Of a stretch of DNA of 64,000 nt, positions 1 to 64,000 are shown piece by piece. Source of the stretch: an uncultured Colwellia sp. (GTDB lineage Bacteria > Pseudomonadota > Gammaproteobacteria > Enterobacterales > Alteromonadaceae); contig CAJXRC010000001.1 in assembly GCA_913058405.1 (NCBI GenBank), positions 1 to 64,000 of the forward strand, in the 5' to 3' direction. The position numbers were made by a program, and so were the translations under genes. Every line of letters starts with the position of its first letter. Position 1 is the first letter of the stretch. The notes beneath the pieces were generated by a model. It was not told the origin of the DNA, ran no database searches, and saw only the letters and a program-made list of their open reading frames with translations.

Positions 1-50
1 TACGAGATCTAGTACGGTCTCGTGGGCTCGGAGATGTGTATAAGAGACAG
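1..50 (+). other. Illumina Nextera i7 adapter + Tn5 mosaic end (library artefact, not genomic)
   Basis: TACGAGAT-CTAGTACG-GTCTCGTGGGCTCGG-AGATGTGTATAAGAGACAG: tail of P7, an 8-nt i7 index, Nextera read-2 primer and the 19-bp mosaic end; encodes the artefact peptide MGSEMCIRDS. Confidence 0.98.
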
Positions 51-1407
51 TTTTAGCACTGCCCGTTCATTATCATTTTCTTTAGCTGCTTTGAGCACAC
101 TTTGTTCCATGAGTGTTTATAGTGAACAAACGGATAAAGAGCGTATCAAAAGTTTAGAACAACGCCTGTTAGAACTTGAGCAACAAGTACAAAAGAAAAA
201 CGATCACAGTTCAACTGCAGTTCGAGACGCACAAAACCAATCAACTCATAGTAAAAAAATCGTCGCGATACCTAAAACCACTCAGCGACCAAGCCATGAT
301 TTTGAAGCCCCTGATAAAAGCATTGTACTGAGTAACAGTGATACCACCTTGCAGATTGGTGGACAGATTTGGTTAGATGCTATTTATAATAGTGGTGAAA
401 TGACCAACCGGGCAGGTTTTCAAACATCCTCTATTGCTTATGAAAGCAATACAACGAGAGACAACACCTTGCTCAGTGTAGGTCAGTCTAACTTATCCTT
501 TAAAAGTTACACCCCAACTCAGTATGGCGCAATGATCACTCGCTTTGAGTTTGATATGTTTGATGATCAAGGTAATGCTGATTTTAACCTGACCCATTTA
601 TGGGGCGAAATAGGTGACTTTGGTGCAGGTCAGACCTTTAGCGGTTTTATGGATATAGATTCCTTTCCCAATATTTTAGATTTCTGGGGACCCAACTCTA
701 TGGTATTTACCCGCCAACCCCAAGTACGCTATAGCACAGCAGTGAATGGCAATGGTCGCATAATGTTCACCATAGAAAAATCTTCCAGTGATTTTGCTGT
801 GCCAAAGTCATCAACAAAAGCTGAATATGATGATATTAATGAGTTACCTGATTTAACAGTATCCTATTTACACAATGGCGATTTTGGTTACATAAAGTCA
901 GCGATGGTATTTAGACAACTTGGCTATGAAACATTATCAACTAAAGACACTACATTAGGCTGGGGCTTGAATGTTTCAGGTGCGATAACCGTAACACCAG
1001 ATGACACGATAAAGTTTCAACTGACCTATGGTGAAGGTATAGGGCGTTATGTTAATGATACCTGTTGTAGTTATTACAGTGATGAAACGGGTGGCGTTGA
1101 TGCGGGTTTAGACGGCAATGGCCGTTTGAAGGCAATTCCGATGACTGGCGGTTTTGCCTACTATAATAAGCAGTGGAATAAAAAATGGAGCAGCGCTGTT
1201 GGCTATAGTTATTTAACTATTGATAACCTAGTCACTCAAAAAGACAAATCTATAAATAATAGTGCTTATTCAACGGCAAACCTTATTTGGTATCCAGCTA
1301 CTCAAATAAAAGCTGGCGTTGAATTACAATATGGTGATGTGCAAAGTAAATCCAATCTTGAAGCGGATAACTTTAGAGTCCAAGCCTCAGTCGGTTTTAA
1401 ATATTAA
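51..1407 (+). CDS. DcaP-like outer-membrane porin, 5' truncated by contig end/adapter
   Basis: coiled-coil N-terminus (SLEQRLLELEQQVQKK), 'IGGQIWLDAIY' and porin-like beta-strand C-terminus ending VGFKY; native start codon not present. Confidence 0.75.
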
Positions 1408-1422
1408 CAAGGAATTTATTTA

Positions 1423-2424
1423 ATGAAGTTAACTAACTACTTAGTAATTTTTGTTCAACTGCTGGTATTAACCTGTGCCAGCCCAGTCATAGCAAAGTCG
1501 CCACAACAACCCGTTATACAAAGTATATTGAATGATGCCTATCATAAGTTCAAAAATGAAAATTCAGGAAAAAATGCTGATTATATTCCTGCTTTAGCCA
1601 AAGTAGATTCAGCTTATTTTGGCTTAGCGGTAGTCACTCCTCACGGTAAAATTTATACCAAAGGCGACGTAAGTCAGTCCTTTTCAATTCAGTCTATTTC
1701 TAAAGTATTCACCTTGGCATTGGCAATGGAACAAAAAGGTCCACAAGTAATTGTTGATAAAATAGGTGTAAATGCCACAGGTTTAGCGTTCAATTCAGTG
1801 ACCGCTATAGAGCTAAATAAAGCACGTAGCGTGAACCCTTTAGTTAATGCCGGTGCAATAGCCACTGTTAGCTTACTTGAAGGTAAAGACGAAAAAGCTA
1901 AATGGTCGGCTCTTTCCACTTGGTATGATAAGTTTGCCAACCGCAAGTTAAGTGTTTTAGAAGATGTTTATAAATCTGAATCTGATACCAATGGTCATAA
2001 CCGCGCAATTGCTGAGTTATTGACATCTTATGATCGTTTTTATGGTGATGTCGATCTCAACCTTGCGGTATATACTCGTCAATGTTCAGTCGCCGTTACG
2101 ACCAAAGACCTTGCTGTGATGGCTTCGGTATTCGCCAATAACGGTGTTCATCCATTAACAGACAAACGTTTGATGAGTAGTGAAAATGTCTCACGGGTGT
2201 TGGCAGTAATGACAACTGCAGGGCTTTATGAGAATAGCGGTCAATGGGCTTATCAGGTTGGTTTACCGGCAAAAAGTGGTGTCGGTGGCGGTATTATCGC
2301 AGTATCACCAGGAAAGTTTGCAGTCGCCGTATTTTCGCCCAAACTTGATGCCGCAGGTAATAGTATACGTGCACAAAAAGCCATTGATTTTATTGCTGAG
2401 AGCTTACACGCTAATATTTTCTAA
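1423..2424 (+). CDS. glsA: glutaminase A with signal peptide (periplasmic)
   Basis: beta-lactamase-like fold motifs FSIQSISKVFTLALA, NPLVNAGAIAT, LPAKSGVGGGI; N-terminal signal sequence. Confidence 0.9.
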   Translation: MKLTNYLVIFVQLLVLTCASPVIAKSPQQPVIQSILNDAYHKFKNENSGKNADYIPALAKVDSAYFGLAVVTPHGKIYTKGDVSQSFSIQSISKVFTLALAMEQKGPQVIVDKIGVNATGLAFNSVTAIELNKARSVNPLVNAGAIATVSLLEGKDEKAKWSALSTWYDKFANRKLSVLEDVYKSESDTNGHNRAIAELLTSYDRFYGDVDLNLAVYTRQCSVAVTTKDLAVMASVFANNGVHPLTDKRLMSSENVSRVLAVMTTAGLYENSGQWAYQVGLPAKSGVGGGIIAVSPGKFAVAVFSPKLDAAGNSIRAQKAIDFIAESLHANIF

Positions 2425-2507
2425 TACGTTTGTCTCAATGTCGATATCGGACTTTACGGCATTAGTTACCGCACTCCTTGAGACAAGTTGTGCGGTCTAC
2501 GCCAAAA

Positions 2508-2888
2508 CTAGCTAGGTAAACTTTTTAAAAAGTCATTTGTCACAATAGAAAAACCACAAGATTTCATCCACGCAATGGCGTCCAACTCTTCAACAAACAC
2601 TCTTCGTTCATAATCCCCCTCACTCTGTGGGACAATATTTTCAAGTTGCATGCTTTTCCAAGCTGATGGCGAATAAATATGACAATCTTTAATACAGCCG
2701 TTATTTTTAAATTGCTGACAGTGCTCAATTAAATGCGATTCCATTTCAGGAACACCTAACTCCCACTCATCAAAATAGGAAAAAATGGCCCAATGAGTTC
2801 CATTTAGATGCGCTGTTTTATCTCGAAACTCTTTACTATATTGAATAGCCGCTTCTTCATTCCAGCAACCACTGAACCACTGCAACAC
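2508..2888 (-). CDS. hypothetical protein, 126 aa
   Basis: ORF in an otherwise non-coding gap; coding-like composition; no family recognised. Confidence 0.55.
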   Translation of the reverse strand: MLQWFSGCWNEEAAIQYSKEFRDKTAHLNGTHWAIFSYFDEWELGVPEMESHLIEHCQQFKNNGCIKDCHIYSPSAWKSMQLENIVPQSEGDYERRVFVEELDAIAWMKSCGFSIVTNDFLKSLPS

Positions 2889-3122
2889 ATAATTTCTTTG
2901 TACTAATATTCACCAATCGCCATGTACTGCAAACATATAAATTTACCTATAAAGCATACTGCTATTGCACTGTAGCTACTATTAGAAGGACTTTATGACT
3001 TGAAGTAAAGTAATGATTTACGATTAATGCATCTTACAAAAACCCTAGACAAATGATATCAATACCCATATTTTATTTAAGGATTTAAACAAGTTATGCC
3101 ACAGTATCTTTATTTACATAGC

Positions 3123-3136
3123 TTGATCTACATCAT
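3123..3136. promoter_or_regulatory. FNR/DNR(NNR)-type box upstream of nosR
   Basis: TTGATctacATCAt matches TTGATNNNNATCAA at 9/10 positions, about 95 bp 5' of nosR. Confidence 0.6.
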
Positions 3137-3229
3137 AACGGCTTTAATGCGAAAGCGTAAACTGTGACATATTGTCGCAGTTGGTTGTTTTTATACCATA
3201 CTGTATGAACACAACACCTTGGCGATGTC

Positions 3230-5419
3230 ATGTTAGTAAATAAATTTTTTAACGTCTTTATGCGTTTTCCCCAACAAACTGTCTCTACATTGAGAACAGC
3301 GCTTACCCAAGTGTTGGTTCTATTTCTATGTGTCATCATGCCTGCGCAAGCTCTTTTTGTTAGCCCTCCTAAAGATCCTATGCCGCTAATTAAAGAAATT
3401 TTTGCGGAACAAACGAAAATTAGTGACAAGCAAGCCACTAAAGAAGGAGGTCCCTTAGTTTGGACCGTATACAAACAAGGAGCAGAAGGCGAAGAAGTTT
3501 TAGGTTACGCCTTTGAAACTAATGACATAGCTAAAATCCCTGCCTATTCAGGCGAACCAGTAAACATGCTAGTGGCTATTGATCCTAAAGGCGTTTATTT
3601 AGGTGCTAAAGTATTAGAGCATCATGAGCCAATCATATTAGCCGGCATACCCGAAAGTAAATTACACAATTTTACCAAGCAATATGACGGTTTGCATGTC
3701 AGCGATCGCTTAAAAGTTGGCGGGAATAAAACCGACAACGTTATTCACATTGATGGCCTTTCTGGCGCAACGGTTACCGTAATGGTAATGAATGTTGGTA
3801 TCGTAAAATCAGCAACATTGGTTGCTCGTGCACTAGGTATTATCAGTGCTAGCCAAGAAGTAATTCAGCCGATGGGTACCATTTACCCTGACGTTTTTGC
3901 CAAATCAGATTGGACTACCCTCACAGGCGATGGTTCTATCCGTAAGTTATATCTAAACAGAAAAACGGTTGATGAAGCATTTGTTGGTACTGAAGCTGAG
4001 CATGTTGAGGAAGCAAGTAGCGAACAAAAACAAGATATGTTTGCCGAGGTTTATTTTGCACAGTTAGACATTCCGACGGTTGGTCGTAACTTAGTCGGCG
4101 ATAGTGAATATGACTATATTATGTCGTCACTAAAACCTGGAGAACATGCACTTATTTTAATGGGCACAGGTTACTCATTTAAAGGTTCAGGTTATGTTCG
4201 TGGTGCTATTTTTGATCGTCTTCAAATACTACAAAATGGTGATGCATTTGCTTTTAGAGATTTAGATCATAGTCGCGTACCCGATATTTATATTGAAGGG
4301 GCACCACAATTCAATGAACGTTCAATATTTATTATCCGTGAACACCACAAATTTAATCCCGCATCTGATTGGCAGTTAGAGTTACTCGTTCGTCGTCAAA
4401 CAGGTCCTCTAGAAAGCATATTCACAAGTTTTAAAGCTGATTATCATACCTTAGACAAATATTTAGATCGCCCTGCTGTCATCATGCCTGAGCCCGAGTT
4501 AACGCTAGCGCAGCAAGTATGGAAAGAAAAAGAAGCTGAAGTGATTGTACTTATTATCTTGCTTATTATTGTTGTGATGAGTTTGTTCTTCCAAGACATC
4601 CTTGTTCGTCATCCAACATTTATGCATAACTTCCGTCACTTATTCCTAATTGTTACTGTGGTATTTATTGGTTGGTCTTGGGGCGGACAGCTCTCTGTAG
4701 TAAATGTATTTACTTTCTTACAAGCCTTTATGACTGATTTTTCTTGGGACTTGTTCTTACTTGACCCAGTAATTTTCATTCTGTGGGGTGCTGCAGCGGT
4801 TACCATGATTTTATGGGGTCGTGCGGTATATTGTGGTTGGTTATGTCCATTTGGCGCATTGCAAGAATTGATGAATATTTTTGCTCGCCACATAAAAATC
4901 CCACAATTCGAATTACCTTGGGCCGTTCATGAACGTTTATGGGCAATCAAATATCTAATTTTATTAGCACTGTTTGGTTTGTCGATGGAGTCTCTATCAC
5001 TGGCAGAGCAATTTGCTGAAGTAGAACCATTTAAAACAACTTTCTTATTGAAATTTGATCGTGAATGGCCGTTTGTATTATATGCATCTATCCTACTCAT
5101 TATTAATATTTTTAACCGCAAGTTCTTCTGTCGTTACTTGTGCCCATTAGGTGCAGCGCTATCAACCAGTAATAGCATTCGTTTATTCAGCTGGTTACGT
5201 CGTCGTCCTGAATGTGGTCAGCCTTGTAAAACATGTGCTAAAGAATGTGAGATTCAAGCAATAGATCCAGATGGTGTTATCAATATGCGTGAGTGCCATT
5301 ACTGTCTTGATTGCCAAGTGACCTATTTTAATGATGAAAAATGTCCACCATTGAAAAAAATAGCAAGAAAAAAAGCAAAGTTTAAAGAAACAGAAATAGA
5401 AATAACCGAAGTAGCTTAA
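3230..5419 (+). CDS. nosR: NosR/NirI family regulatory flavoprotein of N2O respiration
   Basis: FMN-binding periplasmic domain (DGLSGATVTVMVMNV), TM domain, CxxxCP motifs (CGWLCPFGALQE, CRYLCPLGA) and C-terminal cysteine cluster; adjacent to nosZ. Confidence 0.93.
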   Translation: MLVNKFFNVFMRFPQQTVSTLRTALTQVLVLFLCVIMPAQALFVSPPKDPMPLIKEIFAEQTKISDKQATKEGGPLVWTVYKQGAEGEEVLGYAFETNDIAKIPAYSGEPVNMLVAIDPKGVYLGAKVLEHHEPIILAGIPESKLHNFTKQYDGLHVSDRLKVGGNKTDNVIHIDGLSGATVTVMVMNVGIVKSATLVARALGIISASQEVIQPMGTIYPDVFAKSDWTTLTGDGSIRKLYLNRKTVDEAFVGTEAEHVEEASSEQKQDMFAEVYFAQLDIPTVGRNLVGDSEYDYIMSSLKPGEHALILMGTGYSFKGSGYVRGAIFDRLQILQNGDAFAFRDLDHSRVPDIYIEGAPQFNERSIFIIREHHKFNPASDWQLELLVRRQTGPLESIFTSFKADYHTLDKYLDRPAVIMPEPELTLAQQVWKEKEAEVIVLIILLIIVVMSLFFQDILVRHPTFMHNFRHLFLIVTVVFIGWSWGGQLSVVNVFTFLQAFMTDFSWDLFLLDPVIFILWGAAAVTMILWGRAVYCGWLCPFGALQELMNIFARHIKIPQFELPWAVHERLWAIKYLILLALFGLSMESLSLAEQFAEVEPFKTTFLLKFDREWPFVLYASILLIINIFNRKFFCRYLCPLGAALSTSNSIRLFSWLRRRPECGQPCKTCAKECEIQAIDPDGVINMRECHYCLDCQVTYFNDEKCPPLKKIARKKAKFKETEIEITEVA

Positions 5420-5479
5420 TTGGATCAAGCGAGCTAAATAACAAATTTAATTACATTTTAAGTAAAGTGGAGAATACCA

Positions 5480-7381
5480 ATGAGTAAAGAAGAGTTAAAT
5501 TTAACGAATGACTCCAATGAAGTTACATTGGAAAGCGAAGAACGTCGTAAGTTTTTTGGTAAAAGTGCCCTAATCGGTGCAGGTGTTGTAGCAGCGCCAA
5601 TGACAGCCGCTATGTTTGCCTCTACTGCGCAAGCACAAAGAAAAGAATTGGCAATGAGCCCAGTGGTTCATCCTGGTGAATTAGATGAATATTATGGCTT
5701 CTGGTCAGGTGGTCATTCTGGTGAAGTACGTATTATGGGTATCCCATCAATGCGTGAGTTAATGCGTATTCCAGTATTTAATACTGACTCAGCAACAGGC
5801 TGGGGCTTAACTGAAGAATCTAAACGTGTTAAAGGCGACAGTGCTGATATCATGATGGGTGACTCGCATCATCCTCATATGAGTATGACCGACGGTAGTT
5901 ACAACGGTAAATATGTTTTCATTAACGATAAAGCTAACTCTCGTGTAGCACGTATTCGTTGTGACATCATGAAGTGTGACAAAATGCTTACCGTTCCTAA
6001 CGTACAAGCAGTTCACGGTTTACGTGTACAAAAAGCACCATATACTAAATATGTTGTTTGTAATGGTGAATTTGAAATTCCAATGAATAACGATGGTAAA
6101 GACGGCATGAGAGATGTCAGCACTTACCGTTCGTTATACAACGTCATTGACGCAGAAACTATGGAAATGGCTTTCCAAGTAATGGTTGACGGTAACTTAG
6201 ATAATACTGATGCCGATTTTGATGGTAAATACTTCGCATCTACTTGTTACAACTCTGAAATGGGTATGAACTTAGGCGAAATGATTTCTGCTGAGCGTGA
6301 CCATGTTGTTGTATTCAGCTTAGCGGCTTGTGAAGCAGCACTTAAAGCTGGTAAATTCAAAACTTATAACGGTAATGATGTACCAGTACTAGATGGTCGT
6401 AAAGGTTCAGAATTAACACGTTATATTCCAGTTCCAAAATCACCGCATGGTTTGAATACTTCGCCAGAAGGTAAATACTTCATGGCAAATGGTAAATTAT
6501 CACCAACAGTAACAGTAATTTCTATTGCTAAGTTAGATGATTTATTTGCAAACAAAATTAAGCCTCGTGACACTGTAGTAGCTGAGCCAGAACTAGGTTT
6601 AGGTCCTTTACATACAGCGTTTGATGGCCGCGGTAACGCTTACACTACATTATTCCTAGATAGCCAAATTGCTAAATGGAATGTTGAAGATGCAATTAAA
6701 GCGTACAATGGCGAAAAAGTTAACTACTTACGTCAAAAACTTGATGTGCATTATCAACCAGGCCATAACCATACAACACAAGGTGAATCACGTGATGCTG
6801 ATGGTAAATGGTTAGTTGTTCTATGTAAGTTCTCTAAAGATAGATTCTTACCTACTGGACCTCTTAAACCAGAAAATGATCAATTAATTGATATTTCTGG
6901 TGATGAAATGAAGATCGTTCATGATGGTCCAACATTTGCTGAACCGCATGACTGTATCATGGTACACCGTAGTAAAATTAAGCCTAAGAAAGTTTATACT
7001 CGTGATGAACCAACGTTTGCAGAAACATTAGCAATTGCGAAGCGTGACGGTGTTGATCCAATGAGTGACAATAAAGTTATTCGCGATGGCAAAAAAGTAC
7101 GTGTATATATGACTTCTGTTGCACCAACTTACGGTATGAGTGAATTTACTGTAAAACTAGGTGATGAAGTAACGGTAATCATAACTAACCTTGACCAAGT
7201 AGAAGATGTTACTCATGGTTTCTGTATGACTAACCACGGCGTACAAATGGAAATTGGTCCTCAACAGACTTCTTCTATTACCTTCACTGCCAACAAACCT
7301 GGCGTACAGTGGTATTACTGTAACTGGTTCTGTCATGCACTACACATGGAAATGCGTGGCCGTATGTTCGTTGAAGCTTAA
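5480..7381 (+). CDS. nosZ: TAT-dependent nitrous-oxide reductase (clade I type)
   Basis: twin-arginine signal [16 protein letters not shown]-terminal CuA motif [14 protein letters not shown]; His-rich CuZ ligands ([17 protein letters not shown]). Confidence 0.97.
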
Positions 7382-7511
7382 TAAAAGCTTTAGGCGTGAT
7401 GTTACCGAACAGGTTCTGTCACGCAGTTAATATACTACAAGCATGCAAATGTTTAGCCGTATGTTCGTTGAAGCTTAAGCTTTAATTTAACAAACAGTTA
7501 ATTACAGATTG

Positions 7512-7546
7512 AAAAGCCTGACACTGCAAAGTCTCAGGCTTTTTTG
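7512..7546 (+). terminator. intrinsic terminator downstream of nosZ
   Basis: AAAAGCCTGA...TCAGGCTTTTTTG hairpin with T-run. Confidence 0.8.
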
Positions 7547-7756
7547 TGATCTTAAGAACAGAAAATCATACAGTCAACTCGTTATATTGAAGTCGGTTCA
7601 AAACGCGGGATAAACCTTTCCCATCTCACCAGTTCACGTTATAAATGTTATTAAAATGCGAAATGTCGTGCCTAAAAACCATAAAAACAGCTAGCCACGA
7701 TATTGCAAGGTATTTTATAGTTTTATTCTCTATACGAGCCTATAAATGAACCTTAT

Positions 7757-7770
7757 TTAATCGAGATCAA
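7757..7770. promoter_or_regulatory. FNR/DNR-type box upstream of nosD
   Basis: TTaATcgagATCAA, 9/10 match to TTGATNNNNATCAA, about 60 bp 5' of nosD start. Confidence 0.5.
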
Positions 7771-7829
7771 CTGATTTTCACCAAATAATGCTATGCTGCA
7801 TTTAGTTACCCTTTTATAGAATAATTGTT

Positions 7830-9218
7830 TTGCAACTCTTCAAAAAATCACTTGCCATCTTATTCATCATTAGCAGTTTTTGTGCTCAACAAGTAAGTGC
7901 GCAAGAAATTCAATTATCACCTGATGATGATTTACAACAAGCACTTAATAGTAGCCAAAATGGTGATGTTATTACATTAGCGCCTGGAAGTTACTTTGGT
8001 AATTTTATCGTCACTAAACAAGTGACACTTCGCAGTAATGAAAGAGGCGAAGCCACGATAGATGCTCAAGGTAAAGGTCATGCCTTAGTACTCAAAAATT
8101 CTCACATCACTTTAGAAAACCTCAACATAATCAACTGGGGAGATGATTTAACCGAGCAAAACTCCGGCATTTATTCTAATGAAAAAATCGATAATAACAA
8201 AGTCCCCGAATTAATCATTAAAAACAACCTATTAACTGGCGATGGTTTTGGTATTTGGCTTAATCATGTCACCAAAGCTAAAATTATTAATAATAAGGTT
8301 AAAGGTAATATTAAACTGCGATCAGCTGACAGAGGCAATGGCATACAAGTAGCCAATGTTACTCATAGTTATGTGTATAACAATGAGGTTTATGAAACCC
8401 GAGACGGTGTCTATGTCATCTCAAGCCAAAACAATATTATTGAACAGAACACTATGCACCACTTACGGTATGGTGTGCATTATATGTATTCCTACGACAA
8501 TACAGTAAAAAATAATATTGCTTACAGTACACGTGCAGGTTATGCCTTAATGAGTTCACGTCGATTAACCATCACTGGCAATAAAACCACGGATAGTGAA
8601 GATTACGGTTTCCTACTTAATTTTATTACTCAGTCTACTTTTAGTTATAACCATATTAAAGGCGTGTGGACCAAACCTGAAAACAAAGTACTTGGCCGCG
8701 ATGGTAAAGGTTTATTTGTTTATAACTCTGGCTACAACACAATAAAACACAATATTATTGATACCGCAGAAATAGGTATTCACCTTACTGCTGGTTCTGA
8801 GAAAATTAAAATATTCGGCAATAGTTTTATCAATAACCCCACCCAAGTTAAGTATGTTTCCAATAAAAAACAAGAGTGGAGTAAAGACGGTCGAGGTAAT
8901 TACTGGAGTAATTATTTAGGCTGGGATATGGGTAATGATGGTATCGGTGATACCATTTTTGAACCGAACGACGGTATAGATAAACTCGTCTGGCAATACC
9001 CTGAAATGAAAATGATCATGGACAGCCCTGCTATTTTAATTTTACGTTGGGTACAAAGACAATTTCCGGTACTTAAACCACCGGGCGTTAAAGATAGCTT
9101 TCCATTAATGAGCGCCCCAAGTTTATCAAAGAACGAGCAAGCTGTTACAGCACCTACCCTTACAAAAAGTAATTCTGCGCAGTCAACAAACACCACTAGC
9201 GCAAGCTTGAAGGAATAA
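7830..9218 (+). CDS. nosD: nitrous oxide reductase family maturation protein NosD (TTG start)
   Basis: signal peptide and right-handed parallel beta-helix repeats; 'GRGNYWSNYLGWDMGNDGIGD' motif; nos context. Confidence 0.93.
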   Translation: MQLFKKSLAILFIISSFCAQQVSAQEIQLSPDDDLQQALNSSQNGDVITLAPGSYFGNFIVTKQVTLRSNERGEATIDAQGKGHALVLKNSHITLENLNIINWGDDLTEQNSGIYSNEKIDNNKVPELIIKNNLLTGDGFGIWLNHVTKAKIINNKVKGNIKLRSADRGNGIQVANVTHSYVYNNEVYETRDGVYVISSQNNIIEQNTMHHLRYGVHYMYSYDNTVKNNIAYSTRAGYALMSSRRLTITGNKTTDSEDYGFLLNFITQSTFSYNHIKGVWTKPENKVLGRDGKGLFVYNSGYNTIKHNIIDTAEIGIHLTAGSEKIKIFGNSFINNPTQVKYVSNKKQEWSKDGRGNYWSNYLGWDMGNDGIGDTIFEPNDGIDKLVWQYPEMKMIMDSPAILILRWVQRQFPVLKPPGVKDSFPLMSAPSLSKNEQAVTAPTLTKSNSAQSTNTTSASLKE

Positions 9219-9222
9219 TTTT

Positions 9223-10182
9223 ATGAGTACTCCACTAGTATCACTAACCGATGCAGGTAAAAGTTACCAGCAACTCGATGCGTTAAAATCAGTAACAATG
9301 CACTTGAATCAAGGTGAAGTTATGGGTTTATTTGGCCATAATGGCGCCGGAAAAACCACCATGATGAAGCTTATTTTAGGCGTTATTTCTCCAACTCGTG
9401 GCAAAGTTGAAGTAATGGGTATGGCCCCTGATTCAAAAGAAGCATGGCACTGTCGTAGTAAAGTTGGCTATTTACCTGAAAATGTGAGCTTTTATGAACA
9501 GCTTACCGGTTTAGAAGTATTAACTTATTTTGCCAAATTAAAAGGCTTCAATAAAAAGCAAGCTATAGATTTACTTGAGCAAGTAGGTATTACTCATGCA
9601 ATGAAGAGACAAGTAAAAACTTATTCAAAAGGTATGCGTCAACGTTTAGGTCTAGCCCAAGCATTTATAGGTAAGCCAAAATTATTATTACTTGATGAGC
9701 CAACCGTTGGCTTAGATCCAATTGCCACCCGTGATTTCTATAAAACCGTGGACCAATTAAAATCTAACGGGTCTAGTGTCATTTTATGCTCTCATGTTTT
9801 ACCCGGTGTTGAACAGCACATTGACCGTGCAATGATTTTATCAACTGGACAGTTATTAGCGATGGGAACTTTAGCCGAACTACGCCAACAAGCAGCATTA
9901 CCTGTTGCTATTAGGCCTTTTGGACTCAACGGTTCGGTGGCTAAAGACAGTAAACTTAATGGCTTTTTAACGGCTAATTGTCCCAATACTTTATTGGTAC
10001 CTGAACAGGAAAAAATCGAAGTGTTAAAGCAGCTCCTCAGCCATGAAGGCTTAAACGACTTACAAGTAGAAACCGCCAATTTAGAGCAAGTTTATCAGCA
10101 CTTTTTGTCGAAACATGAACTTTCTTTACATGGAAGCTCCGCACAACAACCTTCGGCACAAACACAAGGAGTGCAAAGCTAA
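9223..10182 (+). CDS. nosF: ABC transporter ATP-binding protein NosF
   Basis: Walker A GHNGAGKTT, signature YSKGMRQRLGLAQA, Walker B LLLLDEPTVGLDP. Confidence 0.93.
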   Translation: MSTPLVSLTDAGKSYQQLDALKSVTMHLNQGEVMGLFGHNGAGKTTMMKLILGVISPTRGKVEVMGMAPDSKEAWHCRSKVGYLPENVSFYEQLTGLEVLTYFAKLKGFNKKQAIDLLEQVGITHAMKRQVKTYSKGMRQRLGLAQAFIGKPKLLLLDEPTVGLDPIATRDFYKTVDQLKSNGSSVILCSHVLPGVEQHIDRAMILSTGQLLAMGTLAELRQQAALPVAIRPFGLNGSVAKDSKLNGFLTANCPNTLLVPEQEKIEVLKQLLSHEGLNDLQVETANLEQVYQHFLSKHELSLHGSSAQQPSAQTQGVQS

Positions 10183-11000
10183 TGAAACAAATATTAACCG
10201 TTGCCAATAAAGAGTTTCACGATGGTTTAAGAAATCGTTGGTTAATTTCTATTACACTCATTTTTGCTTTACTGTCTATTGGTTTGACCTACTTTGGCGC
10301 TGCAGCTTCAGGAGCTGTGGGTGTTGCTTCACTTTCAACAACGGTTGCCAGTTTAGCTAGTTTAGCTGTTTTTCTAATTCCGCTTATTGCTTTACTGCTT
10401 AGCTACGATAGCTTTGTCGGCGAACAAGAAAGTGGCACCTTGCTTTTACTATTGACCTATCCGTTAAGTAAAAGCCAATTATTATTGGGCAAGTTTATCG
10501 GCCAAGGTAGTATCATTGCTTTAGCGACCTTGCTTGGTTTTGGCTCTTCCGCAGTTTTACTGTATTTTCAACTCGGTGACATGCAAGTAATAACGAGTTT
10601 TTCAGTCTTTATTGTTAGTGCTATTTTACTGGGCTTAAGCTTTACAGCCATTTCATATTTAATTAGCTTATCGGTCAGTGAAAAATCTAAAGCTGCTGGT
10701 TTTGCTTTAATTACTTGGTTCTTATTTGCACTGGCCTTTGATTTAGCCTTATTAGCGTTACTTGTTGGCGTTGAACAAGGTATTAGCCAAGCCGGTCTAA
10801 CGCAATTAATGATGCTTAATCCTGCGGATATCTTCCGTTTAGTTAACCTTTCAGGACTTGATAGTAGTGATGTGAACGGCGCTCTTGCCGTTGCCATTAA
10901 TGCTAGCCTCTCACAAGTACAGCTGTTCACCGCTTTATTTGCTTGGGTTATCTTGCCCTTATCCATTGCCATATTTATCTTCAAAAGGAAAAAACTGTAA
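10182..11000 (+). CDS. nosY: ABC transporter permease NosY
   Basis: six-TM permease, overlaps nosF stop; nos context. Confidence 0.92.
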   Translation: MKQILTVANKEFHDGLRNRWLISITLIFALLSIGLTYFGAAASGAVGVASLSTTVASLASLAVFLIPLIALLLSYDSFVGEQESGTLLLLLTYPLSKSQLLLGKFIGQGSIIALATLLGFGSSAVLLYFQLGDMQVITSFSVFIVSAILLGLSFTAISYLISLSVSEKSKAAGFALITWFLFALAFDLALLALLVGVEQGISQAGLTQLMMLNPADIFRLVNLSGLDSSDVNGALAVAINASLSQVQLFTALFAWVILPLSIAIFIFKRKKL

Positions 11001-11503
11001 TGTCAGCTATTTTTAAAACCCTCGGTGCACTTTTTTGTTTGATTATCATCTCTGCTTGTTCAGATAATTCAGCACAACAGGACGTTATTCATAAAGCTGT
11101 TGCCATAGAAAGCAGTGATGAATGTCATTTATGTGGCATGCTCATCACCAATTTTGATGGTCCAAAAGGTGAAGTCTTCAGAAAAGAGCAAGGTGATAAA
11201 GTATTTAAATTTTGCTCTACTCGCGATATGTTTAGCTATTATTTAGACCCAGAAAATACCCGTAATGTCAGCCAAATATTAGTGCATGATATGAGTAAAA
11301 TGCCTTGGGGTAGTGACAGTATTGATGATAAATATTTTATTGATGCTAAGACGGCTTGGTTTGTTACGGGCTCTGAAAAAACAGGAGCAATGGGAAAAAC
11401 CTTAGCAAGCTTTAGCTCACAATCAGATGCTCAAGCGTTTGCCGATGAGTTTGGCGGTAAAGTACTTAGCTTTGCAGACGTAAATCAAGACAGTCTTTGG
11501 TAG
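11000..11503 (+). CDS. nosL: NosL copper-binding lipoprotein
   Basis: lipobox IISAC; CHLCGMLI motif; start chosen at 11000 (TAATG overlap with nosY) rather than the upstream 10943 ORF start. Confidence 0.92.
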   Translation: MSAIFKTLGALFCLIIISACSDNSAQQDVIHKAVAIESSDECHLCGMLITNFDGPKGEVFRKEQGDKVFKFCSTRDMFSYYLDPENTRNVSQILVHDMSKMPWGSDSIDDKYFIDAKTAWFVTGSEKTGAMGKTLASFSSQSDAQAFADEFGGKVLSFADVNQDSLW

Positions 11504-11517
11504 AGAGTCATTCAAAA

Positions 11518-11540
11518 GAACCCCATTATAAATGGGGTTC
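11518..11540. terminator. perfect hairpin between convergent nosL and TraB/GumN genes
   Basis: GAACCCCATT-ata-AATGGGGTTC, 10-bp stem, convergent gene ends. Confidence 0.6.
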
Positions 11541-11547
11541 AATGACG

Positions 11548-12438
11548 TTAAAGCTTTTCTACGCGATAACCTTTAGTTTTCAATAAAGTTAATACACTTT
11601 TATCTCCTGCTAGATGCGCGACCCCCACTAAAACAAATTCTATATCTGTGCTTTTACCGCTGTCAGAAAACATGCGATCAATATGTGATATCCAAGTGCG
11701 ATTTCTATCTGTTAGTAGTTTTTTAAACGTTTTAGGATCATCCTTCATAGGCATAATAGCCAACTTATTAAGTTGCTGCTCATCACCTACGCGCCACGCT
11801 TTGAGTAAACCGGTAAACATAGCTTTAAAGTCTTTCATCTGCTCAAGGTTTGATTTGATGAAACGATCTTCATCGCCAATCCCCATATCAGCAATCATAT
11901 TCATTTGAAACTCTGCACTCTCCAAGTAGGCAATGCTTTTATTATCTCTATTAGCTTGTTTGCTATAAAAAATATCAACCCCCTCCCCTGATAACTGTGC
12001 TTTTTTCGCCTCTAATAACGCCAGCATGGTAACCAAAAATCCTGGTTTAAAATGTTCAAACATTGCCAAATCTACGCCTAAATTGGAAACGTAATCACTG
12101 AGTTGTTGTTGCGTTTTCGTTGTTAAAAAGCTGCTGATTGTTTTGCCATGACTATACGTCATTTGTTGCATCATATTCAGTTGAAATTCAGTATCACTCG
12201 CATCAGGGAGTTTTGCTTCTAATACTATGCTATCGCTTTGTTTATAAGCTTGTTCAAACTCTTTAGGCAGTGGGAATTCTGACGGGGGTAAAATATGCAC
12301 TGTACCACCAATAAAAATATGGTCGTTACCTTTACTGACTTTCCAGACGGATGATTGTGCTTGCGCTGTTAACGAAACAAAACTCATCGCAATGAGTGAT
12401 GCGCCAATAAATAGCTGCTTGTAAGTACTTTTAATCAT
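11548..12438 (-). CDS. TraB/GumN family protein
   Basis: signal peptide; SVWKVSKGNDHIFIGGTVHILPPSEFPLP and FVLVGVAHLAGDKSVL motifs. Confidence 0.88.
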   Translation of the reverse strand: MIKSTYKQLFIGASLIAMSFVSLTAQAQSSVWKVSKGNDHIFIGGTVHILPPSEFPLPKEFEQAYKQSDSIVLEAKLPDASDTEFQLNMMQQMTYSHGKTISSFLTTKTQQQLSDYVSNLGVDLAMFEHFKPGFLVTMLALLEAKKAQLSGEGVDIFYSKQANRDNKSIAYLESAEFQMNMIADMGIGDEDRFIKSNLEQMKDFKAMFTGLLKAWRVGDEQQLNKLAIMPMKDDPKTFKKLLTDRNRTWISHIDRMFSDSGKSTDIEFVLVGVAHLAGDKSVLTLLKTKGYRVEKL

Positions 12439-12660
12439 TAAATATCCTTATTCTTTTGTGTAAATAATGCAGCTCAAGGTTAAAAAACGCTGTAATCAAG
12501 ATTTACCCATTCACCATCAAGATACCTGTTTCAGAGAGCACTTTGAATGGTAACGGGTATAAAATCTATAATATTGTCGGTTTCCCTGTTCAAACCTTAA
12601 GCCAGTTGTTAGGCTAGCATTTTACTTCTATTGTATTTATTACTTTGTGTTGACTAACTT

Positions 12661-13218
12661 ATGGTATTAACATTACCGATAAAATTATTGCTACTCTGCC
12701 TCTTTTTATTAACTTTATCTGGTTGTAGCTCAATGAACAACCCTGTGATTTATCATACTAATTTTGATTTTTCTAAAGTAAAAACCTACAGTTTTTACCC
12801 TAGTGATTCAAACTTTTTTGATAGTCAAAGTTTAAGCCATGCACAGAGAAACCGTATTGAAATCTCGATAGAGAAGAGTCTAAACGCACAAGAATTTGTT
12901 TACAGTGACCTTAAAGATGCAGACATCATAGTTACCTATTATCTAGTTAAGGGTAAACGTAAAGATTACCAAGATTATAATAAAGTAGTCTTATTTTGCC
13001 CACACTGTTTAAAAGCTAATACTTGGCAACAAGACAACGATGAGTGGTCTATTTATCCAGGTGGTTTGATTATTGATTTAGTCGATCCTAAACGTAATCG
13101 TTCGGTGTGGCGCAGTATTTACCCGCTAGATTTCGAACCAAAAGATAACAGCACAATCCAAAATGAAAAAACAATGGAAGCGGTTAATACTATGCTGACT
13201 CAATATCCTGAAAATTAA
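12661..13218 (+). CDS. DUF4136-type lipoprotein
   Basis: lipobox LSGCSS; 'TNFDFSKVKTYSFYP' and 'GGLIIDLVDPKRNRSVWRS' typical of DUF4136. Confidence 0.75.
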   Translation: MVLTLPIKLLLLCLFLLTLSGCSSMNNPVIYHTNFDFSKVKTYSFYPSDSNFFDSQSLSHAQRNRIEISIEKSLNAQEFVYSDLKDADIIVTYYLVKGKRKDYQDYNKVVLFCPHCLKANTWQQDNDEWSIYPGGLIIDLVDPKRNRSVWRSIYPLDFEPKDNSTIQNEKTMEAVNTMLTQYPEN

Positions 13219-13318
13219 AATCAGGTATAAAAATATTTATTTATCCCAAGCTCTATTCAAGCCGCTTATACCGATTTATAATGCTTCCATTAATATAACA
13301 TAAGAATCTTACTCCTAT

Positions 13319-13642
13319 ATGAACTACCCAGATGACGAAACAGGCCAAGTATTAGCCGAAATGCACCAAGCAGGTATAGACTTGAGCCAATCACATGATG
13401 TGGTATTTTTTCATTTGTTTGAAAAAGAAAGCCAAGCACAGGCGATGGTTGATCATATAAAAGAGCACCTACCTGAAGTCAAATGCAACTTACACCCTGA
13501 TGAAACACCTAATGTTTGGGATGTAGACTGCACAATTAATATGACACCATCACACGAAGCTATTGTTACCCAAGAAGAAGCTTTTGATAAAATTGTTACT
13601 CAGTTTAGTGGTTACACTGATGGCTGGGGGATTGAAGCTTAA
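13319..13642 (+). CDS. RraB-like ribonuclease E inhibitor
   Basis: DETGQVLAEMHQAGIDLSQSHDVVFFHLF ... YTDGWGIEA. Confidence 0.8.
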   Translation: MNYPDDETGQVLAEMHQAGIDLSQSHDVVFFHLFEKESQAQAMVDHIKEHLPEVKCNLHPDETPNVWDVDCTINMTPSHEAIVTQEEAFDKIVTQFSGYTDGWGIEA

Positions 13643-13665
13643 CTTTAGCTTCTGAATCAATACTT

Positions 13666-14322
13666 ATGTTTGCTTTCTATTTTAAAAAATACAGAATGTA
13701 TGTTGCTATCGCAGCCCAGTCTGTCGCTTTGTCTTTATCTAAGCAACATGGAGTAAGGTTTAACCGACTTCGTAGAATTTTCACCTCGTTAATTATGCGC
13801 AGTGTTGATGCTCGTGTGAACCTAACTGGTACTATTGATACTGATACCGACATTTTAATTATTAATCATCAAAGTATGTTTGATATTTTCTCTCTCGAGC
13901 AAGTCGTAGGTAATGATATTCGTTTTATCGGCCGAACAGGTATTATGGATAAGTGGCCAGTTTCTCGTATTGTCGATAGAGTTGGCCATATTACTGTTGA
14001 TCAAAAAGACAGCCGTGCCATCATTAAATTATTGAAAGATGTAAAGATTTGCAAAGGTAAGAAGGTAATTATTTTCCCTGAAGGAACACGCTCACAATCA
14101 GGAAAAATTGAACCCTTTGAAGCGGGTGCAAAATTACTGGTTGAAAAGCTTAAACTAAAAGCTCAGCCCGTTGTTATTAAAAACATCTTAGATGTTTATA
14201 ATGAATCAAGTAAAACGGCGACTTCGGGTACCATTGAAATAGAAGCGTTACCTGCAGTTACCATTACTGATAATTGGTACGATGACATACAAAAGCAAAT
14301 GAACAAAACGTTTAGCCAGTAG
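13666..14322 (+). CDS. plsC: 1-acyl-sn-glycerol-3-phosphate acyltransferase
   Basis: acyltransferase motifs NHQSMFD and FPEGTRSQSG. Confidence 0.88.
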   Translation: MFAFYFKKYRMYVAIAAQSVALSLSKQHGVRFNRLRRIFTSLIMRSVDARVNLTGTIDTDTDILIINHQSMFDIFSLEQVVGNDIRFIGRTGIMDKWPVSRIVDRVGHITVDQKDSRAIIKLLKDVKICKGKKVIIFPEGTRSQSGKIEPFEAGAKLLVEKLKLKAQPVVIKNILDVYNESSKTATSGTIEIEALPAVTITDNWYDDIQKQMNKTFSQ

Positions 14323-14466
14323 CATTAAAACTCTGGCTAATTAGCCACCATACCCTCTAATTGCGGCAATATGTCACACTACGTAACTGTTTGTAACTGA
14401 TAAAATTCCGGCACCTTTTTAACTCGTGACAACAACGAGTGACTTTATTTAGCTTGGTGCTTCCCA

Positions 14467-17121
14467 ATGAAAAAATCCCTCTTATTTACCGCTATACTAA
14501 TGGCGTTCAACAGTTCCCATGCTTATGCAAATATGCAGGAGAATGAAGAAATTGAAAAAATCTCCATTACTGGCTCTCACATCAAACGAGCAGATTTTGA
14601 AACTGCCAGCCCAATCAGCGTTATTACAGCCGAACAAATAGCACTGACAGGCATAGTGAATGTTGAAGACTTATTGCAACGTATGCCTTTTTCAGCAGGT
14701 GTTGCTGGTAATGCGACTAATGCTTACTGGACTAGTGGCGGTTATGGTACTGCACAAGTAAATTTACGTGGTATGGGCATTAAACGTACGTTGGTATTAC
14801 TCAACGGAAGACGCATGGTTAATGGCGGCACTGGCGCAAACAGCTCGGTAGATCTGAACACTATTCCCACGGGGCTAATCGAGCGCATCGATATTTTAAA
14901 AGATGGTGCTTCTGCTATCTATGGTGCTGATGCAGTAGCTGGTGTGGTTAATATCATTACCAAGAACGACCTTGAAGGTGCTACGTTTACTGCCAAAGCG
15001 GGCGCCTCTGATGAAGGTGATGGTGAACATCAAGAATTAAGTTTAAATATTGGTTCATCATTTGATCGTGGTAATTTCGTTTTTAGTGCTAATTACGTAA
15101 ATACTGAGGCGGTAAGACAATCAGATAGAATTGATTGTGCCAATACTGAAACTGTTAACGATGATGGTACCAGCCAACTAACTTGTTTTGGCAGCTCATC
15201 TACCGAGGGCGGACGTGCTTTACTGGCGGATGGTCAAAGTGTGCAATTTAACCAGAACCCTCAAGGTGATGGAAATAGCTATGAAACTTACGACAGTAGC
15301 AAGCATGCCTTTACTTGGATACCTTACTTAAATGCAGTCAGTCCAAGTAAACGAATTAATTTAGCGACGACACTTAATTATCAATTAACAGAACAAATTA
15401 ATTTATTTACCGAAGCCATGTATAGCAATCGACAATCTGAACAGATTGTTACACCGAGAAGCATAGGCGGCATTAAGGTTTCTAAGGATTTTACTTACAA
15501 CCCTACAGGACAAGATCTTGAGCTTACAAAACGTCGTAATACTGAGTTAGGCGCTCCTTTCTTTTTTCAAGAAACTGATACTACACGTCTTGTTTTAGGG
15601 CTAAATGGTGAATTCAGTAACGACTGGCACTGGGATATGGCCTATAACTATAGCCGTAATACTGGTAATGATGGTTGGACCTTCGATTTAGATAAAGAAA
15701 GAGCTAGTCAAACTCTTGATGAGAACGTTTGTAGTTCAGATGCTGGAGCTAGCATTCCTTGTGGTGATTGGTTTGGTGTCGGAGAGTTGAGTCCAGAGGT
15801 GATTGATTATGTAAAATATCGTCGTGAAGGTAATGGCGGCAATGAACTCAAATCATTTACCTTAAATCTTACCGGGGACATTACTCAATTACCTGCGGGT
15901 ACGCTAGCTTTTGCTGCCGGACTTGAAAGTAGATACGAAAGTGGCTGGCGTAATCCTGATTCAACGGTACTACGTAATGGTGGAGAAGATAGCATTAACG
16001 GCCATTATGACGTCAATGAAGTCTACGCTGAGTTTTCGGTTCCTTTACTCGCCGATTTCCCCTTTGTTAAATCACTTAATGCTGAAGTAGCCACCCGCTA
16101 TGCTGATTACAGCACCTTTGGTGATAAAACGACTTACAAAATTGGTTTAACTTGGCAAATTATCGATAGCTTAATGTTACGTGGTGTGAAATCGACAGCT
16201 TTTAGAGTACCTATGTTAACTGAGCAATTTGGTGGTACCAATTCCGAAAATCTACGCACTATTGATCCCTGTGAAAATGCCACAGGCGATATCGCAGCTA
16301 ATTGTTTAGCTGATGGCGTTGCAGTTGATTTTGTACAAGATGGAACGACGGTGCTAACCTCTGTTGGTGGTAATCCTGAAGTAGAACCTGAGTCTGCTGA
16401 AACATTAACAGTGGGCGTGGTATGGCAAGCTGATTTTATTGACGGATTGTCAGCAACTATTGATTATTTTGATATAGAAGTTGAAGAAGCTATTACCTCG
16501 GTCAATGGCTCTGATGTCCTTAAACTTTGTTATTCCGACCCTGTCGCCTACAGCGATTATTGTAATAGCTTTGAACGCCATAGTGTTAGTAAGCAAGTGA
16601 CCTCGCTTAATCAACGTCCTGTAAATGCAGCATGGGAAAAAGTCAGCGGTATAGATTTCAATGTGCAATACCAAGGATCACTGTTTAATTTAACAACTAA
16701 GGTTGATTTAGAAGCGACTCATCTACTTAATCATGAGAATCAGCCATTGCCGGGACAAGCGGTCCACGAATTATTAGGTCTGATCACCGAAGATCAGGGC
16801 AGCTATACCGAATGGCGTGCAAATTTAGGCTTTACCGTACAAGCAGAAGATTGGGGCACTTACTATGCTATACGCTACATTGGTACCGCGGATGATGCCA
16901 ACGGTGGTGGCCCTATTGGCAGTTCAGTGCCCAGTATTTTCTATCACGACATTCAAGGCAGTTACTATTTAACTGATGATGTCAGCCTTTCTGCCGGTAT
17001 CGATAATATATTTGATAAAAAGGCGCCTTTTTTAACTTCGTGGAATGATGCTAATACTGATGTGATGACGTATGACTTACATGGCCGACGTGGTTATGTG
17101 AAGGTCAGCGTTAGCTTTTAG
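14467..17121 (+). CDS. TonB-dependent receptor
   Basis: plug domain (ITGSHIKRADFETASPISVITAEQI, LNGRRMVNGG, DGASAIYGADAVAGVVNIITK) and beta-barrel with terminal F. Confidence 0.93.
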   Translation: MKKSLLFTAILMAFNSSHAYANMQENEEIEKISITGSHIKRADFETASPISVITAEQIALTGIVNVEDLLQRMPFSAGVAGNATNAYWTSGGYGTAQVNLRGMGIKRTLVLLNGRRMVNGGTGANSSVDLNTIPTGLIERIDILKDGASAIYGADAVAGVVNIITKNDLEGATFTAKAGASDEGDGEHQELSLNIGSSFDRGNFVFSANYVNTEAVRQSDRIDCANTETVNDDGTSQLTCFGSSSTEGGRALLADGQSVQFNQNPQGDGNSYETYDSSKHAFTWIPYLNAVSPSKRINLATTLNYQLTEQINLFTEAMYSNRQSEQIVTPRSIGGIKVSKDFTYNPTGQDLELTKRRNTELGAPFFFQETDTTRLVLGLNGEFSNDWHWDMAYNYSRNTGNDGWTFDLDKERASQTLDENVCSSDAGASIPCGDWFGVGELSPEVIDYVKYRREGNGGNELKSFTLNLTGDITQLPAGTLAFAAGLESRYESGWRNPDSTVLRNGGEDSINGHYDVNEVYAEFSVPLLADFPFVKSLNAEVATRYADYSTFGDKTTYKIGLTWQIIDSLMLRGVKSTAFRVPMLTEQFGGTNSENLRTIDPCENATGDIAANCLADGVAVDFVQDGTTVLTSVGGNPEVEPESAETLTVGVVWQADFIDGLSATIDYFDIEVEEAITSVNGSDVLKLCYSDPVAYSDYCNSFERHSVSKQVTSLNQRPVNAAWEKVSGIDFNVQYQGSLFNLTTKVDLEATHLLNHENQPLPGQAVHELLGLITEDQGSYTEWRANLGFTVQAEDWGTYYAIRYIGTADDANGGGPIGSSVPSIFYHDIQGSYYLTDDVSLSAGIDNIFDKKAPFLTSWNDANTDVMTYDLHGRRGYVKVSVSF

Positions 17122-17174
17122 TTAGTGATTTTTAGCTAGTAACTTTTAGCACAAAAGCATCATCGCATATGAAG

Positions 17175-17206
17175 AAAGCCAGTACGGAATGACAGTACTG
17201 GCTTTT
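17175..17206 (+). terminator. hairpin downstream of TonB receptor
   Basis: AAAGCCAGTAC...GTACTGGCTTTT, 11-bp stem. Confidence 0.65.
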
Positions 17207-17264
17207 ATGTTGCTTTTTCTTAAGTGATCCGAAGAATCAGATAGCACGTTGGTAATGCGGCAAT

Positions 17265-17918
17265 TTATTCTTTCTCTATCGGCTTATCTTTTTCTTTTTT
17301 GGGCTTTTCAACAATATGAAAAGCAGGTAAAGAAACGTGCCAATAGATAGCCGCTAAGCGTAAGGTCAATGCAGCAGAAATCGAAATAGTCATTGCGTGA
17401 GTATCACTCCAATTCAGTGCACGTAATAAAATAAATAAACTGCCCCCTAACATTGCCGCCAGCGCATAAATTTCTTCGCGTAAAATCATTGGGATTACAT
17501 TACATAAAACATCACGGATCATGCCGCCGGCAATCCCTGTAATGGTGCCTAGCACGACGGCCACAGGAATTGGTGCGCCCAAATAAAGTGCTTTCTGCGT
17601 ACCTAAAACGGCAAATAAAGCTAGACCTAAGGCATCTGCGATCAATAAAAAGCGTTTTGGAATTCGTTTTGGTTGTCTTATCAGCACTATAGTGAGAATT
17701 GCAGTCGCTAAAATAACATAGAGATAGTAGGGTTTTTCCACCCAAAAAACTGGCGTTTGTAAAATAACATCACGGATGGTACCACCACCTACAGCGGTAA
17801 CTGAGGCCAGTACTACAACACCAAAAGGATCAAGCTGATAGCGACCGGCCATTAGCGCGCCTGATAAGGCAAAAACGATAACACCAAAAATATCTAAGTA
17901 AAATAATAAGTCATTCAT
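17265..17918 (-). CDS. trimeric intracellular cation (TRIC) channel family protein (UPF0126)
   Basis: repeat halves FALSGALMAGRYQLDPFGVVVLASVTAVGGGTIRDVIL and GIAGGMIRDVLCNVIPMILREEIYALAA. Confidence 0.9.
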   Translation of the reverse strand: MNDLLFYLDIFGVIVFALSGALMAGRYQLDPFGVVVLASVTAVGGGTIRDVILQTPVFWVEKPYYLYVILATAILTIVLIRQPKRIPKRFLLIADALGLALFAVLGTQKALYLGAPIPVAVVLGTITGIAGGMIRDVLCNVIPMILREEIYALAAMLGGSLFILLRALNWSDTHAMTISISAALTLRLAAIYWHVSLPAFHIVEKPKKEKDKPIEKE

Positions 17919-18008
17919 GTATATCTATGTTACCTCAAGATGCAGAATTCAGCTGAAATTAGAAACTCACATCTTGAAGTATCATGGGTATAAAGTCCAA
18001 TTTAGCGG

Positions 18009-18974
18009 CTAGCTTTGCATGGTAAACTGCCAGCTTAGCGCTAACAGTACCAGTAAAAATAAACTGCTATAGATAGAGAAAGTCACTTTTCGATTTGCTT
18101 TGATAATATCGCGTGGCTCGGGTTGCTTGCCAAGATCATTAAAAGCAGCCTTACGTAATTTTTCTCCTTGATACATAGCAACTCCACCCAGCCTCACGGC
18201 GAGTGAAAAGGCATGCACAGCAATATAAAAGTCATTATTAAGTTTAAAAATATGACCTCGAGTTAAGCGCCAAAACAATACACTGCCCTTCCCTATCGAA
18301 CTGAGTAATATCAATAATGACATTACTCGGCTTGGTAACCACTGAATAAGCTGGATAAACAACTGACTATAAAAACCAAAATGTTTATATTGCCCTAATT
18401 TTGTATTCCAACAATAGTGCATTTCTAGTATCAGTCGGTAGCTAAGTGCGCTTAAGGGTCCAAAAGTAAGAAAAAGGAAGCTGACAACATAAATTTGCTG
18501 CAAGCTACGAAGTAAGTGCATTTCAATAGCCGCTTTACTTAACCCTACTTGTGACAGTTGCTCTGTTTCTCGTAAAAGAAGTGACTTAAGGGTTTGTTTT
18601 GCTAAATAGTTTTGCTTCGCAACTAACGCTTGGGCAATACCAACGTTTATTTGTCCTAGATTGAGACTACCTAGCGCAAGGTAAAGTAATAATCCTTGCC
18701 AGACATAATCGACGGCAACAAAGTCAGCGAATAACCATAGGATAATAACTATTGGAACCAATGTGATTAATAAAGCTAAGAGACCAGCAATGATTTGATG
18801 CTGTGCACTATTGTTAGTGTTAAGAACCTTAAGACCTAACTGTGCACAATAGAATTGAAAAAAACGTAATGGCTCATGGGTAATGAAATGACTAACTATT
18901 GACTTGATGATCAGCACTACCACGAGAATCAACACATGATAGGTAAAAGGCGTTAACTCGGTGAGTGCTGTCAT
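18009..18974 (-). CDS. CbiB/CobD-like cobalamin biosynthesis family membrane protein
   Basis: multi-TM, CbiB-like architecture ('LALGSLNLGQINVGIAQALVAKQ'); no other cob genes adjacent. Confidence 0.55.
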   Translation of the reverse strand: MTALTELTPFTYHVLILVVVLIIKSIVSHFITHEPLRFFQFYCAQLGLKVLNTNNSAQHQIIAGLLALLITLVPIVIILWLFADFVAVDYVWQGLLLYLALGSLNLGQINVGIAQALVAKQNYLAKQTLKSLLLRETEQLSQVGLSKAAIEMHLLRSLQQIYVVSFLFLTFGPLSALSYRLILEMHYCWNTKLGQYKHFGFYSQLFIQLIQWLPSRVMSLLILLSSIGKGSVLFWRLTRGHIFKLNNDFYIAVHAFSLAVRLGGVAMYQGEKLRKAAFNDLGKQPEPRDIIKANRKVTFSIYSSLFLLVLLALSWQFTMQS

Positions 18975-19003
18975 TAATTATCCCTTCATTTTCAGTAAAT
19001 AAC

Positions 19004-19741
19004 TTAGGCTGCGCTAAGCACTTTACCTTTAAGTTGACCTAACATATTTAGTACAAGTTGCGATGAGTTAACAGCCGCTGTTTCTAGGTATTCTTCAAAA
19101 GTGTGTGGTGATTCTTTACCGGCAATATCTGAAAGTGAACGAATAACAACAAAAGGAGTTTTTAGCTGTAAACAGGCTTGCGCTATTGCAGCACCTTCCA
19201 TTTCAACTGCTGCCATCGTAGGGAAATTAGCACGTGCTTTAGCGACATCTTCTTCTTTAGTCATGAAGGTGTCCCCTGTAGTGATCAATCCTACGACCGC
19301 TTTAATGTTTTCGCCAGCTGTTTGACTTAATTGTTCAATGCCTTTTTTTGCTGCTGCCACTAAATCACTGTGTGGCATAAATGCCGCAGGATTAGCAGGT
19401 AACTGACCTACTTCATAACCAAACGCTGTAAGATCAACATCGTGATAGCGGACTTCTGAGCTCACAACAATATCACCTACTTTTAATGCCGCATCAAAAC
19501 CACCAGCAGAGCCAGTATTAACAACGTAATCTACTTGAAAACGATCAATTAAAATTGCGGTTGCTAGCGCCGCCGCAACCTTACCGATCCCTGATTGAAC
19601 AATAACAACATCACTACCGTCTAATTGGCCTTGGTGAAAAGTGTAACCTGCATGCTCTGTGCTTTTAGCATCGATTAATTTTTCTTTTAAAATGGCAACT
19701 TCTGGCTCCATTGCGCCAATAATTCCTGCTTTCATGATCAT
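19004..19741 (-). CDS. mtnN: 5'-methylthioadenosine/S-adenosylhomocysteine nucleosidase
   Basis: MKAGIIGAMEPEVAILKEKL, VNTGSAGGFD, AAVEMEGAAIAQ, RSLSDIA. Confidence 0.95.
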   Translation of the reverse strand: MIMKAGIIGAMEPEVAILKEKLIDAKSTEHAGYTFHQGQLDGSDVVIVQSGIGKVAAALATAILIDRFQVDYVVNTGSAGGFDAALKVGDIVVSSEVRYHDVDLTAFGYEVGQLPANPAAFMPHSDLVAAAKKGIEQLSQTAGENIKAVVGLITTGDTFMTKEEDVAKARANFPTMAAVEMEGAAIAQACLQLKTPFVVIRSLSDIAGKESPHTFEEYLETAAVNSSQLVLNMLGQLKGKVLSAA

Positions 19742-19859
19742 TCCTAACTGTGTTTAATCTAATTAAAATATGTAAAAGATAACTGCTTATTTCATTCCAC
19801 TATGACAAATTGAAATGCTATTTCATTCCAATCGGACCAATTTATTGGTCCGTTTGGTA

Positions 19860-20609
19860 TTATGCGTATTCCTGCAGGCCGAAGAAAATAAGGTTATCGA
19901 TAAATTGAATGTTTTCTACCGCTAAAATATTTTCAGTTGTTTGTGCTAACAATAGCGTTGTTAGCGCCTTACCATCACCACCTGTTAATATAATGCGATT
20001 AATATCACCTAATTGCTGTGCTTGCTCGATGGCTCGTTCAATCATGCCCAGAGTTGCTGCCCAACAGGCATTATTAACATTATCAGACGTGTTAGCGCCA
20101 AATGCTAAGCTAGGCGTTGTCTTATTTTTTGCATGAACCAAGGTGCTATGGCTTAAAATACTGGTAAATAACGCGTTAATACCCGCTAAAATCCAGCCGC
20201 CTTGGTGCTGTCCACTAGCGGCCAATAAATCAACCGTAGTCGCAGTGCCTGCATCTATTATTAATACATTCTCTTGTGAATAAAGGTGCATAGTGCCTAA
20301 CAACGCAAGCCAGCGGTCAATACCTAAGGTCGTTGGCTCTTGATACGCTGAAATTAATGTGTTTTTTTGCTGTTCACTATGCACTTGTTTATAGCTGATT
20401 TTTTGTCGTGTACACCAAGTCGCAAGTTCATCGGTTAATGCCGACTTAGCCACATTAGCAACTATGACCTGACTAGCTTGGCTGAAGAATTTAACAAAAT
20501 ATTTTGCAGAAAAATCATCATTGTTTAACTGCGTAGTCGCTGATAATTCACCGCTAATCAGATGTACGTATTTTGTTCGGCTATTACCGATATCAATTAA
20601 AAGGATCAT
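19860..20609 (-). CDS. coaX: type III pantothenate kinase
   Basis: [46 protein letters not shown]. Confidence 0.93.
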   Translation of the reverse strand: MILLIDIGNSRTKYVHLISGELSATTQLNNDDFSAKYFVKFFSQASQVIVANVAKSALTDELATWCTRQKISYKQVHSEQQKNTLISAYQEPTTLGIDRWLALLGTMHLYSQENVLIIDAGTATTVDLLAASGQHQGGWILAGINALFTSILSHSTLVHAKNKTTPSLAFGANTSDNVNNACWAATLGMIERAIEQAQQLGDINRIILTGGDGKALTTLLLAQTTENILAVENIQFIDNLIFFGLQEYA

Positions 20610-21607
20610 TCGTCCATCCTGAGACTGACTTCACCGCCGTAAATAGGTTTAACTTGCCCATCCACCTCTAACAGTAAAGCACCTTGATTATTAACTCCTC
20701 GACATATGCCGTGAGTTATTCGTTCACCAGTAATCAATTTTACCCGCTTATTTAGAAAAGCATCATGAGCATGCCATTCTTCTAACATGGGTACTAAACC
20801 CACTTGTTGATGCTGCTGCAATCGCTGTCGTAAACAACGAATCAACTGCGCACTGAGTCCATTTCTATCGATTTTGACTTTACTGTGTGATTGTAGATCT
20901 GTCCATTTTTGTTCAATTAATTTTCCGGCTTCCACTGGCATATGTAAATTTAGGCCAATGCCAATAACACAATGGCTCGGCTCTAACGCCTGGCCTTCAA
21001 GATCAATCAAGATACCCGCGAGTTTTACGCCATCAAGATAAATATCATTAGGCCACTTCAACTGAACTTGTACATTACTATGGGCTTTCACTGCATCGCT
21101 AACCGCTAATGCCGTCACTAAACTTAACCCCATCGCAGCTGATAATCCTTGCTCTAAATACCAGTACATAGACAAGTATATTTGCGAACCAAAAGGTGAA
21201 ATCCACTGTCGACCTCGTCGACCTCGTCCTGCACTTTGATACTCAGCTAAGCAAACTTGCCCCGACGTTACTTGATTAGGCAAGCGCCTCATTAAATAAT
21301 CATTGGTAGAATCAATTAAGCTGTGCACTTCAATCAAGGGTAAATCGCTTTGCTTTGTAATTTGCTTTTTTGCTTCATCAGCCAGAAGACTAATAATTTT
21401 ATCTTTCTCTAAAAGGTGCAGCGGTTGCGCCAGCTTGTAACCCTTTCCAGTGACACTGTATATATCTAAACCTATTTCAGTTAATACTTTAATATGCTTA
21501 GCGATAGCAGTTCGGCTGATCCCTAATTGTTCACCGAGCAATTGGCCTGATATAAATTGGCCTGAGGCTAATGATTTAACTAAGTGCTCTTTAACGGCTT
21601 TAGTCAT
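20606..21607 (-). CDS. birA: bifunctional biotin-[acetyl-CoA-carboxylase] ligase / biotin operon repressor
   Basis: N-terminal [50 protein letters not shown]; start moved to MTKAVKEHL, overlapping murB stop. Confidence 0.93.
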
Positions 21608-22676
21608 CGATTTGACCTCTACTAGAATGGATATCTTCAATTGGATTAATATCGCTCAACGATGAGAAGGAACTCTCACCTTTGTGCGTAATCATGCGCA
21701 CTTCTGGTGTTAAGAATACTGAGAATTTTTCTACTACTTTTCGCTGAATATACTTGGCTAAACTAATAATATCTGTGCCTTGGTCACTGCCATAATTTAC
21801 TAAAACTAAGGCTTGTTGCTGATGAACACCAACGTCGCCATGGCGAAAACCTTTTAATCCAGCTTGTTCTATTAACCAACCAGCTGCCAACTTTATCTCA
21901 CCATTTTTCTGTGGATAATGAGGGATTTTGGGATATTGCTGTCGTAACTGAGCAAAATCGGCTTCATTAATGAGAGGATTTTTAAAAAAGCTGCCCGCAT
22001 TAGGTAACTCTTTTGGGTCGGGTAATTTACTACTGCGTAATGCAATGACTTGTGCCATGACTTGCTTAGCAGTGCTCTCTTTTGCAAGAATATCTAATCC
22101 CGCGTACGAAAGGTTAGCTTGCCAGGCTTTCGGAAAGTTAAAAATCACCTGAGTAATTAAACCCTTGTTATAACGTTCCTGTTTAAAAATACTATCGCGG
22201 TAGGCAAAGCGGCAGGCTTGTTTAGTGAGTGAATGCAGATTTTTACTTGCAAATTCATACCATTGTATTTCTTGACAAAAATCTGCGAATTCCACTCCGT
22301 AGGCACCAATATTTTGCACGGGTGCTGCACCAACACTACCGGGTATCAAAGCTAAGTTCTCTAAGCCATAAATACCTTGCTCTAGACAAAAACACACGAG
22401 ATCATGCCAATTTTCTGCGGCGCCAACCGTAACAACAAAATGGTCGTCTTGTTCTAGAATATTGATACCATTGAATTTTGGCTGAATAATAATGGGTGCT
22501 TGAGATTCAACAAACAAGGTATTACTGCCGTCACCCAGAATATAGAAAGTTTCAGCAGATAAATCAGGTAATTGCTGTAATTCTGCCAAAGAGCTTGGGA
22601 AATAGATGCGTGAGCAACTCGCCTTAAGATTAAAGCTGTTATTACTTTTTAGGGAGTAATTTTGGTTTGAATGCAT
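21600..22676 (-). CDS. murB: UDP-N-acetylmuramate dehydrogenase
   Basis: [44 protein letters not shown]; start at [10 protein letters not shown]. Confidence 0.93.
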
Positions 22677-22864
22677 AGCCATGAAAACGAATAATGAAAG
22701 AACCATTATTGTACTGAAAAAACAACTTAACTCCAATTATTCACAACGATTAACCAAGATAAGGCAACAAAGAATTTCTTGCTACCTTATTTACATGGGT
22801 GACTCATTTTATTTATTACTAGTACTTTACTAGCACTTAATGAGTTATTTACGCTTCACAAAGA

Positions 22865-23521
22865 CTAAATGCGCACTAAAACATCGTTAAGGGCTAAACG
22901 GGATTTTGGTAACTTGGCGTTAAAATCATCTTCTGGGTGATGATAACCAATCGCTAAGGCGACATCACATTGATAGCCATCAAGCTCTTTATTAAACTCT
23001 TTGTTTACCAGGTCAATATCAATGCCTTCCATTGGGGTAGAGTCAATCTTGAGTCGCGCAAGTATATGTAATGTATTACCTAGCGCTAAGTAGGTTTGTG
23101 CTTTGGTCCACATACTGGTATCACCTGTGTCGCTGGTATTAAGTTCAGCGAAAAGGAAGCCACCAAAGGCTGATTCGCGCTTTTCTGGCGCTGTTCGCTT
23201 ATCGACAATACCTTTATCTACTACTTTGGCATAATCATCACGATTATATTTAGGGTTGTAAGCAAATAAAATAACCTGCGAGCTATCAAATATATGCGGT
23301 TGATTATAATGGTGCATATTGGCGAATGTACTACTCATACGTGTTTTCGCAACATCGCTTTCTAGCACAACAAATTTCCATGGCTGTGAGTTAATCGACG
23401 AAGCAGAAAGGCGCATGGCTTCATATAGGACATCTAAATCTGCCTGAGGAATTTTTCTGGTCGCGTCATACTTTTTTACTGTATGTCGGCTAGCAAGGTC
23501 TTCAATAATAGGATGAGTCAT
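22865..23521 (-). CDS. NfsB-like NAD(P)H nitroreductase
   Basis: LSASSINSQPWKFVVL, MEGIDIDLVNKEF, CDVALAIGYHHPEDD. Confidence 0.9.
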   Translation of the reverse strand: MTHPIIEDLASRHTVKKYDATRKIPQADLDVLYEAMRLSASSINSQPWKFVVLESDVAKTRMSSTFANMHHYNQPHIFDSSQVILFAYNPKYNRDDYAKVVDKGIVDKRTAPEKRESAFGGFLFAELNTSDTGDTSMWTKAQTYLALGNTLHILARLKIDSTPMEGIDIDLVNKEFNKELDGYQCDVALAIGYHHPEDDFNAKLPKSRLALNDVLVRI

Positions 23522-23624
23522 AGTGATTCCATTAAGAAAAGTAATATCAACATAAGGTAGTAGCTAAAACACTGATATTCAATGCCGCTAAGGTAAGTTT
23601 TTACGTTAGCAGCATATTTACGGA

Positions 23625-24608
23625 CTATTTATTTACGTCAACGACTACACGACCTGTTACGTCGCCCTTAAGTAATTTATCAGCTACATCAATTGAGGCT
23701 TCTAAACTAATCACTTCTGCTATCGATTCCATCTCCGTTGCGGGTAAAATTTCAGCTAATTTTTTCCATGCTGCTACTCTATCCGCTCTAGGGCGCATAA
23801 CACTATCAACACCTAATAAGGAAACACCTCTCAAAATAAATGGCGCAACAGTGGCTGGTAGATCCATACCTTGCGCTAAACCACAAGCAGCCACCGCACC
23901 GCCATATTGGATGCTTGCACAAACGTTAGCCAGTGTATGACTGCCTATAGAATCAATTGCGCCAGCCCATTTCTCTTTCATTAACGGTTTACCCGGTGCA
24001 GATAATTCTTCTCTGTCAATAATTTCAGTCGCGCCTAAATCATATAAGTAATCGTGTTGTTTACTGCTACCTGTTGAGGCGACAACTGAGTAGCCCATTA
24101 AGGAAAGTAATTTCACTGCAAAGCTACCAACACCACCAGTAGCACCCGTCACAAGGATTTTACCACTTTGCGGGTTAATGCCGCTTTTTTCTAATGCTTG
24201 AATACATAACATAGCAGTATAACCTGCAGTACCAATTGCCATTGCCTGTAAAGGTGAAATGGCTTCTGGTAAAGGAATTAGCCAATCACTGTTTACTTTG
24301 GCTTTTTGTGATAAACCACCCATATGCTTTTCACCAACACCGAAGCCATTAAGTAAGACTTTATCGCCAGCCTTGAACTCATCACTTTCACTGTGCTCAA
24401 CAATACCGCTGAAATCTACTCCTGGTATCATAGGAAAGCTTCTTACTACGGGAGCTTTCCCAGTAATCGCTAACGCATCTTTATAATTAAGCGTGCTATA
24501 AAGGACTTTTACTGAGACATTGCCTTGGGATAAGCTTTCTTCAGCTAATTCAGTGATCGATGTTTTATAGCCATTTTCATCTTTATTTACCAGTAAACAT
24601 TTAAACAT
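23625..24608 (-). CDS. acuI: acrylyl-CoA reductase AcuI / YhdH family oxidoreductase
   Basis: STLNYKDALAITGKAPVVRSFPMIPGVDFSG, VTGATGGVGSFAVKLL; MDR fold; TetR neighbour. Confidence 0.85.
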   Translation of the reverse strand: MFKCLLVNKDENGYKTSITELAEESLSQGNVSVKVLYSTLNYKDALAITGKAPVVRSFPMIPGVDFSGIVEHSESDEFKAGDKVLLNGFGVGEKHMGGLSQKAKVNSDWLIPLPEAISPLQAMAIGTAGYTAMLCIQALEKSGINPQSGKILVTGATGGVGSFAVKLLSLMGYSVVASTGSSKQHDYLYDLGATEIIDREELSAPGKPLMKEKWAGAIDSIGSHTLANVCASIQYGGAVAACGLAQGMDLPATVAPFILRGVSLLGVDSVMRPRADRVAAWKKLAEILPATEMESIAEVISLEASIDVADKLLKGDVTGRVVVDVNK

Positions 24609-24622
24609 ATGAACCTCCAATA

Positions 24623-24637
24623 TAGACCGATCGTCTA
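24623..24637. promoter_or_regulatory. putative TetR operator upstream of acuI
   Basis: TAGACcgatcGTCTA palindrome, identical to 25287-25301. Confidence 0.8.
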
Positions 24638-24652
24638 TTAATTAATAAAAAA

Positions 24653-25276
24653 TTATTTTTTTAACAACAGTAAGTAATGATTGATAAAAAGATCAATCGG
24701 CTGAGTTGTTTGTACTAATTTACAACGACTTACCGCACCTTCCCAGCCAATCCAAAAAAACTCTGCTAGCGAGTGACGCTCTTCTTGCTCCGCATCTGGG
24801 CAAAGCACATTGAGGTGATCAGAGATTTTATTTTGCCAGCCCTGCATCACCATAATTAATTTTTCACGATGGCTTTCAGGTAAAACCGCAATCTCTTGCT
24901 CTAGGTTGCCCACTAAACAGCCTCGATTAAAATTATATCGTTCGATGCCCGCTTTAGCATCCTCAACAAAACTCAGTAATCTTTGTTCAGGTACTAACTG
25001 ATCATTTTTTAAATGTGAATCAAGCTTGCGACTGAAGTACTTGTCATAGTAATCAATCACCGCTAAGCCAAAGACTTCTTTGTTGGCAAAATAATGGTAA
25101 AAGGATCCTTTGGGCACAGACACTTTCTTTAATATTTGGTCTAAGCCTGATGAAGCAAAGCCAAATTGCGTAAAGTGTTCAACGCCACTACTGATTAATT
25201 CAGTTTTGGTGTTAGTGGTATCTCGGCCAGACTTAGGCGGTCGACCTCTTCGTTTTTTAATAGTATCTAATTGCAT
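24653..25276 (-). CDS. TetR/AcrR family regulator, AcuR/NemR-like
   Basis: HTH FGFASSGLDQILKKVSVPKGSFYHYFANKEVFG; 'NRGCLVGNLEQE' conserved-Cys region. Confidence 0.88.
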   Translation of the reverse strand: MQLDTIKKRRGRPPKSGRDTTNTKTELISSGVEHFTQFGFASSGLDQILKKVSVPKGSFYHYFANKEVFGLAVIDYYDKYFSRKLDSHLKNDQLVPEQRLLSFVEDAKAGIERYNFNRGCLVGNLEQEIAVLPESHREKLIMVMQGWQNKISDHLNVLCPDAEQEERHSLAEFFWIGWEGAVSRCKLVQTTQPIDLFINHYLLLLKK

Positions 25277-25286
25277 AAACCAATAT

Positions 25287-25301
25287 TAGACCGATCGTCT
25301 A
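25287..25301. promoter_or_regulatory. putative TetR autoregulatory operator
   Basis: TAGACcgatcGTCTA, immediately 5' of the tetR start. Confidence 0.8.
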
Positions 25302-25495
25302 TTTAATTGCAAGTATTAAATTGTCTAAAGAATAAACACGATAATAAGTACCACAACAATTAACATGGTCAAATATACTATTTTCATGGTCAATTTAACT
25401 AAAAAGTTAAAATAGTTTCTTCTGCTCAATTTCAATGCAATCAACACAAAATAATATATTCATTATTTATCATAAACTTAAAATATTATTCATCT

Positions 25496-25513
25496 TTGGC
25501 ACAGCACTTGTAA
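25496..25513 (+). promoter_or_regulatory. possible sigma-54 (-24/-12) promoter of Psp-like operon
   Basis: TTGGCACagcactTGTAA: -24 element intact, GG-N10-GT with GT in place of GC at -12. Confidence 0.4.
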
Positions 25514-25605
25514 TAGCTATTACATACCAAGCGATGTTTAACATCCAAATAGAAAAATAGCACTACAACGTAACCAACAAATACAAAGAGAAGAAGGAAT
25601 TTATT

Positions 25606-25944
25606 ATGAGCACATTTAACATGACTAAAAATACTAGCAGCAAAATTAAAGACATAAGCCTTGCATTAATACTTATCGGATCTTTAATGGGCGCCACGCT
25701 AAGCACTAGCGTTAATGCAGCACCTTTACCTGATGTTGAAAAAGCCGTAAGCGACTTTATAGTTGCCCAAGGAGAAAAAATGATTACTGAATTAAATACG
25801 CAATTACAGCAATCAATTAATAAGGAGATTGAAGAACTTACTGTTAATTTTTCATTCGATAATGCTTCAACTTGGTTAACAACAGAAGAACCAGTAGAGC
25901 AAACGACAGCAGCCGTTCAAGATGATAACAAAGTAAGTAACTAG
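25606..25944 (+). CDS. small secreted/periplasmic hypothetical protein (112 aa), first gene of Psp-like cluster
   Basis: RBS aagaaggaa, signal peptide ending VNAAPLPDVEK, amphipathic helical body. Confidence 0.65.
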   Translation: MSTFNMTKNTSSKIKDISLALILIGSLMGATLSTSVNAAPLPDVEKAVSDFIVAQGEKMITELNTQLQQSINKEIEELTVNFSFDNASTWLTTEEPVEQTTAAVQDDNKVSN

Positions 25945-25961
25945 CATAACTTTCAACAAGC

Positions 25962-25994
25962 TTAATAACATGTAATTTAATTGCATGTTATTAA
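25962..25994. repeat. inverted repeat/hairpin between the small secreted gene and pspA
   Basis: TTAATAACATG-N11-CATGTTATTAA, 11-bp perfect stem. Confidence 0.6.
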
Positions 25995-26046
25995 ATTACC
26001 AAATTAATTAATTAAATTAAGTATCAAAAATACGCAGGAGAAAACT

Positions 26047-26709
26047 ATGGGATTATTCAGCCGCTTTACCGACATTGTTAATGCAAATTTAAACAGCATG
26101 TTAGACAAAGCAGAGCATCCAGAGAAAATGATTCGTTTGATCATTGGCGAAATGGAAGAAACATTAGTTGAAGTACGTTCAACTGCAGCCAAAAATATTG
26201 CTGAACAAAAAACCTTAGCAAGAAAAGTTAAAGCGACTCAGGAAGGCATTGCACACTGGCATGAAAAAGCTGAACTTGCCTTAAATAAAGGCCGTGAAGA
26301 TTTAGCAAAATCAGCGTTGGCACAAAAACATAAATGCCAAGCTGAGTTAACTCAGCTAGACGAAGAAAACACACAATTATCTGACTTGTTAATTGCGATA
26401 CAAGAGGATGCACAACGCTTGCAAGACAAACTTAACGAGGCCAAACGACGTCAAGATGCATTACGTCTTCGTCAAGAGTCCGCGGAAGTAAGATTGAAGG
26501 TACGGGAAAAAGCAGTTGTTCACAATATTGATGAAGCAATGGCCAAATTTGAACGTTACCAACAGAAAATTGATCATCTTGAAGCGCAAGTTGAATCTTA
26601 TGATTTAACGGAGAATAAAGATTTATCAACACAGATATCTGAACTTGAACAAGACGACAATATTGAAGCGGAATTAGCTGAAATGAAAAAGAAGGTCGTC
26701 AACGGCTAA
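26047..26709 (+). CDS. pspA: PspA/IM30 family phage-shock protein
   Basis: MGLFSRFTDIVNANLNSMLDKAEHPEKMIRLIIGEMEETL plus long coiled coil. Confidence 0.93.
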   Translation: MGLFSRFTDIVNANLNSMLDKAEHPEKMIRLIIGEMEETLVEVRSTAAKNIAEQKTLARKVKATQEGIAHWHEKAELALNKGREDLAKSALAQKHKCQAELTQLDEENTQLSDLLIAIQEDAQRLQDKLNEAKRRQDALRLRQESAEVRLKVREKAVVHNIDEAMAKFERYQQKIDHLEAQVESYDLTENKDLSTQISELEQDDNIEAELAEMKKKVVNG

Positions 26710-26815
26710 ATTCAATAGCAGCATCATAAAAGATCTAAAAGCCCTTGTTAATTTCGAGGGCAATCATTTTTAAAGTAACAACGTAAAAGTAAGATTGCAA
26801 AACTAAGGAGTTCCC

Positions 26816-27046
26816 ATGAGATATGACCGAGAATATTCAAGTATAAAAAGTGTTCGTCAGACATTATGTAAAGACGTGGCAAATAAAAAATTAACCGGTG
26901 TCTGCGCAGGTATTGCCAAACATTATGACTTTCCTCGATTAGCTGTACGTATTGCCGCTATTGCTGCTCTGATTATGTTACCCGTAGTAACAGGTGTTGC
27001 ATATGTCGTAGCAAGCATGTTGCTACCTAATAGCAAGTATTACTAA
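26816..27046 (+). CDS. pspC: PspC domain protein
   Basis: NKKLTGVCAGIAKHYDFPRLAVRIAAIAALI. Confidence 0.88.
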   Translation: MRYDREYSSIKSVRQTLCKDVANKKLTGVCAGIAKHYDFPRLAVRIAAIAALIMLPVVTGVAYVVASMLLPNSKYY

Positions 27047-27074
27047 TTTTCATTTCAATAAAAGTGAGGAACCT

Positions 27075-27431
27075 ATGAGCTTCTTTAAATCTTTAATACT
27101 GGCCATTTTTGCGACTATCTTCTTAACCTATGTTTTTGGTGTCGGCATGTTAGAGTTAATGGACTTGCATGTGATGATGGACGGTGAAGTTGTGGAGCCA
27201 CTAAAAGCCATAGGGGTTTCAGCTTTAGTTGTTGTGGTATTAGTTGTGGCTGCACTAGGAATTGTATTAAGTGTTTTTGGTGGCATGATATTTATTGGCT
27301 TGGTTATCTTTGGAAGCATTGCCATGGTGACTGTCGGTATATTTTGGCCAATTCTATTAATGGCTGTCGTTATTTGGCTTTTTACTCGAAATAACAGTAG
27401 TCGAAACAAAAGCACTAGGCAGTGCGCTTAG
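27075..27431 (+). CDS. small membrane protein downstream of pspC
   Basis: three to four hydrophobic helices, good RBS (gtgagga), same strand and spacing as psp genes. Confidence 0.7.
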   Translation: MSFFKSLILAIFATIFLTYVFGVGMLELMDLHVMMDGEVVEPLKAIGVSALVVVVLVVAALGIVLSVFGGMIFIGLVIFGSIAMVTVGIFWPILLMAVVIWLFTRNNSSRNKSTRQCA

Positions 27432-27482
27432 TGCTCAGTAAGAACAGCTATAGTTTTCAAGGTGAACTTAACGACTTTACTT

Positions 27483-28220
27483 TTACTTGAAGAATTTAGC
27501 TAAAATATTCTTACACTCTTCCGACTTAACCAAATGAGAAAATGCTTGGCTTTCTGCACTCATAATCTGGCTTAATGCCACTTTGTTTGCTTGACGAATT
27601 AGCTTTCGGCTAGTCATCACTGACTCAACAGGTAAGCTGGCAATGGCTTGGGCAACATCAGCAGTAAGCGCTAACAGTTCTTCAGGCTGACATGTCTGGT
27701 TGGTAATGCCATAACTCAATGCTTGTTCTGCATTAAACGTATTACCAAGCACCATTAATTCGAAGGCTTTATTTGGACCCACTTTTTGGGTTAATAACAA
27801 ACTAGAACCCGCTTCCGGACACAATCCTAGTTGGGTAAAGGGTAATTTAAATTTGCTATTATTGGCCGCAATAACCATATCACAATGCAATAATAACGTT
27901 GTGCCAATACCTACTGCAACGCCTGCAACGCCTGCCACGAGAGGTTTAGTAAATTCTGACAGTACGTTAATGAAATCAAGGGCAGCTAATTCATCATCAG
28001 CAGAGCATTGAATAAAATCGTGTAAATCATTACCCGCACAAAAGCACTGTTCATTCCCTTGTATGACGACGCAATGAATACTTGGGGTTTGTTCTGCATA
28101 GTCGAAATACTGACAGAGCTGCTTATACATATCGTTAGTTAATGCATTTTTTTTATCAGTACGGTTCAACGTAATGGTAAAAACACCTTGGTTTTCTGTC
28201 GTTAAAATCAAATTATTCAT
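27483..28220 (-). CDS. enoyl-CoA hydratase/isomerase family protein
   Basis: CFCAGNDLHDF, AGVAVGIGTTLLLHCDMVIAANNSKFKLPFTQLGLCPEAGSS. Confidence 0.9.
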   Translation of the reverse strand: MNNLILTTENQGVFTITLNRTDKKNALTNDMYKQLCQYFDYAEQTPSIHCVVIQGNEQCFCAGNDLHDFIQCSADDELAALDFINVLSEFTKPLVAGVAGVAVGIGTTLLLHCDMVIAANNSKFKLPFTQLGLCPEAGSSLLLTQKVGPNKAFELMVLGNTFNAEQALSYGITNQTCQPEELLALTADVAQAIASLPVESVMTSRKLIRQANKVALSQIMSAESQAFSHLVKSEECKNILAKFFK

Positions 28221-28301
28221 TTGCCACCAGTTTAGTTACATAGGTTTATCAATACGGTATAGTCAAACCTTAATACTTGTTATCAGGGATGTATAGTTAC
28301 A

Positions 28302-28745
28302 ATGAGAAATATTCACTATAGAAAAGTCGCTATTTTTTGCACTTTATTGTTCGCAATGATGAGTAATGTCTACGCGGCAAGTACAATTAGCGTTAACGAT
28401 GGATATGTTAAAGCAAGTATACCTGGCAGTGATGTTACCGCTGCTTATATGACTTTACGCAATACTAGTAATAAAGCAATTACGTTACAAAAAGTTAGCA
28501 GCACAGTCTCTGATCGCATTGAAATACATGAGCACAGTATGTCTGATGGTATGATGCGTATGCGTGAAGTAGGTGAGATTACCATCAAAGCTAATAGTGA
28601 AGTAGTGCTCCAACCATCTGGATTGCACCTTATGATTTTTTCATTAAAACAGCAAATAACTGATAAAGATGTTATCGCATTAACATTATACTTTTCTAAT
28701 GACACTGAAGTTAAAATTCAATTACCTGTTCTTAAGTATAAATAG
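28302..28745 (+). CDS. PCu(A)C-type periplasmic copper chaperone
   Basis: signal peptide; AYMTLRN; H...M...HxM copper motif (EIHEHSMSDGMMRM ... PSGLHLMIF). Confidence 0.9.
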   Translation: MRNIHYRKVAIFCTLLFAMMSNVYAASTISVNDGYVKASIPGSDVTAAYMTLRNTSNKAITLQKVSSTVSDRIEIHEHSMSDGMMRMREVGEITIKANSEVVLQPSGLHLMIFSLKQQITDKDVIALTLYFSNDTEVKIQLPVLKYK

Positions 28746-28772
28746 TACAATACTAACAACCTCATCCTTGGA

Positions 28773-29774
28773 GTGGATATGAAAACAATGTTTTCTACAA
28801 AATCAATTGTCTGGGCCTTTACTGGCGTATTTTTTCTTCTGTATGGCATTGGTGTTTATTGGAGTACTACACCTTCATCCATCAATATTCATGCTGAAGT
28901 GACACAAGCAGCTAAAGCTGAAAATGTTGCCCCTGTTGTTGGCTATACCACCACCACGGCTTTAATAAAAGTCAGTGAAGCATTATTGAATAAACCTGGT
29001 GGTTATTTATCAAATGACATTATGCCTCCTTCGCTTTTTTTAGATAATATGCCTGCTTGGGAATTCGGTGTATTAGAAATGGTACGAGATTTAGCTTTAG
29101 TGATGCGTAAAGATTTTAGCCGTTCGCAGTCACAATCACTTGTTAATAAACATTTACTGGAAGCACAGCCTCGCTTTAATATCGACAGTGAAAGTTGGGC
29201 TGTACCCAGTGCAGAATCTGAATATGGTGAAGCTATTAAGCAACTGTACGCGTATCGTACCGCATTGGTCAGCAGCAATGGCAATAACAAAGCTCAGTTT
29301 TATGCCCGTGCCGATAACCTACGTGCCTATATCGAAGAAGTACAAAAGCGTTTAGGTAGTTATTCCCATCGCTTAAGCTTGAGTGTTGGTCGTGAACAAG
29401 TGAACACTGATTTGGCAGGTGATAAACCTGCAGAACAATCAAGCCAAGGTTTCTCTCATTTACAACTGCAAACAAGTTGGTGGCAAATAGATGATGTATT
29501 TTATGAAGCCCGCGGTGCTACTTGGGCATTACTGCAATTACTTAAAGCCATTGAGATAGATTTTAATAGTGTGTTAGAAAACAAAAATGCCAAAATTAGC
29601 TTACAACAAATTATTCGTGAGCTAGAAGCTAGCCAAGAATCCGTATGGAGCCCAATGATTTTAAACGGTAGTGGCTTTGGTATTCTTGCCAACCATTCAT
29701 TGGTAATGGCTAACTATATTTCTCGCGCAAATGCAGCTTTAATCGATTTAAATGAACTTTTAACCAAAGGATAA
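28773..29774 (+). CDS. DUF2333 family protein
   Basis: single N-terminal TM; 'KPGGYLSNDIMPPSLFLDNMPAWEFGVLEMVRDLALVMRKDFSRSQSQS'. Confidence 0.8.
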   Translation: MDMKTMFSTKSIVWAFTGVFFLLYGIGVYWSTTPSSINIHAEVTQAAKAENVAPVVGYTTTTALIKVSEALLNKPGGYLSNDIMPPSLFLDNMPAWEFGVLEMVRDLALVMRKDFSRSQSQSLVNKHLLEAQPRFNIDSESWAVPSAESEYGEAIKQLYAYRTALVSSNGNNKAQFYARADNLRAYIEEVQKRLGSYSHRLSLSVGREQVNTDLAGDKPAEQSSQGFSHLQLQTSWWQIDDVFYEARGATWALLQLLKAIEIDFNSVLENKNAKISLQQIIRELEASQESVWSPMILNGSGFGILANHSLVMANYISRANAALIDLNELLTKG

Positions 29775-29778
29775 TGAC

Positions 29779-30531
29779 ATGAAAAAAACTTTACTCGCTG
29801 GCAGCTTAGCAGCACTGATGTGCGGTACAGCCCAAGCCGATACTTTATTGGGTTTATATATCGGCGGCCAAATTTGGTCAAATGATGCCAGCGGTACTTT
29901 TGGTGAAGGCACTGATGATCAGTCAGTTTTTGAATTTGATGATGAAAACCAAGGTAGCTTCTATGTTGCTTTTGAACATCCAATTCCATTAATTCCTAAT
30001 ATAAAAATAGCATCAACAACTCTTGATACGGTTGGTGGTACGCAATTAACAGATACTTTTACCTTTGAAGACATCACTTACCCTGCTGGTACAACATTAG
30101 ATACAACGCTTGATGCTAGCTATGTTGATTACACGCTTTATTACGAAGTATTCGATAATGATTTATTAACGTTCGATTTCGGTTTAACTGCTCGTGATTT
30201 AGATGCTTACATTAAAGTTTCAGCGACAGATAGTAACGGCAGTGATCTTGATATCTCTGGTATTATCCCGATGGCTTATGTTTCTACCATCATTGGTTTA
30301 CCACTTACTGGTCTAAACGTTTTCGCCGAAGCTAACTTTATTAGTTATGACGATCAAACTATTTATGATGCACAAATTGGCGTCAGCTACGCACTTTTAG
30401 ACAATGTTGCTGTCGATTTAGATGTAACGCTTGGTTACCGCACAGTGAAATTAGAATTAGATGATTTAGATGGTTTTTACAGTGATTTAACCTATGACGG
30501 TTTCTTTGCTGGTGCAGTGGTTCACTTTTAG
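29779..30531 (+). CDS. TIGR04219-like outer-membrane beta-barrel protein
   Basis: signal peptide, LLGLYIGGQIW, beta-strand pattern, C-terminal F. Confidence 0.8.
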   Translation: MKKTLLAGSLAALMCGTAQADTLLGLYIGGQIWSNDASGTFGEGTDDQSVFEFDDENQGSFYVAFEHPIPLIPNIKIASTTLDTVGGTQLTDTFTFEDITYPAGTTLDTTLDASYVDYTLYYEVFDNDLLTFDFGLTARDLDAYIKVSATDSNGSDLDISGIIPMAYVSTIIGLPLTGLNVFAEANFISYDDQTIYDAQIGVSYALLDNVAVDLDVTLGYRTVKLELDDLDGFYSDLTYDGFFAGAVVHF

Positions 30532-30570
30532 AACTCAGCCATAAAAGCAAACTCAATCAATATAAGATAA

Positions 30571-30606
30571 AAGCCGTGGATATTATAAATATCCACGGCT
30601 TTTTTA
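30571..30606 (+). terminator. intrinsic terminator
   Basis: AAGCCGTGGATATtataAATATCCACGGCTTTTTTA. Confidence 0.88.
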
Positions 30607-30657
30607 TGTCTCAATTGTTTACATCCAAACTTTTTACGTCTAAATGAACTCTAGCAT

Positions 30658-30982
30658 TATACCAAGTCCATTAAGTTATTTCCCACTCAGCTAGAATTAA
30701 AAGGTTTAAAGGCAAGGCACTGATTGAAGCGAATGGTTATTCAGGAGAATATGCCCCTGTATTCTCTAATAATCTGCATCCATGCAGCGTCCTTGTCAAA
30801 ATCAATAACACAGCATGTAAGCCTTTACTTTTTATTAGGTACTCGCCCTTGGGAGCTTGTCAGAAAAGCAATAACTGCACAAATTTGTGAGATATAGAAT
30901 GACTATACCAGCAAAAATTTTGTTTGTTATAACTCTTCTGGCATAGCTCTGAGGTGGAAATAAATTTAATGGAATTGGTATT
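30658..30982. mobile_element. MITE-like non-coding element, about 325 bp
   Basis: imperfect terminal inverted repeats of about 38 bp: TTATACCAAGTCCATTAAGTTATTTCCCACTCAGCTA vs reverse complement of right end AATACCAATTCCATTAAATTTATTTCCACCTCAGAGCTA; no ORF inside. Confidence 0.7.
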
Positions 30983-31757
30983 ATTTATTCAGATGAGAGA
31001 AGCGCCCATAACGTTGGTGTAAAATCCCCACTCGTTCTACATACACTTGGGTTTCTTTATAAGGAGGAATGCCGCCATATCTTTTAACAGCCCCTTCTCC
31101 TGCATTGTATGCTGCAGAAGCTAATTTATTATCACCCTTATATTTTTTCAGTAAGCGTGCTAAATGTTTAACGCCTCCCTTAATATTCTGCTGAGCACTT
31201 AACGAATTCCGTACACCAAGCTCATTCGCTGTGGCAGGCATTAACTGCATCAAACCTTGTGCGCCTTGCTTAGACACGGCTTGCGGATTGAAATGAGATT
31301 CAGCATGAATAACGGCTCGAACAAAGGCAGGATCAATATCATATTTCAATGCGGCAGTATTTATGTCATTTCTATATAGCTGTAAATACAGCTTTGCTTT
31401 GCGCCAATCAATTAAGGAGTCAACTTCACAAGCATAACAATCAAATCGATAACGGCTAAAATTGACATCAAGTGGTTCAATATCAGAGAATGACGTTACA
31501 CCTGATGAGGACTTATAGGTGTAAATATTTGCTGACTTTTTGTCAAAAGCATAACTAAAGGTCACAGCTGTAGCTAAAATAAAAAGTAGACTAAAGCGTA
31601 AATATTTAAATTTCTTATTTAAAAGCACCTTTATCAATGCTCCCAATTCAATATACTTAACATCGACTAAAATCCTTTCATAATTGTATATTCCATTTTG
31701 GAATAAAAAATCGCTATCTATTCCTTTTGATCTGAATGAAATTTGTCTATTCTTCAT
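30981..31757 (-). CDS. lytic transglycosylase (SLT domain)
   Basis: AVIHAESHFNPQAVSKQGAQGLMQLMPATA, AAYNAGEGAVKRYGGIPPYKET; the annotated start may be too far upstream. Confidence 0.9.
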   Translation of the reverse strand: MKNRQISFRSKGIDSDFLFQNGIYNYERILVDVKYIELGALIKVLLNKKFKYLRFSLLFILATAVTFSYAFDKKSANIYTYKSSSGVTSFSDIEPLDVNFSRYRFDCYACEVDSLIDWRKAKLYLQLYRNDINTAALKYDIDPAFVRAVIHAESHFNPQAVSKQGAQGLMQLMPATANELGVRNSLSAQQNIKGGVKHLARLLKKYKGDNKLASAAYNAGEGAVKRYGGIPPYKETQVYVERVGILHQRYGRFSHLNK

Positions 31758-31785
31758 TCATCAATTGTCATGGGTGAAAATAGTT

Positions 31786-33624
31786 ATGTTGCCAGAGCAG
31801 CGCTTATTAAATCAAAATACATCAAATTCAGCAAACAATAGTAGTGCCTTAGATGCAAATCAATTAGCTTCACTACAACAAACCGTTGCTGATTATTCAT
31901 CACTTCAACTTGCTTGGGCAAGTGGTTATTTAGCCGCGAAAAGCGAACAAGGTCATAATGTCCAGATCGCACCGTCTGCACCAGCGGTTGCTGCAAAGAC
32001 CTTAACTATTTTATATGCCTCACAAACAGGCAACGCTAAAGGTGTCGCTAGCAAGCTTGAGAAAAGTGCAAAAGCTGCAGGTATCAATGTTGTACTTAAA
32101 AACATTGCTGACTATAAAGCCAAAGCCTTAAAGAATGAAAGCCACCTGTTAATAGTCGCTAGTACAAATGGCGAAGGCGAAGCACCAGATGATGCTATTG
32201 AATTTCATGAATATTTATTAGGTAAAAAAGCACCTAAATTACCTAATCTTAGCTATAGCGTTTTAGCTTTAGGTGATAGTAGCTATGAATTTTTCTGTCA
32301 AACGGGTAAAGATTTTGACGAGCGTTTAAAAGCATTAGGCGCGAAACAAGTTACTGCTCGCGTTGATTGTGACGTAGATTACGACAGTGATTGTGAAAGC
32401 TGGACAGCAAGTATTGTTGAAAGCTTAAAAGATGAGCTTACACAATCTACTGCAGGTTTAGCGCCCGTTATTGATTTACCAACTGCAGGCGCTGAAAGTC
32501 AGTATTCAAAACAAAATCCATTTGAAGCTGAATTCTCTTTAAGTCAAAAGATTACTGGTCGAGATTCTGCTAAAGATGTTCGTCATATTGAAATTGACTT
32601 AGGTGAATCCGGTTTAACTTACCAAGTAGGTGATGCATTAGGCGTTTGGTTTGAAAACGACGCTGATTTAGTTGCAGACTTGATTGCTACGCTAAGTCTT
32701 ACTGGCGAAGAAAAAATTAAGTTAAAAGTTAATGGCGCAAATCAGGTTTTCACACTAACTGATGCCCTAACTACAGAGTTAGAAATTACACAAACAGCGC
32801 CAGCATTTGTTGAATTTTGGGCAAAAATTTCTGGTGATAAAGCGCTTACTAAAATTGCTGCTGATAAAAACACCGCTAGAGAGTACGCTGGTGAGCACCA
32901 AATCATCGATGTAGTGAAAGCAGCAAAAACTGAAATTGATCCTCAATTCTTTGTTGAATCACTTCGTAAAATAACTCCGCGTTTGTATTCAATAGCATCA
33001 GCACAAGCTGAAGTTGAAGAAGAAGTTCACTTAACCGTTGGTTTAGTAAGTTTCGATGCAAATGGCGAACCACGCACTGGTGGCGCTTCAAGCTTCTTAG
33101 CAAACCGCTTAGAAGAAGGTCAGAAAGTACGTGTTTTTGTTGAACACAATGATAATTTCCGTTTACCTCAATCAGATGATACTCCAGTCATTATGATTGG
33201 ACCAGGTACTGGTGTAGCGCCATTTAGAGCTTTCATGCAAGAACGTGAAGCACGCGATGCCAATGGCGATAACTGGATGTTTTTTGGTGATCAAACTTTC
33301 ACTCAAGACTTCTTATATCAAGTTGAATGGCAGAATTATTTAAAATCTGGTTTGTTAACACGTATGGACGTAGCCTTTTCTCGCGACCAAGCTGAAAAAG
33401 TTTATGTGCAAGACCGATTAAAAGAACAAGCAAGTGATGTTTTTGCTTGGTTAGAACGTGGCGCACACCTATATATTTGTGGTGATGCTAACCGTATGGC
33501 CAAAGATGTTCACCAAACCTTGGTAGAAATTATCCAAGAGCACGGTAAATTAAGTGCAGAACAAGCAGAAGACTATTTAAAATCACTTAGATCTAATAAG
33601 CGTTACCAGAAGGATGTTTACTAA
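31786..33624 (+). CDS. cysJ: assimilatory sulfite reductase flavoprotein subunit
   Basis: flavodoxin [17 protein letters not shown] domain [17 protein letters not shown], terminal KRYQKDVY; upstream of cysI. Confidence 0.96.
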
Positions 33625-35363
33625 TGAGCAACGATTTCACAAAAGTTGAAAACCCGGTATTAATTGTTGAAGGTAAACAGGCCGACAATGAACGCTTAAA
33701 AGCTGAAAGCGATTATCTTCGAGGTACGATTAAAGAAGATCTGCAAGACAGAATGACAGGTGGCTTCACCAGCGATAACTTCCAGTTGATTCGTACTCAC
33801 GGTATGTATCAACAAGATGACCGCGATATTCGTGCAGAACGTCAAAAACAAAAACTTGAACCATTACATAACGTGATGCTTAGAGCGCGTTTACCTGGTG
33901 GTATTATCAATCCAACACAATGGTTGGCTATTGATAAATTTGCTGATGACTATACCTCTTACGGTAGTATTCGCTTAACTACACGTCAAACGTTTCAGTT
34001 TCATGGTGTTTTAAAGCCAAATATTAAATTAATGCACCAAACGCTACACAGTGTTGGTTTAGATTCAATTGCTACTGCGGGTGATGTTAACCGTAACGTA
34101 CTATGTACTTCTAACCCGGTTGAATCAGCATTGCATCAAGAAGCTTACGAATGGGCAACCAAAATCAGTGAGCATTTATTACCAAAAACACGTGCTTATG
34201 CCGAGATTTGGTTAGATGAAGAGAAAGTTGAAACAACAGAAGACGATGTAATAGAGCCTGTTTTAGGTAGTAATTATTTACCACGTAAATTTAAAACAAC
34301 GGTAGTCATTCCGCCAAATAACGACATTGATGTACATGCCAATGACTTAAACTTTGTTGCTATTAGCGAAGGTGGCGAGTTAATTGGTTTTAACGTACTT
34401 GTTGGTGGCGGCTTAGCCATGACTCATGGCGATAAAGCGACTTATCCTCGTTGTGCTGACGACTTTGGTTTTATTGCAAAAGAGCATACTTTAGCGATTG
34501 CTGCTGCTGTTGTTACTACTCAACGTGATTGGGGAAACCGTGTTAATCGTAAAAATGCTAAAACTAAATATACGTTAGATAGAGTTGGTGTTGATACGTT
34601 TAAAGCTGAAGTTGAACGTAGAGCAGGTATAGAGTTCTCTGAATCACGTTCATATGAATTTACTCACCGTGGCGATAACTTTGGCTGGGTTGAAGGTATT
34701 GATGGTAAAAATCACTTAACTTTGTTCATAGAAAATGGTCGTATTCTTAATTTTAATGGTAAATCATTAAAAACAGGTATGCTTGAAATAGCCAAAATAC
34801 ATAAAGGTGATTTCCGTTTAACTGCCAACCAAAACTTAATTGTTGCTGGTGTTTCTGCAGAAGATAAAACGATTATTGAACAACTTGCCCGTGAGCACGG
34901 TTTAATTAGCGACGGTGTTTCAAATCAACGTAAGAGTTCAATGGCTTGTGTTGCTTTTCCTACTTGTCCATTAGCCATGGCGGAAGCTGAGCGTTACTTA
35001 CCAAGTTTAGTTGACGATGTTGAAGCTATTCTTGAAAAGAATGGCCTAAAGGATGACAGCATTATCTTACGTGTTACAGGCTGTCCGAATGGTTGTGGCC
35101 GTGCAATGCTTGCTGAAATTGGTTTAGTCGGTAAAGGTCCAGGTAAATACAATATGTATCTAGGCAGTGACTTAGCCGGTAGTCGTGTGCCAAAGCTATA
35201 CAAAGAAAATGTTGATGAAGCTGGCGTGTTGAGCGAAATTGATGCGTTGAGTGCTCGTTGGTCAGCAGAACGTAATGACGGCGAAGCCTTTGGTGATTTC
35301 GTTATTCGTGCAGGTATTGTTGAACAAGTTATTGTGAGCTTTAGGGATTTTCACCATGCTTAA
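33624..35363 (+). CDS. cysI: assimilatory sulfite reductase hemoprotein subunit
   Basis: [13 protein letters not shown], siroheme/4Fe4S ligands [16 protein letters not shown] and TGCPNGCGR. Confidence 0.97.
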
Positions 35364-36117
35364 TACCACCATAGGTACTGCAGATAAAGGGCTTACCAGC
35401 CCTTTTGAAGTAGCCTTTCCTCATCCTGCTATAGGAGAGTGGAATCAGTCTTTGGAAAAACAAACGGCAATTGCTCGTGCAGAGTGGGCAATGGAAAATT
35501 TGCCAGGCCAGTTTGTTTTATCTTCAAGCTTTGGTATTCAATCGGCGGTAATGTTGCATTTACTTACCCAAGTAGATAGTAATATTCCGGTATTGATAAC
35601 GGATACAGGACATTTATTTCCTGAAACTTATCAATTTATTGAGCAGTTAACTGATCGTTTGAACTTGAATTTGCAGGTCTATCAAGCCAAAGAAAGCGCA
35701 GCATGGCAGCAAGCCAAATATGGTGAAGAATGGGCGCAAAGTGATGATGCACTTAAAGCCTATAACCGCCGTAATAAAGTTGAACCATTAGAGCGTGGTT
35801 TATCTGAGCTAAACGCAAATACTTGGTTTTCTGGTGTTCGTCGCCAACAATCGGCTCACCGAGAAGGTTTATCTGTAGTAGGTACGCTGCGTGGTCGTTA
35901 TAAAGTACATCCGATTATTGATTGGAGTAATAAAGACGTACATGAGTACTTAACTAAGCACAACTTACCGTACCATCCATTATGGGATGAAGGTTACGTA
36001 TCGGTTGGTGATGTACACAGTACCAAACCATTAACCTTAGGTATGACTGAAGAAGAGACTCGTTTTGGCGGTGGTAACCGTGAATGTGGACTTCATACCG
36101 ACGGTGATGGTATTTAG
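35356..36117 (+). CDS. cysH: phosphoadenylyl-sulfate (PAPS) reductase
   Basis: [50 protein letters not shown]. Confidence 0.96.
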
Positions 36118-36153
36118 TTTTTGCTCACATATAGTGAATAATTAGATCATCTT

Positions 36154-36190
36154 AAAAAGCTAAAAGAGAAAACTCTTTTAGCTTTTTTTA
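36154..36190 (+). terminator. intrinsic terminator of cysJIH
   Basis: AAAAAGCTAAAAGAGaaaaCTCTTTTAGCTTTTTTT. Confidence 0.88.
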
Positions 36191-36280
36191 TGCCTATTAA
36201 TCGATGTATTCATTCAAAATAGGCACGAACAACAGCTAGTTTTATCTTTCTGGTGATTAATTGATAGGTTTGGAGCTTTC

Positions 36281-36365
36281 TTTTTCGTTTTACGTCGCGG
36301 TGGCGACCACACCCAAGGGGCGACGTACCGCCGCGCCTCCCCTTGGAACCCCTGCGACGCCCACT
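36281..36365 (+). repeat. GC-rich repeat unit A
   Basis: GTCGCGGTGGCGACcaCACCCA...GCCTCC...TTGGAAcCCCT; inverted relative at 36741-36821. Confidence 0.6.
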
Positions 36366-36498
36366 CAGTGAAAACATAAATCATCAATTTTGAGTTTACA
36401 GTCAATACCTGCCGATATTCGTCCATGAAAGCGGCAGTCTTCACCATCCATGGCTCAGCTTGACTGACACTTTTCAAAATTGAGATTTATTCACTGAG
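36365..36498. repeat. long imperfect inverted repeat
   Basis: TCAGTGAAaacATAAATCatCAATTTTGA ... TCAAAATTGaGATTTATTCACTGA. Confidence 0.55.
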
Positions 36499-36740
36499 AT
36501 GGGATTTGGAGTATTTGGAATCTAAAGGTTATATAAACAAGCTAAATCACTCTTAGCTTATTAGTAAGCAGCCACAATATACACAAGCACCAAGTCTGCT
36601 TGAACAAACGCTGAAATGAGTGAAAGTGTTCACGTATATTCATCAGGGATGATGAACAAAGCGATGTCGGCACATGGATGTGCCATCAACACTGTTGCGT
36701 CGATAACACTTGAGTGAATTGAAGAATACGTTTGTTAGCA

Positions 36741-36821
36741 GCTCAGAGGGATTCCAAAGGGAAAAAAAGAGTGGAGGCAGTCTCACTCTTTCTTCTGGGT
36801 GCCGTCGCCACCGCGACAAAT
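36741..36821 (-). repeat. diverged inverted copy of repeat unit A
   Basis: reverse complement reads GTCGCGGTGGCGACggCACCCA...GCCTCC...TTGGAAtCCCT. Confidence 0.6.
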
Positions 36822-37019
36822 CATTTTAATCTACTCTGGTCTACTTATTTAACGATCACTTTTGCCACATTCGAGACATTAGCTTTTAGAGACAATCAAT
36901 ACTTCGGATTAGGTTTTGTATCGATAATGCCCAAATAAGGGCATTATAATAGATGGCCAAAATGTGATCAAAGTGGAACACAGCCAACTCTTACGTGTCC
37001 TTGTTGATTAGCTTGATAC

Positions 37020-37490
37020 TTAACATTTAGCCATTTTACCCTGTGTTGTTTTTTCAACATTTTCAAAAATGGTCTCTGTATTAAACATTACTTTTGAATG
37101 GACTTGAACAGTTGGATAATTATTAATTTCTTTTCCCTGTTTCAGGGAAAAAAGAAGAAAGTGGTGATAACCACTATCATGAAAATACCCCCCCCTAATC
37201 CATTGTTTAACTACAAAGTCAACTCCATCTTCCTTTTGATGCTTATTAATGGAATAGATCGCACCACCAAGAGCTGTTCCATTCATTTTTACCTTACTAG
37301 TCTGTGATCGGTAACATTGATGTATATATTTATAAACATTACTTTCTAACTCGGTAAAACTAGAATTCGAACTATAGACAGGGCTTACTGTAGAGTCAGA
37401 CTTTAAGTCTTCTAGGGTATTGACACTGATACAAGCAGACAAAGGTAGTACCAATAAAAATAAAACAAATAATTTCACAAAAACATCCAA
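37020..37490 (-). CDS. orphan lipoprotein, hypothetical
   Basis: lipobox LPLSAC; no family recognised; contains a G8 homopolymer on the coding strand. Confidence 0.6.
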   Translation of the reverse strand: MDVFVKLFVLFLLVLPLSACISVNTLEDLKSDSTVSPVYSSNSSFTELESNVYKYIHQCYRSQTSKVKMNGTALGGAIYSINKHQKEDGVDFVVKQWIRGGYFHDSGYHHFLLFSLKQGKEINNYPTVQVHSKVMFNTETIFENVEKTTQGKMAKC

Positions 37491-37574
37491 AATTTATGGT
37501 TAAGTATAGACACGTAAATATCAGGCTTAAAATTGTTGGCTACGATAAGCAACGAAGGATCAAAAGCCAACGGT

Positions 37575-38045
37575 TTATTCACAAAAGCTACTATTTTCAT
37601 CCCAAACGTCCTTCTTAGGTATCCTTTTTTTAAAACTAGCAACTTCTAGAAATGTATCATCGGAAGACTTTTCCTTTAGTTTTAGTGCGCACCCTCCTTG
37701 TTCAGGGCGTACTTCCACATAATATGTTTTGTCAGTTATTGGGAGGAAAGTACCAAAAATTCGACAATATTGTTTTTCATTAGCTTTGTATCCAAACGCA
37801 AAAGAAAACATAGAATCTCCTTTTACTTTTATATAGCTTCTCGAACCAGAAGCTATAGCCTCGCTAAGCTCCCTACCTTTACAAGTTGAGTGCTCCTTAA
37901 ATATAGAAACACTTCCAGACCCTGTACCGCTATTTACGAATTCTATTGTCGACAATGGACCTACTTTAGGTTCACTATAACTCTGATAATTAAGCGCACA
38001 TGAGCTTAAAAATAACAATGAAAAATATAGACTTGAATATTTCAT
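37575..38045 (-). CDS. orphan lipoprotein, hypothetical
   Basis: start at MKYSSLYFSLLFLSSCALN with lipobox; preceded by ggaggga RBS. Confidence 0.65.
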   Translation of the reverse strand: MKYSSLYFSLLFLSSCALNYQSYSEPKVGPLSTIEFVNSGTGSGSVSIFKEHSTCKGRELSEAIASGSRSYIKVKGDSMFSFAFGYKANEKQYCRIFGTFLPITDKTYYVEVRPEQGGCALKLKEKSSDDTFLEVASFKKRIPKKDVWDENSSFCE

Positions 38046-38187
38046 CCTCCCTCCTTGATTGAAAACATAACGTTTATTATGGAGACTTCTCAGTAAAGCC
38101 CATCCCATAAAGATCATTTAATTCGCATTAATATCCCATAATTTCAAAGCATTATAAACCAAAACCTTATAGTTTTTGTCAAACCTA

Positions 38188-38217
38188 GGATATTACTGAG
38201 ACTTCTCAGTAATATCC
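38188..38217. repeat. perfect 14-bp-arm palindrome
   Basis: GGATATTACTGAGA-ct-TCTCAGTAATATCC; half-site copies at 38082-38096 and 38285-38296. Confidence 0.8.
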
Positions 38218-38437
38218 TTTTCTAAAAATGTTAATTCTTATATTTTCACGGGTTTAAAGTACTTAGTTAACTGGTTGAGGTGTGTTACTGAGAAGTATCA
38301 ATAACATGATAGAAATAATGCATTAGAAAATGTAAGGCTAAAAGTTTTAGACTAACGTCAGTAATGCGCACCAAGTTGTCTTAACAAACACTAGAGTATC
38401 CACAATCAGGCCGTATCTTAGTTTTGTGTTAGAGCTC

Positions 38438-39415
38438 TTAAGCTCGTTCTATTGAAAAACTCTGTACTTCACTTATGTCCTTGATACCCAGCGCTAGCAT
38501 TATCAGTCTATCAACACCTAATGCTACACCTGAACATTGTGGCAAACCATGATTTAAGGCCGCAATAAAGTTTTTATCTATGGGTTTAACAGATAATCCT
38601 TGAACTACTCTTTTAGCATTATCCTGTTCAAAACGTATCACTTGTTCATTAGCATTAGTTAATTCATTAAAACCATTCACTAACTCAATCCCTTTGAAGT
38701 AACATTCAAATCGTTGTGCCACCCGAGGATCATCAGTTGATCTTTTTGCCAATGATGCTTGTGCTATTGGAAAATCATAAATAAACTGAGGTTCATTAAC
38801 TCCAATAGTTGGCTCAATAATTTCAGTGAATATAAACTGAAGAAGCAAATCTGCATCATTCATTTTAATCAGCCAATCAGCAGCCTTATTATATTTATTT
38901 AATACCTCAACAAGTTCATCGAAAGTGGCCACTAAGGGGTCAACAGAAATAGTTTCAATAAATATATCTTGATAGCTAGTAAATAACACCTTATCACCAC
39001 CTATAACGACTTGTAGTAACTCAGCCACCTCAGACATCAATTCAAACTGGTCGAAGCCAATACGGTACCATTCAAGCATTGTGAACTCAGGGTTGTGATG
39101 ACTTCCTGATTCTTCATGACGAAATGCTTTCGCTATTTGATAAATACAACCATAGCCGGAGGCAAGTAATCGCTTCATATGAAATTCTGGTGAGGTTTGT
39201 AAAAACAATTCTGTTGAGTGACCCGCTGGACTGTCTGCTAAAAAATCATATTTACAAGAAAGTGCGTCCAAATAAACATCTGTCACTGTACCTTGAGATA
39301 AAGCAGGTGTTTCAACTTCACATACATTACGCTCAGCAAAAAACTGTCTAATTTGTTGTAGTATCTCTGCCCTTCTTTGGGCGTTTTTCCAAGTTAGTGC
39401 ACTTTGCCAAGTCAT
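38438..39415 (-). CDS. epmA: EF-P beta-lysylation protein / elongation factor P--(R)-beta-lysine ligase
   Basis: class II LysRS-like: VETPALSQGTVTDVYLDA, LFLQTSPEFHMKRLLASGYGCIYQIAKAFR, GVALGVDRLIMLALG; start at MTWQSALTWKNAQRR. Confidence 0.92.
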   Translation of the reverse strand: MTWQSALTWKNAQRRAEILQQIRQFFAERNVCEVETPALSQGTVTDVYLDALSCKYDFLADSPAGHSTELFLQTSPEFHMKRLLASGYGCIYQIAKAFRHEESGSHHNPEFTMLEWYRIGFDQFELMSEVAELLQVVIGGDKVLFTSYQDIFIETISVDPLVATFDELVEVLNKYNKAADWLIKMNDADLLLQFIFTEIIEPTIGVNEPQFIYDFPIAQASLAKRSTDDPRVAQRFECYFKGIELVNGFNELTNANEQVIRFEQDNAKRVVQGLSVKPIDKNFIAALNHGLPQCSGVALGVDRLIMLALGIKDISEVQSFSIERA

Positions 39416-39594
39416 GTGAGTTCCTGTTGATGCTTTAATTGGTAAGTGAAAGGTCGAAAAACCAGGCCATGGATTTCCGATAAGAAACCTCGGAAATGAC
39501 GACTGATATTTTATAGGCTCTGGCGAGGTAATCAATCAATTTACTTAATATATCACTCAATAGATGACTTAGAGCTGCATCGAATTTCAGGCAC

Positions 39595-39621
39595 AAAAAA
39601 GGCCGCGTTAGCGACCTTCTT
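39595..39621 (-). terminator. intrinsic terminator downstream of tuf
   Basis: minus strand GGTCGC-taac-GCGGCC followed by TTTTTT. Confidence 0.65.
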
Positions 39622-39664
39622 TATTCGATATTATTTCTAATATGGATTGATAAATTAATTCAAT

Positions 39665-39748
39665 GCTAGGTGAACTGTTAGCAAAGCGGAAGCACGGAGT
39701 TGACGTGAGTCAATGAGTACTTCCAATGCCGCTAACAGGAGTTCTAGC
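39665..39748. repeat. REP-like extended hairpin 3' of tuf
   Basis: GCTAGgtGAACTGTTAGC ... GGAAG ... TGACgtgaGTCA ... CTTCC ... GCTAACAGgaGTTCTAGC. Confidence 0.7.
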
Positions 39749-39764
39749 GAAAATTAGTTATCAA

Positions 39765-40949
39765 CTAGTCCATAATCTTAGAAACAACACCAGCACCAAC
39801 AGTACGACCACCTTCACGGATTGCGAAGCGTAAACCTTCGTCCATCGCTACTGGGTTGATTAGCTCAACAACAAACTTAAGGTTGTCACCAGGCATTACC
39901 ATTTCAACACCTTCAGGAAGCTCTACAGCACCTGTGATATCTGTTGTACGGAAGTAAAACTGTGGACGGTATCCTTTAAAGAATGGAGTATGACGACCAC
40001 CTTCATCTTTAGAAAGTACGTATACTTCTGATTCGAATTTAGTGTGAGGTAAGATTGAACCAGGTGCACATAGTACTTGACCACGTTCAACATCTTCACG
40101 CTTAAGACCACGTAGAAGAACACCACAGTTCTCGCCAGCACGACCTTCGTCAAGAAGCTTACGGAACATTTCAACACCAGTACAAGTTGATTTTTGTGTA
40201 TCACGGATACCAACAACTTCTACTTCTTCACCAACTTTGATGATACCACGTTCAACACGACCAGTTACAACTGTACCACGGCCTGAAATTGAGAATACAT
40301 CTTCGATAGGCATGATGAATGCACCGTCGATTGCACGCTCTGGCTCTGGAATGTAAGTATCTAATGCATCTGCAAGTTCGATTACTTTCGCTTCCCATTT
40401 CTCTTCGCCTTGAAGAGCACCTAAAGCTGAACCTTGGATTACTGGTAAGTCATCACCTGGGAAATCATATTCAGAAAGAAGTTCACGAACTTCCATTTCT
40501 ACTAATTCTAGTAATTCTTCATCATCAACAACATCACATTTGTTCATGAAAACGATGATGAAAGGAACACCAACTTGACGTGAAAGCAAGATGTGCTCAC
40601 GTGTTTGTGGCATAGGACCATCTGTAGCAGCAACTACTAAGATAGCGCCATCCATTTGTGCAGCACCAGTGATCATGTTTTTGATATAATCAGCATGGCC
40701 AGGACAATCTACGTGTGCGTAGTGACGTGACTCAGTATCGTATTCGATGTGAGAAGTATTGATTGTAATACCACGTTCACGTTCTTCAGGAGCGTTATCG
40801 ATTTGTGCGAAATCTTTAACTTCACCACCGTGAACTTTAGTCAATACAGCAGAGATTGCAGCTGTTAAAGTTGTTTTACCGTGATCTACGTGACCGATAG
40901 TACCAACGTTAACATGTGGTTTTAGACGTTCAAATTTTTCTTTAGCCAT
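39765..40949 (-). CDS. tuf: elongation factor Tu
   Basis: [31 protein letters not shown], full length. Confidence 0.99.
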
Positions 40950-41049
40950 TTTTCAATTACCTTTAAGTTTAGTAAACTATATAAATTAAAAGGCGCAGTC
41001 AAAATGACCTTGCCAGATGTAAATATTAAATATTCGAGTAATGGATTCT

Positions 41050-43149
41050 CTAACGAGTTTCCATAATTTTTTGTGCTACCAATTTCGGCGCTTCATTATA
41101 CTGCTGAAACTCCATAGAGTAAGATGCACGGCCTTGAGTAGCACTACGCAAGTCGGTAGCATAGCCAAACATTTCAGCTAGTGGTACCAATGCATTTACA
41201 ATTTTCGAACCTGCTGGACCTTCGTCCATACCGTCAATCATACCGCGTCGACGATTTAAGTCACCTACAACATCACCCATATTGGCTTCTGGCGTAGTTA
41301 CTTCTACTTTCATCATTGGCTCTAAAATAACAGGGTTTGCTTCAAGCGCACCTTTTCTAAAGCCCATAGAAGCAGCAACTTTAAATGCTATCTCGTTAGA
41401 GTCAACATCATGAAAAGACCCATCATAAAGAGTGACTTTTATGTCTAATAAAGGATAACCCGCTAAAACACCGCTATCCATTTGCTCTTTACAGCCTTTT
41501 TCTACTGCAGGAATAAATTCTTTCGGTACTGCACCGCCAACGATTTCGTTAACGAATTCAAAACCAGCACCTTCTTCATTTGGTTCCATTTTCAACCAAA
41601 CATGGCCAAACTGGCCTTTACCACCAGATTGACGAACAAACTTACCTTCAACTTCAACAGTACCGCGAATAGTTTCTCGGTATGAAACTTGTGGGTTACC
41701 TACATTACATTCAACACCAAATTCACGTTTCATACGTTCAACAAGGATGTCTAAGTGTAGCTCTCCCATGCCAGAGATAATAGTCTGGCCAGTTTCATCA
41801 TCAGTTGCCACTCTAAACGAGGGGTCTTCTGCGGCAAGTTTACCTAAAGCAACACCCATTTTCTCTTGTGCTGCGAGTGTTCTAGGCTCTACAGCAACAG
41901 AAATAACCGGTTCAGGAAATTCCATTCGCTCTAGCGTGATAACATGTTTCGCATCACATAACGTATCACCCGTAGTGACATCTTTCAAACCAATTGCAGC
42001 GGCAATATCACCCGCGCGAACTTCTTTAATCTCTTGTCTGTCGTTAGCATGCATTTGTACTATACGACCAAAGCGTTCTTTCTTACCCTTTACTGGGTTA
42101 TATACGCTATCACCTGTTTGCACCACACCTGAATATACACGGAAGAATGTGAGTGTACCAACAAATGGGTCTGTCGCTATTTTAAACGCTAGTGCTGAAA
42201 ATGGGGCGGAATCATCTGCAGGTCGACTGCCTTCAGTTTCATCTTTATCATCATTGATGCCGGTAATCGCAGCAACTTCTGTTGGCGATGGTAAATATTC
42301 AATAACGGCATCAAGAACCGCTTGAACACCTTTGTTTTTAAAGGCACTACCACAACTACACAAGATAATGTCATTCGCTAGCGTACGAATACGTAAACCT
42401 TCTTTAATTTCTTCTTCGGTTAAATCACCTTCTTCAAGGTATTTATCCATTAATTCTTCGGTAGCTTCAGCGGCTTCAGAAACAAGGTTTTCACGCCATT
42501 CTTCAGCAAGTTCTTGCATATCTGCAGGAATCTCTTCATAGCTAAAGGTCATTCCCTGATCACTTGCGTTCCAGTTGATCGCCTTCATTTTTACTAGATC
42601 AACAATACCTTCAAAATCATCTTCAGCGCCGATAGCTAAATGAATAGGTACTGCATTTGCACCTAAACGTGTTTTAAGCTGTTCAACAACATATAAGAAG
42701 TCAGCACCTGTTCTATCCATTTTGTTAACAAAAACGATACGTGGTACTGCATACTTCTCCATTTGACGCCAAACTGTCTCGGTTTGTGGCTGAACACCTG
42801 AAGAACCACAAAGTACTAGTACAGCACCATCAAGTACACGTAGTGAACGCTCAACTTCGATAGTAAAATCAACATGACCTGGAGTATCAATAATATTGAT
42901 ACGATGATCATCAAATTGACCTTCCATTCCCTTCCAGAAACATGTCGTTGCTGCTGAGGTTATGGTTATACCACGTTCTTGCTCTTGTTCCATCCAGTCC
43001 ATAGTGGCCGCGCCGTCATGCACTTCACCAATTTTATGAGATAGACCTGTATAGAATAATACGCGTTCTGTGGTTGTCGTTTTACCTGCATCTACATGCG
43101 CACAGATACCAATATTTCGGTAGCGCTCTATAGGGGTGATACGGGCCAA
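41050..43149 (-). CDS. fusA: elongation factor G
   Basis: [28 protein letters not shown], full length. Confidence 0.99.
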
Positions 43150-43314
43150 AATGAAATCCTCTTACTATTACCGATCAATAAACCAGTAATATATGTTTAG
43201 TGTTATTAATTAAATATTCGTGAATGAGTATAACTCAACAGCCAAACACTTAATTAATAAAACTTCAACTCAGTTGCCGAGATAGTGATAAAAGCACTAG
43301 TCCGTAAAATGAGT

Positions 43315-43345
43315 ATGGCTAGCAAGAGTAACTCTTGCTAGCCAT
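43315..43345. repeat. perfect hairpin in rpsG-fusA intergenic region
   Basis: ATGGCTAGCAAGAGT-a-ACTCTTGCTAGCCAT. Confidence 0.8.
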
Positions 43346-43402
43346 GTATCTACCTTTGAGTAAACCCAAAAGTAGATAATACAATCAGTCAATACTGCTA
43401 GC

Positions 43403-43876
43403 TTACCAGCGGTAGTGAGCGAATGCTTTGTTAGCATCAGCCATACGGTGAACGTCTTCACGTTTCTTAACCGCTGAACCTTTGCTGTCAGACGCATCTA
43501 ACATTTCGTTAGCTAGGCGCTGAGCCATTGATTTTTCACCACGTTTACGAGCTGCTTCAACTAACCAACGCATGGCTAGAGCATTACGACGCACTGGACG
43601 TACTTCAACTGGAACTTGATAAGTAGAACCACCAACACGACGAGATTTAACTTCGACAGATGGACGGATGTTATCTAAAGCTAGTTCGAAAAGCTCTAAA
43701 TGAGTTTTCTCGCTATCTTTTGCAGTTAAAATATCTAATGCACCGTATACAATTTTTTCGGCAGTAGATTTTTTACCATCAACCATAAGGATGTTGATGA
43801 ATTTTGCTAAAAGTTCGTTATGGAACTTAGGATCTGGCAATATTTGACGTTGCCCAACGACGCGTCTTCTTGGCAT
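43403..43876 (-). CDS. rpsG: 30S ribosomal protein S7
   Basis: [48 protein letters not shown]. Confidence 0.99.
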
Positions 43877-43992
43877 CTTAATTCTCCGTGTTATTCAGGT
43901 TTAACCCAAAATACATAAATTTAAAAAATTTTTAATTTGGCCTTACTTAACGTTTCTATCTCTACCTATTCACTAGGCAAAAAATGGAAAAC

Positions 43993-44379
<387 letters not shown>

Positions 44380-44767
44380 TTAGTTGTTACCAAGGAAAGT
44401 AGCCTTAGTAAATTTGTGCGCAAACCTTCAATCAATGGGAAAGGTCTACGCGCTCGTAATATGTCTTTTACCTTTATAAAAGCGCGAAATTCATCACGCT
44501 TTTTATATTAAGCACACTGGGCACAGAATATAAGGTCGCGAAATTCTATAGGTCAATGATTGAGCTGTCAAGTATTTATACCAATTACGCTAACTAAGTG
44601 ATCATTTTCAAATAGCTAAACGATCCTATAATGATGTTGGTTTCATAAATTACACTCAGTTATCGCTCGATCAAATGTCTTGTTAATTGGAGTCTATTTT
44701 TGTTTAATTCTCTAACTTTATTTAATGTAGTTAGCATTAGTTTTCTCGATATTTTTTTTCGCTAAAA

Positions 44768-44803
44768 ACAAAAAACCGCACCTTTTTCAAGGTACGGTTT
44801 TAT
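44768..44803 (-). terminator. intrinsic terminator of rpoBC
   Basis: minus strand AAACCGTACC-ttgaaaaa-GGTGCGGTTTTTTG. Confidence 0.85.
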
Positions 44804-44852
44804 TTTAACGCTTAACTATATTAAATAGCGGGCTAACCCTTAAAAGACGTTA

Positions 44853-47800
44853 CTAGTTATTTCCAGAAAGTAAATCTGAATTTAGCGCATCAGTTAATGC
44901 TTTTTCTGCATCATCCGCTGAAACGGTAGATTCAACAGCTGGTGCTAAAGCAGCAGCTTTACGTCTTGCTCGTTCCTGATGGTACGAATAACCTGTACCT
45001 GCCGGGATTAAACGACCAACGATAACGTTCTCTTTCAAGCCACGTAGACCATCTTTCTTACCTGCAACTGCAGCTTCAGTAAGTACACGTGTAGTTTCTT
45101 GGAAAGACGCCGCTGAAATGAATGATTCAGTTGCAAGTGATGCTTTAGTAATACCCATCATCTGCATTTCATATTCAGCTGGTTGCTTACCTTCAGCTTC
45201 AAGTTCACGGTTCGAGATATTCACTCGCGCCACTTCAACTTGCTCACCTTTTAGGAAAGTAGAATCACCTGCATCAAGAATTTCACACTTACGGATCATT
45301 TGACGTACGATAACTTCAATGTGCTTATCGTTAATCTTAACACCCTGTAGACGGTAAACTTCTTGTACTTCGTTAACAATGTAGTTAGCAACTGGAGCAA
45401 CACCACGTAAACGCAAGATATCATGTGGAGATTCAGGACCATCGGCAATAACTTCACCTTTGATTACTGGCTCACCTTCATAGATATTTAATAGACGCGT
45501 TTTCGGAATCATCTCTTCGTATACTTCACCGCTAGGCTGAGTAATCAATAAGCGTACTTTACCTTTAGTTTCTTTACCAAAAGCAACAACACCTGTTTTC
45601 TCTGCAAGAATCGCAGGAAGTTTAGGTTTACGCGCTTCAAATAAATCAGCAACACGAGGAAGACCACCGGTAATATCACGAGTTTTTGAACTTGCTTGTG
45701 GTATACGAGCTAGTGCATCACCAACGCCAACATCCGCGCCATCTTCAAGGTTAACAATCGCATTACCTGGAAGATAGTAAAGTGCCGGAATTTCAGTACC
45801 AGCAATCATTACTTCTTTGCCTTTCGCATCAACAAGTTTCAATGCTGGACGCATTTCTTTACCTGTTGCATTACGTTGTGCAGCGTCAGTAATAACGATA
45901 CTTGATAAACCAGTTAACTCATCAGTTTGGCGAACCATAGTTACGCCATCAGCTAGGTCAACGAATTGAACCTTACCTGCCACTTCTGTGATGATAGGAT
46001 GCGTATGTGGGTCCCAGTTAGCGATAGTATCGCCAGAGTTCACTGCTTCGCCGTCATTCTTAGAAAGTACAGAACCGTAAGGAACTTTATAACGTTCTTT
46101 CTCACGACCCATTTCATCAATGATTGTTAACTCTGATGAACGAGACGTAATTACAAGATGTTTCTCTGAGTTTGTTACAAACTTAGCGTTTTGTAACTTC
46201 AAAGTACCTGTGTTTTTAACTTGTACGCTGCTTTCAGCAGTAGCACGAGATGCAGCACCACCGATATGGAACGTACGCATTGTTAACTGTGTACCAGGTT
46301 CACCAATTGATTGTGCAGCAACTACACCAATAGCTTCACCTTGGTTGATCATATGGCCACGAGCCAAATCACGACCGTAACAATTAGCACAAATACCAAA
46401 GTCAGTCTTACAAGTAATGATTGAACGTACTTTGATTTGATCTACTGAGTTATCTTCAATAACATCACAAAGTGCTTCATCAATGAGTGTATTACGTGGA
46501 AGTAATACTTCATCAGTACCTGGAATTAATACGTCATCACAAACAACACGACCTAATACACGTTCACGTAATGGTTCAACAACATCACCACCTTCAATTA
46601 GTGGCGTCATTAATAAACCGTCATGTGTACCACAGTCATGGTTAGTAACAACCAAATCTTGTGCAACATCAACTAAACGACGAGTTAGATAACCCGAGTT
46701 AGCTGTTTTAAGTGCAGTATCGGCAAGACCTTTACGCGCACCATGAGTTGAGATGAAGTATTGTAATACAGTCAGACCTTCACGGAAGTTAGCTTTGATT
46801 GGCGTTTCGATAATTGAACCATCTGGTTTAGCCATCAAACCACGCATACCCGCTAATTGACGAATCTGTGCAGCACTACCACGAGCACCCGAGTCAGCCA
46901 TCATAAAGATTGAGTTGAAAGAATCTTGTTCTTCCATTTCGCCGTCTCTATTCTTAACCATCTCTTTAGATAAGTTATCCATCATCGCTTTCGAAACTTT
47001 TTCGTTAGCAGATGACCAAATATCGATTACTTTGTTGTACTTCTCACCGGCAGTTACTAGACCTTGGTCAAACTGGGCTTGAATTTCAGCAACTTCAGCT
47101 TCTGAATCTTCAACAATCGTATACTTAGCTTCAGGAATAACCATATCGTCGATGCCAACAGAACAACCTGCAATCATCGCGTAATGGAAACCTGTATACA
47201 TGATTTGATCAGCAAACATTACTGTTTCTTTCAAACCTAAGTTACGGTAAGCATGGTTAATCAATTTTGAAATTGGTTTTTTACCAAGTGGCTTGTCAAT
47301 TAGGTCATAAGGTAAGCCCTTAGGACATACTTGCCACATAATTGCGCGACCAACAGTAGTATCACGTAATTTAGTTACTGGTTCCCATTCACCGTCAGCA
47401 TTTTTAACGTGCTCAGTGATACGAACTTTGATACGAGCATGAAGTTCAGCTACACCAGTACGGTAAGCTTTTTCTACTTCTTTCTCGTCAGTAAAGTACA
47501 TGCCTTCACCTAAACCATTAATACGGAATCTTGTTAGGTAATAAAGACCTAATACAACATCCTGTGATGGTACGATGATTGGTTCACCGTTAGCTGGTGC
47601 TAGAACGTTGTTCGTTGACATCATCAACGTACGTGCTTCCATTTGTGCTTCGATTGTCAACGGTACGTGTACCGCCATTTGGTCACCATCGAAATCGGCA
47701 TTGTATGCCGCACAAACTAGTGGATGAAGATGAATCGCTTTACCTTCAATTAACACTGGTTCAAAAGCTTGGATACCCAATCTATGAAGTGTTGGTGCAC

Positions 47801-49073
47801 GGTTAAGCATTACTGGATGTTCACGGATTACTTCATCAAGTACATCCCAAACTTCAGCGCCTTCACGTTCAACTAATTTTTTAGCTGCTTTAATCGTTGT
47901 TGCTAAACCACGTGCCTCTAATTTACCGTAAATAAATGGCTTGAATAATTCAAGTGCCATCTTTTTAGGTAAACCACATTGATGTAATTTCAATGTAGGA
48001 CCAACAGTGATTACAGAACGACCTGAATAATCTACACGCTTACCAAGTAAATTCTGACGGAAACGACCTTGCTTACCTTTAATCATATCGGCAAGAGATT
48101 TAAGAGGACGTTTGTTAGAACCGGTAATTGCACGACCACGACGACCGTTATCTAAAAGTGCATCAACAGATTCTTGTAACATACGTTTTTCGTTACGTAC
48201 AATAATATCTGGAGCAACTAAGTCTAGAAGACGTTTTAGACGGTTGTTACGGTTAATAACACGACGGTATAAATCGTTAAGATCAGAAGTCGCAAAACGA
48301 CCACCATCTAGTGGTACTAACGGACGTAAATCTGGCGGTAAAATTGGTAGAACATTCATAATCATCCACTCAGGTTTGTTACCTGAGGCAGCGAATGCTT
48401 CCATTAATTTTAAACGCTTAGTGATTTTTTTACGTTTAGTTTCACTACCGATTTCTGGTAATTCTTCACGCATTTGCGCTACTTCACCGTCTAAATCGAT
48501 TTGTTGTAGTAAAGCTAATACCGCTTCAGCACCCATTAAGGCGTCAAATTCATCACCGTGCTCTTCTAACGCATCAAGATATTCTTCTTCCGTTAGAATT
48601 TGGCTTTTTTCTAATGTCGTTAAACCAGGTTCGGTTACAACATATGATTCAAAATAAAGCACACGCTCAATATCACGTAACGTCATATCAAGTAGTAAAC
48701 CAATACGTGATGGTAATGATTTTAAGAACCAAATGTGAGCCACTGGACTTGCTAATTCGATATGACCCATACGGTCACGACGAACTTTAGTCAATGTAAC
48801 TTCTACGCCACATTTTTCACAGATAACACCACGATGCTTTAAACGCTTGTATTTGCCACAAAGACATTCGTAGTCTTTTACTGGGCCAAAAATACGTGCA
48901 CAGAATAAGCCGTCACGTTCTGGCTTAAAAGTACGGTAGTTAATGGTTTCTGGCTTTTTAACTTCACCAAATGACCAAGAACGTACCAAATCTGGCGACG
49001 CTAAGCCGATGCGAATACCATCGAAATCTTCGGTTTGATTCTGTTGCTTAAGAAACTTAAGTAAATCTTTCAC
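44853..49073 (-). CDS. rpoC: RNA polymerase subunit beta'
   Basis: full-length, [16 protein letters not shown]. Confidence 0.99.
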
Positions 49074-49102
49074 ACACTTCTCCTGTCGGAGTTAAACTTT
49101 GA

Positions 49103-49130
49103 GAAGAAGGCAAAATAATTTGCCTTCTTC
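49103..49130. repeat. hairpin in rpoB-rpoC intergenic region
   Basis: GAAGAAGGCAAA-ataa-TTTGCCTTCTTC, 12-bp perfect stem. Confidence 0.75.
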
Positions 49131-49181
49131 GCTTACTGGCTTACCCATCAGGATAAGCGCAGTTGACTTATGGTTTGAAAC

Positions 49182-52100
49182 CTAGTCTTTGTCCAACTCG
49201 ATGTTAATACCTAACGAGCGGATTTCTTTCAACAATACGTTGAATGACTCAGGAATACCTGGTTCCATACGATGATCACCATCAACTAAGTTTTTATACA
49301 TCTTAGTACGACCGTTAACATCATCAGACTTAACCGTAAGCATTTCTTGCAAGGTATAAGCGGCACCGTATGCTTCAAGTGCCCATACTTCCATCTCACC
49401 GAAACGCTGACCACCGAACTGAGCTTTACCACCAAGTGGTTGCTGAGTTACTAGTGAGTATGAACCAGTTGAACGAGCATGCATTTTGTCATCAACTAAA
49501 TGGTTTAGTTTTAACATATACATATAACCAACAGTAACCGGACGTTCAAACTCACGACCTGTACGGCCATCAGTTAAGACGAACTGACCACTTTGTGGCA
49601 TATCAGCAAGCTCAAATAACTCTTTAATTTCTTTTTCAGCTGCGCCATCAAATGCTGGTGTAGCAATAGGTAAACCTGCACGTAAATTGCCGGCTAAACG
49701 TAATACTTCATCATCAGAGAAACTAGCAATATCAACTTCTTGACGAGATTCACCAACATTGTAAACATCTTGTAAGAAGTTACGTAGTTTGTGAATTTCT
49801 TGCTGTGCTTCTAGCATACGGTTGATCTTCTCACCGATACCGCGTGCAGCCATACCTAAGTGAGTTTCTAAGATCTGACCAATGTTCATACGTGATGGAA
49901 CACCTAACGGGTTCAATACGATATCAACTGGAACACCGAACTGATCGTATGGCATATCTTCAACAGGTACTACGTTTGAAATAACACCCTTATTACCATG
50001 ACGACCAGCCATCTTATCACCAGGCTGGATGTGGCGTTTAACAGCTAAGTAAACCTTAACAATTTTTAATACGCCAGGTTGTAAGTCATCACCTTGAGTG
50101 ATCTTACGACGCTTAACTTCAAACTTCTTATCAAAATCTTCTTTGATATTATCAAATTGCTCAGCAATTTGCTCAAGTTCAGCTTGTTGCACTTCATCAG
50201 CTAAGTTTTGTGTTAACCACTTGTCACGAGACATAGACGTTAAGTCTGACTCGTTAAGACCTGCTGATAACAATAGTTTCTTAGTACGTGCGTAAATACC
50301 ATCTTCTAAAATGCTTAATTCATCGCCAAGATCTTTCTTAACTTCTTTAAGTTGCATTTGTTCAATTTCAACTGCACGAGCATCTTTTTCAACACCGTCG
50401 CGAGTAAATATTTGAACATCGATGATAGTACCTTTAACAGAGTTAGGTACACGTAATGAACTATCTTTAACGTCAGCAGCTTTCTCACCGAAAATTGCAC
50501 GTAGTAGTTTTTCTTCTGGTGTAAGCTGTGTTTCACCTTTTGGTGTTACTTTACCTACTAAGATATCACCACCATTTACTTCAGCACCAATATAAACAAC
50601 ACCCGCTTCATCTAATTTAGATAATGCTGATTCGCCTACATTTGGAATATCTGCCGTAATTTCTTCACTACCCAATTTAGTATCACGTGCAATACACGTT
50701 AACTCTTGAATGTGAATAGTAGTAAATCTATCCTCTATTGCAACACGTTCAGATAACAACATTGAATCTTCAAAGTTGTAACCATTCCACGGCATAAAGG
50801 CGATACGCATGTTTTGACCTAAAGCCAATTCACCCATATCAGTTGAAGGACCATCAGCTAATACATCACCACGTACAACTGGCTCACCCATACGACACAC
50901 TGGACGTTGGTTGATACAAGTATTTTGGTTAGAACGCGTGTATTTAGTTAAGTTATAAATATCAATACCGGCTTCACCAGCATGCATTTCATTTTCATTA
51001 ACTTTAACAACAATGCGTGATGCATCAACATAGCTCACTACACCGCCACGTTTGGCAACTGCAGTTACACCTGAATCAACCGCTACTACTTTTTCCATAC
51101 CAGTACCAACAAGAGGTTTATCAACTCTTAAGGTTGGTACAGCTTGACGTTGCATGTTCGAGCCCATCAAGGCTCTGTTTGCATCATCGTGTTCAAGGAA
51201 TGGAATTAGTGACGCCGCAACAGAAATAATTTGTTGTGGTGATACATCCATATATTGAACTTCAGCAGAAGCTTTTAATGTAAATTCATTTTTATGACGA
51301 CAGTTAACTAAATCTTGAAGCAACTTATTGCTGCTATCACGTTCAGCATTTGCCTGAGCGATAACAAAGTTACCCTCTTCAATTGCTGACAAATAGTCAA
51401 TATCATCTGTCACTAAACCGTCAATAACTTTGCGGTATGGTGTTTCTAAGAAACCAAAGTCATTAGTACGTGCGTAACAAGAAAGCGAGTTGATCAAACC
51501 AATGTTTGGACCCTCTGGCGTTTCGATTGGACAAACACGACCGTAATGCGTTGGATGTACATCTCGTACTTCAAAACCAGCACGTTCACGGGTTAAACCA
51601 CCCGGCCCTAAGGCAGAAATACGACGCTTATGCGTTACTTCTGATAACGGGTTGTTTTGATCCATAAACTGTGACAATTGTGATGAGCCAAAGAACTCTT
51701 TCACTGCCGCAGAAATTGGCTTAGCATTGATTAAATCTTGTGGCATGATTGCATCTAAGTCACCAAGACTTAAGCGCTCACGTACCGCACGTTCTACACG
51801 AACAAGACCAACTCGGAATTGGTTTTCAGCCATTTCGCCAACTGAACGAATACGACGGTTACCTAAGTGATCGATATCATCTACTTCACCTTTACCGTCA
51901 CGAATACCAATTAAGGTCTTCATTACTGAGATAATGTCTTCTTTAGACAAAATACCAGTACCAACATCGTCTGCATTGCCAACACGACGGTTGAACTTCA
52001 TACGACCTACCGTTGATAAGTCATAACGTTCTGATGCGAAGAATAAGTTAGAGAACAATCCTTCAGCAGCGTCTTTTGTTGGTGGCTCGCCTGGACGCAT

Positions 52101-53210
52101 CATGCGGTAAACTTCAACTAAAGCTTCAAGCTTGTTAGTTGAACTATCAACACGAAGTGTATCTGACATATATGAACCAACATCAAATTCGTTCATGTAT
52201 AAAGTAGATAATACTTTATGGCCCGCTTGGCTAAGCTCGGCTAATAATTCTAAAGTGATAATTGCGTTTGCTTCAGCAATTACTTCACCTGTAGATTTGT
52301 CGATGTAAGCTTTTGATAAAACACGACCAACGATATAATCTGCTGGTACTTCTAGCTTATCTAATTTAGCTTTTGATAAAGCGCGAATGTGGCGTGCAGT
52401 AATACGACGGCCAGACTCAACTAAAACTTCACCCTTTTTGATTGAAATATCAAAAATAGCTGTTTCACCACGAAGACGTTCAGGGATAAGATCCATGATC
52501 AACTTATCACCTTTAATGGTGTAATCAGTTGTGTCATAGAACATCGCTAGAATTTCTTCTGTAGAATATTCTAATGCACGTAAGATAATTGACGCTGGTA
52601 ATTTACGACGTCTATCTATACGAACAAATAAGTTATCTTTTGGATCGAATTCAAAGTCTAACCATGAACCGCGGTAAGGAATAACGCGTGCGTTATATAA
52701 TACTTTACCCGATGAGTGAGTTTTACCTTTATCGTGATCAAAGAATACACCTGGAGAACGATGTAATTGTGAAACGATAACACGCTCAGTACCATTGATT
52801 ACGAAAGTACCGTTATCTGTCATCAACGGGATTTCGCCCATGTACACTTCTTGCTCTTTGATATCTTTAACAGTACCTGCTGCGGCTTCTTTATCGTATA
52901 CCACTAAACGTAATTTTACGCGTAATGGTGCAGAATAAGTCACACCACGAATTTGACATTCTTTAACGTCAAATAATGGTTCACCTAAACGATAGCTTAC
53001 ATATTGTAATTCTGAGCTACCTGAATAAGCTTTAATTGGGAAAATAGAACGAAAAGCAGCCTCTAGACCGGTTTCACCTGTTGCATCAATATCAATAAAC
53101 TTGCGGAAAGAATCGAGTTGAATGGACAACAAGAATGGATATTCCATTACTTGTGCACTTTTACCAAAGTCCTTTCTAATTCGCTTTTTCTCAAAGTATG
53201 AGTAAGCCAT
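49182..53210 (-). CDS. rpoB: RNA polymerase subunit beta
   Basis: full-length; start at [17 protein letters not shown] (ORF-track start is 30 bp upstream). Confidence 0.99.
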
Positions 53211-53399
53211 GGGGTTCCTCAGCTTGCTGGTTATGGCCAAATCTGCCCACTGAGCGAAGCTCAGTTAGACAGGTTATGCTGTAATATTTACGTCTAAATA
53301 TTACTAGATGATTCTCTAATAATTAGAAAAATCACCTAAACGCTAATAATACGTTACTAAAGAATGAAAAAAATTTATTCTCTAACAACAAAAGCGCAA

Positions 53400-53432
53400 A
53401 AAGGCCGGTGACGTTTAAATCACCAGCCATGC
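53400..53432 (-). terminator. rplL-rpoB attenuator-type terminator
   Basis: minus strand GGCTGGTGA-tttaaacg-TCACCGGCCTTTTTG. Confidence 0.75.
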
Positions 53433-53464
53433 CTTTTCAGGCAAATAATCTGTTTAAAAACAGA

Positions 53465-53827
53465 TTATTTGATCTCAACAGAAGCACCAGCTTCTTCAAG
53501 AAGTTTCTTAAGTTCTTCAGCTTCAGCTTTTTCTACGCCTTCTTTGATCGCTTTAGGAGCAGATTCAACTAAGTCTTTAGCTTCTTTAAGGCCTAAACCT
53601 GTAGCGCCACGAACTGCTTTGATTACTGCAACTTTCTTCTCACCGAAGCTAGTCATAACAACATCAAATTCAGTTTGTTCTTCAGCAGCTTCAGCAGGTC
53701 CAGCAGCTGCAACAGCAGCAGAAGCAGAAACACCAAATTTTTCTTCCATTGCTTCGATTAAAGCAACAACGTCCATTACTGACATTTCAGCAACTGCGTT
53801 TAAGATATCGTCTTTAGAAATAGACAT
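53465..53827 (-). CDS. rplL: 50S ribosomal protein L7/L12
   Basis: [33 protein letters not shown]...[18 protein letters not shown]. Confidence 0.99.
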
Positions 53828-53948
53828 ACTATAATTTCCTAATTTTTAATAAACAGGCCATTTTTACTTTTCTTATTAAGTAATAGAGCACTGTTTGAAA
53901 TAACTATAAATACAAAAAGCTTGGTTATAAGCAAAAAGCTTATATAAC

Positions 53949-54443
53949 CTATGCAGCTTCCTGTTCTTTCTGATCGCGTATAGCAGCAAACGTGCGGGCT
54001 AATTTGCCTGCAGATGCTTCTTTCATAACGCTCATCAAACGTGAAATCGCTTCGTCGTAAGTAGGTAGCTTAGCTAACATATTTACGTCTACTGCGTTAC
54101 CTTCAAATGCAGCTGCTTTTAATTCAAAGTTTTCGTTAGCTTTAGCGAAATCTGAGAATAAACGTGCAGCAGCACCTGGGTGTTCACTTGAAAAAGCAAT
54201 TAATGAAGGACCTTTAAATACGTCAGAAACACATTCAAATTCAGTACCTTCTACTGCACGACGTGCTAATGTGTTACGGACAACTTTCATCCATACGCCA
54301 TTTTCACGTGCTTGCTTACGCAATACAGTAATTGCTTCAACTGCAACACCACGGGCATCCGCGATTACAACTGAGTGAGCGCCATTAGCAGCTTCTTGAA
54401 CTTCAGCAACAATTGCTTTTTTGTCATCAAGATTGATAGCCAT
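53949..54443 (-). CDS. rplJ: 50S ribosomal protein L10
   Basis: [33 protein letters not shown]. Confidence 0.98.
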
Positions 54444-54499
54444 TGGCTTTAACTCCTGGTTCAGACCGGTAAAAAGTACCGGTATTTACAATCCTTAGC

Positions 54500-54690
54500 T
54501 AATAATTACTTACTAGCTAAGCCATAACGGCGAGGACCAGAAAAATCTAGGAAATATCTGGGTAATCACCATCTACGTAGGATAAATTAAGTAGTTAAAT
54601 CAGAAGAAATAACTACACCTACGGTCTTGGACGGGGGTTGTGTATTTATCAGTAATTGATACTGAAAATTGCACAACTCCTACCAAAATT
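54500..54690 (-). promoter_or_regulatory. L10 leader (autoregulatory r-protein leader RNA)
   Basis: minus strand AAGACCGTAGGTGTAGTTA...TAACTACTTAATTTATCCTACGTAGATGGTGAT resembles the enterobacterial L10 leader core (AAGACCGnAGG...CCTnCGTAGACGGTGA). Confidence 0.75.
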
Positions 54691-54695
54691 TAAGG

Positions 54696-54724
54696 GGCGA
54701 AATTATAGATTATAATTTCGCCCT
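54696..54724. repeat. perfect hairpin between rplA and rplJ leader
   Basis: GGGCGAAATTATA-gat-TATAATTTCGCCC, 13-bp stem. Confidence 0.8.
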
Positions 54725-54787
54725 TGTAAAGATTCAATACACAAAACTTTACTCAATAATATTATACGTAATAAATTACAGGTAATA

Positions 54788-55486
54788 TTAAGCTTGAGTT
54801 AGTGTTGCTTGGTTGACGACAACGCCGGCACCCATAGTTGTAGAAAGAGAAACTTTCTTCAAGTATTGACCTTTAGCATTTGCAGGTTTTGCTTTTTTAA
54901 GCGCTTCAAGCAATGCTTCTAAGTTTTCTTGCAATTGTGCAGGTTCGAAATCAGCCTTACCAATAGTAGTATGGATGATACCGTTCTTGTCGTTGCGGTA
55001 ACGGATCTGACCAGACTTAGCGTTTTTAACAGCGCCAGCTACGTCAGGAGTTACTGTACCAACTTTAGGGTTAGGCATTAAACCACGTGGGCCTAAGATT
55101 TGACCTAGTTGACCAACAACACGCATTGCATCAGGAGAAGCAATAACAACGTCGAAGTTCATTTCGCCAGCTTTTACTTGCGCAGCTAAATCGTCCATAC
55201 CTACAACGTCAGCACCAGCTGCTAAAGCTTTCTCTGCGTTTGCACCTTGTGTAAATACAGCAACACGTACATCACGGCCAGTACCATTTGGTAATACTGT
55301 AGCGCCACGAACGTTTTGATCTGATTTACGAGCATCAATACCAAGATTTACTGCAACATCTACGCTTTCACGGAAGTTAGCAGTAGCAAATTCTTTTAAT
55401 AAAGAAACAGCTTCGTTGATATCATATTCTTTTAATACGTCTACTTTTTCACGGATAAGACGAGCGCGTTTTGATAATTTAGCCAT
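54788..55486 (-). CDS. rplA: 50S ribosomal protein L1
   Basis: [34 protein letters not shown]. Confidence 0.99.
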
Positions 55487-55489
55487 TGA

Positions 55490-55918
55490 TTAGTCCTCTA
55501 CCACTAAACCCATTGAACGAGCAGAACCCGCAATGGTACGCACTGCAGCTTCAAGTGAACCAGCAGTTAAATCAGGTTCTTTTGTCTTAACGATTTCTTC
55601 AAGTTGAGCTGTAGTAACAGTTCCAACTTTATCAGTGTTAGGACGACCAGAGCCGCTTTTGATTCCAGCAGCTTTTTTCAATAAGAAAGAAGCAGGTGGA
55701 GTTTTTGTTTCGAAAGTAAACGAACGGTCACTATATACAGTAATTACTACTGGAACCGGAGCGCCTTTTTCTAAAGAATCTGTTTTCGCATTGAACGCTT
55801 TACAGAATTCCATGATGTTAACACCATGTTGACCTAATGCAGGACCAACTGGTGGTGACGGGTTAGCTGCACCAGCAGCTACTTGTAGCTTGATTAAAGC
55901 TTGGACTTTCTTAGCCAT
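55490..55918 (-). CDS. rplK: 50S ribosomal protein L11
   Basis: [43 protein letters not shown]. Confidence 0.99.
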
Positions 55919-56190
55919 TTTAAAATACCTTTAGTTTGGGTAGTTAACGCAATTAACTTAGCATTAAGTTGGAATTCACCATCTCGACACAAAGTTTTCG
56001 CTTCCCTGTTTACAAAATTCGCTTTAAAAACAATTGTTTTCACAACAGAATAAAGCGCATTTAGTGCGCGCTAAAAATAAGCGGCAGCGGATTATATATT
56101 AACCACCTATCTCATTTCAAGCGCTTTTATTGTTACCTGAAAAATAGTCACACGTTCAAATCATGTCGCATCACTTTTTTCCCTGTAAAA

Positions 56191-57291
56191 TCAGCGTTTT
56201 TCAGCTACTTTATTCGTAGTTGATATGGTTGCTTCAATGCGGCGATTTTGTTCGTGAGCTTCAGCTGTATTATCTGTATTGAGTAATTCGCTTTCACCAT
56301 AACCTATCGCACTTAAACGACTTGCATCAACACCAAAGTCATTAATTAACACATCAACAACAGCCTGAGCACGCTTAGCAGATAAAGTCTGGTTATATGC
56401 AGCACTTCCTTTTGCTGAACTATGCCCTTTAATGGTTAAACTAAGATCTGGGTAAGCTTCCATAAATTTAGCAACTTTAACCATAATTGGTTTGTATTTG
56501 TCTTTAACTACGGCTTTATTACTATCAAAGTTAATAAGTAACTCAACTGTATCTTGCGCTTCAGTAAAAACAGTACAACCTACTTCATTTACTTTGTCTG
56601 TTGCAGGAGTATTAGCACAATTATCTTTGCTATCTAACACGCCGTCGTTATCACTATCTAATTCAGCAATAGGAGCCACAACAGCAACAGGTGCAACAAC
56701 TGCAGCGGCTTTAACTGGCTCACTACGCTTTATTTCAGCTTTTTGTGTACCAAAGAAATAGATGAAACCTAACTTAGCAGAAACATCGGTGTAATTATCT
56801 TCAAACTGGTAGTGACCTTTTCCTTCAAAATAAAGCGCCATATTTTTGCTTAAATAATGACGGTATCCAGCACCTAACGCTGCAGAAAGATTTGATTCCT
56901 CAACATCTAAAACATCAGCACCACCAACGACATAAAAACTCTCTTTGAATGGGAAATATAATAAATCTAGTGCGATACTTTTTCCTGAGGCTAAATTAGC
57001 GTTATGATTCTCAGCAACTGGATTAAAGTGCGTATAAGATAATCTCGTTTCAAATAATTCTGAAAGACGGTAACCACCTTCAACACCTAAGCCTGAAGCA
57101 TGGTCAATTGATGAATTGGCATTAGCATTAAATTGACGGTCTTCATCTGTTTTCAAGTACATGGCATGACCACCAAGATATACTTTGCCAACTAAACTTT
57201 CAGCACTTGGCTGCTCGGCAGCTGATAATGATAAAGAAAAAATTGATAAACCGATAAATTGGCTTATTTTTGAAACTGATAAGTAGCGCAT
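56191..57291 (-). CDS. OmpA-family outer-membrane protein with thrombospondin type-3-like linker
   Basis: signal peptide, beta-barrel, DSDNDGVLDSKDNCANTPATDKVNEVGC, C-terminal OmpA peptidoglycan-binding domain. Confidence 0.92.
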   Translation of the reverse strand: MRYLSVSKISQFIGLSIFSLSLSAAEQPSAESLVGKVYLGGHAMYLKTDEDRQFNANANSSIDHASGLGVEGGYRLSELFETRLSYTHFNPVAENHNANLASGKSIALDLLYFPFKESFYVVGGADVLDVEESNLSAALGAGYRHYLSKNMALYFEGKGHYQFEDNYTDVSAKLGFIYFFGTQKAEIKRSEPVKAAAVVAPVAVVAPIAELDSDNDGVLDSKDNCANTPATDKVNEVGCTVFTEAQDTVELLINFDSNKAVVKDKYKPIMVKVAKFMEAYPDLSLTIKGHSSAKGSAAYNQTLSAKRAQAVVDVLINDFGVDASRLSAIGYGESELLNTDNTAEAHEQNRRIEATISTTNKVAEKR

Positions 57292-57539
57292 TACAAATTA
57301 TCCCTATAAATGTAGTCGAATGATTGGTTTTTTAACGGCGCATATTTTAATCGTTTTTCACTCATGTTGCAGCATTTAGTTATCAAAATGTATTAATATC
57401 TTGCAAATTGTGATGAAAAACACGCTGACAAGCTGAATTTCATGCTATAGACAACCGATTTCGATATATTGGCTAAAACCTCTTACATTTAATAATTTGA
57501 TTTTAGTTATAATGCCCACATAAAAATGTCAGTCCCATT

Positions 57540-58370
57540 ATGCCTAGGTTTCATATGTCTCTATTTGCACACAGCAGCAAACTACAAAGGTTTGTTGAAA
57601 GTGAAAAATTCCAAAATTTTATTATTTTCCTCATCCTCTTTAATGCAATTAGTCTGGGTCTTGAAACAAGTCAGTTTGGTAAAGCCAATACTGGTCTTCT
57701 ACACACTATAGATACGACCATACTAGTACTGTTCACCATAGAGCTGTTATTAAAATTTATTGTTTATCGAAAGCAGTTTTTTCGTTCAGGTTGGAACTGG
57801 TTTGATTTTATAATCGTTGCCACTTCTTGGGCGCCTACAAGCGGTGCATTATCAGTTTTACGCGCCTTTAGAATATTAAGGGTTTTACGCTTACTTTCTG
57901 TCGTTCCGCAAATGCGCCGTGTGATCGGCGCACTCGGACATTCATTACCAGGTATGGCTTCAGTAGTTGGCGTCTTAAGCATTATCTTTTATGTCTCTGC
58001 AGTACTAACCACTAAAATATTTGGTACCCATAGTGATGCGAACATGCAGGAATGGTTTGGTAACATTGGTGCTTCTGCTTACACCCTATTTCAGGTAATG
58101 ACATTAGAAAGTTGGTCTATGGGGATAGTTCGTCCAACGATGGAGTTATTTCCTCTTTCTTGGCTATTCTTCGTACCCTTTATCATTATTACCAGCTTCG
58201 CGGTTCTTAACTTATTTATTGGTATTATCGTTGATGCGATGCAAGTTATGCATGAAGAAGAAGGTAAACCTAAACAAGTCATAGCAACTAAAGAAGATAT
58301 GATAATGCTTGAGCAAAAAATAGATAAGCTAAGTCAATTACTACATAGTAAATCAGAGCCTAATAAATAG
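57540..58370 (+). CDS. bacterial voltage-gated sodium channel (BacNav/NaChBac-type ion transporter)
   Basis: S4 VLRAFRILRVLRLLSVVPQMRRVIGAL; selectivity filter TLESWSM; S6 FAVLNLFIGIIVDAM; C-terminal coiled coil. Confidence 0.93.
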   Translation: MPRFHMSLFAHSSKLQRFVESEKFQNFIIFLILFNAISLGLETSQFGKANTGLLHTIDTTILVLFTIELLLKFIVYRKQFFRSGWNWFDFIIVATSWAPTSGALSVLRAFRILRVLRLLSVVPQMRRVIGALGHSLPGMASVVGVLSIIFYVSAVLTTKIFGTHSDANMQEWFGNIGASAYTLFQVMTLESWSMGIVRPTMELFPLSWLFFVPFIIITSFAVLNLFIGIIVDAMQVMHEEEGKPKQVIATKEDMIMLEQKIDKLSQLLHSKSEPNK

Positions 58371-58467
58371 TAGGATAAAATATTATCTTATGTGATTAAA
58401 GTATTACCAAATCGATAGCGATAAGTTAAGGTTATCTTTATAAAAAATATAATCTTACGGTAAAAAA

Positions 58468-60288
58468 ATGACATCGGTCACCCTTTATTCTTATTTATGT
58501 AAATTACTGCTACTTGCTATGATGATCCTTATCTCCGCTTGTAGCAACACACCACAACCAAGCAACCCACCGACCCTAGCTAAGGCTAATATTTATATTA
58601 ACCAGCTGGCTTTTGATATCCAAGCGCCCAAACAGGCTGTGATTGTTTTACCTATAGGTGAAATAGCGACGCGATTTATTGTTTACCAGGGCTCAAACAT
58701 GATTTATCAAGGTAAGCTCACTTCTCAACCAAGCTTCACCGAATGGGGACAAGGTGCTCACTACTACCTCGCTGATTTTTCTCAAGTAAAACGAAGAGGT
58801 GAATTTCATATAGTAGTAAACACACGCAAGCAACAACTAGCTTCCTCAACATTTGCCATTAAACATAATGCTTACTTTGCCCTTACAGCTAAGTCACTAG
58901 TTAATTACTTTAAAGCAAGTCGACACTCTAGTCCGATAGATGAATCTATTCGCATCAATGGTACGGAGCGTTATGTTAACGTTTCAGGTGGTTGGGTTAA
59001 TTCAGGAGGGGATCAGGGTAAACACTTAAGTCAGCATAGTGAATCTAATGTTTTAGTATCACAACAAGGAGCTATAGCTGCATGGGCGATGGCAAAATCT
59101 TATGATAGTTTATATAGGTTATACGATCGTAAAGCGTTAACACTCGCACTCGCCGAAGAAGTTATTTGGGGTGCTGATTACTTACATAGAATATTAGACA
59201 CCGAAGGTTATTTTTATAGCAATATTTACGACCGACGAGGTTTGGCTGAAGAACGTATAATTACCGGCTATGAAGGACCTGAAGCAGAATTTAATACTAA
59301 TTTTCAAGCTGCCTTTCGTGAGGGCGGAGGCATGGCTATTGCCGCACTAACCCGAGCACATGAACTCAGTAATAAAACAGGCGTTCAAGGTGAGTTTTCT
59401 GCAAAGCAGTATTTAATTGACGCTGAACGAGCTTTTGCCCATTTACAAAAGAACAACCTACGTTATGTCGACAATGGTAAAGAAAACATTATCGATGATT
59501 ATACTGCGCTTATTGCCGCGACTGAGCTTTATCGCATAACAAAAAAATCACAATATTTAAAAGCCGCGCGCCACCGTGCTCATAACTTAAATAACAGAAT
59601 GACATCCCAAGGTTGGTTTGTCAGCGATGATGACGAAAGACCTTTTTATCATGGTGTTGAAGCCGGTCTCCCTATTATTGCCTTGGTCGACTATTTAGCA
59701 ATAGAGCGGAACCGACAAATTAACACTAAAACTAAACGAACAATTAAACTGTCACTGGATTATCAACTTGCCTTAAACTCCCAAGTTGCTAACCCATTTA
59801 ATTTAGCGCGCCAAACATTTAAAACCAAAAAGGGTAGTCAGTACTCGAAACAAAAGGAAGGTTTTTTTATCCCGCATACTAATGAAAACAGCTATGCTTG
59901 GCAGGGTGAAAACTCTCGTTTGGCCTCACTAACGGCTGCAGCAGTATGGGGAGGTAAAATCACTCACAGTAATAAACACGGAGCTTTTGGTATCAATGAT
60001 GAACTCGCTTATTTTGCACAAAGCCAAATTGATTGGATTTTAGGTAAAAACCCTTACCAAGTGAGTATGTTGTATGGCTTTGGCGTTAATAATCCACCAC
60101 ACACTAAAAGTGCTGGGACTATGTTAAATGGCGGCATTTCAAATGGTATTACTGGCGCCACACTAGGCTTAGATGGCAGCGGTATTACCTGGGCACAAGG
60201 GCCTGATGCTTCTAATTGGCGCTGGACTGAGCAATGGTTACAAAATTCTACTTGGTATTTATTAGCCATGACAGCAATGACTGAGTAA
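58468..60288 (+). CDS. GH9-family glycoside hydrolase lipoprotein with N-terminal Ig-like (cellulase N) domain
   Basis: lipobox LISAC; INQLAFDIQAPKQAVI; GGWVNSGGDQGKH; WQGENSRLASLTAA; DWILGKNPYQVSMLYGFG. Confidence 0.85.
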   Translation: MTSVTLYSYLCKLLLLAMMILISACSNTPQPSNPPTLAKANIYINQLAFDIQAPKQAVIVLPIGEIATRFIVYQGSNMIYQGKLTSQPSFTEWGQGAHYYLADFSQVKRRGEFHIVVNTRKQQLASSTFAIKHNAYFALTAKSLVNYFKASRHSSPIDESIRINGTERYVNVSGGWVNSGGDQGKHLSQHSESNVLVSQQGAIAAWAMAKSYDSLYRLYDRKALTLALAEEVIWGADYLHRILDTEGYFYSNIYDRRGLAEERIITGYEGPEAEFNTNFQAAFREGGGMAIAALTRAHELSNKTGVQGEFSAKQYLIDAERAFAHLQKNNLRYVDNGKENIIDDYTALIAATELYRITKKSQYLKAARHRAHNLNNRMTSQGWFVSDDDERPFYHGVEAGLPIIALVDYLAIERNRQINTKTKRTIKLSLDYQLALNSQVANPFNLARQTFKTKKGSQYSKQKEGFFIPHTNENSYAWQGENSRLASLTAAAVWGGKITHSNKHGAFGINDELAYFAQSQIDWILGKNPYQVSMLYGFGVNNPPHTKSAGTMLNGGISNGITGATLGLDGSGITWAQGPDASNWRWTEQWLQNSTWYLLAMTAMTE

Positions 60289-60505
60289 TTCACATGAACG
60301 GGCTCGGTTATTTTCCTGAGTCCGTCACCCCTATTTAGCCCTCTTGTTCATATATTTATGAGTAGAATACTTTGCTCAATACCATGATGACTGCATCGTT
60401 TTATTGAACGGCTGCCCATTGGGCGATGATTGATTAATGTGTACTATCCTCCCTTTATTCTAACAAATATAATTATACTTCAGAGTGTTAAATTTCGATT
60501 TAAAG

Positions 60506-60540
60506 GCAAAAAAAAACGCTTGCACAAGGCAAGCGTTTCT
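60506..60540 (-). terminator. intrinsic terminator of secE-nusG
   Basis: minus strand AAACGCTTGC-cttgt-GCAAGCGTTTTTTTTT. Confidence 0.92.
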
Positions 60541-60565
60541 ATATCAAGTTGGGCTGAGTCGCTGC

Positions 60566-61183
60566 TTAGCTACCCTTTTCAACTTGACCAAATTCTAAAT
60601 CAACTGGCGTTGAACGACCGAAAATAAGTACTGAAACTTTAATACGGTTTTTCTCGTAATCAAGCTCTTCAACCACACCATTAAAGTCAGCAAATGGTCC
60701 GTCGATAACACGGATAACTTCGCCTGGTTCAAACAATGTTTTAGGCTTCGGCTTATCTGTTTCTTCAAGACGTTGTAGAATACGATCCGCTTCTTTTTGA
60801 GTAATAGGCGCTGGACGGTCACTTGTACCACCAATAAAGCCTAGTACACGTGGTACGCTTTTCACTAAATGCCAAGCATCAACGTCCATTTCCATTTGTA
60901 CTAAAACGTATCCAGGGAAAAATTTACGAGAACTTTTACGCTTTTGACCAGCACGCATCTCCACTACTTCTTCAGTAGGGACTAAAATCTCACCAAACTT
61001 ATCTTCTAAGCCGTGGATTCCAATGTGCTCTTTCAATGTTTTTTGAACGCGACCTTCATAACCTGAAAATGCTTGTACTACATACCAACGCAATTTCGGG
61101 TTTCTATTGACTTGATTTTCTGCATTTTCTGCCGCTGAAATCTCTTCTGGGTTATTTTCTTCTGACATATTTTCTTCAGACAT
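60566..61183 (-). CDS. nusG: transcription termination/antitermination protein NusG
   Basis: [59 protein letters not shown]; start at [10 protein letters not shown]. Confidence 0.97.
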
Positions 61184-61185
61184 AA

Positions 61186-61566
61186 CTAAACCTGCATACC
61201 TGTAACTAAACCAACTAACCAGAATAGAACAGAGTCTAATCCCCAAAGTAGCAATGACATTAATAACGTCACTACTAATACAATACCTGTCGTTTGTACG
61301 GCTTCTTGGCGTGTTGGCCAAACAACTTTACGTACTTCAGTACGAGCTTCTTTTGCAAATATAGCAGCATTACGACCTTTTTCAGTTTGTAATGCAATTA
61401 AACCAGCAATACCAACCATGACTACAACAGCCACTGCTCTAATTAATACTGACTCTTCACCGTAAACGTAATTACCCGCAACAGCACCAGCTAAAAGTAA
61501 GAATATAACTCCCCACTTTACCGCATCGAAAGAACTGCTTGGTTGCTCTTCTGTACTTGCATTCAT
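61186..61566 (-). CDS. secE: preprotein translocase subunit SecE
   Basis: three TM helices, [24 protein letters not shown]. Confidence 0.96.
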
Positions 61567-61657
61567 AATTCTATTCCGTATTTATCTACTTTCTAATAAC
61601 GTGACTTGTAAGTACAAGTCACTAAAACACAGGTGATTTACCTATGTTTACTCAAAA

Positions 61658-61734
61658 TGGCAGGGGTGGAGAGACTCGAACTCCCAACCATCGGTTTTGG
61701 AGACCGCTGTTCTACCAATTGGAACTACACCCCT
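61658..61734 (-). tRNA. tRNA-Trp (anticodon CCA), CCA encoded
   Basis: minus strand AGGGGTGTAGTTCCAATTGGTAGAACAGCGGTCTCCAAAACCGATGGTTGGGAGTTCGAGTCTCTCCACCCCTGCCA folds as cloverleaf. Confidence 0.95.
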
Positions 61735-61955
61735 GCAACAGATTTGAATTATACTGATGCACGGGCAAAGGTAAAGAGTAAAGGTCATTTTTTTTCGTGT
61801 TTATGGTTCGTTCGACTGTTTTATCTACAAAGTGCTAGTAAACTAGCCGGTTATACCAAGTGTTCATTATATAATTGAAAATGGGCAGGGGTTCTTTTGA
61901 GCGTAATAATTAAGTTTGCTTAACAATTGCGCTAATTGATTACGGCAAATACATA

Positions 61956-61988
61956 GAGCACCAACATTATTCATTTATGCTGGCGCTC
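61956..61988 (-). terminator. hairpin 3' of aceK
   Basis: minus strand GAGCGCCAGCAT...ATGTTGGTGCTC fully pairable with G-U; weak T-run. Confidence 0.5.
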
Positions 61989-61995
61989 TTATTTA

Positions 61996-63783
61996 CTAGT
62001 TTTCAGTTGCAGTCTGTCTCTTAATGCTACCGAAACTTAAATTACAAAAGCGGAATTTATCAGGATACGGAAAAACATCCTTATAAATACCATTAGCGAC
62101 ATCTTGCTGACATTGCTGCCAATAGGCAGCAGTTAATAGATCTTCGTGATGTATTTTAAATGCTTTGAGGTAATTTGGATTGGCCAATGCAAATGTAGCC
62201 AGTTCTTCAGGAAACATATCGCCAGGCATTACGCTATACCAAGGTTCAGCAGCATATAGTTGTTCCTCAGTCACCGCTTTAGGTTTTACTCTAAAGTTGA
62301 TTTCATTCATATAAGCTATTTCGTCATAATCATAAAAAATCACTCGCCCATGGCGTGTCACACCAAAGTTTTTGAGTAACATGTCACCAGGAAAAATATC
62401 TGCGGAGATTAGCTGTTTAATGGCTTGACCATAGCCGAATAAGGCGTCATCAATCTTTTGCTGTGCCTTATTTTTAAGGGCATCCATCAGGTATAGATTA
62501 AGCGGCACCATTCGACGTTCTATATATAGATGTTCAATAATAATAAGTTCATCTTCACCTTCACCCTCATAGCGGATAATTGACGGGGCTACTTTTTGAA
62601 GTTCAGCTAAAAGCTCTTCATTAAAACGCGACTTAGGAAAGGCTACCTCTGAATATTCCATAGTATCGGCCATTCGACCCACTCTGTCATGTAACTTAAC
62701 TAGACGATATTTTCCTTTTACATCTTTCTTGGTTATGTTTTTACTGGGTGAAAACTTATCTTTGATGATTTTAAAAACATAAGGGTATGAGGGCAGGGTA
62801 AATACAGACATCACCATACCTTTAATACCAGCAGCTAATTCAAATTGGTCATTACTGCTATCGAGGTGGTTTAGAAAATCTCGATAAAACTGTGTTTTTC
62901 CTTGTTTATGAAAGCCAATAGCAGAATATAAATCAGCCTTAGTTTTATGCGGCATTAGTCCCTGTAAGAAGTTAACTAGAGCATAAGGATGTTCACAATC
63001 AACAAAAAAGTAAGCGCGAGCAAAACCAAAAACAACCGCCATACTTTCACTACTGGTAAGTAATGCATCTATATACAAACCACCCTTTTCATTATTAAGT
63101 ACGGCAATGATGAACGGCGTTTCTCCTGCTGGCGATAATACTCGACCAATGAGGTAAGCGCCTTTATTTCGATAAAAGGTAAAGTTCAGAATATCAAACT
63201 TCAAATCTTCTAATTTAACACGGGTTTTATGGGCTTTTCGGCGAAAGGTATTAATAAGTGCATCAACATCACGATCAAGATCTTCAAAAGGGATCACTGT
63301 TCTATGACTATTCATAATGTCACAAATGGTTTGTTTTAGGCCGAGCTCTTTCGGCTGATAAGATGTGTAGATCTCAGGCTGTGTTTTATCATCTAGACGG
63401 TGCGCGGTACTTTCGACATAAATATAATCGTTGTGATAATACTTACGCTCGAATAAGTGGCAAAAAACAGAGTTATAAAAAGTTTCAGCTAACTCTGGTT
63501 GTTTATGGTTGATTAATAAATCAGAGTAAACGGCTTTAATTCGTTGCCATAAAGCATCATCAAGAGAACAAATGTTAAAGTCATCTTTTATTTCATTAAA
63601 CGTTTCTTTTACGCGTTCGTCATAAAAATTGGTTCTTGCTCTAGCGGAACGATGAATCTCATTCCATTGACATTGTTGAAACCGATTTCGGGCTGATTGA
63701 GTAATTTCAGTAAAAATTGCAAAATGGCGTTCAAAACCATTAATAATTTTATTAGCTATAGTAAGCGCAAGTTCATCTTTCAT
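61996..63783 (-). CDS. aceK: isocitrate dehydrogenase kinase/phosphatase
   Basis: full-length AceK: ARTNFYDERVKETF, VFTLPSYPYVFKIIKDKF, GDMLLKNFGVTRHGRVIFYDYDEIAYMNEINFR. Confidence 0.96.
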   Translation of the reverse strand: MKDELALTIANKIINGFERHFAIFTEITQSARNRFQQCQWNEIHRSARARTNFYDERVKETFNEIKDDFNICSLDDALWQRIKAVYSDLLINHKQPELAETFYNSVFCHLFERKYYHNDYIYVESTAHRLDDKTQPEIYTSYQPKELGLKQTICDIMNSHRTVIPFEDLDRDVDALINTFRRKAHKTRVKLEDLKFDILNFTFYRNKGAYLIGRVLSPAGETPFIIAVLNNEKGGLYIDALLTSSESMAVVFGFARAYFFVDCEHPYALVNFLQGLMPHKTKADLYSAIGFHKQGKTQFYRDFLNHLDSSNDQFELAAGIKGMVMSVFTLPSYPYVFKIIKDKFSPSKNITKKDVKGKYRLVKLHDRVGRMADTMEYSEVAFPKSRFNEELLAELQKVAPSIIRYEGEGEDELIIIEHLYIERRMVPLNLYLMDALKNKAQQKIDDALFGYGQAIKQLISADIFPGDMLLKNFGVTRHGRVIFYDYDEIAYMNEINFRVKPKAVTEEQLYAAEPWYSVMPGDMFPEELATFALANPNYLKAFKIHHEDLLTAAYWQQCQQDVANGIYKDVFPYPDKFRFCNLSFGSIKRQTATEN

Positions 63784-64000
63784 AGGGCAATTAACTCTTT
63801 AGTCGATTTAAGTAAGGGCATGTCATGAATGCTTATTTACCAACATACACTAAAAGCTCAATTACAGAGATAATTTTCCTAAATACTGGCTATAACAAGC
63901 AATAATGTTGTTTCAACACAAGTTTGTTCTCTGATCTACGCTCTTAAGTTTTAAAAGTCTCGAATTAACTTGCTATCAATGGCGTGCAGCTCTAAAATTA

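Follow-up and report, generated by a model that had tools for sequence, protein, structure and literature searches.

The three-gene block that separates nusG from rplK in this Colwellia genome is very probably cargo inserted at an operon boundary that already existed, with both flanking transcription units left intact. The window, that is, the whole stretch of 64,000 nucleotides analysed, has the same gene order as the secE-nusG / rplKAJL-rpoBC cluster of Gammaproteobacteria, and its rplK likewise has its own promoter and leader, whereas 4.65 kb of cargo has been added between nusG and rplK (Table 1). The preliminary description of this DNA had placed such a block at 55919-60565, with two of its three genes opposite in strand to nusG and rplK, and had assigned to nusG a terminator of its own. 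Open reading frames and Pfam domains bear out the block, nav and gh9 are encoded on the + strand, and a hairpin with a T tract is predicted at 60540-60512.

Table 1. Features of the nusG-rplK junction in the window
Feature	Position	Strand	Description
rplK (ribosomal protein uL11)	55490..55918	-	Pfam Ribosomal_L11_N/Ribosomal_L11; heads rplKAJL-rpoBC
rplK leader	55919..56085	-	conserved AAACAGGGAAGCGAAA ... GCGTTAACTACCC; alike in tight and open Colwellia junctions
rplK promoter	56091..56120	-	predicted; TTGAAA-N18-TATAAT followed by GC-rich discriminator CCGCTGCCGC; 11/12 consensus matches
Hairpin between ompA stop and rplK promoter	56122..56190	-	likely ompA terminator; fold z = -3.4
ompA-type gene	56191..57291	-	366 aa; signal peptide, beta-barrel, TSP3 linker, OmpA peptidoglycan-binding domain; Pfam
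nav, putative NavMs/NavAb-like voltage-gated sodium channel	57540..58370	+	276 aa; Pfam Ion_trans; filter TLESWSM; arginine-bearing S4
gh9 lipoprotein	58468..60288	+	606 aa; lipobox ISAC; Pfam CelD_N + Glyco_hydro_9
nusG intrinsic terminator hairpin AAACGCTTGCCTTGTGCAAGCGTTTTTTTTT	60512..60540	-	predicted; T tract after hairpin
nusG	60566..61183	-	start ATG 61183; Pfam NusG + KOW
secE	61186..61566	-	ORF; orthologs adjoin nusG in relatives

The base composition of the block is not unusual (GC 0.37-0.41 for ompA, nav and gh9, against 0.39 for the window). A scan of its edges for direct repeats or target-site duplications gave only chance-like repeats, and neither an integrase nor any other mobile element was found within the Colwellia block. 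At a distance of 1.2 kb from it, tufB and four tRNAs are absent beside tRNA-Trp in the window genome.

To place the block in this genus of cold-loving marine bacteria, rplK and nusG were located in 39 genomes and the DNA between them was extracted. Both genes lie on one contig in 35 genomes, 16 of which have a tight junction of 255-432 bp; the other junctions span 1.4-4.8 kb and, G002 excepted, hold the ompA, nav and gh9 trio, whole or in part, in constant order and orientation. The trio is complete in seven genomes (G000, which contains the window, G003, G010, G012, G013, G023 and G024), and that of G010 is a single contig of 5,373,180 bases. Named species and strains with nav at the junction are Colwellia sp. 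75C3, C. ponticola OISW-25 and Colwellia sp. 12G3. The preliminary description had raised the possibility of misassembly, and a fusion of unrelated contigs at nusG-rplK might be suspected in a draft of 422 contigs that shows a second oddity, the missing tufB and tRNAs, only 1.2 kb away. However, the identical trio occupies the identical place in the six other species, including the one-contig G010, and misassembly is therefore excluded, with a probability that we regard as negligible. Homology is, moreover, unbroken from secE to rplA across the trio carriers.

In an rpoB tree, all carriers except G034 form one clade of 18 species (SH-aLRT 100), and each of the 18 holds the block or its remnants. 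Complete trios occur in both subclades and hence trace back to the common ancestor of the clade. It was gained once, on the stem of these 18 Colwellia species, and the lineage-specific rearrangement suspected in the preliminary description is real. Subsequent decay has been extensive. Only remnants of gh9 are left in G008, G015, G018, G019, G020 and G030, and none in G009; nav is broken in G020 and gone from G004, G028 and G015; ompA is gone or decayed in G004, G006, G008, G009, G011, G018, G028 and G030. This repeated loss and breakage within the clade indicates that the genes of the block are individually dispensable. Genes have also been added at the junction: G008 and G034 have acquired a set with an HTH regulator, and G018 a substrate-binding protein. 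In G002, the sister to the 18-species clade, the junction holds an AraC-type regulator, and nav is located elsewhere in the genome. Both nav and gh9 occur in G034. The rpoB fragment of this draft genome is similar to that of genus g27, which leaves its position in the tree unsettled, and its rpoB side and nusG side differ in affinity.

It had been proposed that the block forces independent promoters on nusG and rplK. The two genes do have separate transcription signals, as both a predicted terminator and a predicted promoter are present, but the causal claim has to be inverted, because the nusG terminator and the rplK promoter occupy the same positions in species that do not have the block. 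In tight and open Colwellia junctions, TTGAAA-18-TATAAT-CCGCTGCCGC is found about 140-180 bp 5' of rplK (somewhat further in G009), and downstream of this promoter the rplK leaders contain the conserved pair CAGGGAAGCG ... GCGTTAACTACCC. In Proteobacteria, uL1 represses through a site in the 5'UTR preceding rplK (PMC10931766), and the pair AAACAGGGAAGCGAAA ... GCGTTAACTACCC probably forms the uL1 autoregulatory stem; an Rfam scan at rplK returned no known leader. The rplK gene of E. coli also has its own promoter. On the nusG side, a predicted terminator hairpin is found no more than about 80 bp from the stop codon in nearly all Colwellia junctions, and that of the tight genomes G001, G025, G035 and G017 is homologous to the hairpin of the block carriers. 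The Colwellia block sits between these two signals, and the hairpin that follows ompA, which is homologous and more perfect in G012 (z = -7.6) and G010 (z = -3.1), precedes the rplK promoter. As judged from the conserved motifs, transcriptional independence appears to have come first and to have made the insertion tolerable.

The same signals were scored across the family. An rplK promoter with a GC-rich discriminator was recognised in 86 of 87 tight and 21 of 23 open junctions (107/110, compared with 15/110 shuffles), and a nusG terminator of -10 kcal/mol or better in 21/23 open versus 54/87 tight junctions. This skew is consistent with a terminator that permits insertion, or with one that was kept or gained with the cargo. 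Read-through into rplK may be normal in tight genomes with no recognisable nusG terminator.

The best PDB match of nav is 5hvx (E = 1.7e-73), which we take to be NavMs. The features by which a BacNav is recognised in sequence, an Ion_trans domain, S4 arginines and a T-x-E-S-W filter, are all found in nav. It shares the domain and the arginines with NavMs and NavAb, and its TLESWSM filter is identical to that of NavMs over the aligned stretch; in contrast to both, it lies in the block and is accompanied by another BacNav in these genomes, a paralog about 35% identical that is found throughout the genus. S4 and the filter FQVMTLESWSMGIV are identical in 15 of 15 intact junction orthologs, and the median dN/dS of the intact copies of these 15 species is 0.05, a rough value with dS near saturation in many pairs. 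Where nav is retained, it has thus been shown to be under strong purifying selection. A search for papers on Colwellia sodium channels found none in the literature collection that was covered.

The gh9 product presents a different picture. Its best PDB matches are the exo-acting GH9 enzymes 3h7l, 5dgq and 6gdt (E about 1e-95), and it matches the Vibrionaceae exo-glucosaminidases/glucosidases VC0615, PBPRA0520 and VP2484 over the full length, with the CelD_N and GH9 domains that characterise this group. For VC0615, Asp140, Asp144 and Glu546 have been postulated to act as base, water holder and acid, respectively (PMC6096475). The aligned residues in the window are Asn178, Asp182 and Glu588, so that the window copy does not have the complete triad. 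Unlike the Vibrionaceae enzymes, gh9 is a lipoprotein, has Asn for the base Asp in the window copy, and differs in its active-site residues among species. Among 12 intact copies, the base is lost in five, the second Asp in six and the acid in two; the triad is complete only in G010, G003 and G012. Both Asp residues are retained by the GH9 homologues, 47-49% identical, that occur elsewhere in the genus and the family. The alignment shows that the junction gh9 is losing its catalytic residues; the median dN/dS of the 12 intact copies is 0.08, again rough as dS is near saturation in many pairs. The ompA product combines an N-terminal beta-barrel with a C-terminal OmpA domain, as expected of the OmpA family, and has a median dN/dS of 0.13 in 10 intact junction orthologs, subject to the same near-saturation of dS in many pairs.

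The comparison of the nusG-rplK junction was then widened to the GTDB family, in which 111 genomes have rplK and nusG on one contig; junctions above 900 bp were counted as open. Spacing has a median of 230 bp, and an open junction is found in 23 of the 111 genomes, from 13 genera, the longest being 22.3 kb. Among 78 genomes from the order's other families, the median is 159 bp, with a single open junction (Fisher p = 3e-5, ignoring relatedness). The one control interval against which enrichment was judged, rplA-rplJ, is opened in 0 of 112 genomes of the same family (p = 3e-8, likewise ignoring relatedness). The preliminary description had considered that the arrangement might be common throughout the order; the trio is confined to one Colwellia clade, and an opened junction is common in the family yet rare in the rest of the order. 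A weakly resolved nusG+rplK tree of 110 genomes requires at least 14 state changes, and the number of independent openings obtained from this poorly resolved two-gene tree is approximate. The cargo includes a TauE exporter, an MscS channel, fasciclin, an ABC transporter, histidine kinases, a phytochrome, an MFS protein, an AraC regulator and others. It is mostly private to one genus, the exceptions being an aldo/keto reductase (g11, g13 and g44), a small membrane protein (g13 and g18) and sensor kinases. A scan that covered part of the family cargo genes found an IS4-type transposase in the junction of L160. Papers on insertions between nusG and rplK were likewise absent from the literature collection that was covered.

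Two further readings have to be weighed. The block might be a functional module placed deliberately beside a growth-rate-controlled operon, the channel, the porin-like protein and the glycosidase profiting from the dosage close to a highly expressed region or from a coupling between Na+ entry and translation. The conserved order and orientation wherever the block occurs, and the low dN/dS (about 0.05) and invariant S4 and filter of nav in 15 species, would fit such a module. Nevertheless, its genes have been lost independently in sister species with nusG and rplK unchanged, the three catalytic residues of gh9 persist together in only 3 of 12 intact copies, and the closest relatives of nav, in Pseudoalteromonas and Bowmanella, do not adjoin nusG, rplK, gh9 or ompA. 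A deliberate placement therefore seems unlikely, and we find no support for a functional tie among the block genes or of the block to the ribosomal operon. Joint transfer of the three genes out of another genus was also considered and was rejected, given that the Pseudoalteromonas and Bowmanella nav genes have no gh9 or ompA nearby and a donor block was thus not found. Only ingroup relations were read from the nav tree, since the row of the in-genome paralog was mis-framed (23 stops) and unusable for the root.

The open junction might instead be ancestral in the family, with tight genomes having shed their cargo, as could be argued from the few cargo genes that recur in neighbouring genera, the aldo/keto reductase and the small membrane protein. 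We regard this as very improbable, because the tight state dominates (87/110 in the family and 77/78 in other families of the order), the cargo is mostly genus-specific, and the open state of Colwellia is nested within tight lineages.

The entry of cargo into an existing boundary, the reading that we prefer, can be outlined as follows. In the ancestor, nusG would have ended at an intrinsic terminator, and rplKAJL-rpoBC would have started at its own strong promoter with a uL1-regulated leader, the two genes being some 250-430 bp apart, to judge from relatives. Tree and synteny show that DNA with ompA, nav and gh9 was inserted between terminator and promoter in the ancestor of the 18-species clade. 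The insertion would have been cheap because both transcription units stayed intact, and ompA, nav and gh9 would be expressed from their own signals. Block genes have since been lost or broken many times, the retained channel remaining under strong purifying selection, and across the family the junction has repeatedly been refilled with other cargo, mostly without integrases among the cargo genes scanned. The cargo probably came in when homologous recombination took place within the flanking genes, which are highly conserved, a route proposed for hotspots free of mobile elements (PMC5635113). This route is favoured by the Colwellia block, which shows neither an integrase nor a target duplication nor an atypical base composition.

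One class of gene-transfer hotspot is devoid of mobile elements, with recombination at the flanking core genes (PMC5635113). Hotspots are recognised by different accessory genes between the same two core genes, which is the case here (23/111, with mostly genus-specific cargo), and by enrichment over other intervals, which is found relative to rplA-rplJ (0/112) and to other families (1/78) when relatedness is ignored. The junction resembles the mobile-element-poor hotspots of Oliveira and colleagues (2017, PMC5635113) in its fixed core-gene interval and varying accessory genes, and the cargo genes scanned mostly lack integrases. It differs from them in that those hotspots were defined within species, whereas the present one is family-wide and borders a ribosomal protein operon. 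We read nusG-rplK as an insulated, mostly mobile-element-free insertion slot of this known kind. With moderate confidence, we extend this to a family-wide insulated landing site in Alteromonadaceae (in the GTDB sense), where a terminator and a self-sufficient, growth-regulated promoter admit cargo into a gene order that is among the most conserved of bacteria, with at least about ten rounds of opening and refilling.

The secE-nusG-rplKAJL-rpoBC order, though conserved, has one breakable joint, and the results suggest why the nusG-rplK joint breaks and its neighbour does not. The tight, full and decaying junctions of sister species provide a natural series for the study of a terminator followed by an autonomous promoter as a tolerated insertion site. 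The case also calls for caution in inferring function or regulation from a position beside rplK. The recurrence across the family is the aspect of this junction likely to interest specialists. The insertion informs on genome architecture, and the cluster itself has not been rewired.

The decay of catalytic residues in gh9, the GH9 gene of the cargo lying between rplK and nusG, has struck different sites from one species to the next, in the window and among its orthologs, and the decayed copies retain an open reading frame. In two genomes (G004 and G028) the base, the second Asp and the acid have all been lost (Asn/Asn/Gln). A nav gene 82% identical to that of the block also occurs in the sister species of the Colwellia clade, at a site distant from nusG-rplK, with neither gh9 nor ompA within ~5 kb.

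Features discussed and their coordinates
Feature	Coordinates	Description
rplA-rplJ spacer	window 54444-54732	Rfam match Arrc08 (Actinobacillus sRNA 08)
gh9	window 58468-60288	
tRNA-Trp edge	window 61735-61995	match to relatives ends 10 bp past tRNA-Trp
Second-site nav (L227)	G002:C14:109407-110168	G002, sister species of the Colwellia clade

Contig C159 of genome G034 (loci L042 and L220) is of mixed affinity: its rplK and rpoB fragment resemble genus g27, and on the nusG side and in the cargo the resemblance is to the Colwellia clade. Recombination across the nusG-rplK junction and chimeric assembly are both possible explanations. Beyond tRNA-Trp, relatives carry tufB and tRNA-Thr/Gly/Tyr/Thr, and the window has an aceK-like gene instead. 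Since tufB and these four tRNAs were not detected anywhere else across the 422-contig assembly of the window genome, either the lineage has deleted them or the assembly has a gap at the tuf repeat.

The Arrc08 match covers the full model at 67 bits, under the Rfam gathering threshold, and is probably the L10 leader, termed an sRNA in the Rfam entry. In family f27 of the same order, nusG and rplK lie on separate contigs in all three sampled genomes (G229, G248 and G265), and therefore nusG may be completely separated from the rplK operon in that family.
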